A stretch of 64,000 bases of DNA from Rhodobacterales bacterium (GTDB taxonomy: Bacteria > Pseudomonadota > Alphaproteobacteria > Rhodobacterales > Rhodobacteraceae). The notes below the pieces were generated by a model. That model did not search any database. It was not told the origin of the DNA and saw only the letters and a program-made list of their open reading frames with translations. The DNA lies in NCBI GenBank assembly GCA_003249215.1, contig QKJR01000097.1, forward strand, positions 62,001 through 126,000. Direction: 5' to 3'. Position 1 is the stretch's first letter. Every line of letters begins with the position of its first letter. The position numbers and the translations under genes were made by a program. Shown here one piece after another: positions 1-64,000 of the stretch.

Positions 1-2
1 CC

Positions 3-209
3 CATTCGGTCTTCGAATCGGTCTTCCTGTCGGACCGGATCGTCGTCATGGCGGCGCGGCCCGGGCGCGTCTCGGCCGAGTTGCAGGTGGATGAACCCTA
101 TCCCCGCTCCGAGGACTTCCGCACCTCGGCGCGCTATGCCGAGCTCTGTCACATGACCTCGGACGCGCTGCATGTGGCGATGGGCGAGCATCAGGAGGCC
201 GCCGAATGA
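3..209 (+). CDS. ABC transporter ATP-binding protein, C-terminal fragment
   Basis: The window opens inside this gene and only the last 68 residues are present. The first in-frame codon is a His followed by Ser-Val, matching the switch (H-loop) histidine of ABC ATPases, and the next stretch FLSDRIVVMAARPGR is the usual segment after it. The family hydrolyses ATP to drive solute import. The stop overlaps the permease start (ATGA, 206-209), so the two are translationally coupled. By the permease type it belongs to the NitT/TauT-like class; the substrate-binding protein is probably upstream of the window. Confidence 0.85.
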   Translation, partial: HSVFESVFLSDRIVVMAARPGRVSAELQVDEPYPRSEDFRTSARYAELCHMTSDALHVAMGEHQEAAE

Positions 210-1054
210 GCGCAGCCCCCGCAAAACCCATCCTCGACGAGGAAGAGGCCCGCCTCGCCCGCGCCCGGCGCATCGACCGGATCGGCAAATGGGCGATGCC
301 GGCGCTCATGCTGATCGTGGCGGTGATCGTCTGGGACCGGATCGTGGTGATCAACGAGATCCCGAAATACATCCTGCCGCGGCCCGGTCTCGTGGTGGAG
401 ACGCTTATCAACGACTTTGGCACACTCTCCGCCTCGGCCGTGGTGACGATGCAGATCACGCTGATGGCTCTGGCCGTGGCGGTGATCGGCGGCGTGGGGT
501 TGGCCGTCTTCTTTGCGCAGAGCCGCTTCTTCGAGATGGCCTTCTATCCCTTCGCGGTGATCCTGCAGGTGACGCCGGTGGTGTCGATTGCACCGCTCAT
601 CTTCATCTATGTCGACAACCGGCTGGTGGGGCTTCTCCTCTGCGCCTGGATCGTGGCCTTCTTCCCGATCCTGTCGAACACTACGCTCGGCCTGAATTCC
701 ACCGACCACAACCTGCGCGACCTCTATCGCATCTATGGCGCGACGCGCTGGCAGCGGCTGCGCTATCTGCAACTGCCGACCGCGCTCCCGTATTTCCTCG
801 GCGGTCTGCGCATCGCCGGCGGACTCAGCCTGATCGGCGCGGTGGTCGCGGAATATGTCGCGGGCACCGGCGGCATCGGATCGGGCCTTGCCTTCCGCAT
901 CCTCGAGGCCGGATACCGGCTCAACATCGCGCGGATGTTCGCGGCCCTTCTTCTGATCGCGGCGCTCGGCGTCGTGATTTTCGCAGCCACATCGCTTCTC
1001 AGCCACCTTCTGCTGCGCAAATGGCATGAGAGCGCGATCAAACGGGAGATTTGA
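206..1054 (+). CDS. ABC transporter permease, NitT/TauT (SsuC-like) type
   Basis: A 282-residue inner-membrane protein with about six hydrophobic segments after a polar, charged N-terminus. The cytoplasmic EAA-type loop is visible as IYGATRWQRLRYLQLPTALP in the second half, the site that contacts the ATPase. Length and layout fit the BPD_transp_1 permeases of nitrate, taurine, sulfonate and pyrimidine importers. The start ATG overlaps the ATPase stop, and the TGA at 1052-1054 overlaps the next ATG. It presumably brings in the substrate that the downstream hydrolases and oxidases act on. The substrate cannot be read from the sequence. Confidence 0.9.
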   Translation: MSAAPAKPILDEEEARLARARRIDRIGKWAMPALMLIVAVIVWDRIVVINEIPKYILPRPGLVVETLINDFGTLSASAVVTMQITLMALAVAVIGGVGLAVFFAQSRFFEMAFYPFAVILQVTPVVSIAPLIFIYVDNRLVGLLLCAWIVAFFPILSNTTLGLNSTDHNLRDLYRIYGATRWQRLRYLQLPTALPYFLGGLRIAGGLSLIGAVVAEYVAGTGGIGSGLAFRILEAGYRLNIARMFAALLLIAALGVVIFAATSLLSHLLLRKWHESAIKREI

Positions 1055-2322
1055 TGGATTTTTGCGTTCTGCCCAGCGGCGCAAAGACTTTGACAAACCT
1101 GCGTGTCCCCGCCTGCCTCATCGGCCAACCCGGCGATCTCGCGCAAATTTCTCTCTCCCTCGACAATGGCACGATCGCGGCCGCCCCCACGCCGGGCGCG
1201 CCCACGATCGACATGGGCGGCGCGATGGTCTTGCCCTGTTTCGTCGACATGCATTGCCACCTCGACAAGGGCCATATCTGGCCCCGCGCTGCCAACCCCG
1301 ATGGCACCTTCATGGGCGCGCTGACGACGGTCGGCGCCGATCGCGCCGCGAACTGGTCGGCGGCGGATGTCGCCGCGCGGATGGAGTTTTCCCTGCGCTG
1401 CGCCTATGCCCACGGCACCCGCGCGATCCGCACGCATCTCGACAGCCTCGCGCCGCAAGATGCGATCTCCTTCCCGGTCTTCGCCGAGATGCGCGAGAAA
1501 TGGGCGGGGAGGATCGAGCTGCAAGGCTCCTGCCTCGTCGCCGCCGACAACATCACCACCGATGGGTTCTTCGCTGAAACCGCGCGGATCGTCGCCGCCT
1601 CGGGTGGGGTTCTGGGCGCGGTGACCTACCCGATCCCGGATCTGCGCGCGCGACTGATGACCTTCTTCGACTTCGCCGACAAATACGATCTCGAGGTCGA
1701 TTTCCACGTCGACGAGACGAACGACCCGGCCTCGGACACTTTGCGGATCATCGCCGAGGTGGTGTTGGAGCGTGGTTTCACGCGGCGCGTCACCGTCGGC
1801 CACTGCTGCTCGATTTCCGTGATGCCCGAACCCACGGCGGCCTCGATCATCAACAAGGTGGCGCGCGCAGGGCTCAATGTCGTCAGCCTGCCGATGTGCA
1901 ACCTGTATCTGCAAGACCGCACGCCGGGCCGCACCCCGCGTTGGCGCGGCGTGACCATGGTGCACGAGCTGGCCGCCGCGGGCGTCAACGTGAGCTTCGC
2001 CTCCGACAACACGCGCGACCCGTTCTATGCCTATGGCGATCTCGACATGATCGAGGTGATGCGCGAGGCGACGCGGATCTGTCACCTCGACCACACGCAT
2101 GAAGACTGGCCCCACGCCTTCCTGACGAACCCGGCCAAGGCGATGGGCATCGCCGCGCCCAGCCTCGCCCCCGGCGCGCCCGCCGATCTGGTGATCTGCC
2201 GCGCGCGGGGCTGGACCGAGCTCTTCGCCCGCCCGCAATCCGACCGGATCGTGATCCGCGCGGGCGAGGCGATCGACCGGACCTTGCCCGATTATTCCGA
2301 ACTTGACCCCCTGATGGACTGA
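1054..2322 (+). CDS. CodA-like amidohydrolase (cytosine deaminase family)
   Basis: A 422-residue TIM-barrel amidohydrolase that lines up with E. coli cytosine deaminase along its length. Metal and catalytic residues are present: H67 and H69 (DMHCHLDKG), H218 and E221 (FHVDET), H250 (VGHCC) and D318 (SDNTRDP). CodA's second Asp at the last site is Asn here (N319), and the pyrimidine-binding Gln of its FPQEG motif is replaced (Ala163 by my alignment). The substrate is therefore probably a related heterocycle rather than cytosine. I chose the ATG at 1054, which overlaps the permease stop, over the TTG three bases upstream. The enzyme should be cytoplasmic. Confidence 0.85.
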   Translation: MDFCVLPSGAKTLTNLRVPACLIGQPGDLAQISLSLDNGTIAAAPTPGAPTIDMGGAMVLPCFVDMHCHLDKGHIWPRAANPDGTFMGALTTVGADRAANWSAADVAARMEFSLRCAYAHGTRAIRTHLDSLAPQDAISFPVFAEMREKWAGRIELQGSCLVAADNITTDGFFAETARIVAASGGVLGAVTYPIPDLRARLMTFFDFADKYDLEVDFHVDETNDPASDTLRIIAEVVLERGFTRRVTVGHCCSISVMPEPTAASIINKVARAGLNVVSLPMCNLYLQDRTPGRTPRWRGVTMVHELAAAGVNVSFASDNTRDPFYAYGDLDMIEVMREATRICHLDHTHEDWPHAFLTNPAKAMGIAAPSLAPGAPADLVICRARGWTELFARPQSDRIVIRAGEAIDRTLPDYSELDPLMD

Positions 2323-2325
2323 GCC

Positions 2326-3738
2326 ATGACCCCGAACATCGCCGCCGCCAAAGCCGCCCTCGCCCATATCGAGATGGACGAAAGCCCCACCACCATCCGC
2401 AACAAGAGCCGCGATTTCTTCTGGTATTCGCCGATCCTCAAGGCCCGGCTCGACCACCTCGAGGCCGATTTCGTGGTCAACCCCGTCTCCGAGGCCGAGG
2501 TGATCGAGATCCTGAAAACCTGTTACGAACATGACGTGCCGGTCACCGTGCGCGGCGCGGGCACCGGGAACTACGGTCAGGCGATGCCCTTGGCCGGCGG
2601 CTGCCTGATCCACATGGCGCGGTTCAACAAGGTGAAGGAGGTTTACCCCGGCCGGGTGATCGCCGAGCCGGGATGCGTGATCAAGGATCTGGACGCCGAA
2701 TGCCGCGCCGCCTCGGGGCAGGAGCTGCGGATGATGCCCTCGACCGCCGCGACCGCGACCATTGGCGGCTTCATCGCCGGCGGTTCGGGCGGGGTTGGCA
2801 GCTGCACTTGGGGCGCGCTGCGCGATCTGGGCAATATCATCCGGCTGCGGGTGATCACCATGGAGGCCGAGCCGCGGGTGCTCGAATTCCGCGGCGAGGA
2901 GCTGCACCGCGTCAGCCATGCCTATGGCACCAATGGCGTCATTACCGAGATCGAGATGCCGCTGGCGCCCGCCTATGACTGGGTGGACCTGTTCGTGGCG
3001 TTCGAGAGCTTCCCCGAGGCCGCCGCCTATGCCGCGGGGCTTGCGAACGAAGACGGCATCCTGATCAAGCTCGCCTCGGTCTATGAGGCACCGATGGCCC
3101 ATGCCTATTTCCAGCGCGTCAAACCTCATGTGACCGAGGCCGACCATCTGGTGGGCCTGATGGTCGCGCCCCATTCGATGGACGGGTTCGAGACCTTCAC
3201 CGCGCGGCACCCGGGTGCGCGGGTGATCTATCGCTCGGATGCCTCGACATGGGAGCGCACCCCGGGCCCGGTCTTCGAGCATGGCTGGAACCACACCACT
3301 TTGCGCGCGCTGAAATTCGATCCCTCGATCACCTATCTCCAGGTCCGCTACCGCTTCCCCGATCATCTGGAGCTGGTCGAGAAGGTCCGCGCGACCTTTG
3401 GTGCCGAGGTGCTGCAACACCTCGAAGTCATGCGCGAGAACGGCAAGGTCATGTTCGCGGGCCTGCCCTTGGTCAGCTACACCAGTGACGAACGGCTCGA
3501 GGAGATCGTGCGGATGCACGAGGAGATGGGCTGCATGATCTTCAACCCGCATCGCTACACTTTGGAGGAGGGCGGGCGACAGGCGCACGATCAGCGCCAG
3601 CTCGACTTCAAGCGCGAGGCCGATCCCAAGGGGCTGCTCAATCCCGGCAAGATGATCACCTGGGACGAGCCCGATTTCGATTATTCCGACATCTACGCCT
3701 ACAAGGGCATGCGCCCGGCGCCCGAGGCCGCGGAATGA
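2326..3738 (+). CDS. FAD-binding oxidoreductase (VAO/PCMH fold)
   Basis: A 470-residue protein of the GlcD-like FAD_binding_4 group. The FAD pyrophosphate region is visible as VRGAGTGNYGQAMPLAGG near residue 75, followed by STAATATIGGFIAGGSGG and a later GTNGVITEIE. The C-terminus DPKGLLNPGK is typical of flavin oxidases and dehydrogenases of this fold. It would oxidise a C-H or C-N bond of the pathway substrate. It starts three bases after the amidohydrolase stop and overlaps the next gene by four bases. No signal peptide is visible, so it is cytoplasmic. The substrate is unknown. Confidence 0.85.
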   Translation: MTPNIAAAKAALAHIEMDESPTTIRNKSRDFFWYSPILKARLDHLEADFVVNPVSEAEVIEILKTCYEHDVPVTVRGAGTGNYGQAMPLAGGCLIHMARFNKVKEVYPGRVIAEPGCVIKDLDAECRAASGQELRMMPSTAATATIGGFIAGGSGGVGSCTWGALRDLGNIIRLRVITMEAEPRVLEFRGEELHRVSHAYGTNGVITEIEMPLAPAYDWVDLFVAFESFPEAAAYAAGLANEDGILIKLASVYEAPMAHAYFQRVKPHVTEADHLVGLMVAPHSMDGFETFTARHPGARVIYRSDASTWERTPGPVFEHGWNHTTLRALKFDPSITYLQVRYRFPDHLELVEKVRATFGAEVLQHLEVMRENGKVMFAGLPLVSYTSDERLEEIVRMHEEMGCMIFNPHRYTLEEGGRQAHDQRQLDFKREADPKGLLNPGKMITWDEPDFDYSDIYAYKGMRPAPEAAE

Positions 3739-4316
3739 CCCGCGCCCTTGTCCTTTTCGCCCATCCGGTGCCCGACAGCTTCAACGCCGCCGTGCATCGC
3801 ACCGTGGTCGAGACGCTCACCGCCCGCGGCTGGGAGGTCGACGATTGCGACCTCAATGCCGAAGGCTTCTATCCCGTCCTGACCGAGGCCGAGCGGCGCG
3901 GCTATCACGACACGCCCGAGAACCTCGAACCGGTCCGCGGTTATGTCGAACGGCTGCAACGCGCCGAGGCGCTAGTGATGGTCTTTCCGGTCTGGAATTT
4001 CGGCTATCCGGCGATCCTCAAGGGCTTCATCGACCGGGTCTTCCTGCCCGATGTCAGCTTCCGCCTCGTGGATGGCAAGGTTCGCCCGGGCCTCACCAAC
4101 ATCAAGAAACTCGCCGCCTGCACGACCTATGGCGGCACGCGGATGCGCGCCATGATGACCGGCGATCCGCCGCGCAAATGCGTGACCCGGCATATCTGGT
4201 ATGCCTGCGGGCGTCCGGCGCAGAAATATGTGGCGCTCTATGATATGAACCGTAACGAGGCGCCGCAGCTCAATGCGCACCTCGCGCGGGTCAAACGGGA
4301 AATGGAGGCGCTCTGA
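3735..4316 (+). CDS. NAD(P)H dehydrogenase, flavodoxin-fold (first of two)
   Basis: A 193-residue Flavodoxin_2 (NQO1/MdaB-like) protein. The N-terminal LFAHPVPDSFNAA is the FMN/FAD phosphate-binding start of the family, and FPVWNFGYPAILKGFIDRVF is its second flavin-contact motif. Such enzymes pass two electrons from NAD(P)H to quinones or electron-poor ring systems. The gene overlaps the FAD oxidase by four bases and sits one base upstream of a paralogue. In this operon it may reduce a heterocyclic intermediate or keep a redox partner reduced; that role is an inference. Confidence 0.85.
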   Translation: MTRALVLFAHPVPDSFNAAVHRTVVETLTARGWEVDDCDLNAEGFYPVLTEAERRGYHDTPENLEPVRGYVERLQRAEALVMVFPVWNFGYPAILKGFIDRVFLPDVSFRLVDGKVRPGLTNIKKLAACTTYGGTRMRAMMTGDPPRKCVTRHIWYACGRPAQKYVALYDMNRNEAPQLNAHLARVKREMEAL

Positions 4317-4317
4317 G

Positions 4318-4965
4318 ATGCGCGCATTGGTGATCTATTGCCACCCCCGCGAGGGCAGCTTCAACGCGGCGATCCGCGATCTGGTACTTGAACGGCTGCG
4401 GGCGGCTGGCGCCGAGATCCGGCTCTCGGACCTCTACGCCCGCGGCTTCGATCCGGTGATGTCGGCGACCGACCACGAGACCTATGAACAGGTCCCCGAG
4501 AACCGCCGGATGATCGAGGAAGACTGCGCCAATCTCGAATGGTGCAACACGCTGATCTTCGTCTATCCGACCTGGTGGTATGGCCTGCCCGCGATGCTGA
4601 AAGGGTGGCTCGACCGGGTTCTGGTGCCTGACGTGGCCTTCATCATGCCGCGCGCCGACGGCGAGACGATCCGCCCCGGCCTGACCCATATCGGCAAGCT
4701 CGGGGTTTTCACCACCTGCGGCGCGAGCTGGTGGCTGACCACCTTCGTCGGCGCGCCGGGGCGGCGCACGCTGCTCCGCGGCCTGCGGCTGATTTTGGGC
4801 AAGCGGGTGCGCACCGCCTTCGCCGCCCATTACCTGATGGACAGCTCGACCCCCGAAAGCCGGGCGAAACACCTGGCGCGGGTGCGGGCGCGGCTCGACA
4901 GGCTGATCGCGGCGCCCATGCCCAACCTCGCGCCGAGCCCCGTCATGACCGAAAGGCAGGCGTGA
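4318..4965 (+). CDS. NAD(P)H dehydrogenase, flavodoxin-fold (second of two)
   Basis: A 215-residue paralogue of the preceding gene, with the same two landmarks: YCHPREGSFNAA at the start and YPTWWYGLPAMLKGWLDRV near residue 82. The start at 4318 follows the previous stop by one base. The longer ORF opening at 4273 would run back into the neighbour in another frame. The C-terminal part differs from its partner, so the pair could form a heterodimer or act on different intermediates. The TGA overlaps the ATG of the oxygenase gene. Confidence 0.87.
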   Translation: MRALVIYCHPREGSFNAAIRDLVLERLRAAGAEIRLSDLYARGFDPVMSATDHETYEQVPENRRMIEEDCANLEWCNTLIFVYPTWWYGLPAMLKGWLDRVLVPDVAFIMPRADGETIRPGLTHIGKLGVFTTCGASWWLTTFVGAPGRRTLLRGLRLILGKRVRTAFAAHYLMDSSTPESRAKHLARVRARLDRLIAAPMPNLAPSPVMTERQA

Positions 4966-5885
4966 TGATCCCCGTCCTCGACTGGAGCCGCTTTGCCGCG
5001 GGCACCGACCCCGAGGGGTTCGTATCGGACCTCAGCCATGCCTGCCGCGACACCGGCTTCTTCCTGCTCGCCCACCACGGCGTGCCCGAGGCCCTGATCG
5101 CTGACGTGTTCGCGATGGGGGACGCCTTCTTCGCGCAGCCGGCTAGCGGAAAGCGCCCCCTCGATATCCGCCGCAACCCGCACAACCGCGGCTGGGCCGC
5201 CGAGGGCAGCGAGGCGCTCGACGAGACAAGCGGCGTGATGGACCGCAAGGAGGCGTTCAACGTCGGCTTCGACCTGCCCGCGACCGACCCGCGCGTGATC
5301 GCGGGCGAGATGTTTCGCGGCGTGAACGTCTGGCCCGAGATCGCGGGGTTCCGCGAGACGATGCTGCTTTACTACGACACCGTCCTCAATCTCGGCCGCG
5401 CGCTGCACCGCGCCTTCGAGGCAGATCTTGGCCTGCCCGAAAGCTATTTCGAGCCGCATTTCACCGAACCGATGGCGACGCTGCGGGTGCTCAGCTATCC
5501 GGCCAATCCGTCGGGCGAGGGGATCGGCGCCGGGGCGCATAGCGATTATGGCTCGGTCACGCTGCTGATGACCGATGGCGTCGCGGGATTGCAGGTGAAA
5601 CCCCGCGGCGGAGACTGGACCGACGTGCCGCATGTGCCGGGCGCCTTCGTCGTCAATATCGGCGATTGCCTGATGCGCTGGTCGAACGACATCTATGTCT
5701 CGACCCCGCATCGCGTGCTGCCGCCAAAGGCCCCTCGCCGCTCGATCGCCTTCTTCCTCGACCCGAACCCCGACAGCCGGATCGAGGCCTTACCTGGCAC
5801 CGGCGCGCCGAAATACGCGCCGATCTCGGGCGCCGATTACCTGCGCTCGCGCCTTGATGCGACCTATAGCCCGGAGACGACATGA
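4965..5885 (+). CDS. Isopenicillin N synthase-like Fe(II) (2OG) oxygenase
   Basis: A 306-residue protein with the DIOX_N region first (IPVLDWSRF, then FFLLAHHGVP) and a jelly-roll catalytic domain. The iron ligands are visible: H192 and D194 (AHSDYGS) and H249 (STPHRV). The R258-x-S260 pair normally binds 2-oxoglutarate. It would hydroxylate, desaturate or ring-modify a small molecule using O2. The ATG at 4965 overlaps the upstream stop, and the last four bases overlap the creatininase start. No secondary-metabolite genes are nearby, so a catabolic role with its operon partners is more likely than beta-lactam synthesis. Confidence 0.85.
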   Translation: MIPVLDWSRFAAGTDPEGFVSDLSHACRDTGFFLLAHHGVPEALIADVFAMGDAFFAQPASGKRPLDIRRNPHNRGWAAEGSEALDETSGVMDRKEAFNVGFDLPATDPRVIAGEMFRGVNVWPEIAGFRETMLLYYDTVLNLGRALHRAFEADLGLPESYFEPHFTEPMATLRVLSYPANPSGEGIGAGAHSDYGSVTLLMTDGVAGLQVKPRGGDWTDVPHVPGAFVVNIGDCLMRWSNDIYVSTPHRVLPPKAPRRSIAFFLDPNPDSRIEALPGTGAPKYAPISGADYLRSRLDATYSPETT

Positions 5886-6679
5886 GACGCCTCGACTGGG
5901 CGCAATACCGCGCCCCCGAATTCGCCACGATGGACCCCACGCGCACCATCGCGATCCTGCCCACCGCGGCCATCGAGCAGCACGGGCCGCATCTGCCCGT
6001 GGGCACCGATACGATGATCGCCGAGGGGATGCTGGCCGAGCTGCGCCGCACCTGCCCGGACGATCTCGATATCCTGATCCTGCCGGTGCAGGCGGTCGGC
6101 AAGTCGAACGAGCATATCCACGCCGCGGGCACGCTGACGCTGAGTGCGGAGAACGCGCTCCGGGTCTGGACCGAGATCGGCCTCTCGGTCGCGCGCGCGG
6201 GGCTGCGCAAGATCGTCATCATGAACAGCCACGGCGGCAACCTCGACCTGATCTCGATCCTGTCGCGCGAGCTGCGGGTGCGGGCGGGGATGCAGGCGGT
6301 GAAATGCCAATGGGGCAATTTCGGCGTGCCCGAGGGGATCTATTCCGCGCAGGAGCGGACTTACGGCATCCACGGCGGCGATCTGGAAACCTCGCTGATG
6401 CTGCAGTTCCGCCCCGAGACGGTGGATATGGCGCAGGCGCGCGATTTCCGATCCACCGCCGAGAGCGCGCCGATCCCGCCCACCGGGCCGATTTCGCTCG
6501 GCTGGATTTCCAGCGATCTCAATCCCGCCGGCACCGTGGGCGAGGCGCATCTGGCCACGGCCGAAAAGGGGGCGGCCACCTGCGCGCATCAGGTCGCGGG
6601 GCTGATCGGCCTCTTGCGGCAATTGCGTGAGCTGCCCCTCGACGGCTATGAACCGACCCAGCCCGATCTGATGCTCTAG
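5882..6679 (+). CDS. Creatininase-family amidohydrolase
   Basis: A 265-residue protein with the metal-binding signature EQHGPHLPVGTD (E32, H34, D43), the NSHGGN motif near residue 118 and GIHGGDLETSLML carrying the later metal-ligand Glu. Known members open cyclic amides (creatinine) or remove formyl groups (ArfB in archaeal flavin/F420 synthesis), and MftE is a peptidase. Placed last in an overlapping operon with a CodA-like deaminase, it is a plausible ring-opening or deformylating step. The substrate is not evident. The gene ends the operon core; the following 57 bases carry a fresh ribosome-binding site for the next gene. Confidence 0.87.
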   Translation: MRRLDWAQYRAPEFATMDPTRTIAILPTAAIEQHGPHLPVGTDTMIAEGMLAELRRTCPDDLDILILPVQAVGKSNEHIHAAGTLTLSAENALRVWTEIGLSVARAGLRKIVIMNSHGGNLDLISILSRELRVRAGMQAVKCQWGNFGVPEGIYSAQERTYGIHGGDLETSLMLQFRPETVDMAQARDFRSTAESAPIPPTGPISLGWISSDLNPAGTVGEAHLATAEKGAATCAHQVAGLIGLLRQLRELPLDGYEPTQPDLML

Positions 6680-6736
6680 CGTCATCGCGGCGTCACGGGG
6701 CGGCGCTATGCGGGCCCCGAACCCAAGGAGGCCGCG

Positions 6737-7963
6737 ATGACCGATCCTACCTTCGATGCCTTCGTGATCGATGGTGCCCGCGTGGTGCTTGACGACCGGA
6801 TTGCCGAGGTCTCGGTTCTGGTCGAGGGCGGGCGGATCAAGGGGCTCGATCTGGCCAGCGACGCGCCGCGGATCGAGGCGCGCGGGATGCTCCTTGCGCC
6901 GGCGCTGATCGACATCCACGGCGATGCCTTCGAGCGGCAGCTGATGCCGCGCCCCGGTGTCATGCTGCCGACCGAGGCGGCGCTGCTCGAGACCGATCGG
7001 CAACTGGCGGCAAACGGGATCGCAACGGCCTATCACGCGCTGACGCTCAGCTGGGAGCCGGGCCTGCGCTCGGTCGAGATGGGCTGGGAGGTGTTCGAGA
7101 CGCTGAACCGTCTTGCCCCCCGCCTGACCGTCGAGAACCGCCTGCAACTGCGGTGGGAGACCTTTTGCTTCGAGGCGCTGCCGCTGATCGAGGCGGCGAT
7201 CGCGGGGCCGCTCGCCCCCGCCATCGCCTTCAACGACCACACCTCGATGTCGATGCGCGCGCCCGGGATCGCGGTGCAGGATCGCCCGTTCGAGCACGAC
7301 CCCGCGTACCCGCTGATCGACCCCGACAGCGCCGAATTCGCGCGTCGCATGGTCGAACGCGCTCAACGTGCCAAGATCACGACCGAGGAGATGGTCGCAC
7401 TTGTTCGCCAGATCTGGACACGGCGTCCACATGTTATGGTCGAGATCGCCAAGGTCGCCGAATGGGGCCGTGCCGCGGGGCTGCCGATGCTCAGCCATGA
7501 CGACACCCAACCCGAAACGCGTGCGATCTATCGCGATCTTGGATCGCGGATCAGCGAATTTCCGATGAACCACCCGACCGCGCGGGCGGCGCGCGGGGCG
7601 GGAGATTTCATCGTCTTCGGCGCACCCAATGCCGCGCGCGGCGGCAGCCATCTGGGCAGCGCGGGCGCGGGTGAGATGCTGCGCGAGGGGCTCTGCGATA
7701 TCCTCGCCTCGGATTACTATTACCCGGCGATGCTGGCCGCGGTGGCGCGGCTCCATGCCGATGGGCTTGGCGATCTGCCCGCGCTCTGGCCCCTCGTTTC
7801 GACCAATCCGGCCCGCGCGCTCGGGCTGACGGACCGGGGGCGCATCGCCGAGGGGCTGCGCGCCGATCTCGTGCTGATCGACTGGCCCGAGGGCCATGCG
7901 CCGGCCGTGCGGCAAACCCTCGTCGCCGGACGCCCCGCCTATGCGGCGCAGCCGGCGGGCTGA
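6737..7963 (+). CDS. PhnM-like amidohydrolase
   Basis: A 408-residue protein resembling PhnM, which hydrolyses alpha-D-ribose 1-methylphosphonate 5-triphosphate in the C-P lyase pathway. The family hallmark is IDIHGDAFERQLMPRPGV at residues 58-75, with H61 and D63 at the metal site, and a later SHDDTQPE supplies more ligands. No other phn gene is in the window. A clear AAGGAGG site at 6725-6731 precedes the ATG. It may have been recruited for another substrate made by the operon upstream, or belong to a C-P lyase cluster elsewhere. Confidence 0.8.
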   Translation: MTDPTFDAFVIDGARVVLDDRIAEVSVLVEGGRIKGLDLASDAPRIEARGMLLAPALIDIHGDAFERQLMPRPGVMLPTEAALLETDRQLAANGIATAYHALTLSWEPGLRSVEMGWEVFETLNRLAPRLTVENRLQLRWETFCFEALPLIEAAIAGPLAPAIAFNDHTSMSMRAPGIAVQDRPFEHDPAYPLIDPDSAEFARRMVERAQRAKITTEEMVALVRQIWTRRPHVMVEIAKVAEWGRAAGLPMLSHDDTQPETRAIYRDLGSRISEFPMNHPTARAARGAGDFIVFGAPNAARGGSHLGSAGAGEMLREGLCDILASDYYYPAMLAAVARLHADGLGDLPALWPLVSTNPARALGLTDRGRIAEGLRADLVLIDWPEGHAPAVRQTLVAGRPAYAAQPAG

Positions 7964-7978
7964 GCCCTCTCTGCGCGC

Positions 7979-9505
7979 TCAGTCGATGTCGAAGGTCACG
8001 CCCTGCGCCAGCGGCAACGCGCGCGAGAAGTTGATCGTGTTGGTTGCCCGCCGCATGTAGCTTTTCCACGCATCCGAGCCGCTCTCGCGCCCGCCGCCGG
8101 TCTCCTTCTCGCCGCCGAAGGCCCCGCCGATCTCGGCCCCCGAGGTGCCGATATTGACGTTGGCGATCCCGCAATCCGACCCTGCGGCCGAGAGAAACTG
8201 CTCCATCTCGCGCATGTCGAGGGTGAAGATCGACGAGCTGAGCCCCGCGCCCACCGCATTGTGGCTCTCGATCACCGCGTCGAAATCTTTGTAGCGCATG
8301 ACATAGAGGATGGGCGCGAAGGTTTCCTCGAGCACCGGGCCGCATTGCGCGGGCATCTCGACCAGCGCCGGGCGCACGTAATAGGCCGCGTTCGAGGCAA
8401 CCGCCTCGCGCGCGCCGCCATGCACGGTGCCACCCGCCTCGCGCGCCGCGCCCAGCGCCGCCTGCATCGCCTCGAAAGCCGCGGCGTCGATCAGCGGCCC
8501 GACGAGTGCCTGCGTTTCCAACGGGTTGCCGACCGAAACCTTGGCGTAGGCCGCGATCAGCCGCGGCACCAGCGCGTCATAAACGCTGTCATGCACGAAG
8601 AGCCGCCGCATCGTGGTGCAGCGCTGCCCGGCGGTGCCCATCGCCCCGAAGGCGACCGCGCGCAGCGTCATTTCAAGGTCCGCCGAGGGGCAGACGATGC
8701 CCGCATTGTTGCCACCGAGCTCGAGGATCGAGCGCCCGAACCGCGCCGCCACCTTGGGCCCGACGATCCGCCCCATCCGCGTCGAGCCGGTGGCCGAGAT
8801 CAGCGCGACTTCGGGGCTCTCGACCAGTGCGGCACCGATCTCCGGCCCGCCGATCAGCAGTTGCGCCAGATCCGCGGGCGCCTCCCCGAACCGCGCCAGC
8901 GCCCGCGCGAGCGTCGCCTGCGCGCCAAGCGCCGTCAGCGGCGTCTTCTCCGAGGGTTTCCAGAGCACCGGATTGCCGCAGACGAGCGCGAGCGCGGTGT
9001 TCCAGGCCCAGACCGCCACCGGGAAGTTGAAGGCCGAGATCACGCCGACCGGCCCGAGCGGGTGCCAGGTCTCCATCATCCGGTGGCCGGGTCGCTCGGT
9101 CGCGATGGTAAGCCCGTAAAGCTGCCGCGAGAGGCCGACCGCGAAATCGCAGATATCGATCATTTCCTGCACCTCGCCCGCGCCCTCGGACGGGCTCTTG
9201 CCGGCCTCGATCGACACCAGCCGCCCGAGCGCGGGCTTGGCCGCGCGCAATTCCTCGGCCCAGAGCCGGACGAGCTCGCCGCGCCGCGGGGCGGGCATGG
9301 TGCGCCAGATCTTGAAGGCGGTCTTGGCCCGGGCAATCGCCGCCGTCGCCCCCTCGACCGTGTCGGGCGTGAGCGCGCCGATCTGCTCGCCCGTCACCGG
9401 TGAGAAGCTCGCTATCGGCCCGCCCTCGAACCGCGCCGGGGCGACGCCGAGTGCGCTCAGCAATTTGCGGGTTTCGGGGATCAGCGAGAGGGGGGATTGC
9501 GTCAT
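7979..9505 (-). CDS. Aldehyde dehydrogenase, ALDH7 / piperideine-6-carboxylate dehydrogenase-like
   Basis: A 508-residue NAD-dependent aldehyde dehydrogenase. The ELGGNNAG motif and catalytic C296 in GQRCTT are visible, and the GGEKETGGGRESGSDAWK region near the end is typical of the ALDH7 (antiquitin/AmaB) branch. Members oxidise alpha-aminoadipate semialdehyde in lysine catabolism. I start at the ATG at 9505 because the ORF upstream of it is low-complexity read-through. It is convergent with the PhnM-like gene (15 bases between stops) and has no obvious operon partner, so the lysine role rests on family only. Confidence 0.88.
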   Translation of the reverse strand: MTQSPLSLIPETRKLLSALGVAPARFEGGPIASFSPVTGEQIGALTPDTVEGATAAIARAKTAFKIWRTMPAPRRGELVRLWAEELRAAKPALGRLVSIEAGKSPSEGAGEVQEMIDICDFAVGLSRQLYGLTIATERPGHRMMETWHPLGPVGVISAFNFPVAVWAWNTALALVCGNPVLWKPSEKTPLTALGAQATLARALARFGEAPADLAQLLIGGPEIGAALVESPEVALISATGSTRMGRIVGPKVAARFGRSILELGGNNAGIVCPSADLEMTLRAVAFGAMGTAGQRCTTMRRLFVHDSVYDALVPRLIAAYAKVSVGNPLETQALVGPLIDAAAFEAMQAALGAAREAGGTVHGGAREAVASNAAYYVRPALVEMPAQCGPVLEETFAPILYVMRYKDFDAVIESHNAVGAGLSSSIFTLDMREMEQFLSAAGSDCGIANVNIGTSGAEIGGAFGGEKETGGGRESGSDAWKSYMRRATNTINFSRALPLAQGVTFDID

Positions 9506-9620
9506 CGGGGGCTCCTGAAGTTTGCCAGACCCTAGCGCAGCGCTGCCGCGGGCGCAGCCGCGAAATCCGCCCCGGGGGCGGTGTCCTCGCGTCGGGCCCA
9601 GCTCCGGACCCGGCCGCGCA

Positions 9621-9800
9621 TCAAAAGTCGATGGCGATGCCCTTCTTCTCCCAATCGCCGAAGCGCACCGGTTCGGGGCCATCGCGCCCGCCGAGCTCGG
9701 TCGGCAGATCGGCGGCCTTGGCGGCGCGGCGGCGCGCCTCGGCCTCGGCCAGCGCGCGTTGTGCCGCAGGCGGCAGGTCCTTGGCGCTCTCTTCACTCAT
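9621..9800 (-). CDS. DUF1674 protein, SDHAF4-like succinate dehydrogenase assembly factor
   Basis: A small protein of 59 residues, easily missed by length cut-offs. After a basic, Ala-rich helix it ends with PEPVRFGDWEKKGIAIDF, the conserved C-terminus of DUF1674. The mitochondrial member SDHAF4 chaperones flavinylated succinate dehydrogenase subunit A, so a similar role is likely. It is divergent from the rsmB-like gene. A good minus-strand promoter lies at 9836-9864. The stop is the TGA read at 9623-9621. Confidence 0.87.
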   Translation of the reverse strand: MSEESAKDLPPAAQRALAEAEARRRAAKAADLPTELGGRDGPEPVRFGDWEKKGIAIDF

Positions 9801-9835
9801 CGCGAGCCTCCGATCCTTGTCTTGGAACTCCCCCT

Positions 9836-9864
9836 GTTATAGGCCCCGAGGCAACAGACAACAA
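9836..9864 (-). promoter_or_regulatory. Sigma-70-like promoter for the DUF1674 gene
   Basis: On the minus strand TTGTTG (9864-9859), a 17-base spacer and TATAAC (9841-9836) lie upstream of the ATG at 9800. The match to consensus is good, and the leader would be about 30 bases. Picked by eye. Confidence 0.5.
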
Positions 9865-9878
9865 GGTGAGGGCAGGCC

Positions 9879-11147
9879 ATGGCCAAGGCCGATCCGGCCC
9901 GGCGCGCGGCGCTCGGGCTGATTGCGGGGGTGATGGAGGATCGTCTCACCCTTGCCGAAGCAATTTCAGCCGGCGTGCTCGAGGGGCTCTCGCCCGGCGA
10001 TCGCGCCCGCGCCCAGCGCCTCGCGCTCTCGACGCTGCGCCACATGGCGCAGGCCGATGCGATGCTCAAACCCCATCTGCGCAAGCGCCCGCCGCCCGAT
10101 GTGCAGGCGCTGCTGCGCCTTGCGGTGACCGAGCTTTGCGCCGAAGCGGGCGCGGCGCATGGCGTGGTCGATGCGGCGGTGACGCTGGTGCGCAGCGCCG
10201 GGCCGCGGGTCGAGAGTTTCGCGGGCCTCGTGAACGCCGTGCTGCGCAAGGTCGCGGCCGAGACCGACCGTTGGGCCAGCCTGCCTGCGCCCGAACTACC
10301 CGGCTGGCTGCGCGGGCGGCTGATGTCGGCCTGGGGCAAGGCCGCGACTCAGGCGATGGAGCGCGCGCATCTGGCCGGCGCGCCCCTCGATCTGAGCGTG
10401 AAGGCCGACCCCGAGATCTGGGCCGAGCGGCTCGGCGCCGAATTGCTGCCGACTGGCTCGCTCAGGCTGGCGGCGCGGGGGCAGGTCTCGGATCTGCCCG
10501 GTTTCACAGATGGCGCCTGGTGGGTGCAGGATGCCGCCGCCGCCTTGGCCGCGAAGGTGCTTGGCGCGCAACCGGGCGCGCGGGTGCTCGATCTCTGTGC
10601 CGCGCCCGGGGGCAAGACCCTGCAGCTTGCCGCGGCGGGTGCGCAGGTGACCGCGCTCGACATTTCCGAAGGCCGGATGGCGCGGGTGGCGGAAAACCTC
10701 GCGCGTTGCGGCCTCAAGGCCGAGACTGTCACCGCCGATGCCCTCGACTGGGAGCCGACCGAACCCTTCGACGCGATCTTGCTCGATGCGCCCTGTTCGG
10801 CGACCGGCACGATCCGACGTCACCCCGATCTGCCCTTTGTCAAGGATGGCCCCGGGATCAAGCCGCTCTTCGCGCTGCAGGCGGCGCTCATCGACCGGGC
10901 GCTCGGCTGGCTCAAGCCCGGCGGGCGGCTCGTCTATTGCACCTGTTCACTCCTGCCCGACGAGGGTGAGGCGCAGATCGAGGCCGCCCTCACGCGGCAC
11001 GCGGGGCTGCGCGTGGTCGCGCCCGATCTGCCGGGGATCGAAGCGGGCTGGATCACGCCCGCCGGCGCGCTGCGCCTGCGGCCTGATTTCTGGCCGGACC
11101 GCGGCGGAATGGACGGGTTTTTCATCGCGGCACTGACGCGCGAGTGA
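9879..11147 (+). CDS. rsmB: RsmB/NOP-family 16S rRNA m5C methyltransferase
   Basis: A 422-residue protein with an N-terminal NusB-like helical domain and a C-terminal SAM-dependent methyltransferase. The SAM motif DLCAAPGGKT, the motif IV cysteine in LLDAPCSATG and the motif VI catalytic cysteine in YCTCSL are all present. The family methylates a cytosine at C5 in 16S rRNA (position 967 for E. coli RsmB/Fmu). An AAGGTGAGGG site precedes the ATG. It is divergent from the DUF1674 gene and leads into the heparinase-like gene and purH, an arrangement common in Rhodobacterales. Confidence 0.92.
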   Translation: MAKADPARRAALGLIAGVMEDRLTLAEAISAGVLEGLSPGDRARAQRLALSTLRHMAQADAMLKPHLRKRPPPDVQALLRLAVTELCAEAGAAHGVVDAAVTLVRSAGPRVESFAGLVNAVLRKVAAETDRWASLPAPELPGWLRGRLMSAWGKAATQAMERAHLAGAPLDLSVKADPEIWAERLGAELLPTGSLRLAARGQVSDLPGFTDGAWWVQDAAAALAAKVLGAQPGARVLDLCAAPGGKTLQLAAAGAQVTALDISEGRMARVAENLARCGLKAETVTADALDWEPTEPFDAILLDAPCSATGTIRRHPDLPFVKDGPGIKPLFALQAALIDRALGWLKPGGRLVYCTCSLLPDEGEAQIEAALTRHAGLRVVAPDLPGIEAGWITPAGALRLRPDFWPDRGGMDGFFIAALTRE

Positions 11148-11239
11148 ACCAGGCGCCCAGACGCGATTGAGCGGTGACAGGGCCGGGGGCGCAGATTATT
11201 GTGCCCCCAAGCGGCCGGGCAGACAGGCAAGCGACGGAT

Positions 11240-13003
11240 ATGGCAGGCGGAACGAAAACGGGCAGAGAGGATCGGGCACGCGGCCGCGTGGCGCTTGCGC
11301 GCGACCGGATGGCCGCGGTCCTCGCGGCCCGTTCGCGCCCCGCCACCGGTTTCGTGAGCCAGCCCGAACCCCGCACCATCGGCAGCCACGCCCGTGGCAA
11401 GCAATTGATCGCCGGGAATTTTCTCTTTGCAGGCTATCTGATCGAGGGGCGGGGCCTGTCGATCTGGGATCTGGCCACGCCCGACCCGAGCTTCGAGGAG
11501 GCGCTGCACGGCTGTGCCTGGCTCGACGATCTGGCCGCGGTCGGCGACCGTGCCGCACGCGAGCGGGCGCAGAAATGGATCTTCGACTGGATCACCCGGT
11601 TTGGGCGCGGCAAGGGCCCGGGCTGGACCCCGGATCTGACCGGACGGCGGCTGATCCGGCTGATCAACCATGCGCTCTTGCTGCTCAACGGGCAGGAGCG
11701 CGCCGCGGCGGATGCCTTCTTCCGCTCGCTCGGGCAACAGACGATCTTCCTCGCCAAACGCTGGCGCTCGGCCTCGCCGGGCCTGCCGCGGTTCGAGGCG
11801 CTGACCGGGCTGATCTATGCGGGGCTCGCCCTGACCGGGATGGAGCGGTACGCGGGCCCCGCGGCCACCGCGCTTGCCGCCGAATGCGCCGATCAGATCG
11901 ACGCCGAGGGCGGCATCCCGACCCGCAACCCCGAGGATCTGCTCGAGGTCTTCACGCTGCTGACCTGGGCCGCGGCCGCGCTGCGCAGCGCGGGGCGCAC
12001 GCCCGCGCCGGCGCATCTCGAGGCGATCGCGCGTATCGCGCCGACGCTGCGCGCGCTGCGCCATGCCGATGGCGGCCTTGCGCGCTTTCACGGCGGCGGG
12101 CGGGGGCTCGAGGGGCGGCTCGATCAGGCGCTCGCGGCCTCCGAGGTGCGCGGGCCGCTGCCCGAGGGCCTCGCCATGGGGTTCGCGCGGCTCCACGCCG
12201 GGCGCGCGACGCTGATTGTGGACGCCGCCGCCCCGCCGCAGGGCGCGGCCTCGGCCAATGCCCATGCCTCGACGCTCGCGTTCGAGCTCACCTCGGGGCG
12301 GCGCCCGCTCATCGTCAACTGCGGCTCCGGCGCGATCTTCGGGCGTGACTGGCACCGGGCGGGGCGCGCCACGGCCAGCCATTCGACGCTCGCCATCGAC
12401 GGCTTCTCCAGCTCGCGCCTCGGCCCCGAGCGGATGCTCGGCCGCGGCCCCCGCGCCTATTTCGAGACGACGCCGACCGAGGTCTGGGCCCGCCCCGAAG
12501 GCGACCCGGCGCGGCACCGCCTCTTTGGCCACAACGGCTATGTCACCACTCACGGCATGACCCATGTCCGCGAACTCGAACTGAGCCCCGACGGGCGCGT
12601 GCTGCGCGGCGAGGATACGCTCGGCGCGATGACCGGCGCGGACCGGCGCAGCTTCGAGCAGATCTTCGAGCGCGAGGGGCTGCGCGGCATTCCGTTCAAG
12701 ATCCGCTTCCACCTGCACCCCGAGGCCGATGCCCGCCTCGACATGGGCGGCGCCGCGGTCTCGATCGCGCTCAAATCGGGCGAGATCTGGGTCTTCCGCC
12801 ATGACGGCACGGCCGATCTGACGCTCGAACCCTCGGTCTATCTCGATGCCGGGCGTCTGCGCCCTCGCGCGAGCCTGCAAATCGTGCTTTCAGCGCGGGT
12901 TCTCGACTATGCCTGCCAGATAGGGTGGACCTTTGCCAAAGCACAGGATACCCCCGCTGCCATCCGCGATACCCGCATCGACGGACCCGATTCCGATCTC
13001 TGA
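11240..13003 (+). CDS. Heparinase II/III-family protein
   Basis: About 587 residues. The N-terminal half is helical and repetitive, as in the alpha/alpha toroid of polysaccharide lyases. The C-terminal half is the beta-sandwich Hepar_II_III domain, with ANAHASTLAFEL, the GRDWHRAGRATASHSTLAIDG block and a late HLHPEADARLDMGG. Such enzymes cleave uronic-acid polysaccharides, but no signal peptide or hydrophobic start is seen, so export is not evident. The start is uncertain: ATG at 11240, or GTG at 11174 giving 609 residues. It lies between rsmB and purH without polysaccharide genes nearby. Confidence 0.82.
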   Translation: MAGGTKTGREDRARGRVALARDRMAAVLAARSRPATGFVSQPEPRTIGSHARGKQLIAGNFLFAGYLIEGRGLSIWDLATPDPSFEEALHGCAWLDDLAAVGDRAARERAQKWIFDWITRFGRGKGPGWTPDLTGRRLIRLINHALLLLNGQERAAADAFFRSLGQQTIFLAKRWRSASPGLPRFEALTGLIYAGLALTGMERYAGPAATALAAECADQIDAEGGIPTRNPEDLLEVFTLLTWAAAALRSAGRTPAPAHLEAIARIAPTLRALRHADGGLARFHGGGRGLEGRLDQALAASEVRGPLPEGLAMGFARLHAGRATLIVDAAAPPQGAASANAHASTLAFELTSGRRPLIVNCGSGAIFGRDWHRAGRATASHSTLAIDGFSSSRLGPERMLGRGPRAYFETTPTEVWARPEGDPARHRLFGHNGYVTTHGMTHVRELELSPDGRVLRGEDTLGAMTGADRRSFEQIFEREGLRGIPFKIRFHLHPEADARLDMGGAAVSIALKSGEIWVFRHDGTADLTLEPSVYLDAGRLRPRASLQIVLSARVLDYACQIGWTFAKAQDTPAAIRDTRIDGPDSDL

Positions 13004-13021
13004 ACACAAGGACCGCTGCCC

Positions 13022-14608
13022 GTGACCCGTCCCGTTCCGCTGACCCGCGCGCTGATTTCCGTTTCCGACAAGACCGGCCTGATCGACTTCGCCCGCGCGC
13101 TCGCCGCCCGCGGCGTCGAGCTGCTCTCGACTGGCGGCACCGCCAAGGCTCTGCGCGAGGCGGGCTTGAGCGTGCGTGACGTGGCCGAGGTGACCGGCTT
13201 CCCCGAGATGATGGACGGCCGCGTCAAGACGCTGCACCCGGCGGTGCATGGCGGCCTTCTGGCGCTGCGCGACAATGACGAGCATCTGGTGGCGATGGCC
13301 GCGCATGGGATCGAGCCGATCGACCTTCTGGTGGTGAACCTCTACCCGTTCGAGGAAACCGTGGCCAAGGGCGGCGATTACGCCGATTGCATCGAGAATA
13401 TCGACATCGGCGGTCCCGCGATGATCCGTGCCGCCTCGAAGAACCATGCCTTCGTCGCGACCGTGGTCGATGTGCAGGATTACCCGGCGGTTCTGGCCGA
13501 GCTCGACGAAAACGACGGCGCGACCACCTATCCCTTCCGCCAGCGTATGGCGCAGATCGCCTATGCCCGCACCGCGGCCTATGACGCCGCGGTCTCGACC
13601 TGGATGGCGGGTGCCATCGGCGAGGAAACCCCGCGCCGCCGCGCCTTCGCCGGCGAGCTCGCGCAGACCCTGCGTTACGGCGAGAACCCGCATCAATCGG
13701 CGGCCTTCTACCGCGATGGCTCGAACCGTCCGGGCGTCGCCACCGCCGCGCAGCATCAGGGCAAGGAACTGTCCTACAACAACATCAACGACACCGACGC
13801 GGCCTTCGAACTCGTGGCCGAATTCGGCAGCGACAAACCCGCCTGCGCGATCATCAAACACGCCAACCCCTGCGGCGTGGCCACCGGCGCGACCATGGCC
13901 GAGGCCTATTCCCGCGCCTTCGATTGCGACCGCACCTCGGCCTTTGGCGGCATCATCGCGCTGAACCAGACCCTCGACGGCCCGACCGCGGAAGAGATCG
14001 TGAAGATCTTCACCGAGGTCGTGATCGCCCCCGAGGCCACCGACGAAGCCAAGGCGATCTTCGCCGCCAAGAAGAACCTGCGCCTGTTGACGACCGGCGC
14101 CCTGCCCGATCCGCGCGCGGCGATCACCAGCTTCCGTCAGGTCGCCGGCGGCTTCCTCGTGCAGGGCAAGGACAATGGCGCGATTTCGATGGCGGACCTC
14201 AAGGTCGTCACCGAACGCCAGCCGACCGAGGCCGAGCTCAAGGATCTGCTCTTTGCCTGGAAGGTTGCCAAGCACGTCAAGTCGAACGCGATCATCTATG
14301 TCAAGGACGGCGCCACCGTGGGCGTGGGTGCGGGCCAGATGAGCCGCGTCGACAGCACCCGGATCGCCGCGCGCAAATCGCAGGACATGGCCGAGGTGAT
14401 GGGTCTCTCCGAGCCGCTGACCAAGGGCTCGGTCGTGGCCTCGGATGCCTTCTTCCCCTTCGCCGACGGGCTGATCACCGCGGCCGAGGCAGGCGCCACC
14501 GCGATCATCCAGCCCGGCGGCTCGATGCGCGATCAGGAGGTGATCGACGCGGCCAATGAGCGCGGCCTTGCCATGGTCTTCACCGGAATGCGCCACTTCC
14601 GCCACTGA
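13022..14608 (+). CDS. purH: Bifunctional AICAR formyltransferase / IMP cyclohydrolase
   Basis: A 528-residue enzyme for the last two steps of de novo IMP synthesis. Residues 1 to about 190 are the MGS-like cyclohydrolase domain ([29 protein letters not shown]). The rest is the formyltransferase, with K279-H280 in the KHANPCG motif. The start is GTG at 13022. The C-terminus GMRHFRH is normal for the family, and its last 22 bases are duplicated immediately downstream. Confidence 0.96.
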
Positions 14609-14630
14609 AATGCGCCACTTCCGCCACCGA
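14587..14630 (+). repeat. 22-bp tandem duplication across the purH stop
   Basis: The bases 14587-14608 (AATGCGCCACTTCCGCCACT then GA) encode the last residues and stop of purH. They are followed at 14609-14630 by a copy that differs at one position, T to C, turning the TGA into CGA. The copies abut exactly. Confidence 0.93.
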
Positions 14631-14712
14631 GAGCGGGCACGATAGCGGCCCCGGGGTGCAGGCGCAGTGCAGCGCAGGCGCCCCGGGTACGAATACGAAT
14701 CTGGGGGATGAC

Positions 14713-15192
14713 ATGCGGATGACGGCTCGGGTCGCGGCGGCGATCATGGTTTTCGATCAGATCACCAAATACGTCGTCGTGCACAGGCTCGACCTCTATC
14801 GCATCGGCGCGATCGACGTGCTGCCGCCCTGGATCAACTTCCGCATGGCATGGAATCAGGGCGTGAACTTCGGCCTGATGTCGGGCGAGTCGAACTGGAC
14901 CCGCTGGGCGCTGATCGTGCTCGCGACGGCGATCGCGGGCTGGGTCTGGGTCTGGGTCTCGCGCGAACCGCACAGCGCCCGGGTGCAGGTTTCCGCGGGC
15001 CTGCTGATCGGCGGGGCGCTCGGCAATATCATCGACCGGCTCGCCTATGGCGCGGTGGCGGATTTCCTCAACATGTCACTGCCGGGCTGGACCAACCCCT
15101 ATTCCTTCAACGTGGCCGATATCGCGATCTTTCTCGGCGCGGCGGGGCTTGCGCTCTTCACCGGAGCCGAGTCGCCCAAAGCCCGCCGCTGA
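14713..15192 (+). CDS. lspA: Lipoprotein signal peptidase (signal peptidase II)
   Basis: A 159-residue inner-membrane aspartic protease that cleaves prolipoprotein signal peptides after diacylglyceryl transfer. Four hydrophobic segments are visible. The active-site aspartates are in GNIIDRLAYGAVADFL and in FNVADIAIFLG; the family motifs FDQITK and WNQGVNFGL are also there. I start at the ATG at 14713, with GGGGGA just upstream, since the in-frame extension to 14656 is not hydrophobic. It stands just before a lipoprotein gene that carries a lipobox. Confidence 0.93.
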   Translation: MRMTARVAAAIMVFDQITKYVVVHRLDLYRIGAIDVLPPWINFRMAWNQGVNFGLMSGESNWTRWALIVLATAIAGWVWVWVSREPHSARVQVSAGLLIGGALGNIIDRLAYGAVADFLNMSLPGWTNPYSFNVADIAIFLGAAGLALFTGAESPKARR

Positions 15193-15261
15193 CCCCGTTT
15201 CGGGCGTGACGCGCGCGCGAAGGTAGGCTAAGACGGGTCGAAACAGTTCAGGGAGACCCCC

Positions 15262-15816
15262 ATGCAGGCGAAACTTGGCACGTTCGGGATCGCGGTTGCG
15301 GCCGTCCTCGTTCTGTCGGCCTGTGGCAAGGGCGATCAGGATCCGATCCTGATGAACCTGCGGTCCTCGTCCCAGGGCCCCGACGAATTCGCCATCGTGC
15401 CCGGCAAGCCGCTCGAGATGCCCAAGGATCTCGCCGCGCTGCCCGCGCCGACGCCGGGCGGTTCCAATATCGCCGATCCGACGCCCGAGGCCGATGCCGT
15501 CGCGGCGCTGGGTGGCAACCCCGAGCGGCTCAAGCGCAGCGGCACGCCCGCCGCGGATGGCGCGCTCATCGCCTCGGCGGGCCGCTTCGGCACCTCGGCT
15601 TCGATCCGCGGCGATCTCGCCGCAGAAGATCTCGAATGGCGGCGCGATCACAACGGGCGCCTGCTCGAGAAGCTGTTCAGCGTGAACGTCTATTACAAGG
15701 CCTATGCCGGGATGAGCCTCGATCAGGAGGCCGAGCTTGAACGCTGGCGCAAGCTTGGGCTGCGCACCCCCTCGGCCCCGCCGAGCGGCGAGGCCCAGGC
15801 CGCGACCGGCAACTGA
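15262..15816 (+). CDS. DUF3035 lipoprotein (BamF-like)
   Basis: A 184-residue predicted lipoprotein with a lipobox LSAC at about residues 18-21, so it should be processed by signal peptidase II, encoded next door. The mature part is Pro/Ala-rich and ends in a charged region without other known domains. The family (DUF3035) is found mainly in alphaproteobacteria, and I recall a link to the BamF subunit of the outer-membrane assembly machine; treat that as tentative. The AGGGAGA site precedes the ATG. The window has no other bam gene. Confidence 0.75.
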   Translation: MQAKLGTFGIAVAAVLVLSACGKGDQDPILMNLRSSSQGPDEFAIVPGKPLEMPKDLAALPAPTPGGSNIADPTPEADAVAALGGNPERLKRSGTPAADGALIASAGRFGTSASIRGDLAAEDLEWRRDHNGRLLEKLFSVNVYYKAYAGMSLDQEAELERWRKLGLRTPSAPPSGEAQAATGN

Positions 15817-15847
15817 TCAAAACCGCGTCAGGCACCGCAAGGACAGG

Positions 15848-15875
15848 TTGCAGCGCGCGGGATCGCGCGTAACTT
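15848..15875 (+). promoter_or_regulatory. Possible sigma-70-like promoter for the M16 peptidase pair
   Basis: TTGCAG (15848-15853), a 16-base spacer and TAACTT (15870-15875) stand upstream of the ATG at 15897. The distance allows a leader of about 15 bases holding GAGAGG. Picked by eye and weak. Confidence 0.3.
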
Positions 15876-15896
15876 GGCCCCGAAAGAGAGGTGCCC

Positions 15897-17246
15897 ATGC
15901 TCCAATCCCGCCTGAGAGCCAGTCTGATCCTGTCTGCGACGCTTTGTGCCGCCGCCCCGGCGCTGGCCGAGCCGGTCACCCATTTCACCCTCGACAATGG
16001 CCTCGAAGCGGTGGTGATCGAGGATCACCGCGCCCCGGTCGTGGTGCAGATGGTCTGGTACAAGGCGGGTTCGGCCGACGAGAAGCGCGGCAAGTCGGGG
16101 ATCGCGCATTACCTCGAGCATCTGATGTTCAAGGGCACCGACACGATGGCCTCGGGCGAGCTGTCGAAGACGGTGGCGGCGAATGGCGGCTCGGACAATG
16201 CCTTCACGAGCTATGACTACACCGCCTATTACCAGCGCATCGCCGCCGACCGCCTGCCTCTGGTGATGAAGATGGAAGCCGACCGGATGCGGCATCTCAA
16301 GATCTCGCCCGACGACTGGAAGACCGAGCGCGACGTGATCCTCGAGGAACGCGCCCAGCGCACCGACAGCGACCCGGGCGCCCTCTTCGGCGAGCAGCGC
16401 AATGCCGCGCAATATCTCAACCATCCCTATGGCACGCCGGTGATCGGCTGGCGCCAGGAGATGGAGGCGCTGACCCGCGACGATGCGATCGACTGGTATC
16501 GCACCTATTACGCGCCCAATAACGCGGTGCTCGTGGTGGCGGGCGATGTGACCCCCGATCAGGTGAAGGCGCTGGCGCAGGAATATTACGGCCCGCTGGA
16601 GCCGACCCCCGGCATCGCGCCCCGCGCCCGCCCGCAGGAGCCGCCGCAGCTCGCCGAGCGGCGCGTGACCTTCCCCGATCCGCGCGTGGCCCAGCCCTAT
16701 GTCACCCGCAGCTATCTCGCCCCGGAACGTGACCCCGGTGATCAGAAACAGGCCGCGGCGCTGACGCTGCTGGCGGAACTGCTGGGCGGCAATGCCCAGA
16801 CCTCGGTGCTCGCGCGCAAGCTGATCTTCGGCTCGGGCACGGCGATCTTCGCCTCGGCCTTCTATGACGGCATGGCGATCGACGACACGACCTTCGGCCT
16901 CGCGGTGATGCCGGCGGGCGACGTGACCCTGCCCGAGGCCGAGGCCGCGCTCGACAAGGCCATCGCGGAATTCCTGAAAGAGGGCGTCGACGCGACGCAA
17001 TTCGAGCGGATCCGCACCCAGATCCGCGCCTCGGAAATCTATTCCAAGGACAACACCGAAGGCCTCGCCCGCCGCTACGGCGAGGCGCTCGCCTCTGGCT
17101 TCTCGGTCGAGGACGTTCAGGACTGGCCCGATGTCCTGATGTCGGTGACCGAGGAGGACGTGATGGCCGCCGCCCGCACGGTCTTCGACAAGCGCCATTC
17201 GGTGACCGGTTATCTGACCCGCCCCGAGGAGGAGGCCACGCAATGA
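15897..17246 (+). CDS. M16-family zinc peptidase, catalytic partner
   Basis: A 449-residue pitrilysin/processing-peptidase relative with an N-terminal signal peptide ending near ALA-EPV. The inverted zinc motif HYLEH is at residues 71-75 (H71, E74, H75), followed by MFKGT typical of the family. It is thus a periplasmic metalloprotease. The ATG at 15897 fits the GAGAGG site better than the GTG at 15891. It overlaps by four bases the second M16 gene, which lacks the motif. The two probably form a heterodimer like the mitochondrial beta and alpha processing peptidase subunits. Confidence 0.92.
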   Translation: MLQSRLRASLILSATLCAAAPALAEPVTHFTLDNGLEAVVIEDHRAPVVVQMVWYKAGSADEKRGKSGIAHYLEHLMFKGTDTMASGELSKTVAANGGSDNAFTSYDYTAYYQRIAADRLPLVMKMEADRMRHLKISPDDWKTERDVILEERAQRTDSDPGALFGEQRNAAQYLNHPYGTPVIGWRQEMEALTRDDAIDWYRTYYAPNNAVLVVAGDVTPDQVKALAQEYYGPLEPTPGIAPRARPQEPPQLAERRVTFPDPRVAQPYVTRSYLAPERDPGDQKQAAALTLLAELLGGNAQTSVLARKLIFGSGTAIFASAFYDGMAIDDTTFGLAVMPAGDVTLPEAEAALDKAIAEFLKEGVDATQFERIRTQIRASEIYSKDNTEGLARRYGEALASGFSVEDVQDWPDVLMSVTEEDVMAAARTVFDKRHSVTGYLTRPEEEATQ

Positions 17247-18568
17247 CCCGGATCCTTCGTCTCTGCCTCGCCACGATGGCGCTTCTGACGCTGGCGCTGC
17301 CGGCGCGCGCGATCGACATTCAGGAGGTGACCTCGCCCGGCGGGCTCAAGGCCTGGCTCGTCGAGGCGCATGACATCCCCTTCACCGCGCTGGAGATCCG
17401 TTTCCGCGGCGGCGCGAGCCTCGATGCCCCGGGCAAGCGCGGCGCGATCAACCTGATGACCGCGACGCTTGAGGAGGGCGCGGGGCAGATGGATGCCCAG
17501 GCCTTCGCCGAGGCGGGTGAGTCTCTGGCCGCGCGCTTCGGCTTCGACGTCGATGACGACACGCTCAGCATCTCGGCCCGGATGCTCAGCGAGAACCGCG
17601 ACAAGGCGGTCGATCTGCTGCACGAGGCGCTGGCCAATCCGCGCTTCGATCAGGTGGCGATCGACCGGGTGCGGGGTCAGGTGCTCTCGATCATCGCCTC
17701 GGACGCGCAGGAGCCCAACGCGATCGCCGGGCGCACCTTCCGCCAGCTCGCCTATGGCGATCACCCCTATGGCAGCTCGCTCAACGGCACCGAGGAGAGC
17801 GTCAAGGCGCTGACCCGCGAGGACATGTTCGACGCCAAGGCCCGGGTGATGGCGCGTGACCGGGTGGTGATCTCGGCGGTGGGCGACATCACCCCCGAGG
17901 AGCTCGGGCTGACGCTTGACCGGTTGCTCGGCGATCTGCCCGCAACCGGCGCCGGGATGCCGCCGCGCGCCGAGCTCGGCCTGACCGGCGGTGTGACCGT
18001 GGTCGATTACGACACGCCGCAATCGGTGGTGATCTTCGGGCAGAAGGGGCTCGCCATGGATGACCCCGATTTCTTCGCGGCCTATGTGCTCAATCAGATC
18101 CTCGGCGAGAGCGGATTTTCCTCGCGGCTGATGGCCGAGGTGCGCGAAAAGCGCGGACTGACCTATGGCATCTATACCTATCTAGTGCCCAAGGACCTCG
18201 TCGAGACCTGGCAGGGCGGCTTTGCCAGTGCCAATGAAAAGGCCGCCGAGGCGATCGAGGTGACGCGCGCCGAATGGGCGCGGATGGCCACCGGCGAGGT
18301 CACCGACAAGGAACTGACGGATGCCAAGACCTATCTGACCGGCGCCTATCCGCTGCGTTTCGACGGCAATGATTCGATCGCCAATATCCTTGTCGGAATG
18401 CAGCTCAACGGGATGCCCATCGACTATGTGAACACCCGCAATGCCAAGGTGGAGGCGGTGACCAAGGACGATGTGGCGCGGGTCGCCAAGCGGATCCTGA
18501 ATGCCGATGATCTGCGCTTCGTCGTGGTCGGACGGCCCGTGGGGCTCGAGAGCGGGACCACCAACTGA
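17243..18568 (+). CDS. M16-family peptidase-like protein, non-catalytic partner
   Basis: A 441-residue protein with a signal peptide (cleavage near ARA-IDI) and an M16 fold, but no HxxEH at the place where the partner has it; the matching region reads KRGAINLMTATLEEG. The C-terminal half keeps EVREKRGLTYGIYTYL, the Arg-Tyr substrate-binding element that completes the active site of paired M16 enzymes. The four-base overlap with the catalytic gene suggests equal synthesis. It is the expected alpha-type subunit of a periplasmic M16 pair. Confidence 0.9.
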   Translation: MTRILRLCLATMALLTLALPARAIDIQEVTSPGGLKAWLVEAHDIPFTALEIRFRGGASLDAPGKRGAINLMTATLEEGAGQMDAQAFAEAGESLAARFGFDVDDDTLSISARMLSENRDKAVDLLHEALANPRFDQVAIDRVRGQVLSIIASDAQEPNAIAGRTFRQLAYGDHPYGSSLNGTEESVKALTREDMFDAKARVMARDRVVISAVGDITPEELGLTLDRLLGDLPATGAGMPPRAELGLTGGVTVVDYDTPQSVVIFGQKGLAMDDPDFFAAYVLNQILGESGFSSRLMAEVREKRGLTYGIYTYLVPKDLVETWQGGFASANEKAAEAIEVTRAEWARMATGEVTDKELTDAKTYLTGAYPLRFDGNDSIANILVGMQLNGMPIDYVNTRNAKVEAVTKDDVARVAKRILNADDLRFVVVGRPVGLESGTTN

Positions 18569-18592
18569 TCCCGGAACCTTCGGGCGAATCTC

Positions 18593-18621
18593 TTGGGTCC
18601 GAGAACGGGGCGTGCTATCCC
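18593..18621 (+). promoter_or_regulatory. Sigma-70-like promoter for mutL
   Basis: TTGGGT (18593-18598), a 17-base spacer and TATCCC (18616-18621) lie just before the mutL ATG at 18629. The transcript would have almost no leader. Picked by eye. Confidence 0.4.
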
Positions 18622-18628
18622 TAGTGGG

Positions 18629-20509
18629 ATGAATACCCAAGCCCCCAAGATAGGTGCCGCGCGCCCCGTGATCCGGCAACTCGACGATGCCGCGGCGAAC
18701 CGTATCGCCGCGGGCGAGGTGGTCGAGCGCCCGGCCTCCGCCGTCAAGGAACTGGTCGAGAATGCACTCGATGCCGGGGCCTCGCGGGTCGAGATCGCAG
18801 TGGCCGATGGCGGCAAGACGCTGATCCGGATCACCGATGACGGCTGCGGGATGACGGCCGAGGATTTGCCCCTCGCGCTCAGCCGTCACGCGACCTCCAA
18901 GATCGACGGCTCGGACCTGCTCAACATCCACACCTTCGGCTTTCGCGGCGAGGCCCTGCCCTCGCTCGGCGCGGTCGGGCGGCTCACCATCACCTCGCGC
19001 GCCGAAGGGTTCGAGGCGGCGCAGATCACCGTCGCGGGCGGCGCCATCGGGCCGGTGAAACCCGCCGCGCTCAACCGTGGCACGGTGGTCGAACTGCGCG
19101 ATCTCTTCTACGCCACGCCCGCGCGGCTCAAGTTCCTGCGCACCGACCGGGCCGAGATGGGCGCGATTTCGGATGCGGTCAAACGCCTCGCCATGGCCGA
19201 GCCCTATGTCAGCTTCCGTCTGACCGATGCCTCGGGCGGGTCCGAGCGCGAGATCTTCCGTGCCGACGCCGAGCAGGGAGAGCTGTTTGGCGCGCTGGCC
19301 GGCCGCCTTGGCCGCATCCTCGGGCGCGAGTTCGCCGACAACGCTTTGCCCATCGACGCCGAGCGCGAGGGGATCCGGCTCACCGGCTATGCCGCCCTGC
19401 CGACCTATTCGCGCGGCGCCGCGGTCGAGCAGTTCCTGTTCGTCAACGGCCGCCCGGTGCGCGACAAGATGCTGATCGGGGCGCTGCGCGCCGCCTATAT
19501 GGATGTGCTGAGCCGTGACCGGCATCCGGCCGCGGTGCTGTTCCTGAGCTGCGATCCCGAGCGCGTGGACGTCAACGTCCACCCGGCCAAGGCCGAGGTG
19601 CGGTTCCGTGAATCCGGGATCGCGCGCGGGCTGATCGTGTCCGCTCTGCGCCATGCGCTCGCCGCCGCCGGGCATCGGGCCTCCTCGACCGTCGCGACCG
19701 CCACCCTTGGCGCGATGCAGCCCGAGCCGCTGAGCCCGCGCGTCTATCAGATGGATCGCCCGAGCCTTGGCGCGATGCGCAGCTCCTATGCCGCGCAGGC
19801 GCCCCTGATGCCGGTCGATTATCCGCCCCTCACCGAGCGCAGCTTCGACGAGGCCCCGGCGCCCTATGCCGCGCCCTTCACCCCTTCGGCGCGGGCCGAG
19901 ACCCCGCCCGAGCGCCCCGATCTTGCCGCCAGTCCGCTCGGCGCCGCCCGCGCGCAGGTGCATGAGAACTACATCATCGCCCAGACGACGCGCGGCATGG
20001 TGATCGTCGATCAGCACGCCGCGCATGAACGGCTCGTCTATGAACGGCTGAAAGCCCAGATGGCCGAAAAAGGTGTTCCGGCGCAGGCGCTGCTGATCCC
20101 GGAAATCGTGGAACTCTCGGCGGGCGACGCGGCGCGGCTGCTCGATGTCGCCGACGATCTCGCCCGCCTTGGCCTCACCATCGAGCCCTTCGGCGGCAGC
20201 GCCATCGCGGTGCGCGAAACGCCTGCGATCCTCGGCGAGATCAACGCCGCGGCGCTCCTGCGCGATGTGCTCGACGAGCTTTCCGACCTCGGCGACAGCC
20301 AGCTGGTGCAATCCAAGATCGAGGCGGTGCTGAGCCGGATGGCCTGTCACGGTTCGATCCGCTCGGGCCGGCAGATGCGCGTCGAGGAGATGAATGCGCT
20401 GCTGCGCGAGATGGAAGCGACGCCGCTTTCGGGGCAGTGCAACCACGGCCGCCCGACCTATGTCGAGCTCAAACTCTCCGATATCGAACGGCTTTTCGGG
20501 CGCACATGA
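18629..20509 (+). CDS. mutL: DNA mismatch repair protein MutL
   Basis: A 626-residue protein with the N-terminal GHKL ATPase motifs VENALDAGAS, TDDGCGM and GFRGEALPSLG, a linker at about residues 340-440, and a C-terminal dimerisation domain. The endonuclease motif DQHAAHERLVYE starts at D461, and the late motifs ACHGSIRSG and QCNHGRPTY are also present, so this is a nicking MutL, as in bacteria without MutH. I use the ATG at 18629; the longer ORF from 18593 runs into the promoter. It overlaps rmuC by four bases. Confidence 0.95.
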   Translation: MNTQAPKIGAARPVIRQLDDAAANRIAAGEVVERPASAVKELVENALDAGASRVEIAVADGGKTLIRITDDGCGMTAEDLPLALSRHATSKIDGSDLLNIHTFGFRGEALPSLGAVGRLTITSRAEGFEAAQITVAGGAIGPVKPAALNRGTVVELRDLFYATPARLKFLRTDRAEMGAISDAVKRLAMAEPYVSFRLTDASGGSEREIFRADAEQGELFGALAGRLGRILGREFADNALPIDAEREGIRLTGYAALPTYSRGAAVEQFLFVNGRPVRDKMLIGALRAAYMDVLSRDRHPAAVLFLSCDPERVDVNVHPAKAEVRFRESGIARGLIVSALRHALAAAGHRASSTVATATLGAMQPEPLSPRVYQMDRPSLGAMRSSYAAQAPLMPVDYPPLTERSFDEAPAPYAAPFTPSARAETPPERPDLAASPLGAARAQVHENYIIAQTTRGMVIVDQHAAHERLVYERLKAQMAEKGVPAQALLIPEIVELSAGDAARLLDVADDLARLGLTIEPFGGSAIAVRETPAILGEINAAALLRDVLDELSDLGDSQLVQSKIEAVLSRMACHGSIRSGRQMRVEEMNALLREMEATPLSGQCNHGRPTYVELKLSDIERLFGRT

Positions 20510-21660
20510 TCCAGATCGGCACGCATCAATTCGACCTTTCCGACCCGCTGGTGCTTGGTGCCCTCGGGGCCGGGGCACTCGTTCTTCTGCTCCTGATCCT
20601 TGTCCTGCGCGCGGCGGGACGAGCCTCACGCGCCGTCGATCCACTGGCCGGCCACATGATGAGCCTTGCGAGCCGGGTGCAGGCGCTCTCCGACGGGCAG
20701 CAACAGCTTGCGGGCGGGCTGCATCACGTCTCCGAAACCCAGGCGATGAGCCAGACGAAGGTGCTCGCCCTGATGGAGCAGCGTCTGGCCGAGGTCAGCC
20801 GCGGCATGACCGAGAGCCTGCACGGCACCGCCACCCGCACTGCGCGGAGCCTGGGCGATCTGCAGCAACGCCTCGAGGCGATCGACAAGGCACAGGCCAA
20901 TATCGAGAAGCTCTCGGGCAATGTGCTCGGCCTGCAGGACATCCTGTCGAATAAACAGACCCGCGGAGCCTTTGGCGAGATCCAGCTGCATGACATCGTG
21001 CGCAAGGCCCTGCCTGCAGACGCCTATACGATGCAGGCGACGCTCTCGAACGGGCGGCGCGCCGATTGCCTGATCCATCTGCCCAATCCGCCCGGGCCGA
21101 TCGTCGTGGACAGCAAATTCCCGCTCGAGGCCTATGAAGCGCTGCGCCGCGCCGCCAATCAATCCGAGCTGACCGAGGCGCAAAGGATGATGCGCGCGGC
21201 CGTGCGCACCCATATCCGCGCGATCTCGGACCGCTATATCCTCGAGGGGGAAACCGCCGACGGCGCGCTGATGTTCCTGCCCTCCGAGGCGGTCTATGCC
21301 GAGCTCCACGCGAACTTCCCCGAGCTTGTGCGTGAGGGCTTCGAGGCCCGCGTCTGGATCGTCTCGCCCACCACCTGCATGGCCACGCTGAACACCATGC
21401 GCGCGGTGCTCAAGGACGCGAGGATGCGCGAGCAGGCCGGTGCGATCCGGCGTGAACTTGCAGCTCTTTACGCAGATGTGGACCGCCTCGGCACCCGTGT
21501 CGGCAACCTCGACCGGCATTTCCTGCAGGCCGCAAAGGATATCGAGGAAATCAAGATTTCCGCCGACAAGGCCGGTAAACGTGCGCGCCGCCTCGACAAT
21601 TTCGATTTCGAGGAACTGGCGCCGGATGCGGCCCCGCCACAACCGCTTCCCGTCAAATAG
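20506..21660 (+). CDS. rmuC: DNA recombination protein RmuC
   Basis: A 384-residue protein with one N-terminal transmembrane segment (about residues 12-35), a long coiled-coil region, and a C-terminal RmuC domain of the PD-(D/E)XK nuclease-like class. Landmarks are NKQTRGAFGEIQL, PIVVDSKFPLEAYEAL and TTCMATLNTMRAV. In E. coli rmuC loss raises inversion between short repeats. The start ATG at 20506 overlaps the mutL stop, so repair genes are coupled. The ORF extension to 20437 lies inside mutL and is not used. Confidence 0.92.
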   Translation: MIQIGTHQFDLSDPLVLGALGAGALVLLLLILVLRAAGRASRAVDPLAGHMMSLASRVQALSDGQQQLAGGLHHVSETQAMSQTKVLALMEQRLAEVSRGMTESLHGTATRTARSLGDLQQRLEAIDKAQANIEKLSGNVLGLQDILSNKQTRGAFGEIQLHDIVRKALPADAYTMQATLSNGRRADCLIHLPNPPGPIVVDSKFPLEAYEALRRAANQSELTEAQRMMRAAVRTHIRAISDRYILEGETADGALMFLPSEAVYAELHANFPELVREGFEARVWIVSPTTCMATLNTMRAVLKDARMREQAGAIRRELAALYADVDRLGTRVGNLDRHFLQAAKDIEEIKISADKAGKRARRLDNFDFEELAPDAAPPQPLPVK

Positions 21661-21721
21661 TCCGATTGCGCTTGCGCGGGCGCGCACTTGGCATAAGACT
21701 GATCCGGCAACGGAGGAAAAA

Positions 21722-22066
21722 ATGCTGCCCATCAGCCCCGCCAAAATCGCTCATGTGATCATCCGCGCCCGCAAGTTCGACGCCGATGTGCCCGGCTCGG
21801 GTCAGGGGCGTGAATTGCGGGCCTTCATCGCCAACCTCAACGAGGATGAACAGGCCGCGCTGACCGCCGTGATGTGGATCGGGCGCGAGACCTTCGACGC
21901 CGCGGAATTCGACGAGGCCTTCGAGACGGCGCGTGCCGAGGCGACGGCGCCGACGGAGGATTACCTGCTCGGCGTGCCGATGCTCGCCGATTACCTCGAA
22001 GACGGGCTCAATGCGCTCGGCCTCAGCCTCGAAGAGGCCGAGGAAGACATCGACCGCCCGGTCTGA
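21722..22066 (+). CDS. DUF3775-type conserved protein
   Basis: A 114-residue acidic cytoplasmic protein without signal or membrane segments. It contains an Asp/Glu-rich C-terminus (LEEAEEDID) and a central NEDEQAALTAVMWIGR helix. The sequence resembles small DUF3775 proteins common in alphaproteobacteria, whose function is unknown. A strong GGAGG site at 21712-21716 precedes the ATG. It sits between rmuC and an MFS gene on the same strand, with 17 bases to the latter, so co-transcription with it is likely. Confidence 0.72.
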   Translation: MLPISPAKIAHVIIRARKFDADVPGSGQGRELRAFIANLNEDEQAALTAVMWIGRETFDAAEFDEAFETARAEATAPTEDYLLGVPMLADYLEDGLNALGLSLEEAEEDIDRPV

Positions 22067-22083
22067 CCGAGGATGCCCCGGGC

Positions 22084-23334
22084 ATGAGCGCAACACTCGG
22101 GGCGAACCGCAATTTCCGGCTGCTGTTTTCCGCCTCGGCGGTCTCGAACCTCGGCGACGGGCTTTCGACCATGGCCTTGCCGTGGCTCGCCACCCTCTTT
22201 ACCCGCGACCCGTTCCTGATCGGGTTGGCCGCGATGGCGGGGCGGTTGCCCTGGCTTCTCTTCACCCTGCCTGCGGGCGTTCTGACCGACCGCCATGACC
22301 GGCGGCAGATCATGCTGCGCGCCGATCTCATCCGCTTTGTGCTGATGCTTGGCGTGCTCGGCCTCGTGCTCTCGGCGCCCGCGCTGCCGTTGCCCGAAGG
22401 CGCCGGGACCGGGCAGATCCTGCTCTTGGCGGCGCTCTCCTTCTGTCTCGGCACGGCCGAGGTTCTGCGTGACAATGCCGCCCAAACGGTCCTGCCCGCG
22501 ATCGTCTCTCCCGAGCAGCTCGAGACCGCGAACGGCCGGATGTGGAGCGCGGAATGGACGCTCAACTATCTGATTGGCCCACCGCTCGCCGGGGTCCTGA
22601 TCGGTCTTGGCATCGCGATCCCGCTCGGCCTCGATGCCGCGAGTTTCGCCGTGGCGGCGACGCTCGTCTGGCTGATCACCCTGCCCGCGCGCCCTGCCCG
22701 CACGCCCGCGCGGTTCCGCGCGCAACTGGCCGAGGGCATCGCCTGGTTCCGCGCCCATCCGGTGATCTGGCGGCTCGCGCTGATGCTGAGCCTGTCGAAT
22801 TTCTTCTATGTGCTGACCCTGACCGGCACAGTGCTCTTCGCGCAGGAGGTGCTCGGCCTCTCGGCCAGCGGCTATGGTCTCGCGCTGAGTGCGGGGGCCG
22901 TGGGGGGCGTGGTGATGGGGCTCGTCGCGCCGCGCGTCACCGGGCGCCTCGGAATGCGCTCCACGATGCTGATCTCGATCGCGATCATGATCACGGCCTA
23001 TGCGGCCCTGGCCGCCACCCGCAGCCCGGCCGTTCTGTCGATCGCGCTCGCACTCGAATCCGGGGCGGCGATGCTGTGGAACGTGGTGACCGTCAGCTAT
23101 CGCCAGAGACTGATCCCCGACGATCTGCTGGGGCGCGTCAACTCGATCTATCGGATGTTCGGCTGGGGCTCGATGCCGCTCGGCGCCTTTGCCGCCGGCA
23201 CACTCATCGCCGCGCTGGAGGCGCCCATCGGGCGTGAAACGGCGCTGCGCCTGCCCTATGCGCTGGCCGCGTTGGCCAATCTCGGCCTCTTGGCACTGGC
23301 GCTGCGCTGGCTCCCCCGCCGTGGGGCGGACTAG
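22084..23334 (+). CDS. MFS transporter, EntS/MFS_3-like
   Basis: A 416-residue inner-membrane protein with about 12 hydrophobic helices. The start SNLGDGLSTMALPWLA and the A-like loop GVLTDRHDRRQIM between helices 2 and 3 are typical of the exporter group with enterobactin exporter EntS. It probably drives proton-coupled efflux of a small molecule. The ATG at 22084 is used; the earlier ORF start is inside the upstream gene in another frame. It converges on the response regulator across an AAATACTCC repeat element. The substrate is unknown. Confidence 0.85.
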   Translation: MSATLGANRNFRLLFSASAVSNLGDGLSTMALPWLATLFTRDPFLIGLAAMAGRLPWLLFTLPAGVLTDRHDRRQIMLRADLIRFVLMLGVLGLVLSAPALPLPEGAGTGQILLLAALSFCLGTAEVLRDNAAQTVLPAIVSPEQLETANGRMWSAEWTLNYLIGPPLAGVLIGLGIAIPLGLDAASFAVAATLVWLITLPARPARTPARFRAQLAEGIAWFRAHPVIWRLALMLSLSNFFYVLTLTGTVLFAQEVLGLSASGYGLALSAGAVGGVVMGLVAPRVTGRLGMRSTMLISIAIMITAYAALAATRSPAVLSIALALESGAAMLWNVVTVSYRQRLIPDDLLGRVNSIYRMFGWGSMPLGAFAAGTLIAALEAPIGRETALRLPYALAALANLGLLALALRWLPRRGAD

Positions 23335-23335
23335 C

Positions 23336-23397
23336 CTTTTCCTTGGCAAAATACTCCGCAGGGGTGTGGAGGCGCGGTGCCCCCACTCCGCAACCGC
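23336..23397. repeat. AAATA-core intergenic element, copy 1
   Basis: The short space between the converging MFS gene and the response regulator holds CTTGGCAAAATACTCCGC at 23342-23359, matching the left arm of the element at 50594. A GC-rich stretch with GGGG and CCCCC runs follows. A role in two-way termination is plausible but the hairpin is imperfect. Confidence 0.55.
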
Positions 23398-24084
23398 TCA
23401 CGCCACCAGACGATACCCGCCCGACTCGGTGACCAGAAGCCGCGCATTCGAGGGATCGGGCTCGATCTTCTGACGCAGGCGGTAGATATGGGTTTCGAGC
23501 GTATGCGTCGTGACCCCGGCATTATAGCCCCAGACCTCGTGCAAGAGCACATCGCGCGGCACCACGCCATCGGTCGCCCGATAGAGGAACTTGAGGATAT
23601 TGGTTTCCTTCTCGGTCAGCCGGATCTTGCGCTCCTTGGCGTCGATCAGCATCTTCATCGCCGGCTTGAACGTATACGGCCCGAGCTGAAAGACGGCATC
23701 CTCGCTCTGCTCATGGGTGCGCAGTTGCGCGCGCAGACGGGCGAGCAGCACCGGGAACTTGAACGGCTTGGTGATGTAATCGTTCGCGCCACTGTCGAGC
23801 CCGAGGATCGTATCGGCATCGGTATCATGACCGGTCAGCATCACGATCGGGCATTTCACCCCCTGCTTGCGCAGCTTCTTGCAGAGCTCGCGCCCGTCGG
23901 TATCGGGCAGACCGACATCGAGCACGACGAGATCGTAAAGCGCGGCCTTGGCCTTCTCGACCGCCTCTGCGCCCGAGCCGCCCTCGAACACGTCGAATTC
24001 CTCGGTCGCGACCAGTTGCTCGGCCAGTGCCTCGCGCAGATCGGTGTCGTCGTCGATCAGAAGGATCTTTTTCAGCCCGGCCAT
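23398..24084 (-). CDS. OmpR/PhoB-family response regulator, CenR-like
   Basis: A 228-residue two-component regulator. The receiver domain has the acidic pair in LLIDDDTD, the phospho-acceptor D56 (VVLDVGLPDTDG) and the conserved Lys in YITKPF. The C-terminal winged helix ends with VTTHTLETHIYRLRQKI. The pattern TDADTILGLDSGANDYITKP followed by EQSEDAVF resembles alphaproteobacterial CenR, a regulator of cell-envelope genes; that match is from memory. A GAGGAGG site precedes the ATG at 24084. No histidine kinase is adjacent, so the partner is encoded elsewhere. Confidence 0.88.
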   Translation of the reverse strand: MAGLKKILLIDDDTDLREALAEQLVATEEFDVFEGGSGAEAVEKAKAALYDLVVLDVGLPDTDGRELCKKLRKQGVKCPIVMLTGHDTDADTILGLDSGANDYITKPFKFPVLLARLRAQLRTHEQSEDAVFQLGPYTFKPAMKMLIDAKERKIRLTEKETNILKFLYRATDGVVPRDVLLHEVWGYNAGVTTHTLETHIYRLRQKIEPDPSNARLLVTESGGYRLVA

Positions 24085-24235
24085 CGGTGCCTCCTCGTCA
24101 GCTTGGTTCTTGCGTTCGGGGTCAAGCTGATGCCCGATCACGGCCGCGACAAGATGGGTGAAATCTTTCTCACGCACAGGTGACGAGAAGCAGGCTTATG
24201 TTTCAATTTGTTACGCCCGGCGCTATGTGAGGGGC

Positions 24236-25315
24236 ATGGAACACGGCTTCTCTCTCGGGCCCACGCCCCTCGAACGGCTCAACCGCGCGCGCGCCGATCT
24301 TCGGATCGGCCTTCCGGTCGTGCTGTCGGGTGCGGCGCTCGCCGTCGCGGTCGAGACGCTTGGCCCCGAGCGGCTCGCGGCGCTGCGCGGGCTCGGGCCG
24401 CTCACCCTCGCGCTCACCTCGTGGCGGGCCGAGACGCTCAAGGCCCGTGTCTATGACAACGATCTCGCGCGGATCGCGGTGCCCGAAGAGGCCGATCTCG
24501 GCTGGCTGCGCGCGCTCGCCGATCCGGCCGACGATCTGCGGATGCCGATGAAAGGCCCGCTCACGAGCCGGCGCGACGGCGATCCGGGGCTTGCCCGCGC
24601 GGCGATTGCACTCGCGAAATCCGCGCAGCTCCTGCCCGCGGCGCTGCTCGTGCCACTGACCGGCCCCGCGCCCGAAGGGCTGACCGCGCTCGATGCGGCC
24701 GAGGTGCTGCGCGAGATCGCGGCCGAGTCGGTGCTGGCGCCCGTCGCCGCGGCGCGCGTCCCGATGCGCGCGGCCGAAAAGGGGCGGCTGCATATCTTTC
24801 GCCCCGACGATGGCGGCGAGGAACATTACGCGGTCGAGATCGGCTCGCCGCCGCGCGACAAGCCGGTCCTCGCACGGCTGCATTCGGCCTGTTTCACCGG
24901 CGACGTTCTGGGCAGCCTGAAATGCGATTGCGGCCCACAGCTCGATGCCGCGCTGACCCAGATGGGCCACGAGGGCGCGGGCGTTCTGCTCTATCTCAAT
25001 CAGGAGGGGCGCGGGATCGGGCTCGCCAACAAGATGCGCGCCTATTCGCTGCAGGATCAGGGGTTTGACACGGTCGAGGCCAATCACCGGCTCGGCTTCG
25101 AGGATGACGAGCGCGATTTCCGGATCGGCGCGGCGCTCCTGAAGAAACTCGGCTTCCGCTCGGTGCGGCTCCTGACCAACAACCCGGCCAAGGTGCGGAT
25201 GCTCGAGGCGAACGGGATCGCGGTGGCCGAACGGGTGCCGCTCAAGGCGGGCTTGAGCCGTCACAACGCCGCCTATCTCGCGACCAAGGCGGCGAAATCG
25301 GGGCATATCCTGTGA
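24236..25315 (+). CDS. ribA: GTP cyclohydrolase II with an N-terminal extension
   Basis: A 359-residue enzyme opening GTP to the riboflavin precursor. The C-terminal half carries the zinc cysteines C219, C230 and C232 ([17 protein letters not shown]), the catalytic [12 protein letters not shown] and the LLTNNPAKV motif. The first roughly 150 residues look like a worn DHBP-synthase (RibB) fold without its catalytic motifs. The ATG at 24236 is favoured; a TATGTG box ends only seven bases upstream, so the mRNA could be leaderless. GTGA overlap couples it to the next gene. Confidence 0.9.
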
Positions 25316-25890
25316 GCCGCGATCAGATGCGCCTGACGCCCGGGGGGCTGATCTGGCGTGGGCGCCGCTATCCGGTCGAGATCGGGCGCGGGGGCTTATC
25401 GACGACCAAACGCGAAGGCGACGGCGCCACCCCGACCGGCACATTGCGCATCCTCGGCATGCTCTGGCGCGCCGACCGCCTGCCCCGCCCGGCGCCTTGG
25501 GCGCGGCCGATCGGCCCGGCCGATCTGTGGTGCGACGCCTCGGGCCACCCCGCCTATAATCAGCCGGTCCGCGCCCCTTTCGGCGCCAGCCACGAGCGCC
25601 TCGCGCGTCCCGATCCGCTCTATGATATCGTGCTGATCACCGACTGGAACTATCCCCGCGCCCTGCCGGGCAGGGGCTCGGCGATCTTCCTGCATCAGCG
25701 CCGCCGCGCGGGCTTCCCCACCGCGGGTTGTATCGCCTTCCGCCGCCGCGACCTGATAGAGATCGCCCGCCAACTGCGCCCGGGGACAGAGTTGATCATC
25801 CCCGACCTCGCCTCTCATCATCTGTGCAGAAATATCCCGGGGCCCGGGGCGGAGCCCCGGATGAGCGGCCAACGTCACGACAAGGCTTGA
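25312..25890 (+). CDS. L,D-transpeptidase (YkuD-like)
   Basis: A 192-residue protein with the YkuD catalytic region: H128 in [10 protein letters not shown] and C140 in [15 protein letters not shown]-transpeptidases cross-link peptidoglycan or attach lipoproteins to it. No signal peptide is visible at the GTG start, which overlaps the ribA stop, so it may lie in the cytoplasm or the true start may differ. The last 20 or so residues are encoded by an AAATATCCC repeat element, so the natural end is probably near residue 172. The family is short and lacks other domains here. Confidence 0.82.
25821..25860 (+). repeat. AAATA-core element with hairpin, copy 2
   Basis: TCTGTGCAGAAATATCCCGG at 25821-25840 is followed by a perfect 7-bp hairpin (CCGGGGC 25844-25850, loop GGA, GCCCCGG 25854-25860). 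It overlaps the end of the transpeptidase ORF. Confidence 0.8.
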
Positions 25891-25893
25891 GGC

Positions 25894-26553
25894 TTAGCGC
25901 GCCGAATAGTCCCGCGCCCCGAAAATCGCCGAACCCACGCGAACGTGGCTCGCCCCGGCCGCAATCGCCGCCTCGAAATCCGAACTCATCCCCATCGAGA
26001 GCCCCGCAAGCCCGTTACGCGCCGCCATTTCGGCCAGCATCGCGAAATGCGGCGCCGGGTCGAGGGATTCGGGCGGGATGCACATCAGCCCGACGACCGG
26101 CAGATCCATCCCGCGCACCTCTTTGACGAACGAATCGAGCGCCTCGGGCAGGATGCCTGCCTTCTGCGGCTCGGCGCCGGTATTGACCTGAATGAAGAGA
26201 TCGGGGCTTGCCCCGCGCGCCTGCGCCAGATTGGCCAGTTTCACCGCCAGCGACGGCCGGTCGAGCGTATGGATCGCCTCGAAGAGCTCGACGGCGAGCT
26301 TGGCCTTGTTGGTCTGCAAGGGGCCGATCATGTGAACCACGGCGCCGGGAAAGCGCGCGCGCCAGGCCGGCCATTTTCCAGCGGCCTCCTGCACGTAATT
26401 CTCGCCGAAAAGCCGATGTCCCTCGGCCAGAACCGCCTCGACGCGCTCGGCCGGCTGCACCTTGGACACGGCGATCAACTGCACCGAGCCCGGCGCACGC
26501 CCCGCGGCCGCCTCGGCCGCCGCAATCCGACCCTTGATGGCGCTCAAGCCCAT
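25894..26553 (-). CDS. yggS: YggS/PROSC-family pyridoxal phosphate homeostasis protein
   Basis: A 219-residue single-domain fold III PLP protein. The PLP lysine is K31 in AVSKVQP, and the FGENYVQEA, HMIGPLQTNK and LSMGMSSDFEAAI motifs are the family hallmarks. It buffers PLP and alters amino-acid balance rather than catalysing a defined reaction. The GGAGG near the ATG at 26553 supports the start. It lies downstream of the porin gene on the same strand but beyond a strong terminator, so it probably has its own promoter or low read-through. Confidence 0.93.
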   Translation of the reverse strand: MGLSAIKGRIAAAEAAAGRAPGSVQLIAVSKVQPAERVEAVLAEGHRLFGENYVQEAAGKWPAWRARFPGAVVHMIGPLQTNKAKLAVELFEAIHTLDRPSLAVKLANLAQARGASPDLFIQVNTGAEPQKAGILPEALDSFVKEVRGMDLPVVGLMCIPPESLDPAPHFAMLAEMAARNGLAGLSMGMSSDFEAAIAAGASHVRVGSAIFGARDYSAR

Positions 26554-26612
26554 GTCCGTCCTCCGTATCCCGTCCGATCGCGGCGCAGGGAATCACGGAC
26601 CGGCCAAAAAGA

Positions 26613-26637
26613 AAAGAGCGGGCAAAGCCCGCTCTTT
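26613..26637 (-). terminator. Intrinsic terminator of the porin gene
   Basis: An 11-bp perfect stem (AAAGAGCGGGC / GCCCGCTCTTT) with loop AAA. Read on the minus strand it is followed by TTTTCTTTTT, a clear U-tract. It lies 22 bases past the porin stop. Confidence 0.93.
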
Positions 26638-26659
26638 CCCAAATCCGGATCCGTCAGGA

Positions 26660-27523
26660 TCAGAACTTGAAGGTCACACCGAAGTCAGCAGCGGTGTCGC
26701 CTTCGACCGAACCGATACCGCCGGCCAGGGTGGCGCCGCCACCGAGGTCGTATTTGGCACCGATACCGTACGAGGCGTCGGTCGCCATGTCGGCGTCAGC
26801 AACGGCGGCTTCGAAGGTCCACGGGCCGGTTTTGTAGGCGCCGTAGATACCGTACGAGTCGTCGGTCGCATCGGCGGTCGCGTAGTACAGCTGGCCGCTG
26901 AACGCACCGAACGAACCGGTCAGCAGGAGCGAGGTCGCGTCCGCATCGGTTTCGTTGTCGTAGTCGTAGGCGAGGTAAGCGCCGAACACGCCGGTGTCGT
27001 AGCCGACCGACAGACCGTAGTCTTCGGTGACGGTGTCGAGCGAGACGACGGTCGAGAACGCGCCGACCGAGTAGTCCCAACGCAGGTCGTTAACCGAGTC
27101 CGACGAGTTGGCGTACATCGAGGTTTCAGCGGTGTCGTCAACGCCGATGCCGTCGAAACCGATGTCGTTGATGCCGAAGTCATCCGAAGCAACCCAGTTG
27201 CTTTCGCCGACTTTGATGGTGCCGAAGGCGCCCGAGATGAACACGTTCGCGTCGTAGTTCTGATCGAGGCTCGAGTAGTCCGAGTCGAGCTGGATCTGAG
27301 CGCCGAAGGTCAGACCCGAGTCCGATTCCATCGTGCCGGTGACGTTCATGTCGATTTCGTACCAGCCAGCAGCTTTTTTGAAGTTGCCGCGGGCAGCGGT
27401 GTAGCCGAGGCCAGCTTCGTTGTATTTCAGACCAACGTTGGCCGAGCCGTCGACTTTCACTTCAGCAGCGGCGAAGCCGGCCGAGAGGACCAGGGCGGTC
27501 GTCGCGAGAAGAACCTTTTTCAT
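26660..27523 (-). CDS. Rhodobacter-type outer-membrane porin
   Basis: A 287-residue porin with a signal peptide MKKVLLATTALVLSAGFAAA and a mature start EVKVDG like that of Rhodobacter porins. Alternating beta-strand segments fill the protein, it is rich in Asp, Gly, Thr and Ala, and it ends in Phe, the C-terminal signature used by the BAM complex. It should form a trimeric general diffusion pore. Strong expression is suggested by the clean terminator and by the long leader with a hairpin. It stands alone as its own transcription unit. Confidence 0.9.
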   Translation of the reverse strand: MKKVLLATTALVLSAGFAAAEVKVDGSANVGLKYNEAGLGYTAARGNFKKAAGWYEIDMNVTGTMESDSGLTFGAQIQLDSDYSSLDQNYDANVFISGAFGTIKVGESNWVASDDFGINDIGFDGIGVDDTAETSMYANSSDSVNDLRWDYSVGAFSTVVSLDTVTEDYGLSVGYDTGVFGAYLAYDYDNETDADATSLLLTGSFGAFSGQLYYATADATDDSYGIYGAYKTGPWTFEAAVADADMATDASYGIGAKYDLGGGATLAGGIGSVEGDTAADFGVTFKF

Positions 27524-27834
27524 CGTTTTCCCTCATTGTCTTTAAGGTAAACCCCAACTCAGGGAAATCCGAATTGGGTATGGTGGCTATTTCACCCCTG
27601 CCGCCTCGCAATGCAACGCAAACGTCCAAAACTCCGGCATTGGCGCCAAGGCTGGTGCAGTCTTGCCACAGTCGCCCCGGGCCCGCCGACCGGGCGCCCC
27701 GACCGAGGCCCCGACCCGCCCCCTGCCCCTTGCGCGCCCCTTACGCGGGCGCGGGAAAAACCTTGTCGCCTCCGGGGGCTTGGGCTAGAGACGGGGGAAA
27801 GGCATGTCCGAAAGGCCGACGGGGGCAGTATCCT
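27524..27834. other. 311-base divergent intergenic region between the porin and DUF3576 genes
   Basis: No gene is seen. Reading outward to the porin it holds a leader with an 8-bp hairpin (27553-27560 with 27571-27578, one U-G pair), close to the ATG. A possible -35 TTGCAT with a -10 GAAATA 17 bases on lies farther out, near 27580-27615, and is weak. Toward the lipoprotein a better promoter occurs (27763-27791), and a GC hairpin CGCGCCC/GGGCGCG sits at 27733-27753. Confidence 0.6.
27763..27791 (+). promoter_or_regulatory. Sigma-70-like promoter for the DUF3576 lipoprotein
   Basis: TTGTCG (27763-27768), a 17-base spacer and TAGAGA (27786-27791) precede the ATG at 27835 by a leader of about 40 bases. 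Picked by eye. Confidence 0.45.
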
Positions 27835-28386
27835 ATGACGATCCGAGATTTCCTGCGTCTGAGCGCGATCTGCGGCACCCTGGCGCTCGTGGCCGGATGC
27901 GGCAGCGTGACCAACAAGCTCTTCGGCGGGAACAGTGAAAAGGCGCAGCAGGCCAAGGAGCAATCCTATGCCGCATCGAACGCCAGCCGCGACCGCCACC
28001 AGGCGGGCGGAAACCTCGTCGCGCCGGGCGCCAAGCAGGAATCGAAATCGATCTGGAGCCTGTTCAGCTCGAACACCGAGCCGAACGTCACCGTCGAGGT
28101 CAACAAATACCTCTGGCAGGCCTCGCTCGAGGTGCTGAACTTCCTGCCGATCCAATCGGTCGACCCGTTCACCGGCGTCATCGTGACCGGCTATGGCACT
28201 CCGCCCGGCGGTGGCCGCGCCTACAAGGCGACGATCTATGTCTCGGACCCGGCGCTCGACGCGCGCAGCCTCAAGGTCTCGCTCGAGAGCCGCGGCGGCA
28301 CCGTCTCGCCCGACACCGTCCGCGCGGTCGAGGATGCGATTCTGACCCGCGCGCGGCAATTGCGCGTGCGCGATTCGAAGCTCTGA
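27835..28386 (+). CDS. DUF3576 lipoprotein
   Basis: A 183-residue predicted lipoprotein: signal peptide, then lipobox LVAGC near residues 18-22. A polar linker of about 60 residues precedes a compact domain with NKYLWQASLEVLNFLP and VTGYGTPPGG, the DUF3576 pattern. It is likely periplasmic or anchored in the outer membrane. The family commonly stands upstream of leuS in Rhodobacterales. Function is unknown. A fresh promoter at 27763 points to it, and it ends 139 bases before leuS across a repeat element. Confidence 0.8.
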   Translation: MTIRDFLRLSAICGTLALVAGCGSVTNKLFGGNSEKAQQAKEQSYAASNASRDRHQAGGNLVAPGAKQESKSIWSLFSSNTEPNVTVEVNKYLWQASLEVLNFLPIQSVDPFTGVIVTGYGTPPGGGRAYKATIYVSDPALDARSLKVSLESRGGTVSPDTVRAVEDAILTRARQLRVRDSKL

Positions 28387-28411
28387 TCCCGGGCGCCTGC
28401 GCGCCGGTCAG

Positions 28412-28440
28412 GCCGGGGATGCCTCCGGCGGGGATATTTT
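28412..28440 (-). repeat. AAATA-core element with hairpin, copy 3 (reversed)
   Basis: A 7-bp hairpin GCCGGGG (28412-28418), loop ATGC, CTCCGGC (28423-28429; one G-T pair) is followed by GGGGATATTTT. Read on the minus strand this is AAAATATCCCCGCCGGAGGC, close to the arm at 50594. On the plus strand it may end the DUF3576 transcript. Confidence 0.65.
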
Positions 28441-28525
28441 GGCACTGTTGGGAGGCTGATCTCTGGACCTTGGGGGGCCGGGCGGTGTAGCACACCCCTC
28501 GCAGAATTCCGCATGAGGGGCCGAA

Positions 28526-31093
28526 ATGTCGCGCTACGAGCCGAGCCAGACCGAGACGAAATGGCAAGCCGCCTGGGATGAATCCGGCGTCTTCACCGCC
28601 AAGCGCGATCCGAACCGGCCGAAATATTACGTGCTCGAGATGTTCCCCTATCCGTCCGGGCGCATCCACATGGGCCATGTGCGCAACTATACGATGGGCG
28701 ATGTCGTGGCGCGCACCAAGATGGCGCAGGGCTATTCGGTGCTGCATCCGATGGGATGGGACGCCTTCGGGATGCCGGCCGAAAACGCGGCGATGGAGCG
28801 CGGCGGCCATCCCAAGGACTGGACCTATGGCAATATCGCCGACATGCGGGGCCAGATGAAGCCGCTGGGGCTCTCGATCGACTGGAGCCGCGAATTCGCC
28901 ACCTGCGACCCGGAATATTACGGCCAGCAGCAGGCGATGTTCATCGACATGCTCGAAAAGGGTCTGGTTTACCGCAAGAACGCGGTGGTGAACTGGGATC
29001 CGGTCGATATGACGGTTCTGGCGAACGAGCAGGTGATCGACGGGCGCGGCTGGCGCTCGGGCGCGCTCGTGGAGCGCAAGGAGTTGACCCAGTGGTTCTT
29101 CCGCATTTCCGATTTCGCAGGTGAACTGCTCGAGGCACTCGACGGGCTGAAGGATTGGCCCGAGAAGGTGCGCACGATGCAGGCGAACTGGATCGGGCAA
29201 TCGCGCGGGCTGCAATTCGCCTTCGGCACGGTGGACGCGCCGGAGGGATTCGACCGGATCGAATGCTACACCACGCGGCCCGACACGCTGATGGGCGCAA
29301 GCTTCGTCGGCATCTCGCCCGATCATCCGCTGGCAAAATATCTGGAACGGCACGATCCCGAAATGGCGGCCTTCATCGCCGAATGCCGCAAGGGCGGCAC
29401 GACCGAGGAGGCGATTGAAACGGCTGAGAAGCTCGGCCGCGACACTGGCATCCGCGTGCGTCACCCGCTCGATGAGGCCTGGGAGCTGCCGGTCTATATC
29501 GCGAACTTCATCCTGATGGATTACGGCACCGGCGCGATCTTCGGCTGCCCGGCGCATGACGCGCGCGACTTTGAATTCGCCACGAAATACGAGCTGCCGA
29601 TCCATTCGGTGTTCCGCCCCGAGGGCGATGAGGCGGCCGAGGCCGATCTGATCCCGACCGAGGAATATGTGCCGCTCAAATCCGAGCGGGTGCAGTATAT
29701 CCGCGGCTATGCGGGCGAGACCGTGCAGACGGGTGAAGAGGCCATCGCCGCCGCCATCGCCTTCTGCGAGGCGAATGGAATCGGTCATGGCGTGACGAAC
29801 TATCGCCTGCGCGACTGGGGCCTGTCGCGTCAGCGCTACTGGGGTTGCCCGATTCCGGTCGTGCATTGCGCGACCTGCGGCGTCGTCCCCGAGAAGAAAG
29901 AGAACCTGCCGGTTCGCCTGCCCGACGATGTGACCTTCGACAAGCCGGGCAACCCGCTCGACCGTCACCCGACCTGGCGCGATTGCGCCTGCCCGAGCTG
30001 TGGCGCGCCCGCGAAGCGCGAAACCGACACGATGGACACCTTCGTCGATTCGTCTTGGTATTACGCGCGCTTCACCGCGCCGCATGCGACGACGCCGACC
30101 ATCGCGGCAGAGGCCGACTACTGGATGAACGTCGATCAATATATCGGCGGCATCGAGCATGCGATTCTGCACCTGCTCTATTCGCGCTTCTTCGCCCGCG
30201 CGATGCATGCGACCGGCCATCTGCCCGCGAAAGCGATCGAGCCCTTCGACGCGCTCTTCACGCAAGGGATGGTCACGCATGAAATCTACATGACCCGCGA
30301 TGGCGCGGGCCGCCCGGTCTATCACCTGCCCGAGGATATCGACCGCGAGGCCGGCACGGTGAAGGCGACGGGTGAAAAGCTCGAGATCATCCCCTCGGCG
30401 AAAATGTCGAAATCGAAGAAGAACGTCGTCGATCCGATGAATATCATCCGCGACTTCGGCGCCGATACCGCGCGGTTCTTCGTGATGTCCGACAGCCCGC
30501 CCGAGCGGGATGTGGAATGGACGGCGGCCGGCGCCGAGGCCACCTCGAAATTCCTCGCCCGCGTCTGGCGCATCGCGAGCGAGATCGCCGAGGGTGCCGG
30601 TGGCGCAGGCGGGGCCGAGGACGAGGCGCTCCTGCGCGCGACTCACAAGACCGTGGATGAGATCACGAGATCCATCGAGGGCTTCACTTTCAACAAGGCG
30701 GTTGCCGCGCTCTATGCGCTGACCAACACCCTGTCGAAGTCGGGCGCGTCGAATCCGGTCAAGCGCGAGGCGATGAAGCTCATGGCGCAGCTCATGGGTC
30801 CGATGGTGCCGCATCTGGCCGAAGATATCTGGGCGCTTCTGGGCGGCGAAGGCTTCGTCGTCACCGCACCCTGGCCCAAGGCCGATCCGGCGCTGCTGGT
30901 CGAGGATCAGGTGACCCTGCCGATCCAGATCAACGGCAAGCGCCGCGGCGAGATCACTGTGCCCAAGGATATGCCCGGCTCCGAGGTTGAAAAGCTAGTG
31001 CTGGCAGACGAAGCTGTGATCAAGGCGCTGGCCGGAGGTCAGCCCAAGAAGCTGATCGTCGTGCCGGGGCGCATCGTCAATGTGGTCATCTGA
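28526..31093 (+). CDS. leuS: Leucyl-tRNA synthetase
   Basis: An 855-residue class Ia aminoacyl-tRNA synthetase. The HIGH-like motif is HMGH in [12 protein letters not shown], the KMSKS loop [13 protein letters not shown] has K626, and the CP1 editing domain lies between them. A CATCG/CPSCG pair resembles the extra zinc motif often found in this family. It charges tRNA-Leu in the cytoplasm. The ATG at 28526 is preceded by GAGGGGCC. It continues into holA with only 24 bases between them, and no lptE is present. Confidence 0.96.
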
Positions 31094-31117
31094 ACCAGAA
31101 CATCGGGGGTGCCGGTC

Positions 31118-32140
31118 ATGAAACTGACCGGCGTCGCCGCCACGCGCTATTTCGCGCGCCCCGAACCTGGGCGCATGGGATTGCTGATCTTCGGCACCGA
31201 TGCGATGCGGGTTGCGCTCCGCCGCCAGGAGGTGATCGCCGCAATGGTCGGCCCCGAGGGCGAGGCCGAGATGCGGCTCACCCGCATTCCGGCCGCCGAC
31301 CTGCGCAAGGATGGCGCGGCGCTTCTGGATGCGATCAAGGCCGTCGGCTTCTTTCCCGGGCCGCGCGTGGCCTTCGTCGAGGAGGCGACCGACACGCTCG
31401 CCCCGGTGATCGCGGCGGCGGTCGCGGACTGGCGCGAGGGCGACGCCCAGATCGTGGTGACCGCAGGCTCGCTCACCGCGAAATCGGCGCTGCGCAAGGT
31501 CTTCGAGGGGCATTCGAACGCCTATGCCATTGGTATCTATGACGATCCTCCAAGCCGCGAAGAGATCGAGGACACCCTGAAACGCGCGGGTCTCCATCAC
31601 ATCGGCCCCGAGGCGATGACCGATCTCCTGGCGCTCGGCCGCGTCCTCGACCCTGGCGATTTCCGCCAGACGGTCGAGAAGATCGCGCTCTATAAATTCG
31701 GCGACACGACCCCGCTCGCCCCCGCCGATGTCGCCGCCTGCGCCCCCGCCACGATCGAGGCCGAGGTCGACGAGGTGCTCGACATCGTGGCCGAGGGGCG
31801 CGCGAACGAGCTCGGCCCCACGATGCGCCGCCTTGAGGGGCAGGGCGTGCTCCCGGTCTCGCTCGCCATCGCCACGCTGCGCCATTTCCGCGCGCTCCAT
31901 TTCGCGGCCTCCGACCCCGGCGGCCCCGGCGCCGGACTGCAACGGATGCGCCCGCCAGTCTTCGGGCCGCGGCGCGACAAGATGCAGCGTCAGGCCCAGC
32001 ATTGGGGCATGTTCCGCCTCGAGGAGGCGCTGAAGCTGCTGGTGGACACCGACCTGACCCTGCGCTCGGCCAGCCGCGCGCCGCAAATGGCGGTGATGGA
32101 ACGCGCGTTGATGCGGCTTGCGATGATGGGGCGGCGGTGA
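31118..32140 (+). CDS. holA: DNA polymerase III delta subunit
   Basis: A 340-residue clamp-loader subunit that opens the beta sliding clamp. The N-terminal region (RPEPGRMGLLIFGTDAMRVALRRQEV) and the helical C-terminal collar (MFRLEEALKLLVDTDLTLRS) fit alphaproteobacterial HolA. ATG at 31118 is favoured over the GTG at 31109, with CGGGGG as a weak binding site. It follows leuS directly and overlaps by four bases (GTGA) with the next gene, so all three are probably co-transcribed. Confidence 0.92.
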   Translation: MKLTGVAATRYFARPEPGRMGLLIFGTDAMRVALRRQEVIAAMVGPEGEAEMRLTRIPAADLRKDGAALLDAIKAVGFFPGPRVAFVEEATDTLAPVIAAAVADWREGDAQIVVTAGSLTAKSALRKVFEGHSNAYAIGIYDDPPSREEIEDTLKRAGLHHIGPEAMTDLLALGRVLDPGDFRQTVEKIALYKFGDTTPLAPADVAACAPATIEAEVDEVLDIVAEGRANELGPTMRRLEGQGVLPVSLAIATLRHFRALHFAASDPGGPGAGLQRMRPPVFGPRRDKMQRQAQHWGMFRLEEALKLLVDTDLTLRSASRAPQMAVMERALMRLAMMGRR

Positions 32141-33318
32141 ACGCCGAAACAATCCCCGCACTGGTGATCGGCGGCGGCCCCGCCGGGCTGATGGCCGCCG
32201 AGGAACTCGCCCGCGCGGGGCATCCCGTCGTGGTGGCCGAGGCCAAACCGACAGTGGCGCGCAAATTCCTGATGGCCGGGAAATCGGGGCTGAACCTGAC
32301 CCGGGTCGAGACCGATTTCACCCGCCATTACAGCGCTGACTGGATCGCCGAGATCGTCCGTGACTTCGGCCCCGATCAGGTGCAGGACTTTGCCCGCTCT
32401 CTCAGGATCGCGCTTTTCACCGGCTCGACCGGCCGGGTCTTTCCGGTGGGCATGAAAGCCTCGCCGATGCTGCGCGCCTGGATCGCGCGCCTGAGCGGTA
32501 TGGGCGTCGATCTCCGCACCCGCTGGCGGTGGACCGGCTTTGAAGGCGAGGCCCTCACCTTCGACACCCCTCAAGGCCCCGCCCGGATCGCCCCGCTTGT
32601 CACCGTCCTCGCGCTTGGCGGCGCGAGCTGGCCGCGGCTCGGCTCGGATGCGGCCTGGGTGCCCTGGCTCGCCGCAAAAGGCGTCGAGATCGCGCCCTTC
32701 CGCCCCGCCAACATGGGGCTGATCATCGACTGGTCGCCCCATATGGCGCCCCATCTTGGCCAGCCGGTCAAGGGCGCGGCGCTGATCGCGGGCGATCGGA
32801 CCAGCCGCGGCGAATTCGTCCTCTCCGCCCGCGGCATCGAAGGCGGCGGCGTCTATGCGATCGCGGCGGCAGTGCGCGATGGCGTGCCTCTTGCCCTCGA
32901 CCTGCTGCCTGACCTGAGCATCGACGAGGCCGCGACCCGCCTCGCCCGTCTGCCCGCCCGCGAAAGCCTCTCGAACCGGCTGCGCAAGGCGCTGCGGCTC
33001 GATCCCGTCAAGCTTGCGCTTCTCAACGAATGGGGGCGCCCGCTCCCCTCCGATGCGCTGGCGCTCGCGCGCCGGATCAAGACCCTGCCCGTGCGCCACG
33101 CCGGACCCCGCGCCCTGACCGAAGCGATCTCGAGTGCGGGCGGCATCACGCGCACCGCGCTCAGCGACACTCTCGAACTCACGGCACTCCCCGGCACCTT
33201 CGCCGCCGGCGAAATGCTCGACTGGGAGGCTCCGACGGGCGGCTATCTGCTCACTGCCTGCCTTGCCACAGGCCGCCAAGCCGGACGCGCCGCTGCCCGC
33301 CGCCTCGCCACCGCCTGA
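32137..33318 (+). CDS. TIGR03862-family flavoprotein (HI0933-like)
   Basis: A 393-residue NAD(P)/FAD oxidoreductase. The dinucleotide motif GGGPAGLMAAEELARAG opens the protein, MAGKSGLNLTR follows near residue 47, and the C-terminal FAEGEMLDWEAPTGGYLL-like segment (here FAAGEMLDWEAPTGGY) closes the FAD site. The related HI0933 and BaiN proteins have roles in flavin-dependent redox that are only partly known. The start is a GTG overlapping the holA stop. It ends just before a repeat element. Confidence 0.87.
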   Translation: MNAETIPALVIGGGPAGLMAAEELARAGHPVVVAEAKPTVARKFLMAGKSGLNLTRVETDFTRHYSADWIAEIVRDFGPDQVQDFARSLRIALFTGSTGRVFPVGMKASPMLRAWIARLSGMGVDLRTRWRWTGFEGEALTFDTPQGPARIAPLVTVLALGGASWPRLGSDAAWVPWLAAKGVEIAPFRPANMGLIIDWSPHMAPHLGQPVKGAALIAGDRTSRGEFVLSARGIEGGGVYAIAAAVRDGVPLALDLLPDLSIDEAATRLARLPARESLSNRLRKALRLDPVKLALLNEWGRPLPSDALALARRIKTLPVRHAGPRALTEAISSAGGITRTALSDTLELTALPGTFAAGEMLDWEAPTGGYLLTACLATGRQAGRAAARRLATA

Positions 33319-33330
33319 TCCTTCAACCTG

Positions 33331-33390
33331 ACCGAAATATCCCGGGGGTGAGCCCGGAACGGGCGAGGGGGCAGCGCCCCCTTTCTGGCG
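33331..33390 (+). repeat. AAATA-core element with hairpin, copy 4
   Basis: CCGAAATATCCCGGGGG (33332-33348) leads to a perfect 7-bp hairpin AGGGGGC (33366-33372), loop AGC, GCCCCCT (33376-33382) followed by TTCT. It probably terminates the leuS-holA-flavoprotein transcript. Confidence 0.75.
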
Positions 33391-33475
33391 CCGATCTTGT
33401 TTCCCGCACAATCGCGTGATTGACGCGGAGCGCCCCAGGACGGATTCTGGCTCTCCGCGCCAAGGGAGACGCACC

Positions 33476-34714
33476 ATGAGCCAGTCGAAACTGATCACCC
33501 CCGTCCTGATCGGGGGCGCCCTGATCCTGATGCTCAGCTTCTCGGTGCGGGCGTCCTTTGGCGTGTTCCAGATCCCGATCGCCGCCGAATTCGGCTGGCC
33601 GCGGGCGGAATTCAGCCTCGCCATCGCGATCCAGAACCTCGCCTGGGGCATCGGTCAGCCGATCTTCGGCGCGCTGGCAGAACGCTTCGGCGACCGGCGG
33701 GCGATCATCTTCGGCGCCTTGATGTATGCCGCGGGGCTCGTGCTCTCGGCCTTCGCCACCCAGCCCTGGCAGCACGACCTGCTGGAAATCCTCGTGGGCT
33801 TCGGCATCGCGGGCACCGGCTTTGGCGTGATCCTTGCCGTCGTCGGCCGTGCGGCGAGCGACGAGAACCGCTCGCTCGCGCTCGGCATCGCCACCGCCGC
33901 CGGCTCGGCCGGTCAGGTCTTCGGCGCGCCGGTGGCCGAGATGCTGCTGGGTCTCTTCCCCTGGCAGACGGTCTTCATCCTTTTCGCGGGCGTCATTCTC
34001 GCCTCGCTTCTGGCGCTGCCAATGCTGCGCAGCCCCAAGATCGCCAGCCGCGCCGAGCTCGAGGAAAGCATGGGCACCGTCCTCACCCGCGCCTTCAAGG
34101 ATCCGTCCTACACGCTGATCTTCCTCGGCTTCTTCTCCTGCGGCTATCAGCTCGCCTTCATCACCGCCCATTTCCCCGCGATGGTGACCGAGATGTGCGG
34201 CGCCGTGCCACCCGATTCGATGCTCGCGGCGCTCGGGATCGAGACGCAATCGGCACTCGGCGCGATCGCGATCTCGGTCATCGGGCTCGCAAATATCGTG
34301 GGCTCGATCTACGCCGGCTGGGCTGGGAAACGCTGGTCCAAGAAATACCTGCTGGCGGGCATCTATACCGGGCGCACCCTCGCCGCCGCCGTCTTCATCC
34401 TGATGCCGATCACGCCCACCTCGGTCTTGATCTTCTCGCTCGTGATGGGGGCACTGTGGCTTGCCACCGTGCCGCTCACCTCGGGGCTCGTGGCCCATAT
34501 CTACGGGCTGCGCTACATGGGCACGCTTTATGGCTTCGTGTTCCTCAGCCATCAAATCGGCGCCTTCCTCGGAGTCTGGCTGGGCGGCAAGCTCTATGAC
34601 ATCTACGGCGATTACACGATCGTCTGGTGGGTCGGCGTGGGCGTCGGCGCCTTCTCGGCCATCGTGCATCTGCCGGTGCGCGAACGTCCGATGGCCGTGC
34701 CCTCAGCCGCCTGA
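33476..34714 (+). CDS. MFS transporter, monocarboxylate/OFA-like
   Basis: A 412-residue, 12-helix membrane protein. The N-terminal RASFGVFQIPIAAEFGW and NLAWGIGQPIFGALAERFG, and the symmetric FLSHQIGAFLGVWLGG in the second half, are typical of the oxalate/formate and monocarboxylate branch of the MFS. It probably moves an organic acid in symport or exchange. The ATG at 33476 has an AAGGGAGAC site; earlier in-frame residues are ignored. It converges with the PAP2 gene and overlaps it tail to tail by 12 bases. Confidence 0.86.
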   Translation: MSQSKLITPVLIGGALILMLSFSVRASFGVFQIPIAAEFGWPRAEFSLAIAIQNLAWGIGQPIFGALAERFGDRRAIIFGALMYAAGLVLSAFATQPWQHDLLEILVGFGIAGTGFGVILAVVGRAASDENRSLALGIATAAGSAGQVFGAPVAEMLLGLFPWQTVFILFAGVILASLLALPMLRSPKIASRAELEESMGTVLTRAFKDPSYTLIFLGFFSCGYQLAFITAHFPAMVTEMCGAVPPDSMLAALGIETQSALGAIAISVIGLANIVGSIYAGWAGKRWSKKYLLAGIYTGRTLAAAVFILMPITPTSVLIFSLVMGALWLATVPLTSGLVAHIYGLRYMGTLYGFVFLSHQIGAFLGVWLGGKLYDIYGDYTIVWWVGVGVGAFSAIVHLPVRERPMAVPSAA

Positions 34715-35299
34715 GATCCGCGCACGGATCGCACGCCCGGCACGGGCAATTCCGCGCCCGGTGCGGCACAACCCTGCTGCGATCACCCGCCGCCCCGGCC
34801 CCGCCCGGCGAAAGGCGAAGTTGCAGATCAGGCCCCAGACCGCCCCCGCCATCACCTGCGTGATGTCATGGGCGCGTGCCTCGATCCGGCTCGCCCCGGT
34901 GAAGCCCGCGGCCAGGATCGCAACCGTCTGCGCCACCGGATTGCTCTTGAGACAGGTGCCGACGAGACTGCCCGCGCCGAAGGTTGCCGTGGCCGTATGC
35001 CCCGAGGGGAAGCCCTGCCCGCCGCCATGGGGACGAATGTTGATCGGGTTGTCGCCCAGCGCCACCTTGGAGGTGCGCAGCCCGGTGAACATGACGAGGT
35101 AGCGCCCGAAATATTCGACGCCCGAACCATTCGCCACCTCGCAGCCGAGCGCGATGATCGGCAGCGCGATCTGCAGATTGTCGCCGATCCGGGATTGCTT
35201 GGGCTCGGTCGCGAGCACGGTGAGGGCAATCAGCCCCACAACCACCACGCCACGCAGCCTGGCGAAGCTCACCCCGAAGAAGGAACGATCGGCGATCAT
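34703..35299 (-). CDS. PAP2-family phosphatase
   Basis: A 198-residue membrane protein with several hydrophobic segments and the acid-phosphatase motifs PSGHTATATFG and SRIEARAHDITQVMAG (motif 3 Arg and His). Such enzymes dephosphorylate lipid phosphates such as phosphatidate, phosphatidylglycerol phosphate or undecaprenyl pyrophosphate. ATG at 35299 with an AGGAG upstream sets the start. The 3' end overlaps the neighbouring MFS gene on the other strand. The substrate cannot be fixed; no lipid A modification genes are adjacent. Confidence 0.85.
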   Translation of the reverse strand: MIADRSFFGVSFARLRGVVVVGLIALTVLATEPKQSRIGDNLQIALPIIALGCEVANGSGVEYFGRYLVMFTGLRTSKVALGDNPINIRPHGGGQGFPSGHTATATFGAGSLVGTCLKSNPVAQTVAILAAGFTGASRIEARAHDITQVMAGAVWGLICNFAFRRAGPGRRVIAAGLCRTGRGIARAGRAIRARISGG

Positions 35300-35359
35300 G
35301 GGCACTCCTGTGATCCGGCCCCGCTGGCTAGCAAGCGGACCGCCACGGCGCAACGCATT

Positions 35360-36202
35360 TCACGCGCGCTCGGCGGCCAGCAGCGCCGCGAGCCCCGCGC
35401 GGTAATCGGGATAGGCGAGGGTTACGCCCAGCTCCGCCTTGATCCGACCGTTCCGCACCCGCTTGTTCTCGGCATAGAAGCTGCGCGCCATCGGCGTCAT
35501 ATCGGCCGCGTCGAAGGACACCTCGGGTGGTGGCGGCAGATCGAGCAGACGCGCCGCATGGGCGAGCACATCCTCGGGCGGGGCGGGCTCGTCGTCGCAG
35601 AGGTTGTAGATCCGCCCCGGATCGGGCCGGTTGACCGAGGCCATCAGCACCGTCGCGATATCCTCGACATGGATGCGGGAAAACACCTGACCGGGCTTGA
35701 TGATCCGCCGCGCGGTGCCATTGCGCACCTTCTCGAACGGGCCACGGCCGGGGCCATAGATCCCGGCGAGGCGGAAGACATGGGCGGGCTGCGGCAAGGC
35801 AAGCCAGCCCTGCTCGGCATCGACCCGGGCACGCCCGCGCGCGGTCGCCGGGGTGCAGGGGGTATCCTCATCGACCCATCCGCCGCCGTGATCGCCATAG
35901 ACACCGACGGTCGAGAGATAGCCGATCCACTCCAGATGCTGCGCCGCAGCAATCTCGTTTCGCAGCTCCGCGAGAACCGGATCGCCCGCGGCATCCGGGG
36001 CCACGGAAGACAGCAGATGCGTCGCCTGATCGAGCGGCAGCGGCCCGCCGGTCCAGATCAGCGGCTCGATCCCTTCGCCGCGCAGAATTTCGGCCTTGGC
36101 CGCGCTGCGCGTCGTGCCGATCACCCGCCAACCTTCGGCGATCAGCCGCCGCCCCAGCGCCTGCGCGGAATAGCCGTGCCCGATGCTCAGAAGCGTCTTC
36201 AT
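35360..36202 (-). CDS. SDR-family NAD(P)-dependent oxidoreductase (YeeZ-like)
   Basis: A 280-residue Rossmann-fold protein. It begins MKTLLSIGHGYSAQALGRRL, an unusual GxGxxxA-type nucleotide motif, and has the epimerase-like YLSTVGVYGDHGG, VFRLAGIYGPGRGPFEKV and IHVEDIATVL segments. The usual YxxxK catalytic Lys is not evident after the Tyr, which suggests an atypical or non-dehydrogenase role. It overlaps by four bases the SelT/W/H-like gene upstream on the same strand, so the pair are coupled. Confidence 0.82.
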   Translation of the reverse strand: MKTLLSIGHGYSAQALGRRLIAEGWRVIGTTRSAAKAEILRGEGIEPLIWTGGPLPLDQATHLLSSVAPDAAGDPVLAELRNEIAAAQHLEWIGYLSTVGVYGDHGGGWVDEDTPCTPATARGRARVDAEQGWLALPQPAHVFRLAGIYGPGRGPFEKVRNGTARRIIKPGQVFSRIHVEDIATVLMASVNRPDPGRIYNLCDDEPAPPEDVLAHAARLLDLPPPPEVSFDAADMTPMARSFYAENKRVRNGRIKAELGVTLAYPDYRAGLAALLAAERA

Positions 36203-36489
36203 CCGCCCGCCTTGTCGATATGGCCGAGATCGCGGTCGGGCTCGATCACGTCGCGGACCCGTTTCTTGAGCGCGGCCGCCTCGGGAAAGCCGCCATCGCG
36301 CTTGCGCTCCCAGATCAGGGTATCATTCACCCGCACCTCATAAACCCCGCCATGGCCGGGGATCAGCGCGACCTCACCCAGCTCCTCGCCGAAGGTCGAC
36401 AAGAGCTCCTGCGCGATCCATCCGGCCCTGAGAAGCCAGTTGCAGCCGGTGCAATAGGTGATGGTGATCCGGGGTTTTGGCGCGTCCAT
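36199..36489 (-). CDS. SelT/SelW/SelH-family (Rdx) thioredoxin-like protein
   Basis: A 96-residue thioredoxin-like protein of the Rdx family with a redox motif C13-T-G-C16 (TYCTGCNW) at the end of the first strand, followed by GWIAQELLSTFG and the later GVYEVRVNDTLIWERKRDGGFPE typical of Rdx. In eukaryotic relatives one of these Cys is selenocysteine; here both are Cys. The ATG at 36489 is chosen from the fit to family length. It is divergent from ade. Confidence 0.85.
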   Translation of the reverse strand: MDAPKPRITITYCTGCNWLLRAGWIAQELLSTFGEELGEVALIPGHGGVYEVRVNDTLIWERKRDGGFPEAAALKKRVRDVIEPDRDLGHIDKAGG

Positions 36490-36530
36490 ACCCCAGATGT
36501 AGCGCGCCCTCCGCGTCATCACAACGTCAC

Positions 36531-36559
36531 TTGCGCGATTGCACCCACAGTGGCAGATT
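36531..36559 (+). promoter_or_regulatory. Possible promoter for ade
   Basis: TTGCGC (36531-36536), a 17-base spacer and CAGATT (36554-36559) stand right before the ade ATG at 36565, so the mRNA could start at or near it. Weak -10. Picked by eye. Confidence 0.3.
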
Positions 36560-36564
36560 TGGCC

Positions 36565-38367
36565 ATGGAACATACGAATACTTTGAAAACATGGCCCGAG
36601 GCCGCGCCGCGTCTGATCGCCGTCGCCGCGGGCCGGGCGCCCGCCGATCTGGTGATCCGGGGCGGCAAATGGGTCAACGTCCAGTCGCGTGAAATTCTCG
36701 AGGGCTACGATATCGCCGTGGCCGAGGGGCGCTTTGCCGCCATCGCGCCGGATCTGAGCGCGCTGATCGGGCCCGAGACCGAGGTGATCGAGGCCAAGGG
36801 GCGCTACATGATCCCCGGCCTCGTCGATGGGCATATGCATATCGAAAGCGGCATGCTGACCCCCGCGGAATTCGCCGCCGCCGTCATCCCGCATGGCACG
36901 ACGACGATGTTCACCGACCCGCATGAGATCGCCAACGTGCTGGGCCTCGCCGGTGTGAAGATGATGCATGACGAGGCGCTGATGCAGCCGGTCAACATCT
37001 TCACCCAGATGCCGAGCTGCGCCCCCTCGGCGCCGGGGCTGGAAACGACCGGCTTCGAGATCACGCCCGAGGATGTGGCCGAGGCGATGGGCTGGCCCGG
37101 GATCATCGGGCTTGGCGAGATGATGAACTTTCCGGGCGTGATCAACGCCGATCCGAAGATGCTGGCCGAGATCGCCGCCGTGCAAAACGCGGGCAAGACG
37201 GTCGGCGGGCATTACGCCAGCCCCGATCTCGGCGCGCCATTCCGCGCCTATGTCGCGGGCGGCCCGGCCGACGATCACGAGGGCACCTGCGAGGCCGATG
37301 CCATTGCCCGCGTCCGTCAGGGGATGCGTGCGATGCTGCGCCTCGGCTCGGCCTGGTATGACGTGAAGACGCAGATCACCGCGGTGACCGAAAAGGGCCT
37401 CGATCCGCGGAACTTCATCCTCTGCACCGACGATTGCCACTCCGGCACGCTGGTGAACGAGGGGCACATGAACCGCGTCTACCGCCATGCGGTGGACTGC
37501 GGCTGCGATCCGCTGATCGCGCTGCAGATGTGCACGGTGAACACCGCGAGCCACTTCGGGCTCGAACGCGAGCTCGGCTCGATCTCGCCCGGGCGGCGGG
37601 CCGATCTGATCCTGACCTCGGATCTGAAAACCCTGCCCGTCGAGCAGGTGATCGCGCGGGGCAAGACGGTTGCCATCGACGGCAAGCTGATCGCCGAGTG
37701 CCCGCATTACGACTGGCCGCAATCGGCGCGCGAGACGGTGAATTTGGGCAAGGCCCTGAGCCCCGAGGATTTCGCGATCCACGCGCCGGAGGGGGCGAAT
37801 ACCGTCACCGCCCGGGTCATCGGCGTGGTCGAGAACCAAGCCCCGACCAAGGCGCTGACCGCCGAGATGCCGGTGACCGAGGGGCGGGTCGAGGCCGATA
37901 CCGCCCGCGATCTGGCGCAGATCGCGCTCGTGGAACGGCATCAGGGCACCGGGGGCGTGGTCAACGGCTTCGTCTCGGGCTTTGGCTATCAGGGGCGCAT
38001 GGCCATGGGCTCGACCGTCGCGCATGACAGCCACCACATGATCGTCGTCGGCACCGACCGAGAGATGATGGCCGCCGTCGCCAATCGGCTGGGCGAGATG
38101 GGCGGCGGCATCACCGTCTGGAAGGACGGCGCCGAGATCGCCTCGGTGCCCTTGCCGATCGCCGGTCTCATGTCCGACGACCCGGCCGCCGAGGTCGCCC
38201 AGCGCGCGAGCCGCATGGTCGAGGCGATGGCCGCCTGCGGCTGCACCCTCAACAACGCCTATATGCAACATTCCCTTCTCGCGCTCGTCGTCATCCCCGA
38301 GATCCGGATTTCCGATCTCGGCCTCGTCGATGTGACGCGCTTTGAACTCACGGACCTTTTCGAATGA
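36565..38367 (+). CDS. ade: Adenine deaminase
   Basis: A 600-residue amidohydrolase converting adenine to hypoxanthine and ammonia. The HxH metal pair is H90-M-H92 (VDGHMHIESGML), followed by MFTDPHEIANVLG, the FILCTDDCHSG block and the C-terminal DSHHMIVVG and MQHSLLALVVIPEIR features of the Ade/YicP group. No strong ribosome-binding site precedes the ATG. It overlaps amn by four bases, so AMP is split to adenine and then deaminated to hypoxanthine by one operon. Confidence 0.93.
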   Translation: MEHTNTLKTWPEAAPRLIAVAAGRAPADLVIRGGKWVNVQSREILEGYDIAVAEGRFAAIAPDLSALIGPETEVIEAKGRYMIPGLVDGHMHIESGMLTPAEFAAAVIPHGTTTMFTDPHEIANVLGLAGVKMMHDEALMQPVNIFTQMPSCAPSAPGLETTGFEITPEDVAEAMGWPGIIGLGEMMNFPGVINADPKMLAEIAAVQNAGKTVGGHYASPDLGAPFRAYVAGGPADDHEGTCEADAIARVRQGMRAMLRLGSAWYDVKTQITAVTEKGLDPRNFILCTDDCHSGTLVNEGHMNRVYRHAVDCGCDPLIALQMCTVNTASHFGLERELGSISPGRRADLILTSDLKTLPVEQVIARGKTVAIDGKLIAECPHYDWPQSARETVNLGKALSPEDFAIHAPEGANTVTARVIGVVENQAPTKALTAEMPVTEGRVEADTARDLAQIALVERHQGTGGVVNGFVSGFGYQGRMAMGSTVAHDSHHMIVVGTDREMMAAVANRLGEMGGGITVWKDGAEIASVPLPIAGLMSDDPAAEVAQRASRMVEAMAACGCTLNNAYMQHSLLALVVIPEIRISDLGLVDVTRFELTDLFE

Positions 38368-39839
38368 ACGAACCCCTGACCATCCTGACCCCGCATCCGG
38401 CGGAACCCGAACTGTTTACCGATGCCAAGGCGGCCGTTGCGCGCCTCGAGGAGCTTTACGAAGAGGCCACCGGCTTTCTGCTCACCAAGTTCAACGAAGT
38501 GCTCGACTCGGGCCGCGCGGCCGCCCGCTTCCGCGCCTTCTACCCCGAGGTGCGGATCACCGTCGCCTCGCACCTGAAGGCTGACAACCGGCTCAGCTTC
38601 GGCCATGTCGCGATCCCGGGCACCTATGCCGCGACGATCACCCGGCCCGATCTCTTCCACAACTACCTCGTGCAACAGCTCAGCCACCTGATGCGCAATC
38701 ACGGGATCCCGGTGCAGATCGGCCCCTCGACCACGCCGATCCCGGTGCATTTCGCGGTGGCCGCCCATCCCGAGGTGAGCGTGCCGCAGGAGGGTGTTCT
38801 GGATTTCAGCCTGCGCGATGTCTTCGACGTGCCGGATCTCGCGAATATGAACGACGATATCGTCAACGGCATGGCCGGGCCGAACCCCGACGGCTCGGGG
38901 CATCTGGCGCCCTTCACCGCGCAGCGCGTGGATTACTCGCTCGCGCGGCTGAGCCACTACACCGCGACCGCGGCCGAGCATTTCCAGAACCATGTTCTGT
39001 TCACCAACTATCAGTTCTACGTCGATGAATTCGAGAAGGTCGGGCGCGCGATGCTTGCCGATCCTGCCTCGGGCTACACCTCCTTCGTGGCGCCCGGCAA
39101 TGCCGAGATCATGGCGCCGGACGGGGTGATCCCGCCGCTCTCTAAACTGCCCCAGATGCCGACCTATCACCTCAAGCGCGCCGACGGGAACGGCATCACG
39201 CTGGTCAATATCGGGGTCGGTCCCTCGAACGCCAAGACCGCGACCGACCATATTGCCGTGCTGCGCCCGCATGCCTGGCTCATGGTCGGGCATTGCGCCG
39301 GGCTGCGCAATTCGCAGAGCCTTGGCGATTTCGTTTTGGCACATGCCTATCTGCGCGAAGATCACGTGCTCGATGACGACCTGCCGGTCTGGGTGCCGAT
39401 CCCGGCGCTGGCGGAGGTGCAGGTGGCGCTGCAGGAGGCGGTCGCCGAGGTGACCAAGCTCGAGGGCTACGAGCTCAAGCGGATCATGCGCACCGGCACC
39501 GTCGCCACCATCGACAACCGCAACTGGGAGCTGCGCGATCAGTCCGGCCCGGTGCATCGCCTGAGCCAGTCGCGCGCCGTCGCCCTCGACATGGAAAGCG
39601 CCACGATCGCGGCGAACGGCTTTCGTTTCCGGGTGCCCTATGGCACGCTTCTGTGCGTGTCCGACAAGCCGCTGCATGGCGAGCTGAAGCTGCCCGGGAT
39701 GGCCACCGAATTCTATCGCACCCAGGTCGCGAGCCATCTCCTGATCGGGATCCGCGCGATGGAGAAACTGCGCGCCATGCCGCTCGAGCGGATTCACAGC
39801 CGCAAGTTGCGCAGCTTCGAGGAAACCGCCTTCCTCTGA
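38364..39839 (+). CDS. amn: AMP nucleosidase
   Basis: A 491-residue enzyme that hydrolyses AMP to adenine and ribose 5-phosphate. An N-terminal domain typical of Amn (FLLTKFNEVLDSGRA, RFRAFYPEVRI) precedes a nucleoside-phosphorylase-like catalytic domain with VNIGVGPSNAKTATDHI, GHCAGLRN, ALDMESATIAANGFRF and CVSDKPLHGELK. ATGA overlap with ade fixes the start. Together the pair salvage or remove excess AMP. Confidence 0.94.
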   Translation: MNEPLTILTPHPAEPELFTDAKAAVARLEELYEEATGFLLTKFNEVLDSGRAAARFRAFYPEVRITVASHLKADNRLSFGHVAIPGTYAATITRPDLFHNYLVQQLSHLMRNHGIPVQIGPSTTPIPVHFAVAAHPEVSVPQEGVLDFSLRDVFDVPDLANMNDDIVNGMAGPNPDGSGHLAPFTAQRVDYSLARLSHYTATAAEHFQNHVLFTNYQFYVDEFEKVGRAMLADPASGYTSFVAPGNAEIMAPDGVIPPLSKLPQMPTYHLKRADGNGITLVNIGVGPSNAKTATDHIAVLRPHAWLMVGHCAGLRNSQSLGDFVLAHAYLREDHVLDDDLPVWVPIPALAEVQVALQEAVAEVTKLEGYELKRIMRTGTVATIDNRNWELRDQSGPVHRLSQSRAVALDMESATIAANGFRFRVPYGTLLCVSDKPLHGELKLPGMATEFYRTQVASHLLIGIRAMEKLRAMPLERIHSRKLRSFEETAFL

Positions 39840-39888
39840 GGCATCGGCAAAAAGCCGTCGAAATCCTTCCCCTGTTGACGGAAAAGGC

Positions 39889-39917
39889 TTGCCTTGCCCT
39901 GCAAAAGCGTGTGTTAC
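39889..39917 (+). promoter_or_regulatory. Possible promoter for the HU gene
   Basis: TTGCCT (39889-39894), a 17-base spacer and TGTTAC (39912-39917). A TTGACG at 39875 is an alternative -35. The leader to the ATG at 39986 would be about 60 bases. Picked by eye. Confidence 0.35.
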
Positions 39918-39985
39918 AGGCGCACCAAATCGCAGATTGCGGACCAATGTGACCCCGATAAATCGGGGCGATGAGAGGAAAACCA

Positions 39986-40273
39986 ATGTCGAAACCGATG
40001 ACCAAGACCCAGCTCGTGGCCGCTCTGGCCGAGACGATGGGCTCGGACAAGAAAACCGCTTCGGCCGCGCTCGACGCGATCGCCACCGTCGTCACCACCG
40101 AAGTCGCCGCCGGCGGCGCCGTGACCCTGCCGGGCATCGGCAAGGTCTATTGCAAGGCCCGCCCCGAGCGTCAGGTCCGCAACCCGGCCACCGGTGACAC
40201 CATGACCAAACCGGCCGACAAACAGGTCAAGGTCACGATCGTGAAAGCGCTGAAAGACAGCGTCAACGTCTGA
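39986..40273 (+). CDS. HU-family DNA-binding protein
   Basis: A 95-residue HU/IHF-fold nucleoid protein. The N-terminal MTKTQLVAALAETMGSDKKTA helix and the GGAVTLPGIGKVYCKARPERQVRNPATGD beta-arm region carry the Arg/Pro residues that intercalate DNA; ATGDTMTKPADKQVKVTIVKALKD ends it. It bends and packages DNA in the nucleoid. The ATG at 39986 follows a GAGAGGA site. It is monocistronic with a terminator after it. Confidence 0.92.
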   Translation: MSKPMTKTQLVAALAETMGSDKKTASAALDAIATVVTTEVAAGGAVTLPGIGKVYCKARPERQVRNPATGDTMTKPADKQVKVTIVKALKDSVNV

Positions 40274-40309
40274 TCACGCAAGCCCCTTGCGGGGGGCGCT
40301 GCATCGGAT

Positions 40310-40343
40310 AGGGTCGCCCGCGGGATACCGGGGCGGCCCTTTT
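40310..40343 (+). terminator. Intrinsic terminator after the HU gene
   Basis: A 10-bp stem (AGGGTCGCCC 40310-40319 with GGGCGGCCCT 40331-40340, one T-G pair) has an 11-base loop and ends in TTTT. It lies 36 bases beyond the stop. Confidence 0.8.
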
Positions 40344-40384
40344 CCGTTCCGCTCTCGACAGTGCCTGACATGGAAGGACCGAAG

Positions 40385-41248
40385 ATGGATCTGCGCGCGA
40401 TCGCGATGGGGCTGGCCTTTGCGCTGATGTGGTCATCGGCCTTCACCTCGGCGCGAATGATCGTGGCCGAGGCGCCGCCGCTCCTCGCCCTGGCGGCCCG
40501 GTTCCTGTTTTCCGGGCTGATCGGGGTCGGCATCGCGCTCGCCGCCGGACAGAGCTGGCGGCTGACCCGGCCGCAGTGGCGCGCCACGCTGATCTTCGGA
40601 CTCTGTCAGAACGCGCTCTATCTCGGGCTCAACTTCACCGCGATGCAATGGGTCGGCGCCTCGGTCGCCTCGATCATAGCCTCGACCATGCCTCTGATGG
40701 TGGCCTTCCTCGGCTGGGCGGTGTTTCGTGACCGGGTGCCGCCCCTGGGCCTCGCCGGGCTCATCGCAGGGGTCGTGGGGGTGGGGATCATCATGGGCGC
40801 GCGGCTCTCGGGCGGGGTCGATCCGCTGGGCATGGCGCTTTGCTTCGCGGGCGCGCTCGCGCTCTCGATTGCCACGCTCACCGTGCGCGGCGCCTCGGGC
40901 GGGGGCAATGTGATGATGATCGTCGGCCTGCAAATGTTCGTGGGCGCCGCGATCCTCGTCGTGGCCTCGGCACTGTTCGAGCATTGGGCGGTGCACTGGT
41001 CGCCGCGGCTGATCGGCGCCTTCGCCTATACCGTGATCATTCCCGGGGTTCTGGCGACCTGGATCTGGTTCAAGCTCGTGGGGCGGATCGGCGCGGTCAA
41101 GGCCGCGACCTTCCACTTCCTCAACCCGTTCTTCGGCGTCGCGATCGCGGCCCTCGTTCTGGGTGAGCGGCTCGGGATGCTCGACCTCGTGGGCGTGGCG
41201 GTGATCACCGCCGGCATCCTCGCCGTCCAGCTCTCGAAACAGCGCTAG
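40385..41248 (+). CDS. EamA-family (DMT) transporter
   Basis: A 287-residue, 10-helix drug/metabolite transporter with two EamA halves; each half ends in the repeated segment around GLAGLIAGVVGVGIIMGA and LDLVGVAVITAGILAVQL. It probably exports an amino acid or related metabolite. ATG at 40385 fits the GGAAGGA site best. It converges with the DUF4202 gene, sharing the tetramer CTAG for both stops (41245-41248). The substrate is unknown. Confidence 0.87.
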   Translation: MDLRAIAMGLAFALMWSSAFTSARMIVAEAPPLLALAARFLFSGLIGVGIALAAGQSWRLTRPQWRATLIFGLCQNALYLGLNFTAMQWVGASVASIIASTMPLMVAFLGWAVFRDRVPPLGLAGLIAGVVGVGIIMGARLSGGVDPLGMALCFAGALALSIATLTVRGASGGGNVMMIVGLQMFVGAAILVVASALFEHWAVHWSPRLIGAFAYTVIIPGVLATWIWFKLVGRIGAVKAATFHFLNPFFGVAIAALVLGERLGMLDLVGVAVITAGILAVQLSKQR

Positions 41249-41808
41249 TCGCGGAACGCGCTCGCGAAGGGCTCGGGCAGATCGAAGTCCACGAGCGCCC
41301 GCGCGCGGCCCTCGGGCGACATCTTGCGCGCGGTCTTCTTCACGATGTCGAGCAGATCCTCGGGCGTGCGCGTCCCCGCGAAGGGCGCGAAATAGTGGCG
41401 CACGAAGGTGAAGCAGATCACGTCTTCGAGCGCCTGCACCTGCGGATCGCGTTTGATCCCTTCCTTGCGCAGCATCCGGCCCGCGGTCTCGATCGCCTCG
41501 GCGTCATAGCCGGCATCCGCCATGATCCCCATCACCCGCTCGGCATGGCGGCGGCCCTGTTCGCGGCGCCATTCGAGGTAACCCACCCGCCCCTCCGGGT
41601 AATCGGTCCGCGGCAGGAGCCAACGCTCGACATGCTGGCCGCGCGCGGCGATCTGCAGCGGTTCGGAGGCATCGGGGAACAGACGCGCCAGTTCCTCGCT
41701 CATCCGCTGACCGTAAAGGAGCGCTGCGGGCTGCCCCTCTTCCATCGTCGGATCGGCGGCATTGGCCACGTCGATCGCGGCCAGCGCCGCCTGCAGGGTC
41801 CCTGTCAT
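41245..41808 (-). CDS. DUF4202 protein
   Basis: A 187-residue cytoplasmic protein with a helical fold and His-rich motifs AARGQHVERWLLPRTDYPEGRVGYLEWR, RRHAERVMGIMADAGYD and LEDVICFTFVRHYF, the conserved pattern of DUF4202. The spaced His and Asp residues suggest an HD-like helical enzyme, but that is an inference. It is nine bases from the lytic transglycosylase gene on the same strand. The stop TAG shares CTAG with the convergent EamA gene. Confidence 0.82.
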   Translation of the reverse strand: MTGTLQAALAAIDVANAADPTMEEGQPAALLYGQRMSEELARLFPDASEPLQIAARGQHVERWLLPRTDYPEGRVGYLEWRREQGRRHAERVMGIMADAGYDAEAIETAGRMLRKEGIKRDPQVQALEDVICFTFVRHYFAPFAGTRTPEDLLDIVKKTARKMSPEGRARALVDFDLPEPFASAFRD

Positions 41809-41817
41809 TCTATCCTC

Positions 41818-43080
41818 TCAGCGCAAGGCGTTCAGAAGTTTCTCGGTGATATAGCCATCGGGCGTCACGCCATTGGCGCGTTGCCAGGCCATCACCGCCG
41901 CAATCGTGTTCGGCCCGATCTTGCCATCGGCGCCTTGGGTGTCATAGCCCGCCGCGGTCAGCCGCTCCTGCACCTCGATCCGCTCGGCCTCGGTCAGCGC
42001 GCGCCCGTCACGCGGCCAGGGCGCCACGAAGGGCCCCTTGCCCGCGATCCGGTCCGACAGATGCCCGACCCCGATCACATAGGCATCGGCATTGTTATAG
42101 CGCGAGATCGCGGTGAAATTGCCGAAGATCATCAGCGCCGGCCCCTTGGCCCCGGCCGGCAACAGGATCGAGGCCGCGCCGTAATTCGGCACCGTGCCGC
42201 CGCCCTGCGCGCGCACGCCCATCGCGGCCCAGTCGGCGGGCGCTTTCTTCACCTTCTTGCCCGCAAGGTTGTAATCGAACCCCGGCGGCAGGGTGACCTC
42301 GACGCCCCAGGGCTGCCCCTTGGACCAGCCCGAGCGCGCCAGATAGGCCGCGGTGGAGGCCAGCGCATCGGCGGGGTTGTCCGACCAGATGTCGCGCTTG
42401 CCGTCGCCGGTGAAATCGACCGCGAAGGACAGATACGAGGTCGGGATGAACTGCGTATGGCCCATCGCCCCGGCCCAGGAGCCGGTGAGATGCCCCGGAT
42501 CGGTATCGCCCGCCTGAATGATCTTGAGCGCGGCGATGAACTGCCCGGCAAAGAAACTGCCCCGCCGCCCGTCATAGGCGAGCGTCGCCAGCGCCGGCAG
42601 AATCAGCGTGGTGCCGCGGTTCTTGCCGTAATTCGATTCCATCCCCCAGACGGCGACGACGACCTCTTTCTCGACGCCGTATTTCGCCTCGATCGCACGC
42701 AGAACGGCCGCATGATCGCGCAAAGCCGCGCGGCCGTTCTCGATCCGCGTGTCCGAGGCCGCACTATCGAGGTAATCCCAGATCGGGCGCACGAATTCCG
42801 CCTGATAGCGATCGCGTTCGATCACCTTGGGATTGTAGCGGATATCGCGGGTCGCGCGGGTCCAGGTCGCCTCGGTGATCCCCTCAGAGAGCGCCCGGGC
42901 CTTGAAGCCTGCAAGCCAGTTTTCGAGCCCCTGCTGATGGGCGGGGTCGGCGGGGGGGATCTCGTCGATCATCTGCGGTCCTGCGACGGTGGTGGGGGCG
43001 CTGTTGAGCGGCCCGCCACAGGCCGCGAGCCCGGAAAAGGCGAAAATGGACAGAAGAATGGGTTTGAATACGCGCGTCAT
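41818..43080 (-). CDS. Lytic murein transglycosylase, MltB-like with peptidoglycan-binding domain
   Basis: A 420-residue predicted lipoprotein (lipobox GLAAC near residue 20) that cleaves glycan strands of peptidoglycan. The MltB-type catalytic domain includes GVEKEVVVAVWGMESNYGKN with the catalytic Glu, GAMGHTQFIPTSY and VDFTGDGKRDIW. A PG_binding_1 domain closes the protein (GADGKIGPNTIAAVMAWQ). The ATG at 43080 precedes the lipobox well; the earlier in-frame start adds ten polar residues. It is the middle of a minus-strand cluster after dapD-LysE. Confidence 0.92.
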   Translation of the reverse strand: MTRVFKPILLSIFAFSGLAACGGPLNSAPTTVAGPQMIDEIPPADPAHQQGLENWLAGFKARALSEGITEATWTRATRDIRYNPKVIERDRYQAEFVRPIWDYLDSAASDTRIENGRAALRDHAAVLRAIEAKYGVEKEVVVAVWGMESNYGKNRGTTLILPALATLAYDGRRGSFFAGQFIAALKIIQAGDTDPGHLTGSWAGAMGHTQFIPTSYLSFAVDFTGDGKRDIWSDNPADALASTAAYLARSGWSKGQPWGVEVTLPPGFDYNLAGKKVKKAPADWAAMGVRAQGGGTVPNYGAASILLPAGAKGPALMIFGNFTAISRYNNADAYVIGVGHLSDRIAGKGPFVAPWPRDGRALTEAERIEVQERLTAAGYDTQGADGKIGPNTIAAVMAWQRANGVTPDGYITEKLLNALR

Positions 43081-43171
43081 GGCCTGCTCGTTATCTTGCT
43101 CTTTGGGCAAGTGTAGCAGGCCCGCGGAAAAGCGAAACAGCCCCCGGCGGAAAAACGCCGCGGAGCTGCGC

Positions 43172-43531
43172 TCAGCGGTCCTCGTCGCCGAAGAACGGCG
43201 TCATCTGCGCGACGATGACCGAGTTCTCAGCCAGAGCGCGCTCCATCAACGCGCGCTCATCCTCGTCGATCTCATGGCCGAGCTTCTCGCGCTCCTCGAG
43301 CGTGCCGTAGCCGGTCACGTCGAGCGGCGCGAGCTCGGCCTGTTTCAGGATCGCCACCGTTTCGCGCACTGCCTCGGCCTCGTCGACGCCGCTCGCGTAG
43401 CACAGCAAGCCCGCCCCCGTTGCCCCTTTCGGCAGTCCATCGCCCGCGCAACGGCCAACCTGCACGAGCAGGGTGAAGACCTGCTGCGGGCGCTTTTCCT
43501 TGATCGGTTTTTCGGCAGGTGTCTCGGTCAT
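43172..43531 (-). CDS. Conserved hypothetical protein
   Basis: A 119-residue protein I do not recognise. It starts with a Lys/Pro-rich leader, then VFTLLVQVGRCAGDGLP, a Cys near GLLCYASGV, and an acidic helix EEREKLGHEIDEDERALMERAL. No signal peptide or membrane segment is seen. It is seven bases after the LysE gene and precedes the transglycosylase by 91 bases, so it is probably co-transcribed with dapD-LysE. Codon usage looks like its neighbours. Confidence 0.7.
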   Translation of the reverse strand: MTETPAEKPIKEKRPQQVFTLLVQVGRCAGDGLPKGATGAGLLCYASGVDEAEAVRETVAILKQAELAPLDVTGYGTLEEREKLGHEIDEDERALMERALAENSVIVAQMTPFFGDEDR

Positions 43532-43538
43532 CTCACCC

Positions 43539-44170
43539 TCACAGCTTTTCGGTGGCAAGCCGCAGGCCGAGCGCGATGAAGAGCCCGCCCAAGGCCCGCT
43601 CCATCCAGAGCGCGGCGCGGCGCGAGCGGCGCAGACGGCCGAGCGCCACATCGCCGAGCAGGATCGCCACGGGTTCAATCAGTGCCGCGGTTGCGATGAT
43701 CAGGACGCCATGCAACGCAAGTTGCGCCGCCACCGGCCCCGCGCCCGGCACCACGAATTGCGGCAGGAAGGCGAGCATGAAGACCGCCATCTTCGGGTTC
43801 ATGATATTCACGAGCGCCCCGTCGCGAAACGTCTTCCACTGCGACACTGCCGGCAGGCCGGTCACCGCCAGCCCCTCGCCGCCCGCGCGCAGCGCCTGCA
43901 CCCCGAGCCAGATCAGATAGGCCGCACCGGCCCACTTCACGAGCGAGAAGGCCACCTGCGACGAGGCGATCAGGACCGAGAGCCCCGCCGCGGCGAGCGC
44001 CACATGGACGAGCGCCCCGGCCCAGATCCCGAACATCGCGGCAAAGCCCGCGCGCCGCCCGCCCTGCGCCACCTTGCCCAGGATGAAGGCCAGATCCGGG
44101 CCCGGCGACAGGTTCAGCAGAACCGCCGCCGTGCCGAAGGCCAGCCAATGCGCGAGCGCATAATCGAACA

Positions 44171-44171
<1 letters not shown>
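43539..44171 (-). CDS. LysE-family translocator
   Basis: A 210-residue inner-membrane protein with about six helices. The N-terminal NLSPGPDLAFILGKVAQGGRRAG is the LysE/RhtB family signature, followed by AAYLIWLGVQALRAG and ALVNIMNPKMAVFMLAFLP. Members export amino acids such as lysine, arginine, homoserine or threonine. The start overlaps the dapD stop by one base, which ties an exporter to a lysine-pathway enzyme. The substrate is inferred, not shown. Confidence 0.88.
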
Positions 44172-45010
<839 letters not shown>

Positions 45011-45056
45011 GGGCGGAATCCTTTTCGCGGTTTCAGATGGAATTCACGTGAGCCAG

Positions 45057-45085
45057 CCTATAGTTGATGGGCAACGCACGCGCAA
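45057..45085 (-). promoter_or_regulatory. Sigma-70-like promoter for dapD
   Basis: On the minus strand TTGCGC (45085-45080), a 17-base spacer and TATAGG (45062-45057) sit about 45 bases before the dapD ATG. The best promoter match in the window by eye. Confidence 0.55.
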
Positions 45086-45101
45086 TGAGCAGCAGGGCCG
45101 C

Positions 45102-45923
45102 ATGAAGGACGACAGAACCCACCCGTTCCGCCATTCGAGCGAGGATGCAAGCGCCGCGCGCCGCATCCCCGACACGCCGCAAACCCGGGCGCCGGCCTAT
45201 CGGCTGGCCTTCACCGACGCCGATTTCCTGATGCGAGAGGAGCTGCGACCGGTGCGGTTGCAGCTCGAACTCCTGAAACCGCAGCTCATCCTCGACGAGC
45301 GCGGGGTGCAATCGACGGTGGTGATGTTCGGCGGTGCCCGCATTCCGGCGCCCGAGATGAAGGATCAGGCCAAGACCCCGGTTCTGGCGGAACTGACCAA
45401 GTATTACGCCGAGGCGCGGGTCTTCGCCCAGCGCGTCACCGAGCGCTCGCTGGCGAGCTATGGGCGCGAATTCGTGGTCTGCACCGGCGGCGGCCCGGGC
45501 GTGATGGAGGCGGGCAACCGTGGGGCAGCCGATGCCGGGGGGCAATCGATCGGGCTCAATATCGTGCTGCCGCACGAGCAGGCGCCGAATGCCTATGTCA
45601 CCCCCGACCTCAGCTTCAACTTCCATTATTTCGCGATCCGCAAGATGCATTTCCTGATGCGCGCCAAGGCGGTCACCGTCTTCCCGGGCGGCTTCGGCAC
45701 GATGGACGAAATGTTCGAGGCGCTGACCCTCATTCAGACGCGGCGGATGAAGCGGGTGCCCCTCATCCTCTTCGGCCGCGACTGGTGGTCGCGGCTCGTC
45801 AATTGGGAGATGTTGGCCGAGGCGGGCACGATCGCGCGCGCCGATCTCGACCTTCTGAGCTTCGTCGAAACCGCCGAGGAGGCGCTCGCCATTCTCGACG
45901 GCTGGGATTACGACTGCGCATGA
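45102..45923 (+). CDS. LOG-family protein (TIGR00730-like)
   Basis: A 273-residue protein with the LOG Rossmann-like motifs MFGGARIP, VCTGGGPGVMEAGNRGA and VFPGGFGTMDEMFEALTLIQT (the PGGxGTxxE catalytic loop). Relatives release free cytokinin-type bases or hydrolyse AMP-like nucleotides; the bacterial role is often unknown. An N-terminal extension of about 60 residues rich in Arg and Pro precedes the fold. ATG at 45102 has a GCAGGG site. It overlaps the glycosyltransferase by four bases. Confidence 0.87.
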   Translation: MKDDRTHPFRHSSEDASAARRIPDTPQTRAPAYRLAFTDADFLMREELRPVRLQLELLKPQLILDERGVQSTVVMFGGARIPAPEMKDQAKTPVLAELTKYYAEARVFAQRVTERSLASYGREFVVCTGGGPGVMEAGNRGAADAGGQSIGLNIVLPHEQAPNAYVTPDLSFNFHYFAIRKMHFLMRAKAVTVFPGGFGTMDEMFEALTLIQTRRMKRVPLILFGRDWWSRLVNWEMLAEAGTIARADLDLLSFVETAEEALAILDGWDYDCA

Positions 45924-47542
45924 TCACGCTGGCCGAGGCGCTTCTGGGGATGGCGGCGCGGCGCTGGGGCACGGTGCTGCTCATCGTGCTCTCGCTCGCG
46001 CTGTTCCTGCCCGGCTTCTTCACCCTGCCGCCCTTGGACCGCGACGAGGCGCGCTTTGCGCAATCGAGCCGGCAGATGGTCGCCTCGGGCGATCTGATCG
46101 ACATCCGCTATCAGGAGGTGCCGCGCTACAAGAAACCCGTCGGCATCTACTGGCTGCAGGCGGCCACGGTCGCGTTGACCGGGCCCGAAGCGGCGCCGAT
46201 CTGGAAATACCGCCTGCCCTCGCTGATCGCGGCCATTGCCTCGGTGCTGCTGACCGCGCGGATCGCACGGGTCTTCGCGGGGCCGCAGGCGGGGCTGATC
46301 GCGGGGATGCTGATGGCCGGGGTCTTCAGCCTCGGGATGGAGGCGCGGCTCGCCAAAACCGATGCGGTGATGCTGCTCACCGTGCTGGTCGCACAGGCGG
46401 TGCTGGCGGGGCTTTGGAAGCACGCGCGCGCGGCGGCCTTCGACCCCGTCACCCTGCCCAAAGGGCAGATCGCCGCCTTCTGGATCGCGATTGCGGCGGG
46501 ACTCTTGGTCAAGGGACCGGTCGGGCCGATGATCACCCTACTCTGTGTGCTCGCGCTCATCGGCGTGACGCGACAAGCGCGTTGGCTCGCCGCGCTGCGC
46601 CCCGGGGTCGGGGCGGCGATCGTCGCAGTTCTGGTCCTGCCCTGGGTGATCGCGATCACGCTGAAATCGGGGGGCGCGTTCTGGTCCGCCTCGGTCGGGC
46701 AGGACATGGCGGCGAAACTCGCCTCGGGGCAGGAGAGCCATGGCGCCCCGCCCGGCACCTATCTGATAGCGCTCTGGCTCACCTTCTTCCCGGCCTCGGT
46801 GGCGCTCGCCCTCTCGATCCCGGCGATCTGGCGGGCGCGCACCACCACGGCGATCCTCTTCGCCGCCGCTTGGGCGATCCCCGGCTGGCTCGTCTTCGAG
46901 GCGGCGCCGACCAAGCTCACCCATTACGTCTTGCCGATGTATCCCGCGCTCGCGATTGCGATTGCGGTGGTCTGGTCCGAGGTCGTGGCGGCGCCGCGCC
47001 GGCTCTGGCACTGGATCGCCTTCGGCCTGATCTCGGCGCTGGCCTTGGGCCTTCTGATCGCGGTCGGGGTCTATGCGCTCTCGCTCGGGTCCGTCCCGGT
47101 GCTGCCGCTGGCAGCCGGGGCGCTTGCCCTGATCGGCGGCGGGATCGTGGTGCAGCAGGCGCTCGCCCGTCGCCTGCCCCTCGTCGCGGCGCTCGGCCTC
47201 GCGCTGATGGGGCTCGGCATGACCGGCGGCGCGCTCACCGCCGCCGCCCATGTCGGCCCGATCTGGCCCGCGCCACGGATCGTGGCCGCAGCCGTGGACG
47301 AGGCCTGCCCCGCGCCCACGATTTACACGCAGGGCTATGGCGAGCCCTCGCTCGTCTTCCTCTCGCCCGGGCCGGTGCGCGACACCACGCCGGAGACGGC
47401 GCAGGCACATCTGGCCGAACCCTGCGCGCGGGTTCTGATCCCTGCCGAGATCACGCTCGAAGGGCGGATGCGCGCGGACATCACCGGGATGAACCTCGGC
47501 AACGGCAAGACAATCGACCTGAGGCTCTGGTCGGCGGAGTGA
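45920..47542 (+). CDS. GT39-family glycosyltransferase (ArnT/PMT-like)
   Basis: A 540-residue integral membrane protein with about 12 hydrophobic helices and a C-terminal soluble part. The first periplasmic loop has the catalytic pair in D40-R41-D42-E43 (PLDRDEARFAQ), as in ArnT and PMT enzymes that use polyprenyl-phosphate sugars. It would transfer a sugar, such as aminoarabinose or another residue, to a lipid or protein outside the membrane. No arn genes are nearby. The ATGA overlap couples it to the LOG gene. Confidence 0.88.
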   Translation: MITLAEALLGMAARRWGTVLLIVLSLALFLPGFFTLPPLDRDEARFAQSSRQMVASGDLIDIRYQEVPRYKKPVGIYWLQAATVALTGPEAAPIWKYRLPSLIAAIASVLLTARIARVFAGPQAGLIAGMLMAGVFSLGMEARLAKTDAVMLLTVLVAQAVLAGLWKHARAAAFDPVTLPKGQIAAFWIAIAAGLLVKGPVGPMITLLCVLALIGVTRQARWLAALRPGVGAAIVAVLVLPWVIAITLKSGGAFWSASVGQDMAAKLASGQESHGAPPGTYLIALWLTFFPASVALALSIPAIWRARTTTAILFAAAWAIPGWLVFEAAPTKLTHYVLPMYPALAIAIAVVWSEVVAAPRRLWHWIAFGLISALALGLLIAVGVYALSLGSVPVLPLAAGALALIGGGIVVQQALARRLPLVAALGLALMGLGMTGGALTAAAHVGPIWPAPRIVAAAVDEACPAPTIYTQGYGEPSLVFLSPGPVRDTTPETAQAHLAEPCARVLIPAEITLEGRMRADITGMNLGNGKTIDLRLWSAE

Positions 47543-48772
47543 TCAGGAGGTGCAGGCCGGGCCGATGCCGACCTCGGGCGCAGCGGGCTTCGCCACCCCG
47601 GTCTTCTCGCGCCGCGCGCGCTCGGTCGCGGATTTGAGCTGACCGCAAGCCGCCATGATATCCTCGCCCCGCGGGGTGCGGATGGGCGAGGCATAGCCCG
47701 CCTTGTAGACGATATCGGCGAAGGCCTCGATCCGCTCCCAGTCGCTGCGCTCATAGGGCGCGCCGGGCCATTCGTTGAACGGGATCAGGTTGATCTTGGC
47801 CGGAATGCCGCGAATGAGCTTGACCAGACGCCGCGCATCCGCATCGCTGTCGTTCACGCCCTTGAGCATGACATATTCAAAGGTGATCCGCTCGGAATTC
47901 GACAGGCGGGGATATTCGCGCAACGCATTGAGCAGCGTCTCGATGTTCCAGCGCTTGTTGATCGGCACCAGACGATCGCGCACCTCATCGGTGGTGGCGT
48001 GGAAGCTGACCGCGAGAAGACAGCCGATTTCCTCGGCGGCGCGGGCAATCTCGGGCACCACACCGGAGGTCGAGAGCGTGATCCGGCGGCGCGAGAGCGT
48101 CAGCCCCTCGCCATCCATCACCACCTTCATCGCATCGCGGACATTCTCGAAGTTATAAAGCGGCTCGCCCATCCCCATCAGCACGACGTTGCTGACCAGC
48201 CGCGTTTCATCCTTGGGCGCGCCCTGTTCGGGCCATTCGCCGAGGTCGTCGCGCGCCACCAGCACCTGCCCGACGATCTCGCCCGCGGTCAGGTTGCGCA
48301 CCAACTTCTGCGTGCCGGTATGGCAGAAGGAACAGGTCAGCGTGCAGCCGACCTGAGAGGAAATGCAGAGCGTGCCGCGGTTTTCCTCGGGGATATAGAC
48401 CGCCTCGACCTCATGCCCGCCCGCAATGCGCAGAAGGTATTTGCGCGTACCATCGGCGCTGATCTGACGCGTCACCACCTCGGGCAGGCCGATCTCGAAC
48501 CGCTCGGCCAGCAGCGCGCGATACTCCTTGGCGAGGTTGGTCATCAACGCGAAATCGCGCACGCCCCAATGGTATATCCATTGCCAGATCTGCCCGACCC
48601 GCATTTTCGCCTGCTTCTCGGGCGTGCCGGCCTCGATCAACGCCGCGCGCAGCTGCTCGCGCGTCAGACCCACCAGATTCACAAGGCCGCCCTCGGGCAG
48701 CTTGCGCGGAATGGTCAGCACGTCTTGCGTGATCGGGGCCGCGATCGGGCCTTGGGAGGTGGTCATGGGCAT
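47543..48772 (-). CDS. rlmN: Dual-specificity rRNA/tRNA A2503/A37 methyltransferase RlmN
   Basis: A 409-residue radical-SAM enzyme that methylates C2 of adenosine in 23S rRNA and certain tRNAs. The [4Fe-4S] cysteines are C143, C147 and C150 ([13 protein letters not shown]), and C376 in MAACGQLK is the methyl-carrier Cys. [14 protein letters not shown] and [16 protein letters not shown] are further hallmarks. Two ATG codons (48772 and 48766) are possible; the AGGA site favours the second slightly. It ends two bases after the GT39 stop on the other strand. Confidence 0.95.
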
Positions 48773-48836
48773 GTTTCCTGGCTAAGGCGCCTCATATAGG
48801 GGATTCGCGGCGCCCCGGGTAGCAAAAATGCAAAGA

Positions 48837-48853
48837 CCCCGGCAAAGCCGGGG
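48837..48853 (-). terminator. Intrinsic terminator of the IalB gene
   Basis: A perfect 7-bp stem CCCCGGC/GCCGGGG with loop AAA follows the IalB stop by 22 bases. On the minus strand it is followed by TCTTTGCATTTTT. Confidence 0.8.
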
Positions 48854-48874
48854 CCCGCGGTCGATGTTGGGCGC

Positions 48875-49399
48875 TTATTTGCAGCGCGTCGCGGCCTCGT
48901 CCATCGCGGCGGTGAAACCCATGAGCGAGAATTTATCGCTGGTCTGGGTGCCACGGCCGGAACGGCCAGTTACCGTCACATCGGCGCCCCCTTTGAGCGC
49001 CGCGATGATCTTGGCATCCTCCTCGGGCGAGCCCGCCCAGGCGCCTTCGCCATCGGTGAAGAGGGTGAATTTCTGGCCGTTGTTGACCACCATCTCGACG
49101 GTCGAGCCACCGGCGAAGGGGTAACCGCCCATGAACGAGATCTCACCGGCCTTGCCGGGGCGATAGGTCACGAACAGAAGGATATCGCCGCGGCGCACCT
49201 GAACCGCCTTGCCGTCCTTGGTGTTCACCGTTTCCTTGGGCGCCGAGACGCCCCAGCATTCCTTCGGGCTCTCCTCGACGAAGACGCTCCAGTCGGTGCT
49301 GGCGGCCACGCGGTTGCTGCTTTGCGCCAGTGCGCCCGAACCGATCAGGGCCGAAGCGCCCAAGGCCAGCAGCGCGCCCTGCAGGAAGTTAGATTTCAT
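48875..49399 (-). CDS. Invasion-associated locus B (IalB) family protein
   Basis: A 174-residue exported protein: signal peptide ending near ALA-QSS, then ASTDWSVFVEESPKECWGVSAP, VRRGDILLFVTYRPGK and the C-terminal ATRCK Cys, the usual pattern of IalB relatives. The two cysteines may form a disulfide. IalB is linked to host-cell invasion in Bartonella, but homologues are common in free-living alphaproteobacteria, where the role is unknown. The ATG at 49399 precedes the signal; the longer ORF lies in the promoter region. Confidence 0.87.
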   Translation of the reverse strand: MKSNFLQGALLALGASALIGSGALAQSSNRVAASTDWSVFVEESPKECWGVSAPKETVNTKDGKAVQVRRGDILLFVTYRPGKAGEISFMGGYPFAGGSTVEMVVNNGQKFTLFTDGEGAWAGSPEEDAKIIAALKGGADVTVTGRSGRGTQTSDKFSLMGFTAAMDEAATRCK

Positions 49400-49453
49400 G
49401 GTCACAGCCTCCAAGCTGCCAGATGCCTCTTGCCCGCCCGTTTCCGGTCTCGC

Positions 49454-49473
49454 GGGGCTTTTGCCCCTTTTTT
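49454..49473 (+). terminator. Orphan intrinsic terminator in the IalB-asparaginase gap
   Basis: GGGGC (49454-49458), loop TTTT, GCCCC (49463-49467) and TTTTTT (49468-49473) form a short canonical terminator on the plus strand. No plus-strand gene precedes it within 1.9 kb, so it could be a leader attenuator for the asparaginase gene or the end of a small RNA. Confidence 0.6.
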
Positions 49474-49584
49474 CGAATGGCGGATGCGATTTCAACTCGA
49501 TATGTCCTCAATAACGCAAAAGTGCCGCTCTGGGAAAGGCCCCTTGGCGGGATTTCGCGCATCACAGCAGGGGAGATCGGCACG

Positions 49585-50574
49585 ATGACGGCGCAGGCGA
49601 TGATCGAATTGTGGCGGGGCGGGATGCTAGAATCGGTTCATGCCGGCCATGCGGTGATCTATGGCCCGGGCGGGATCGAGGCGGCCTGGGGCGACCCCGA
49701 TCAGGTGATCTTCCCGCGCTCGTCTTGCAAGATGATCCAGGCGCTGCCGCTGATCGAGAGCGGCGCCGCGGCCGCCGCGCGGCTGTCCGAGCGGCAACTC
49801 GCGCTCTCCTGCGCGAGCCATTCGGGCGCGGCGCTGCACACCCATGCGGTGGCCGACTGGCTTGGCGCGCTCGGCATGTCGGAAACCGATCTGCGCTGCG
49901 GCAGCCACATGCCGCAGGACCGCGCGGAGAACAAGCGCCTGACCTGTTCCGACGAGGCGCCCTGCCAGCTCCACAACAACTGCTCGGGCAAGCACGCGGG
50001 CTTTCTGACGCTGAACCGCCACATCGGCGGGGGCAGCGAATATGTCGAGCTCGATCACCCCGTTCAGGTGGCGATCAAGGCCGCCTTCGAGGAGGTCACC
50101 GGGGAAACCTCGCCCGGGCACGGCATCGACGGCTGCTCGGCGCCGAATTTCGCCTGCACGGTGACCGGCCTTGCCCGCGCGATGCAGGTCTTCGCCGGCG
50201 CGAACCCCGAGGGCGGCCCGCGCGGGGCCGCCGCCGCACGGCTTGCCCGCGCCATGGCCGCCTTCCCCGAGATGGTGGCGGGCGAGGGCCGCGCCTGCAC
50301 GAAACTGATGCGCGCGATGGGCGGGCGCGTCGCGGTCAAGACCGGCGCCGAGGCGGTCTTCGTCGCGATCCTGCCCGAACAAAAGCGCGGCATCGCGCTC
50401 AAGATCGTGGATGGCGGCACGCGGGCGTCGGAGGCCGCGATCACCGCGCTGCTGATCAGGCTCGGCGCGCTCGATCCCGCCCATCCGGTGGTCGAGGATC
50501 TGATCCCGAGCGTGCAGAAGAACTGGCGCGGCCTCGTCACCGGGCAGATGCGCGTGGCCCCCGGCTTCGCCTGA
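49585..50574 (+). CDS. L-asparaginase, ReAV (class 3) type
   Basis: A 329-residue enzyme of the PF06089 family. Residues that fit the Rhizobium etli ReAV active site are S46-S47-C48-K49 (FPRSSCKMIQ), C133 and K136 (NNCSGKHAGF) and C184 (IDGCSAPNF), the last three matching its zinc site. It hydrolyses asparagine to aspartate and ammonia in the cytoplasm. I start at ATG 49585; the ORF upstream, open to 49423, is not supported by homologue-like sequence. It converges on the TSUP gene over a perfect inverted repeat. Confidence 0.88.
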   Translation: MTAQAMIELWRGGMLESVHAGHAVIYGPGGIEAAWGDPDQVIFPRSSCKMIQALPLIESGAAAAARLSERQLALSCASHSGAALHTHAVADWLGALGMSETDLRCGSHMPQDRAENKRLTCSDEAPCQLHNNCSGKHAGFLTLNRHIGGGSEYVELDHPVQVAIKAAFEEVTGETSPGHGIDGCSAPNFACTVTGLARAMQVFAGANPEGGPRGAAAARLARAMAAFPEMVAGEGRACTKLMRAMGGRVAVKTGAEAVFVAILPEQKRGIALKIVDGGTRASEAAITALLIRLGALDPAHPVVEDLIPSVQKNWRGLVTGQMRVAPGFA

Positions 50575-50593
50575 TCGCCGCTTTTCTTGGCTC

Positions 50594-50648
50594 AAATACT
50601 CCCGCCGGAGGCAGCGACCAATGGTGGGTGCCTCCGGCGGGAGTATTT
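50594..50648. terminator. Perfect 20-bp inverted repeat, bidirectional terminator (AAATA-core copy 5)
   Basis: AAATACTCCCGCCGGAGGCA at 50594-50613 is exactly mirrored at 50629-50648, with a 15-base loop. It lies between the converging asparaginase and TSUP genes. Each arm is a copy of the repeat family; on either strand the stem ends in ATTT. Confidence 0.87.
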
Positions 50649-50665
50649 CGACCAGGAAATGCCGC

Positions 50666-51424
50666 TCAGATCATCTGCCAGATCAGCCGCAGCGCCAGCG
50701 CGCTCGAAGTCACGACCAGGAGCGGCTTGATCACTTTCGCGCCCACCCGCATCGCGAGCCGTGCGCCAAGCCGTGCGCCCGCGATCTGCGCCACCCCCAT
50801 GGCAAGCCCCGTGATCCACCAGGGCGCACCGACCGCTGCAAAGGCCACGAGACCGCCGAGGTTCGAGGCGAGGTTCAGCAGTTTCGTATGCGCCGTCGCC
50901 TTGAGCACGCCATAGCCCGCCAGCGTCACGAAGCCGATCATGTAGAAAGACCCCGCCCCCGGCCCGATCAGCCCGTCATAGCCGCCGATCAGCGGCACCA
51001 CGAAAGCGGCGAAGGTCGCGGGCGTGATCCTTTGCACCCGGTCGGTATCGTCGAGCCCCTTCTTGAAGGCAAAGAAAGCCGCGATCCCGATCAGGATCAC
51101 CGGCAGCGCCAGCCGCAACCCCTCGGTCGGGATCACCGAGGCGAGCAGCGCCCCGCAGAGCCCCGCGACGAAGGCAATCGCTGCAGGGCCCAACTGACTG
51201 CGCAAGCGGACATGCCCCGAGGCGGCATAGGAGAGCGCCGCGGTCGCCGTACCGAAGACGCCCTGCACCTTGTTCGTGGACAGCGCCTGCAGCGGCGTCG
51301 CCCCCGCCAGAAGCAGAACCGGAAGCGTGATCAGCCCACCACCGCCCGCAATCGAATCGATGAAACCGGCAAAGAAGGCCGCGCCGATCAGCAGCAGCGC
51401 AAGGTCGAGCGAGACTTCGAACAT
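50666..51424 (-). CDS. TSUP-family (TauE/SafE) permease
   Basis: A 252-residue membrane protein with about eight hydrophobic segments. The duplicated family motif appears as GFIDSIAGGGGLITLPVLLLAG and, in the second half, GGYDGLIGPGAGSFY; LSTNKVQGVFGTATAA lies between. Members move sulfite, sulfoacetate, taurine-derived or other anions. ATG at 51424 fits better than a GTG at 51442. It stands alone and converges with the asparaginase gene. The substrate is not evident. Confidence 0.9.
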   Translation of the reverse strand: MFEVSLDLALLLIGAAFFAGFIDSIAGGGGLITLPVLLLAGATPLQALSTNKVQGVFGTATAALSYAASGHVRLRSQLGPAAIAFVAGLCGALLASVIPTEGLRLALPVILIGIAAFFAFKKGLDDTDRVQRITPATFAAFVVPLIGGYDGLIGPGAGSFYMIGFVTLAGYGVLKATAHTKLLNLASNLGGLVAFAAVGAPWWITGLAMGVAQIAGARLGARLAMRVGAKVIKPLLVVTSSALALRLIWQMI

Positions 51425-51550
51425 CGGCACCCCGAATGGCACAGGAGAAAACGGAGCGCCCTACATCCGCCTCCGCCCGAGGCTTGTAAAGGGGGCGCTT
51501 GAGGGCGGCCCGGCGCGCGGCTAAGGTCGCGCCGGTCAAGGAGGATCGCC

Positions 51551-52429
51551 ATGCATTACCCCCGGCTCGCGCAGTTTGCGGCCCCGGCGGCACCGCGCGC
51601 CGAGTTCTGGCGCACCGGGCTCGGCATGGCGGGGATCGCCCTGCTCTACCTTGCGGCGACCTATGGGCTCCTTGGCCTTCTGGCCGGGCAGATGGCCCCG
51701 CTCGCCTTCGCGCGACTGATGCAGGCGATGGCGCAGGGCTCGAGCCCCGGCGGGCTGATGCTGCTGCTGGCGAGTTTCCTGCCCCTTGGCGCGGCGGTGA
51801 TCTTCGTAACCCAAAGCCTGCATGCACGCCCCTTCGCAACGCTTCTGGGTCACCGCACGGCACCCGATTTTGCCCGTGTTCTGGTGCCGCTGCTCGGGTT
51901 GATCCTCGTGACACTGCCGTTTCAGCTCATGGACCCCGATGTCGGCCGCGCCACACCGCTCGGGCGGGTGCTGAGCTGGCTGCCGCTCGCGCTGCCAATG
52001 CTTCTGGTGCAGGTCGGCGCCGAAGAACTCGTCTTTCGCGGCTATCTGCTGCAACAACTCGCCGCGCGCAGTCGAAACCCGATCCTGTGGATGCTGGCGC
52101 CCTCGGCGCTCTTCGGCGCGTTGCACTTCTCGCCCGCGGATTTCGGCACCAACGCGATCTGGCCGGTGCTCTGGGCACTCGTCTTCGGCTGCCTCGCCGC
52201 CGATCTGACGGCGCGGGCGGGCAATCTCGGCCCCGCGCTCGCCTTCCACTTCGCCACCAACCTCTCGTCGATGCTGCTCGTCGGGCTTTACGGCAATCTC
52301 GACGGGCTCTCGCTCTATACGCTCGTGATCAACACCCGAGACCTCGGCGCGCTCGGCCCCTATCTCGCGGTCGATTTCGCAGCGATGATTGCGGCCTGGC
52401 TCGCGGCGCGGCTGATGCTGCGCCTTTGA
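51551..52429 (+). CDS. CPBP-family intramembrane metalloprotease
   Basis: A 292-residue multi-helix membrane protein with the Abi/CPBP motifs: E158-E159 and R163 in [15 protein letters not shown], a His in [15 protein letters not shown] near residue 197, and HxxxN in [11 protein letters not shown]. The family contains Rce1-like CAAX proteases and bacteriocin-immunity proteins. An AAGGAGG site at 51539-51545 precedes the ATG. It is followed after 67 bases by accD, which has its own promoter. The target is unknown. Confidence 0.9.
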
Positions 52430-52458
52430 TTGCAATTCCCGCCCACCCGGCTTATCTG
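52430..52458 (+). promoter_or_regulatory. Sigma-70-like promoter for accD
   Basis: TTGCAA (52430-52435), a 17-base spacer and TATCTG (52453-52458) precede the accD ATG at 52497 by a leader of about 33 bases. Picked by eye. Confidence 0.45.
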
Positions 52459-52496
52459 GGGCGGACGCGAGGGAACCACCAAGGGGTCCAAGACCG

Positions 52497-53417
52497 ATGA
52501 ACTGGATTTCGAACTACGTCCGCCCGAAGATCAACTCGCTGTTTTCGCGCCGCGAAATCCCCGAGAATCTTTGGACGAAATGCCCCGAATGCGGGACCAT
52601 GCTGTTCCACCGCGAACTGGCCGAGAACCTCAACGTCTGCACCAATTGCGATCACCACATGGCGATCACCCCGCGCGAGCGCTTCGCCGCGCTCTTCGAC
52701 GGGGGCATCTTTACCGAGGTCAAGGTGCCCGAGCCGATCGCCGATCCGCTGCAGTTCAAGGATCAGAAGAAATACCCCGACCGGATGAAAGCGGCGCAGA
52801 AGTCGACCGGCGAGAAAGAGGCGATGCTGGTCGCCGAGGGCGAGATCGGCCGCACCCCGATCGTGGCCGCGGCGCAGGATTTCTCCTTCATGGGCGGCTC
52901 GATGGGCATGTATGTCGGCAATGCGATCGTTGCCGCAGCCGAACGCGCCGTGAAACTGAAACGCCCGCTCGTCTTGTTCTCCGCCGCCGGTGGCGCGCGG
53001 ATGCAGGAGGGCATCCTGAGCCTGATGCAGATGCCGCGCACCACCGTCGCCGTCGAGATGCTGCGCGAGGCGAAACTGCCCTATATCGTGGTTCTGACCC
53101 ATCCGACGACCGGCGGCGTCACCGCATCCTATGCGATGCTGGGCGATGTGCAGATCGCCGAACCCAATGCGCTCATTTGCTTCGCCGGCCCCCGCGTCAT
53201 CGAACAGACGATCCGCGAGAAGCTGCCCGAGGGCTTCCAACGCGCGGAATATCTGCTCGATCACGGGATGCTCGACCGTGTCACCCACCGCAAGAAGATG
53301 CGCGAGGAACTGGTCACCCTCCTGCGGATGCTGATGGGCCTGCCCCCGGCGATCGCGGGCGACCTGCCCGCCCCCAAAGCCGAGACCAAGGCCGAAGCCA
53401 AAACCGCCAAGGCCTGA
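52497..53417 (+). CDS. accD: Acetyl-CoA carboxylase carboxyltransferase subunit beta
   Basis: A 306-residue crotonase-fold subunit that, with AccA, transfers carboxylate from biotin to acetyl-CoA. The N-terminal zinc ribbon [12 protein letters not shown]...CTNCDHH is clear (four Cys), followed by [20 protein letters not shown] and [12 protein letters not shown] variable Lys/Ala-rich tail ends the protein. It stands before folC, the usual order in proteobacteria, with a repeat element between the two. Confidence 0.96.
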
Positions 53418-53421
53418 TCCT

Positions 53422-53470
53422 TATCATCTGTGCGAAAATATCCCGGGGGTCCGGGGGCTGCGCCCCCGGC
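53422..53470 (+). repeat. AAATA-core element with hairpin, copy 6
   Basis: TCATCTGTGCGAAAATATCC (53424-53443) matches copy 2 closely. A perfect 8-bp hairpin CCGGGGGC (53451-53458), loop TGC, GCCCCCGG (53462-53469) follows. It lies in the 73-base accD-folC gap. Confidence 0.8.
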
Positions 53471-53490
53471 CTTCGCACGAGGTCCCAGCG

Positions 53491-54762
53491 ATGCCCCAAC
53501 CCTCCGATGAAATCCTCGCCCGCCTGATGTCGCTGCACCCCAAGGTGATCGACCTCACCTTGGACCGGATGGAGCGTATCCTCGCCGCGCTCGACCATCC
53601 CGAGGCCGCGATCCCGCCCGCAATCCATATCGCAGGCACCAATGGCAAGGGCTCGACCCAGGCGATGATCCGCGCGGGGCTCGAGGCCGCCGGGAAATCG
53701 GTCCATGCCTATACCTCGCCGCATCTGGCGCGCTTTCACGAGCGGATCCGGCTGGCCGGTCAGCTGATCTCGGAACCCGCGCTGGCAGCCCTCCTCGACG
53801 AGTGCGAGGCGGCGAATGGCGGCGAGCAGATCACCTTCTTCGAGATCACCACCGCCGCGGCCTTCCTCGCCTTCGCGCGCACGCCCGCCGATTTCACGCT
53901 GCTCGAGGTCGGCCTCGGCGGGCGGCTCGACGCGACGAATGTGATGACCCCGCGTCTGTCGATCATCACCCCCGTCTCGATCGACCATCAGCAATTCCTC
54001 GGCGAGACCCTGCCCGAAATCGCGGGCGAAAAGGCCGGGATCATCGAGCGCCGCGTGCCGGTCATCGTCGGGCCGCAGCAGGAGGAAGCGATGGAGGTCA
54101 TCGAGGCCCGCGCCGCGCGGCTCGGCGCGCCGGTGATCGCCTACGGCCAGCACTGGCATGCCTTCGAGGAGCGCGGGCGGCTGATCTATCAGGACGAGAC
54201 CGGCCTTCTCGACCTGCCCCTGCCGAACCTGCCCGGGCCGCATCAGATCGAGAACGCCGGTGCCGCGATTGCAGCACTTCGTCATCTGGGCTTTGACGAG
54301 ACCGCCTGCGAGGCCGCCGTCACCCGCGCCGAATGGCCCGCGCGGATGCAGCGCCTGCGCCGCGGGCCGCTGGTCGAGGCGGCGCCCGGGGTCGAGCTCT
54401 GGCTCGATGGCGGACACAACCCGGCGGGCGGCGCCGCGGTCGCCGCGACACTCGGCCGGATGCCGCAGCGGCCAACGCATCTGATTTGCGGGATGCTCAA
54501 CACCAAGGATGTGCGCGGCTACATGCGCCCGCTCGCCACCCATGCCGCGAGCCTCACCGCCGTCGAGATCCCGGGCGAGAAGAACACGCTGCCCGCCGAA
54601 GTGACGGCGAAGGCCGCGCACGATGCGGGCTTTGGCCAGGTCGCGACCGCCGGATCGGTGGCCGAGGCACTGGCCGCGATCGCCGCCACCGACAGCCAGG
54701 CCCGCGTGCTCATTTGCGGCTCGCTCTATCTCGCCGGTCAGGTACTCAAGGAGAACGGCTGA
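53491..54762 (+). CDS. folC: Bifunctional folylpolyglutamate/dihydrofolate synthase
   Basis: A 423-residue Mur-ligase-like enzyme adding glutamate to dihydropteroate and folates. The P-loop is HIAGTNGKGSTQAM near residue 50, followed by SPHLARFHERIR and LLEVGLGGRLDATN; a later WLDGGHNPAGG marks the C-terminal domain. Start ATG at 53491 is the first in frame past the repeat element. It is separated by 73 bases from accD and by 78 from the LLM gene. Confidence 0.94.
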   Translation: MPQPSDEILARLMSLHPKVIDLTLDRMERILAALDHPEAAIPPAIHIAGTNGKGSTQAMIRAGLEAAGKSVHAYTSPHLARFHERIRLAGQLISEPALAALLDECEAANGGEQITFFEITTAAAFLAFARTPADFTLLEVGLGGRLDATNVMTPRLSIITPVSIDHQQFLGETLPEIAGEKAGIIERRVPVIVGPQQEEAMEVIEARAARLGAPVIAYGQHWHAFEERGRLIYQDETGLLDLPLPNLPGPHQIENAGAAIAALRHLGFDETACEAAVTRAEWPARMQRLRRGPLVEAAPGVELWLDGGHNPAGGAAVAATLGRMPQRPTHLICGMLNTKDVRGYMRPLATHAASLTAVEIPGEKNTLPAEVTAKAAHDAGFGQVATAGSVAEALAAIAATDSQARVLICGSLYLAGQVLKENG

Positions 54763-54840
54763 GCCCACAGCGCCTGTGCGCCGATGCGGATAGTGTCGCG
54801 GCCCCACCGCGCCTATCTTGGCGCCAACAGGAGATTTGCC

Positions 54841-55875
54841 ATGAGCACCGCCAGCCAACTTGAATTCGGCCTCGATACGTTCGGGGACATCACCCACGAC
54901 GACACCGGCCTGCGTACGCCCGCGCAGGTGATCCGTGACACGCTCGACGAAGGCATCCTCGCCGATCAGCTCGGCGTCGATTACTTTGGCCTCGGCGAGC
55001 ATCACCGCCCCGATTTCGCGATCTCGGCGCCCGAGCCGATCCTCGGCGCGCTGCTCGCGCGTACGAGCCGCATCAAGGGCGGCACCTCGGTCACGGTGCT
55101 CAGCTCGGACGACCCGATCCGTCTCTATCAGCGCTTCGCCACGCTCGACGCGATCGCGCCGGGCCGCGCCGAGATCACCATCGGCCGGGGCTCGTTCACC
55201 GAGAGCTTCCCGCTCTTCGGCTATTCGCTCGACGATTACGAGACCCTGTTTCAGGAGAAATCGCAGCTCATCGCGCAGCTGATCACCGAAGAGAAGATCA
55301 GCACCAAGGGCAACCACACCCCCACGCTGAAGGGCGTCACCGTGCACCCGCGCCCGGAAACCGCGCTGCGGGTCTGGCGCGGCATGGGCGGCAGCCCGCA
55401 ATCGGTGGTCGAGGCCGCGGCGATGGGGATGCCGCTGATGATGGCGGTGATCGGCGGGGATCCTGCGCGCTTTGCCCCCTTCGTCGATCTCTATGCCCGT
55501 GCGCATGCGCAGATCGGCACGCCGGTTCTGCCGGTCGGCGTGCATTCCCCGGGCCATGTCGGCGAGACGGATGAGAGCGCGCGCGAGGAATATTTCGGCG
55601 GCTATGCGGCGATGCATGAGGCGATCGGGCGCGCGCGCGGCTGGCCGCGGCTGAGCCGGGCGGCCTATGAGGCCGAGATCGCGCATGGCTCGCTCTATGT
55701 CGGCAGCCCCGAGACGGTGGCGCAGAAAATCGCGCGCACGGTGCGCACGCTGGGTCTGGCGCGGTTCACGCTGAAATATTCCTCGGGGCCGCAGGATTAC
55801 CGCACCAACCTGCACAACATCGAGCTTTATGGGTCGAAGGTCATTCCCCGGGTGCGCGAATTGCTCGCCGAATGA
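54841..55875 (+). CDS. LLM-class flavin-dependent oxidoreductase
   Basis: A 344-residue luciferase-like monooxygenase fold. LGVDYFGLGEHHRPDFA is the family N-terminal signature, followed by LGALLARTSRIKGGTSVTVLSSDDP and DAIAPGRAEITIGRGSFTESFPLFGY; it ends FTLKYSSGPQDY. It probably uses FMNH2 (or F420-like cofactor in actinobacterial relatives) on an unknown substrate. The AGGAG site before ATG 54841 fixes the start; the 19-residue in-frame extension to 54784 is set aside. It converges with zapE. Confidence 0.87.
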   Translation: MSTASQLEFGLDTFGDITHDDTGLRTPAQVIRDTLDEGILADQLGVDYFGLGEHHRPDFAISAPEPILGALLARTSRIKGGTSVTVLSSDDPIRLYQRFATLDAIAPGRAEITIGRGSFTESFPLFGYSLDDYETLFQEKSQLIAQLITEEKISTKGNHTPTLKGVTVHPRPETALRVWRGMGGSPQSVVEAAAMGMPLMMAVIGGDPARFAPFVDLYARAHAQIGTPVLPVGVHSPGHVGETDESAREEYFGGYAAMHEAIGRARGWPRLSRAAYEAEIAHGSLYVGSPETVAQKIARTVRTLGLARFTLKYSSGPQDYRTNLHNIELYGSKVIPRVRELLAE

Positions 55876-55893
55876 GTGCGGCGGCGCGGGGCG

Positions 55894-56967
55894 TTACACC
55901 TCGCGCCCCCAATCGGCGCCCTGCATCTCGCGCAGGCGGCTCGCGGTGCGCTCGAATTCGAAACTGCCGGTGCCTTCGTTGTAAAGCCGCTCGGGCTCGT
56001 CCGCGGCCGAACAGATCAGCCGCACCTTGGCCTCATAGAGCGCGTCGATCAGCGTGACGAAGCGTTTCGCCTCGTTGAAATTCGCCGACGACAGATGCGG
56101 GATCTCGTCGATCATCAGCACCCGCACGGCGCCGGCCAGCGCCAGATAATCGGCCGGGCCCAGCATCGCGCCGCACAGATCCCAGAAGCCCGCGCGCCCG
56201 ACGCCATTGTGAAACTGCGGGATCACCACCTCGCGGCCCTTCACATTCAGGACCAGCCGGTCGCTGTCATGGCCCGAAAGCTCGTCCCAGAGCGCATCCA
56301 TCGCGGCCTTGGCCTCATGCCCCGCGGGCGTGAAATAGACCTGCGCGCCGGACAGGCGATGCTGGCGATAATCGGTCTCGCTCTCGATCTCGTGGACATC
56401 GAAATTCGCCTCGATCCAGGCGATGAAGGGCAGGAAGAGCTGTCGGTTGAGCCCGTTCTTGTAAAGCTCGGAGGGCACCCGGTTCGAAGTGGTGACGATG
56501 GTGACGCCCAGCGCGGTCAGCACCTCGAAGAGCCGGCCCACGATCATCGCATCGGCAATGTCGGTGATCTGCATCTCGTCAAAGCACAAAAGCCGGATCT
56601 CGGCCGCGATCTCCTTGGCGGCGGGCATCAGGGCATCCTCGACCTTGGCGCGGCGCGCCTCGTCGATACGGGCCTGCACCTCTTGCATGAAGGCATGGAA
56701 ATGCACGCGCCGCTTGGGCACCGCGACCGCATCGCAGAAAAGATCCATCAGCATCGACTTGCCGCGCCCGACACCGCCCCAGAGGTAAAGCCCGCGCTGC
56801 GCCGGCGCAGGTTTGGCAAGAAAGCCGAAAAGCGGCTTCTTGACCGGAACCTCAAGGCCCGCGCGCACCCGTTCGAGCATCGGCAGAACCGCGCGCTGCG
56901 CCGCATCGGCATGGAGCGTGCCCGCAGCGACACGGGCGTCATAGATCTGGGTCAAAGTCTCGGTCAT
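55894..56967 (-). CDS. zapE: Cell division ATPase ZapE (AFG1-like)
   Basis: A 357-residue AAA-type P-loop ATPase. The Walker A motif GGVGRGKS is at residues 64-71, Walker B is LLCFDEMQITDI, and TTSNRVPSELYKNGLNR is the sensor region. ZapE acts with the Z-ring under stress in E. coli; the mitochondrial relative is AFG1/LACE1. The ATG at 56967 begins MTETLTQIYDARV. It is divergent from the DUF4170-waaA-lpxK operon. Confidence 0.93.
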   Translation of the reverse strand: MTETLTQIYDARVAAGTLHADAAQRAVLPMLERVRAGLEVPVKKPLFGFLAKPAPAQRGLYLWGGVGRGKSMLMDLFCDAVAVPKRRVHFHAFMQEVQARIDEARRAKVEDALMPAAKEIAAEIRLLCFDEMQITDIADAMIVGRLFEVLTALGVTIVTTSNRVPSELYKNGLNRQLFLPFIAWIEANFDVHEIESETDYRQHRLSGAQVYFTPAGHEAKAAMDALWDELSGHDSDRLVLNVKGREVVIPQFHNGVGRAGFWDLCGAMLGPADYLALAGAVRVLMIDEIPHLSSANFNEAKRFVTLIDALYEAKVRLICSAADEPERLYNEGTGSFEFERTASRLREMQGADWGREV

Positions 56968-57037
56968 GCCCGAGCGATAGCCCTTCGCGCCCGATTTGAA
57001 AAGCGCCGAACACGGGTGCCCGGTGCCGCGGCGCAGC

Positions 57038-57066
57038 TTGAGCTTGCGGGGGGCCTCGGCTAGTGT
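57038..57066 (+). promoter_or_regulatory. Sigma-70-like promoter for DUF4170-waaA-lpxK
   Basis: TTGAGC (57038-57043), a 17-base spacer and TAGTGT (57061-57066) precede the ATG at 57101 by about 28 bases. Picked by eye. Confidence 0.45.
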
Positions 57067-57100
57067 GCGCCGGACTCAGCAGGGAGCCTACAGGAACGCC

Positions 57101-57358
57101 ATGACCGCCAAATCCCCCCAGCGTCTGCATCTGGTCTTCGGCGGCGAGCTCGTCTCGCCCTCGCGCAATGAATTCAAGGATGTGTCGAAGATCCATATGG
57201 TCGGCATCTTCCCGAATTACGCGAGCGCCTACAGCGCCTGGAAGGCCGAGGCGCAACGCACCGTGGACGATGCCCACAGCCGCTATTTCATCGCCCATCT
57301 GCATCGCCTGCGCGACGAAGAGATGGCCGCCTCGCCGACCGAAGAACTCGGCGGCTGA
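57101..57358 (+). CDS. DUF4170 protein
   Basis: An 85-residue cytoplasmic protein with the DUF4170 pattern: LVFGGELVSPSRNEFKDVSKIHMVGIFPNY then AWKAEAQRTVDDAHSRYFIAHLHRL. No membrane segment or signal peptide is seen. It is the first gene of the Kdo/lipid A operon, ten bases before waaA, and a promoter points at it. The family is largely alphaproteobacterial and is often found beside Kdo or lipid A genes, but its role is unknown. Confidence 0.85.
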   Translation: MTAKSPQRLHLVFGGELVSPSRNEFKDVSKIHMVGIFPNYASAYSAWKAEAQRTVDDAHSRYFIAHLHRLRDEEMAASPTEELGG

Positions 57359-57368
57359 CCCCGAGAAG

Positions 57369-58622
57369 ATGACCCGGTCGCTTCTGCTCGGCTTGCGGCT
57401 CGGGTTCGGCGCATTGCGTCGGCCGGCGGCGGCAAGCGTGTCGGCGACCATTGCCGTGCCGCGCCCGGAAGGGCCGCTGATCTGGCTCAGTCTGGGATCG
57501 CAAGCCGATCTGGTCGCGAGCGCGCAGTTGCTCATCCGGCGGCTGTGCGCGCAGCGCCCCGGGTTGCGGATATTGCTGAGCACGCCGGGGGACACCCCCG
57601 CCGAGCTCGCCGCCGGTCACCCCGAAACCGTCATCATTGCCCCCGCGCCCGAGGATCTGCCCGCGGCGGTGGGCGCGATGCTCGATCACTGGCGGCCCGA
57701 TCTGCTCGTGCATCTCGGCAACGACCTGCCCGCGGCGCTGATCCGCGCCGCCGAGAGCCGCGGCGTGGCGCAGATGCTCGCCGATGCGCGGGTCGGGCTC
57801 GATGCGGCGGGGCGCTGGCATCTGGTGCGCGGCATGACCCGGGCGCTGCTGGACCGGATGGGGCGGATTCTCGTGCGCGATCAGACAAGCGCCGCCGCGC
57901 TCGCGCGGCTCGGGATCGCGGCCGAGCGGGTCGAGGTCGGCGGGCTTCTGGGCGAGCCGCCCGAACCGCTGAAATGTTCGGAGAACGAGCGCGCCGCGAT
58001 CGCGGCGCAGATGCGGCAAAGGCCGGTCTGGCTCGCGACCTCGGTGCCCGAGGCCGAGATGGGCGCCGTTCTCGCCGCGCATACCCATGTGCTGCGCCAT
58101 GCGCATCGGATGCTGCTGATCCTCGCGCCCGATGCGCCCGGCGATGCCGCGGTTCTGGCCGAACAGCTGCGCGCAGAGGGCTGGAGCGTCGGCCGCCGAT
58201 CCTGGGAGGGCGAGCCCGATGACGATGTGCAGATCTTTCTGGCGGATGATCCGAACGATTACGGGCTCTGGTATCGGCTCTCGCCGCTGAGCTTCATGGG
58301 CGGCACCTTCAGCGGCGCGGCGCTCGCGCCGCGTTCGCCGCTTGAACCCGCGGCCCTTGGTGCGGCGGTGATCCACGGCCCACGCACCGCGCCCTTCGCG
58401 GCGGATTATGCCCGTCTCGACGAGGCCCGGGCCGCGCGGCCGATCGCGATGCCGCTCGGGCTCGGCGAGGCACTGGCCGATCTGATTGCGCCCGACCGCG
58501 CCGCGCAGCTCGCGCATAATGCCTGGGCAGTGACCTCGGGCGGGGCCGGGGCGGCGGCGGCGGTCGCACAGGCGATCCTTGCCGAGCTCGATCGGGCTGC
58601 GGGCGACGAAGGGAGACGCTGA
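57369..58622 (+). CDS. waaA: 3-deoxy-D-manno-octulosonate (Kdo) transferase
   Basis: A 417-residue GT30 enzyme adding Kdo to lipid A precursor at the inner leaf of the inner membrane. A basic, hydrophobic start [19 protein letters not shown] is the likely membrane anchor. [32 protein letters not shown] is near the centre, and [35 protein letters not shown] holds the sugar-nucleotide site. It has only 10 bases after the DUF4170 gene and overlaps lpxK by one base. The N-terminal half is divergent from enterobacterial WaaA. Confidence 0.88.
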
Positions 58623-59611
58623 TGCAGACACCGGCTTTCTGGTTCAGCCCGCCGGGCCGCCCCGCCCTCGCCGCGCGACTGCTCGCGCCGCTCGGCGCGC
58701 TCTACGCCCGGGGCACCGCCCGGCGCGTGGCGCAGCCGGGGATGCGCGCCGGCGTGCCGGTGATCTGCGTGGGCAATATCAACGCGGGCGGCACCGGCAA
58801 GACACCGACCGTGATCGCCTTGGTGCAGCATCTGGCCGCGCGCGGGATCACGGCCCATGTCGTCACCCGCGGCCATGGCGGCAGTCTGAGCGGACCGGTC
58901 CGCGTCGATGAACGCGCGCATGGCGCCGATCAGACCGGCGACGAGGCACTGTTGATTGCGGCCTTCGCACCGACCTGGGTGGCCAAGGATCGCGCCGCGG
59001 GGGCAGAGGCGGCCGTGGCGGCAGGCGCGCAGGCGATCGTGCTCGACGACGGGCATCAGAACCCCGCGCTGATCAAGGATCTGTCGATCGTCGTGGTCGA
59101 TGCTGTGAAGGGCTTCGGCAACGGGCTCTGCCTGCCTGCCGGGCCCCTGCGCGAGCCGGTGGCGGCGGGGATGGCGCGGGCCGATCTCTTGCTGTCGGTC
59201 GGGCCACCCGCCGCGCAGGCCGAGTTTCGCGCGCGCTGGGGGGCGGCCATTGCCGTGCCGCATCTGGCCGGCGTGCTCGAACCGCTGCAAACCGGGATGG
59301 ATTGGGAGGGGCTGCGGGTGCTCGCCTTCGCCGGCATCGGCCATCCCGAGAAGTTCTTCGCCACCTTGCGCGAGCTTGGCGCCGAAGTGCTGCGCGGTGA
59401 GGCGCTCGAGGATCATCAGCCTTTCACCCGCGCCCTGCTGACCCGGCTCGAGACCGAGGCCAAGCTGATGGGCGCGCAACTCGTGACCACCGAGAAAGAT
59501 GCCGTGCGTCTGCCCGAGAGCTTCCGCCCCAAGGTGCTCGCCCTGCCGGTGCGCCTGCAGATCGCCGACACGGCCCCGCTCGATGCTGCGCTCGCCCGGC
59601 TCGGGCTCTAG
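58622..59611 (+). CDS. lpxK: Tetraacyldisaccharide 4'-kinase
   Basis: A 329-residue P-loop kinase that phosphorylates the 4' position of the lipid A disaccharide. The Walker A motif [10 protein letters not shown] is at residues 52-61, and later landmarks are [38 protein letters not shown] and [13 protein letters not shown]. It overlaps waaA by one base, so the two are coupled. The stop TAG shares CTAG with the convergent CoA-transferase gene (59608-59611). Confidence 0.95.
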
Positions 59612-60750
59612 GCTTTCTCGGAGAGGCTGCTGCGCACCTCGGCATCGTGCTGGCCAAGCCGCGGCGAGGGTCGGTCGATCGCCAGTTCCGCCCCCGAGAA
59701 GGTGATCGGAAGGCGCACGCCCGGCACGCCCTCGGGCGCGATCTGCATCCCGCGCGCGACGATCTGCGGATCGGCAAAGACATCGCCCATCTCGTTGATC
59801 GGCCCGGCGGGAACACCCACCGCCTCGCAAGCCGAAAGCAGGCCGGCGCGGGTGAACCCACGGGTGCGGGCGGAGAGGATCTCGGTGATTTCCTCGCGGT
59901 TGGCGATGCGAACCGCGTTGGTCAGGAACCGCGCATCTTTACCGATTTCAGGAATTTCAAGAATTCCGCACAGCTTCACGAACTGACTGTCGTTGCCGAC
60001 CGCGAGAATCACGAACCCGTCCGAACAGGGAAAGACCGCATAGGGCACCAGATTGGGATGCGCATTGCCCATTCGCCGCGGCGAGGTGCCGGTGGCGAGA
60101 TAGTTCATCGCCTGATTGGCCATGATCGCGGTGGCCACGTCGAAGAGCGCCATATCGACATGCTGCCCCTCGCCAGTGGTCGAGCGCTGGTGCAACGCGG
60201 CAAGGATCCCGGTCGAGGCGTAGATGCCGGTGAAGACATCTGTGACCGCGACGCCCACCTTCTGCGGCTCGCCATCGGGGGCGCCGGTCACGCTCATCAG
60301 GCCCGACATGCCCTGAATGATGTAGTCATAGCCCGCGCGATGCGCATAGGGGCCGCTCTGCCCGAAGCCGGTGACCGAGCAGTAGATCAGCCGCGGATTG
60401 ACCGCGCGCAGGCTCTCGTAATCGAGCCCGTATTTCGCGAGGCCACCGACCTTGAAATTCTCGATCAGCACATCGGCCTCGGCCACAAGCTTGCGCACGA
60501 AGGCCTGCCCCTCGGGGGTACGGAAATCCGCGGTGACCGAGCGTTTGCCGCGGTTCGTCGCGTGGAAATAGGCAGCCGAGGTCTCGCCCGCATGTTCGAG
60601 GAAGGGCGGCCCCCAGCGTCGTGTGTCGTCCCCCTCGGGCGCCTCGACCTTGATCACATCCGCGCCGAGATCGGCGAGGATCTGACCGGCCCAGGGGCCC
60701 GCCAGAATCCGCGCCAGCTCGACGACTTTCACACCGGCAAGAGGGGTCAT
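59608..60750 (-). CDS. CaiB/BaiF family CoA-transferase
   Basis: A 380-residue class III CoA-transferase. The start [36 protein letters not shown] is the family hallmark, followed by [34 protein letters not shown] with the catalytic Asp in the GYDYI segment, and [13 protein letters not shown] near the middle. It moves CoA between carboxylic acids; the substrates cannot be read off the sequence. It stands downstream of the DsbA-like gene with three bases between, and converges with lpxK. Confidence 0.9.
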
Positions 60751-60753
60751 GGG

Positions 60754-61404
60754 TCAGAGCTTCGCGTCGAGAATTTTTTTCAGGTCCGCATAGGACATGT
60801 TCGAATATTTCTCGCCGTCGATGATCAGCGTGGGCGTCGCGTCGATCTTGTCGTCGGTCGCGTGCTTTTGATAGGTCGCGACCATCGCCTGCATCCGCGC
60901 CTGATCGTTCAGACAGGTGTCGATCTGCTCCTTCGAAAGCCCGGCCTTGAGCCCGATCTTGCGCAGGTTGGCGCCGATCGTGGCCTCCTTGCCGTCACCG
61001 ATCCATTCCTTCTGGGTGTCGTAGATCATGCCCGAAACGGCATGGTATTTCGGTGCGCCGACACAGCCCGCAATCGCCCCGGCCCAGAGCCCGAACTTGT
61101 CGAAATAAACCTCGCGGTGAATGAATTTCACCTTGCCGGTGTCGATGTAATCGCGCTTGAGCGGCGCGAAGACATCCATGTGGAAATGCGAGCAATGCGG
61201 GCAGGTGTAGGAGGCATATTCGATGATCGTGATCGGCGCATCGGCACTGCCCAGCGGGATATCGGGCAGGATCTCGGCATCGGCCGCGGCGGCAGGCGTA
61301 ACGAAGCTCGTCTGGGTGCCGCTCTGGCGCGTGGCGATCCAGCCGCCGGTGACGGCGACGACGGCGGCCCCGGCCAGACCGAGAAGAAGAGAGCGACGGT
61401 TCAT
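60754..61404 (-). CDS. DsbA-family thioredoxin-domain protein
   Basis: A 216-residue exported protein with a C68-P-H-C71 redox motif in YASYTCPHCSHFH and a cis-Pro loop in DATPTLIIDG. The N-terminus MNRRSLLLGLAGAAVVAVTGG has two Arg before a hydrophobic run, so Tat export is possible as well as Sec. It would help disulfide formation or reduction in the periplasm. It overlaps the DUF721 gene by four bases and is three bases from the CoA-transferase. Confidence 0.9.
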   Translation of the reverse strand: MNRRSLLLGLAGAAVVAVTGGWIATRQSGTQTSFVTPAAAADAEILPDIPLGSADAPITIIEYASYTCPHCSHFHMDVFAPLKRDYIDTGKVKFIHREVYFDKFGLWAGAIAGCVGAPKYHAVSGMIYDTQKEWIGDGKEATIGANLRKIGLKAGLSKEQIDTCLNDQARMQAMVATYQKHATDDKIDATPTLIIDGEKYSNMSYADLKKILDAKL

Positions 61405-61958
61405 GAGGGATCAGCCTTTCGTTGCGCGGCCCGGCGGGCCGACTTGGTCATTACGTTCTGCGCGAGCTGCTCGAGAGCGGCGCGCAAGCCTTCATCGGTG
61501 ATCGGTTCGGCCGTGGCGGCGGCGCGGGCCACCACCTCGGGCGCGGGCGGCGCGGGCGCGGGTTTCGGCGCGGGGGTGAACTGAGCCTGCCCCTCGGCAA
61601 AACCGGTGGGGGCGGTCTGGGTCAGGATCACCCGCGAAATCGCGTTGTAGCCATAGACGGCATTCACCTTCTCGCGGATCCGCGGCAACTGCATCTGCAG
61701 CATCGGCGCCGAGGCCCCCCGCACGAGCAGGGTGAGCGTGGCGCCAAAGCCACCCTTGGCGTAACCGATCTTCACCGGCAAGGTCTGGGCGGCGATCTCG
61801 GCGCCCACCACCTCGGGCCAGTGGGTCAGCAGCCGGGAGACGGCAAAGCCGCGGCTCTCGCCCGCGGTGCGGATCCGTTCGCGCAACAGCCCGCCCGCGG
61901 CTTCGAAACCGCGCATCCGGCGCTCTGGCGCCTTCGATCGGGGCGTGTCGGAACTCAT
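61401..61958 (-). CDS. DUF721 (DciA-like) protein
   Basis: A 185-residue protein. The N-terminal part carries the DUF721 core: SRLLTHWPEVVGAEIAAQTLPVKIGYAKGG and LLVRGASAPMLQMQLPRIREKVNAVYGYNAISRVIL. A Pro/Ala linker and a short basic helix end it. DciA-type members load the DnaB helicase in bacteria without DnaC, so a replication role is plausible. I use ATG at 61958. It overlaps the DsbA-like gene and is divergent from mutY. Confidence 0.85.
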   Translation of the reverse strand: MSSDTPRSKAPERRMRGFEAAGGLLRERIRTAGESRGFAVSRLLTHWPEVVGAEIAAQTLPVKIGYAKGGFGATLTLLVRGASAPMLQMQLPRIREKVNAVYGYNAISRVILTQTAPTGFAEGQAQFTPAPKPAPAPPAPEVVARAAATAEPITDEGLRAALEQLAQNVMTKSARRAAQRKADPS

Positions 61959-62046
61959 CCGGGCTTTCCTCTCCTGCGGCGCTATTCTAGGCAGGGCGCC
62001 GGGCCCATGGCCAGCGGATAGCACGACACGGGGGCATAAAGATTGC

Positions 62047-63120
62047 GTGAGAGCGAGGCAAGATTTGCGCAGCGGTGAAGAGGCATTGGCGGGGGCAGCG
62101 CTGCTCGCGTGGTACGACCGGGCGGCGCGGGTGATGCCCTGGCGCGTGGGCCCGGCCGAGCGCATGGGCGGCGCGCGGCCCGATGCCTATGCGGTCTGGC
62201 TCTCCGAGGTGATGCTGCAACAGACGACAGTCGCGGCAGTGCGCGATTACTTCCGCCGCTTTACCGCGCGCTGGCCGAGCGTGAGCGATCTCGCCGCGGC
62301 GGCGGATGCCGATGTCATGGCCGAATGGGCGGGGCTTGGCTATTACGCGCGGGCGCGGAACCTTTTGAAATGCGCCCGCGCCGTGGTGTCCGATCACGGT
62401 GGGCGTTTCCCCGAAACGGCCGAAGGCCTTCGCGCCCTGCCCGGAATCGGCCCCTATACCGCGGCCGCCGTCGCGGCGATCGCCTTCGATGAGCCCGCCG
62501 TGGTGGTCGATGGCAATGTCGAGCGGGTCGTTTCGCGGCTCTGGGCGGTCACCGATCCGTTGCCCGGCGCCAAGGTGCGACTGACCGAGCTTGCCGGGCG
62601 GATCACGCCCGCGGATCGCCCCGGTGATCATGCCCAGGCGATGATGGATCTGGGCGCCACGATCTGCACCCCGCGCAGCCCCGATTGCGCGGCCTGCCCG
62701 GTCGCCGCCTTCTGCACGGCGCGCGCGCAGGGCATCGCCGCCAGCCTGCCGCGCAAGGCGCCGAAAGCGGAAAAGCCCACGCGCCGCGGTTTCGCTTATG
62801 TGGTGCTCGACCCTGACGGCGCCGTCCTGCTCGAGCGCCGCCCCGACAGGGGCCTCTTGGGCGGCACGCTCGGCTTTCCCGGCTCGGACTGGACCGAAGC
62901 CCCCGATCCACGCCCGCCGTTGAGCGCCGATTGGCGCGTGGCCCCCGCCGCGGTGCGCCACACCTTCACCCATTTCCATCTCGAGCTGACCGTGATGACC
63001 GCGCGCGCCACGGGCGCGGGTTTCACCTCGCGCGCGGCGTTCCGCCCCGGCGATCTGCCCACGCTGATGCGCAAGGTCTGGGAGGCGGCGCAGAGTGCCG
63101 ATTGGTCGCAACCTGACTGA
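62047..63120 (+). CDS. mutY: A/G-specific adenine glycosylase
   Basis: A 357-residue HhH-GPD glycosylase that removes adenine opposite 8-oxoguanine. SEVMLQQTTVAAVRDYFRRF, the HhH LRALPGIGPYTAAAV and the AFDEPAVVVDGNVERVVSRL segment with the catalytic Asp are present. Four [4Fe-4S] cysteines are C207, C214, C217 and C223. A MutT-like C-terminal domain has HTFTHFHLEL. The start is uncertain: GTG 62047 is used, and TTG 62065 with a GAGG site is an alternative. Confidence 0.92.
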   Translation: MRARQDLRSGEEALAGAALLAWYDRAARVMPWRVGPAERMGGARPDAYAVWLSEVMLQQTTVAAVRDYFRRFTARWPSVSDLAAAADADVMAEWAGLGYYARARNLLKCARAVVSDHGGRFPETAEGLRALPGIGPYTAAAVAAIAFDEPAVVVDGNVERVVSRLWAVTDPLPGAKVRLTELAGRITPADRPGDHAQAMMDLGATICTPRSPDCAACPVAAFCTARAQGIAASLPRKAPKAEKPTRRGFAYVVLDPDGAVLLERRPDRGLLGGTLGFPGSDWTEAPDPRPPLSADWRVAPAAVRHTFTHFHLELTVMTARATGAGFTSRAAFRPGDLPTLMRKVWEAAQSADWSQPD

Positions 63121-63175
63121 TTGCCTCGGGAAACTCGCACGCTATCATGGCCGCGTCCCGCGTCAGAGGTGCCCG

Positions 63176-64000
63176 ATGTCGACCCGCGAAGAACTCCGCC
63201 GCCCCGGCCATGCCCTGCCCTTCTGGCTCTCGCTGGGGACGTTACCGCTCGTGGTGATCGAGGCGCGCTTCGGGGGCTGGACGCTGATCCTGCTGCCGAC
63301 CTACGCCTGGTGGCTGGTGACGATGCTCGACCAGATCCTCGGGCGCAACGCGGATCAGCCCGACACCGAGACGCCCGAGGCCGAGCTTTTCTGGTATCGG
63401 CTGATCACGCTGATCTGGTTCCCGATGCAGGCGCTGGCGATCTTCGGCACGATCGCCTGGGTGACCCATACCGACCATCTGAACGGGCTCGAGGTCATCG
63501 CGCTGATGTTCGGGCTCGGCGTCATCTCGGGTACGATCGGCATCGTCTATGCGCATGAACTGCTGCATCAGAAGACGAAGCTGGAACGCTGGCTCGGCGA
63601 TCTGCTTCTGGCCACCGTGCTTTATTCACATTTCCGCACCGAGCATCTTCTCGTCCATCACCTTTGGGTCGGCACGCCGCGCGATGCGGTCTCGGCGCGC
63701 TACAACGAAGGGTTTCACCGCTTCTTCTGGCGCGTTCTGCTCGAATGCCCGGCAAGCGCCTGGCAGGCCGAGGCGCTGATGCTCAAACGTGCGGGCCGGC
63801 CGCTGTGGCACCCGGGCAATCCGTTCTGGCGCTATGGCGCGCTGCAGGTGCTCGCCCTGATCGCGGCCTTCGCTGTCGGCGGCTGGCTCGGGGTCTGCCT
63901 CTTCGTGCTGCAGGCCTTCTTTGCGGTCTGGCAGCTCGAACTGACCAATTACGTCGAGCATTACGGGCTCACCCGCGAATATCGGGGCGAGGGGCGCTAT
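63176..64000 (+). CDS. alkB: AlkB-type alkane 1-monooxygenase / fatty acid hydroxylase, 3'-truncated by window end
   Basis: The first 275 residues of a membrane di-iron hydroxylase. Histidine boxes are H127-E-L-L-H131 (AHELLHQKTK), EHLLVHH at 156-162 and NYVEHYG at about 258, the last being specific to AlkB-like enzymes. Hydrophobic helix pairs lie before and after the first two boxes. It would add oxygen to a terminal methyl group of alkanes or related chains, taking electrons from rubredoxin. AGAGGTGCCCG precedes the ATG. The gene continues beyond the window. Confidence 0.88.
   Translation, partial: MSTREELRRPGHALPFWLSLGTLPLVVIEARFGGWTLILLPTYAWWLVTMLDQILGRNADQPDTETPEAELFWYRLITLIWFPMQALAIFGTIAWVTHTDHLNGLEVIALMFGLGVISGTIGIVYAHELLHQKTKLERWLGDLLLATVLYSHFRTEHLLVHHLWVGTPRDAVSARYNEGFHRFFWRVLLECPASAWQAEALMLKRAGRPLWHPGNPFWRYGALQVLALIAAFAVGGWLGVCLFVLQAFFAVWQLELTNYVEHYGLTREYRGEGRY

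Follow-up and report, generated by a model that had tools for sequence, protein, structure and literature searches.

The first genes of the 64-kb window (the whole stretch of DNA analysed here) belong to an operon that is real and extends beyond the window, and they probably form a self-contained cassette that takes up and degrades the pteridine portion of folate, whether as free pterins or as fragments of folate; we put the probability of this reading at roughly 0.57. Its basis is the observed gene content, order and conservation, together with the closeness of the FAD enzyme, FADOX, to PDB entry 6v42, and from these we infer the reaction steps.

All eight plus-strand genes of the original prediction are confirmed in the order that it gave, each of its gene-family names is backed by a Pfam match, and the junction coordinates bear out a run in which genes overlap or lie no more than three bases apart. 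The features are:

1..209, plus strand: ATP, 3' end (the part in the window) of the ABC importer ATPase gene (PF00005, 2.7e-33 for the whole protein)
206..1054, plus strand: PERM, ABC importer permease of the NitT/TauT/Ssu type (PF00528, 3.9e-23)
1054..2322, plus strand: CODA, CodA-fold metal-dependent amidohydrolase of altered specificity (Amidohydro_3/1; NF005759, 613.9 bits)
2326..3738, plus strand: FADOX, VAO-type FAD enzyme (FAD_binding_4; 6v42, E 1.6e-179)
3735..4316, plus strand: FR1, flavodoxin-fold NAD(P)H oxidoreductase (Flavodoxin_2, PF02525, 4.8e-30)
4318..4965, plus strand: FR2, second flavodoxin-fold NAD(P)H oxidoreductase, NQO related (Flavodoxin_2, PF02525, 1.9e-33; PDB quinone reductases)
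4965..5885, plus strand: OXY1, 2-oxoglutarate/Fe(II) oxygenase, optional (DIOX_N PF14226 and 2OG-FeII_Oxy PF03171)
5882..6679, plus strand: CREAT, creatininase-family hydrolase (Creatininase PF02633, 5.9e-67)

Neighbouring genes overlap by 1-4 bases or sit 1-3 bases apart. With start codons checked, the end of each gene and the start of the next are 209/206 (ATP/PERM), 1054/1054 (PERM/CODA, with the bases TGATG), 2322/2326 (CODA/FADOX), 3738/3735 (FADOX/FR1), 4316/4318 (FR1/FR2), 4965/4965 (FR2/OXY1, again TGATG) and 5885/5882 (OXY1/CREAT). The window edge cuts the ATPase gene, which starts about 600 bases upstream and is seen whole at 11401-12210 of the larger locus, L008. Directly upstream of the window, this locus also carries the gene for a binding protein related to THI5 and ThiY, as well as a divergently oriented gene of the RidA family; the latter was missed earlier because it sits outside the window. 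At the other end, a gene at 6737-7963 starts 57 bases downstream of CREAT and matches PhnM (NF011987, 362 bits, cut-off 253). Since the other loci (L009 and L040-L167) have no match to it, we reject it as a cassette member: it accompanies the window's copy only. No known riboswitch or other Rfam RNA is found at the gathering threshold in six loci.

In a set of 292 genomes of the order, FADOX and CODA have close relatives together in 46 and singly in none at the cut used, which was placed at a gap in the score lists after inspecting them. The two genes are adjacent in every one of the 46 genomes, and their co-occurrence has a Fisher p of 9e-55, a value in which kinship of the genomes is not controlled. 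The co-conservation across Rhodobacterales expected in the original prediction is thus found. Of the genomes outside the 46, 27 have just a remote FADOX relative (36-49% identity) and two a remote CODA relative (46-47% identity); in one of the 46 (G212), an additional FADOX copy stands alone at a locus without the cassette (L069). Related gene sets occur in rhizobia, where one genus has the cassette in 140 of 146 sampled genomes, and rearranged versions occur in beta- and gammaproteobacteria. Rhizobium johnstonii 3841 and Sulfitobacter pontiacus are two carriers of the cassette.

Membership can be counted in 64 loci with enough flanking sequence, drawn from 80 fetched loci, the top 80 of 583 matches and hence a set in which close relatives are favoured. 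The ATPase, permease and CODA genes, and the upstream binding-protein gene named in the original prediction, lie beside FADOX in all 64. FR1 is present in 61 and FR2 in 62, CREAT is present in 56 and missing in 8, and RidA is missing from 10. OXY1, found in 36 of the 64, is an optional member. Beyond the cassette, the largest cluster of neighbouring genes reaches at most 8 of 81 loci, and no folate-specific gene recurs there; this, like the loci that lack CREAT or RidA, counts against the pterin and folate reading.

The link to folate comes from FADOX. PDB 6v42/6v43 (FAD/FMN-containing dehydrogenase) is a full-length relative: the match to 6v42 covers FADOX residues 4-465 at 58% identity (E 1.6e-179), and the entry is titled 'flavin oxygenase with cofactor bound involved in folate catabolism'. 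In a tree of 81 rows, of which three long ones (L240, L072 and L073) are placed unsurely, 6v42 falls in a branch of 10 rows with support 97/96. CREAT, RidA, the importer, CODA, FADOX and one or both of the flavodoxin-fold reductases are found together in 9/9 of the other rows of this branch. 6v42 belongs to the rhizobial branch, whose examined loci have no OXY1 match. The node uniting this branch with that of the Rhodobacterales has modest support (85/78), and the wider branch has 99/94. The structure model of FADOX is middling (mean pLDDT 73.9). We propose that FADOX is a flavin oxygenase. The folate link of the whole cassette depends on the title of 6v42, and at 58% identity the substrate of FADOX could differ.

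The original prediction of nitrogen-heterocycle uptake and degradation holds as far as there is a co-conserved cassette and pterins were on its list of candidates; pyrimidines, hydantoins and creatinine now stand behind pterin and folate because the 58%-identical FADOX relative is titled for folate catabolism. A search of openly licensed PMC papers found no account of the cassette as a described pathway, in agreement with the statement that none was known, and did not find the paper behind 6v42. That statement needs one amendment, as the title of 6v42 already ties the FAD enzyme to folate breakdown and others had therefore made this link earlier.

For CODA, the description 'CodA-like' is right in fold and metal ligands and needs correction at two CodA residues, Gln156 and Asp314. 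The protein scores 613.9 bits against NF005759 (PRK07583, cut-off 403), whose title 'cytosine deaminase' is an annotation name rather than an assay result, and its fold matches E. coli CodA. Some genomes are counted in two locus sets, so distinct sequences are given here in parentheses. The CodA metal-site residues H61, H63, H214, H246, D313 and E217 are kept in all 117 CODA relatives (107 distinct). In the same 117, CodA Gln156 is absent, with small or other residues instead, and Asp314 is replaced by Asn, Phe316 by Arg and Trp319 by Phe. Because Gln156 and Asp314, the substrate-reading residues of CodA, are replaced throughout, we reject cytosine deaminase as the function. Fold and residues together mark CODA as a metal hydrolase of the CodA fold with altered specificity, and we propose it as a pterin deaminase.

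CREAT is likewise a member of the creatininase Pfam family (PF02633, 5.9e-67), as first named, but it scores 83.7 bits on the creatininase equivalog model TIGR04448, far under the cut-off of 235. All 95 relatives (89 distinct) keep the E34, H36, D45, H120 and W154 positions of creatininase (creatinine amidohydrolase), and with them four metal-site residues, whereas Glu122, a metal ligand, is Gly in all 95. The low score on the creatininase model and the loss of Glu122 lead us to reject a creatinine pathway; we propose CREAT as the ring-opening step. The oxygenase called 'IPNS-like' has a complete site for its class, although it is only an optional member: OXY1 relatives keep the HxD...H iron triad and RxS, the 2-oxoglutarate/Fe(II) oxygenase motif, in 61/61 sequences (54 distinct).

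These parts suggest a route. An ABC importer of the NMT1/THI5 type would take up pterin, and CODA would hydrolyse the 2-amino-4-oxopyrimidine half, converting a pterin to a lumazine type. FADOX, as a flavin oxygenase, would attack the pteridine ring, with one or two NAD(P)H-dependent flavodoxin-fold reductases providing two-electron reductions. CREAT would then hydrolyse a cyclic amide or ureide, opening or trimming the ring, and RidA would clear a reactive imine or enamine. OXY1, OXY2 or the TauD-like protein of a variant would be exchangeable accessories that may trim differing side chains, and such trimming by 2-oxoglutarate oxygenases may feed several substrates into one core. A broader claim, which we hold tentatively and at somewhat less than even odds, is that this is a full bacterial route for breakdown of the folate pteridine ring in marine Rhodobacterales, rhizobia and other Proteobacteria, with three activities that have not been described: a pterin hydrolase of the CodA fold that is at present annotated as cytosine deaminase, a creatininase-fold enzyme opening the pyrimidine half, and a flavin oxygenase of VAO type to which NQO-type reductases supply electrons. 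Swapping of the 2-oxoglutarate oxygenases would fit the route to different folate or pterin side chains. Nearly all cells make and use folate, and if the proposal is true the cassette would be the missing route for recycling its pteridine ring. Many Rhodobacterales, and nearly all sampled genomes of the rhizobial genus, would then recycle folate or pterin nitrogen, and the name 'cytosine deaminase' would be corrected across a whole protein family.

The same genes can be read as a route for a pyrimidine with a single ring, for instance that of thiamine (HMP or a formylamino relative) or a modified nucleobase, with ThiY-like import, deamination by CODA, side-chain oxidation by FADOX or OXY1 and opening by CREAT. 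The CodA fold of CODA would suit this, as would OXY1, whose better PDB matches include thymine dioxygenase (E 1.9e-38). The binding protein belongs to the NMT1/THI5 family (PF09084, 87.1 bits, cut-off 20.5), and its PDB relatives include THI5 (4h6d, 1.1e-7) and the pyrimidine-binding protein ThiY (3ix1, 1.9e-4); these matches (E 1.1e-7 to 5e-4) suggest that it is weakly related to the two pyrimidine binders, and NMT1-family proteins have many different ligands. The weakness of these matches counts against a pyrimidine, as do the replacement of Gln156 and Asp314 in every CODA relative and the title of 6v42, which names folate and not pyrimidines, and we consider this route unlikely. The Rut pyrimidine pathway has a RidA-family protein, RutC, and a regulator, RutR. 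The cassette resembles it in its RidA, and RutR-type TetR regulators (PF08362) are found in two diverged clusters related to the cassette. The pterin and the pyrimidine reading can both claim these regulators and the weak THI5/ThiY relation, while the broad ligand range of the NMT1 family weakens the pterin reading. We reject a Rut-type pathway: the eight genes include no RutA-type monooxygenase, and RidA scores 25.7 bits against the RutC cut-off of 169.1.

Creatininase-family and amidohydrolase folds generally act on cyclic ureide or guanidine rings, and another such substrate (a hydantoin, a creatinine-like or purine-derived compound, or a secondary plant or marine compound) would accommodate both hydrolases; on pADP-1, a diverged CODA relative adjoins cyanuric acid genes. 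We rate this a little lower still, given the distance of CREAT from the creatininase model, its loss of Glu122 and, again, the folate title; no cassette feature indicates one such substrate. Protective roles are common for RidA and for reductases of the NQO type, and together with the patchy occurrence of the cassette (46 of 292 genomes) they could instead point to biosynthesis or to detoxification, in which a toxic pterin, an antifolate or a quinone-like metabolite might be inactivated. The dedicated importer of high-affinity type that heads the operon in 64/64 complete loci fits scavenging better, and genes for export or biosynthesis do not recur next to it in the 81 loci, so that a role other than nutrient use seems quite improbable.

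For pterin and folate catabolism, one described system is partly similar. Folic acid degradation by Variovorax sp. F1 uses carboxypeptidase G and a pterin deaminase (PMC9513972); the latter is an amidohydrolase with an 'endoribonuclease' gene directly downstream. Another tested pterin deaminase is Arad3529. Going by older naming, the Variovorax downstream gene would on our reading be of RidA type, and the pairing of such a gene with an amidohydrolase for the pterin half resembles the cassette. In contrast, carboxypeptidase G genes do not recur next to the cassette (81 loci), and the text of PMC9513972 contains none of the terms FAD, creatininase, ABC transporter and gene cluster. According to its introduction, there are few descriptions of how the pteridine ring is turned back into simple nitrogen and carbon. 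The lum cluster for lumichrome/riboflavin catabolism is similar in being an operon that degrades the pteridine-like ring of a vitamin and hydrolyses its pyrimidine half (PMC12746152). The enzymes given there are different: a P450, LumH/I/M, a TPP decarboxylase, an enzyme of xanthine oxidase type and a Rieske dioxygenase. The words 'folate' and 'creatininase' are absent from the text of that paper.

Between the RidA and binding-protein genes, inverted repeats show no clear excess over shuffles overall. We make no regulatory claim from RutR-like sites because genomes are duplicated in the set and most of the 85 intergenic regions have no site; with up to 3 mismatches to the RutR consensus, a site is found in 12 of the 85 regions (some genomes twice) versus about 0.5 in shuffles.

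The operon to which the first genes of the window belong is already under way at the window start, as can be seen from upstream sequence of the same contig (L008, a locus on it; subtracting 12001 from an L008 coordinate gives the window coordinate). The genes that we refer to as the cassette are listed below.

Genes of the cassette (window coordinates unless marked L008)
L008:9725-10120, minus: RidA-family gene
L008:10360-11394, plus: NMT1/THI5-type binding protein
L008:11401-12210 (end at window base 209), plus: importer ATPase
206-1054, plus: importer permease
1054-2322, plus: CodA-fold amidohydrolase (CODA)
2326-3738, plus: VAO-type FAD enzyme (FADOX)
3735-4316, plus: flavodoxin-fold NAD(P)H oxidoreductase (FR1)
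4318-4965, plus: flavodoxin-fold NAD(P)H oxidoreductase (FR2)
4965-5885, plus: 2-oxoglutarate/Fe(II) oxygenase (OXY1)
5882-6679, plus: creatininase-family hydrolase (CREAT)

In the window, junctions between the plus-strand genes are overlaps of 1-4 bases or gaps of 1-3 bases. The next gene, 57 bases past CREAT, encodes a PhnM relative; because no counterpart of it turned up in the other loci compared, we place the end of the cassette at 6679. An aldehyde dehydrogenase gene (7979-9796, minus) is convergent with the PhnM gene, and its product scores 791 bits against a cut-off of 730 for L-piperidine-6-carboxylate dehydrogenase.

The cassette is a unit. Close relatives of FADOX (at least 64% identity) and, in a separate search, of CODA (at least 59% identity) were each found in 46 of 292 genomes of the order; the two sets of genomes are identical, and in all 46 the two genes are same-strand neighbours, 5 to 152 bases apart. 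The co-conservation expected in the original prediction is thus borne out. An additional FADOX copy, standing alone, is present in one of the 46 genomes, and more distant relatives occur in further genomes of the 292 (27 for FADOX, 2 for CODA). Gene presence was counted in the 64 loci with enough flanking sequence among 80 named loci, the best 80 of 583 matches. Binding protein, ATPase, permease and CODA are each present in 64/64 of these, FR2 in 62, FR1 in 61, CREAT in 56, RidA in 54 and OXY1, an optional member, in 36. Every additional neighbour family was confined to 8 or fewer of 81 loci.

The strongest lead to the substrate is FADOX. Its nearest solved relative is PDB entry 6v42 (E 1.6e-179; 58% identity in the fold search), with the runner-up at E 2.6e-15, and the entry is titled 'Crystal structure of the flavin oxygenase with cofactor bound involved in folate catabolism'. 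In an 81-row tree, 6v42 falls in a 10-row branch of rhizobial proteins (support 97/96); the nine other rows trace to loci that all contain CREAT, RidA, importer, CODA, FADOX and a flavodoxin-fold reductase, and at seven of these nine loci FADOX is 69-76% identical to 6v42. The node uniting the rhizobial with the Rhodobacterales branch has support of 85/78 and lies within a wider branch supported at 99/94.

The most likely role of the cassette is to take up a pterin or folate fragment and then break down its ring stepwise. Gene content, order and relationships are established, and every reaction is one that we infer. The importer would take in the pterin or folate fragment, CODA would remove the 2-amino group, FADOX would oxygenate the ring using reductants supplied by FR1/FR2, CREAT would open or trim the pyrimidine half, and RidA would hydrolyse an imine or enamine.

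The other members fit a pterin substrate and do not prove it. CODA has the CodA fold in a fold search and scores 613.9 bits against a cut-off of 403 for the NCBIfam model PRK07583 (NF005759), named cytosine deaminase. Across 117 CODA relatives, the metal-site residues are all present in every one, Gln156 of CodA is replaced by Gly, Ala, Ser or others (Gln in 0/117), and Asp314, Phe316 and Trp319 are uniformly Asn, Arg and Phe. The retained metal site and the four replacements suggest that CODA hydrolyses a ring related to CodA's substrate but different from it. With Gln156 and Asp314 absent in 117/117, the family name 'cytosine deaminase' of NF005759 is doubtful for the members compared here. 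Enzymes that deaminate pterins are known, among them a Variovorax enzyme that deaminates folic and pteroic acid; an 'endoribonuclease' gene lies downstream of its gene (PMC9513972). We read 'endoribonuclease' as an old name for a RidA-type protein.

CREAT keeps E34, H36, D45, H120 and W154 of creatininase; because Glu122 is Gly in 95/95 sequences and the score falls below the creatininase model cut-off, its substrate is likely a cyclic amide other than creatininase's. The iron and RxS motifs of OXY1 are intact in 61/61 relatives, FR2 is similar to quinone reductases, and the binding protein shows a weak relation to THI5 and ThiY.

A worked precedent in kind is the lumichrome pathway, in which a vitamin ring is dismantled via pyrimidine-half hydrolysis and oxygenases, by enzymes other than those of the cassette (PMC12746152). 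We class the cassette with vitamin-catabolic operons. No account of its gene set was found in the openly licensed PMC papers searched; the idea of folate catabolism is probably not new to the field, as the title given by the 6v42 depositors assigns a flavin enzyme to it. What makes the cassette interesting is how common, compact and testable it is.

FADOX relatives were found in 32 of 398 genomes sampled across the phylum (E <= 1e-60), in 17 of 385 sampled across the class (E <= 1e-100, query 6v42) and in 140 of 146 genomes of one rhizobial-branch genus (E <= 1e-150). Among 72,556 records of a plasmid collection, 141 match FADOX, 109 of them from Rhizobium. The set in Rhizobium johnstonii 3841, Agrobacterium and R. 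tumorigenes comprises a creatininase-family gene, a LysR gene, importer, CODA, FADOX, one flavodoxin-fold reductase and RidA; the full set including OXY1 is on Paroceanicella and Sulfitobacter plasmids; and Pantoea, a Comamonadaceae bacterium and Klebsiella have rearranged sets with a more distant FADOX. In a variant seen in six loci (L073, L076-L079, L215), a TauD-like oxygenase and a peptide-type binding protein adjoin CREAT, a CODA relative and FADOX. The recurring core is thus CODA, FADOX, CREAT and mostly RidA, with importers, reductases and oxygenases differing among these loci.

Tandem FADOX-like genes lie beside CREAT, importer and CODA in two loci (three in L240 of genome G774, two in L241 of G868). 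PaoABC-type aldehyde oxidoreductase genes, whose products could oxidize a ring aldehyde, lie at most a few kb away from the cassette on R. johnstonii and A. tumefaciens plasmids (L080, L085). A diverged CODA relative on the atrazine plasmid pADP-1 (L265:14815-16146) adjoins the cyanuric acid operon and a BMP-type importer, with an insertion sequence next to it.

The genome of the window (G000) has a second, partial copy on another contig (C75, locus L009, 6206 bases), with OXY2 (519-1514), a 2-oxoglutarate oxygenase different from OXY1, then binding protein, ATPase, permease, CODA and the start of FADOX. It is 77% identical in DNA to the window copy, and its G+C is 0.646 against 0.671 around the window. 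Because the assembly is rated 4.45% contaminated, this copy may represent either a genuine second operon or another strain. OXY2-like oxygenases, 70-73% identical to the C75 copy, adjoin the cassette at differing positions in four more loci (L056, L088, L132, L154) and are a further exchangeable oxygenase of the cassette.

The palindrome ATTTCTTGACCATACGGCCAAGAAAT lies between the RidA and binding-protein genes (L008:10120-10360, roughly 1.8 kb upstream of the window) and includes a near match, with 2 mismatches in 14, to the RutR consensus. A RutR-like match within 3 mismatches occurs in 12 of 85 regions; most have none. RutR-type TetR regulators (PF08362, YcdC-like) are encoded in two diverged clusters, at L084:11957-12586 and L266:7193-7837.
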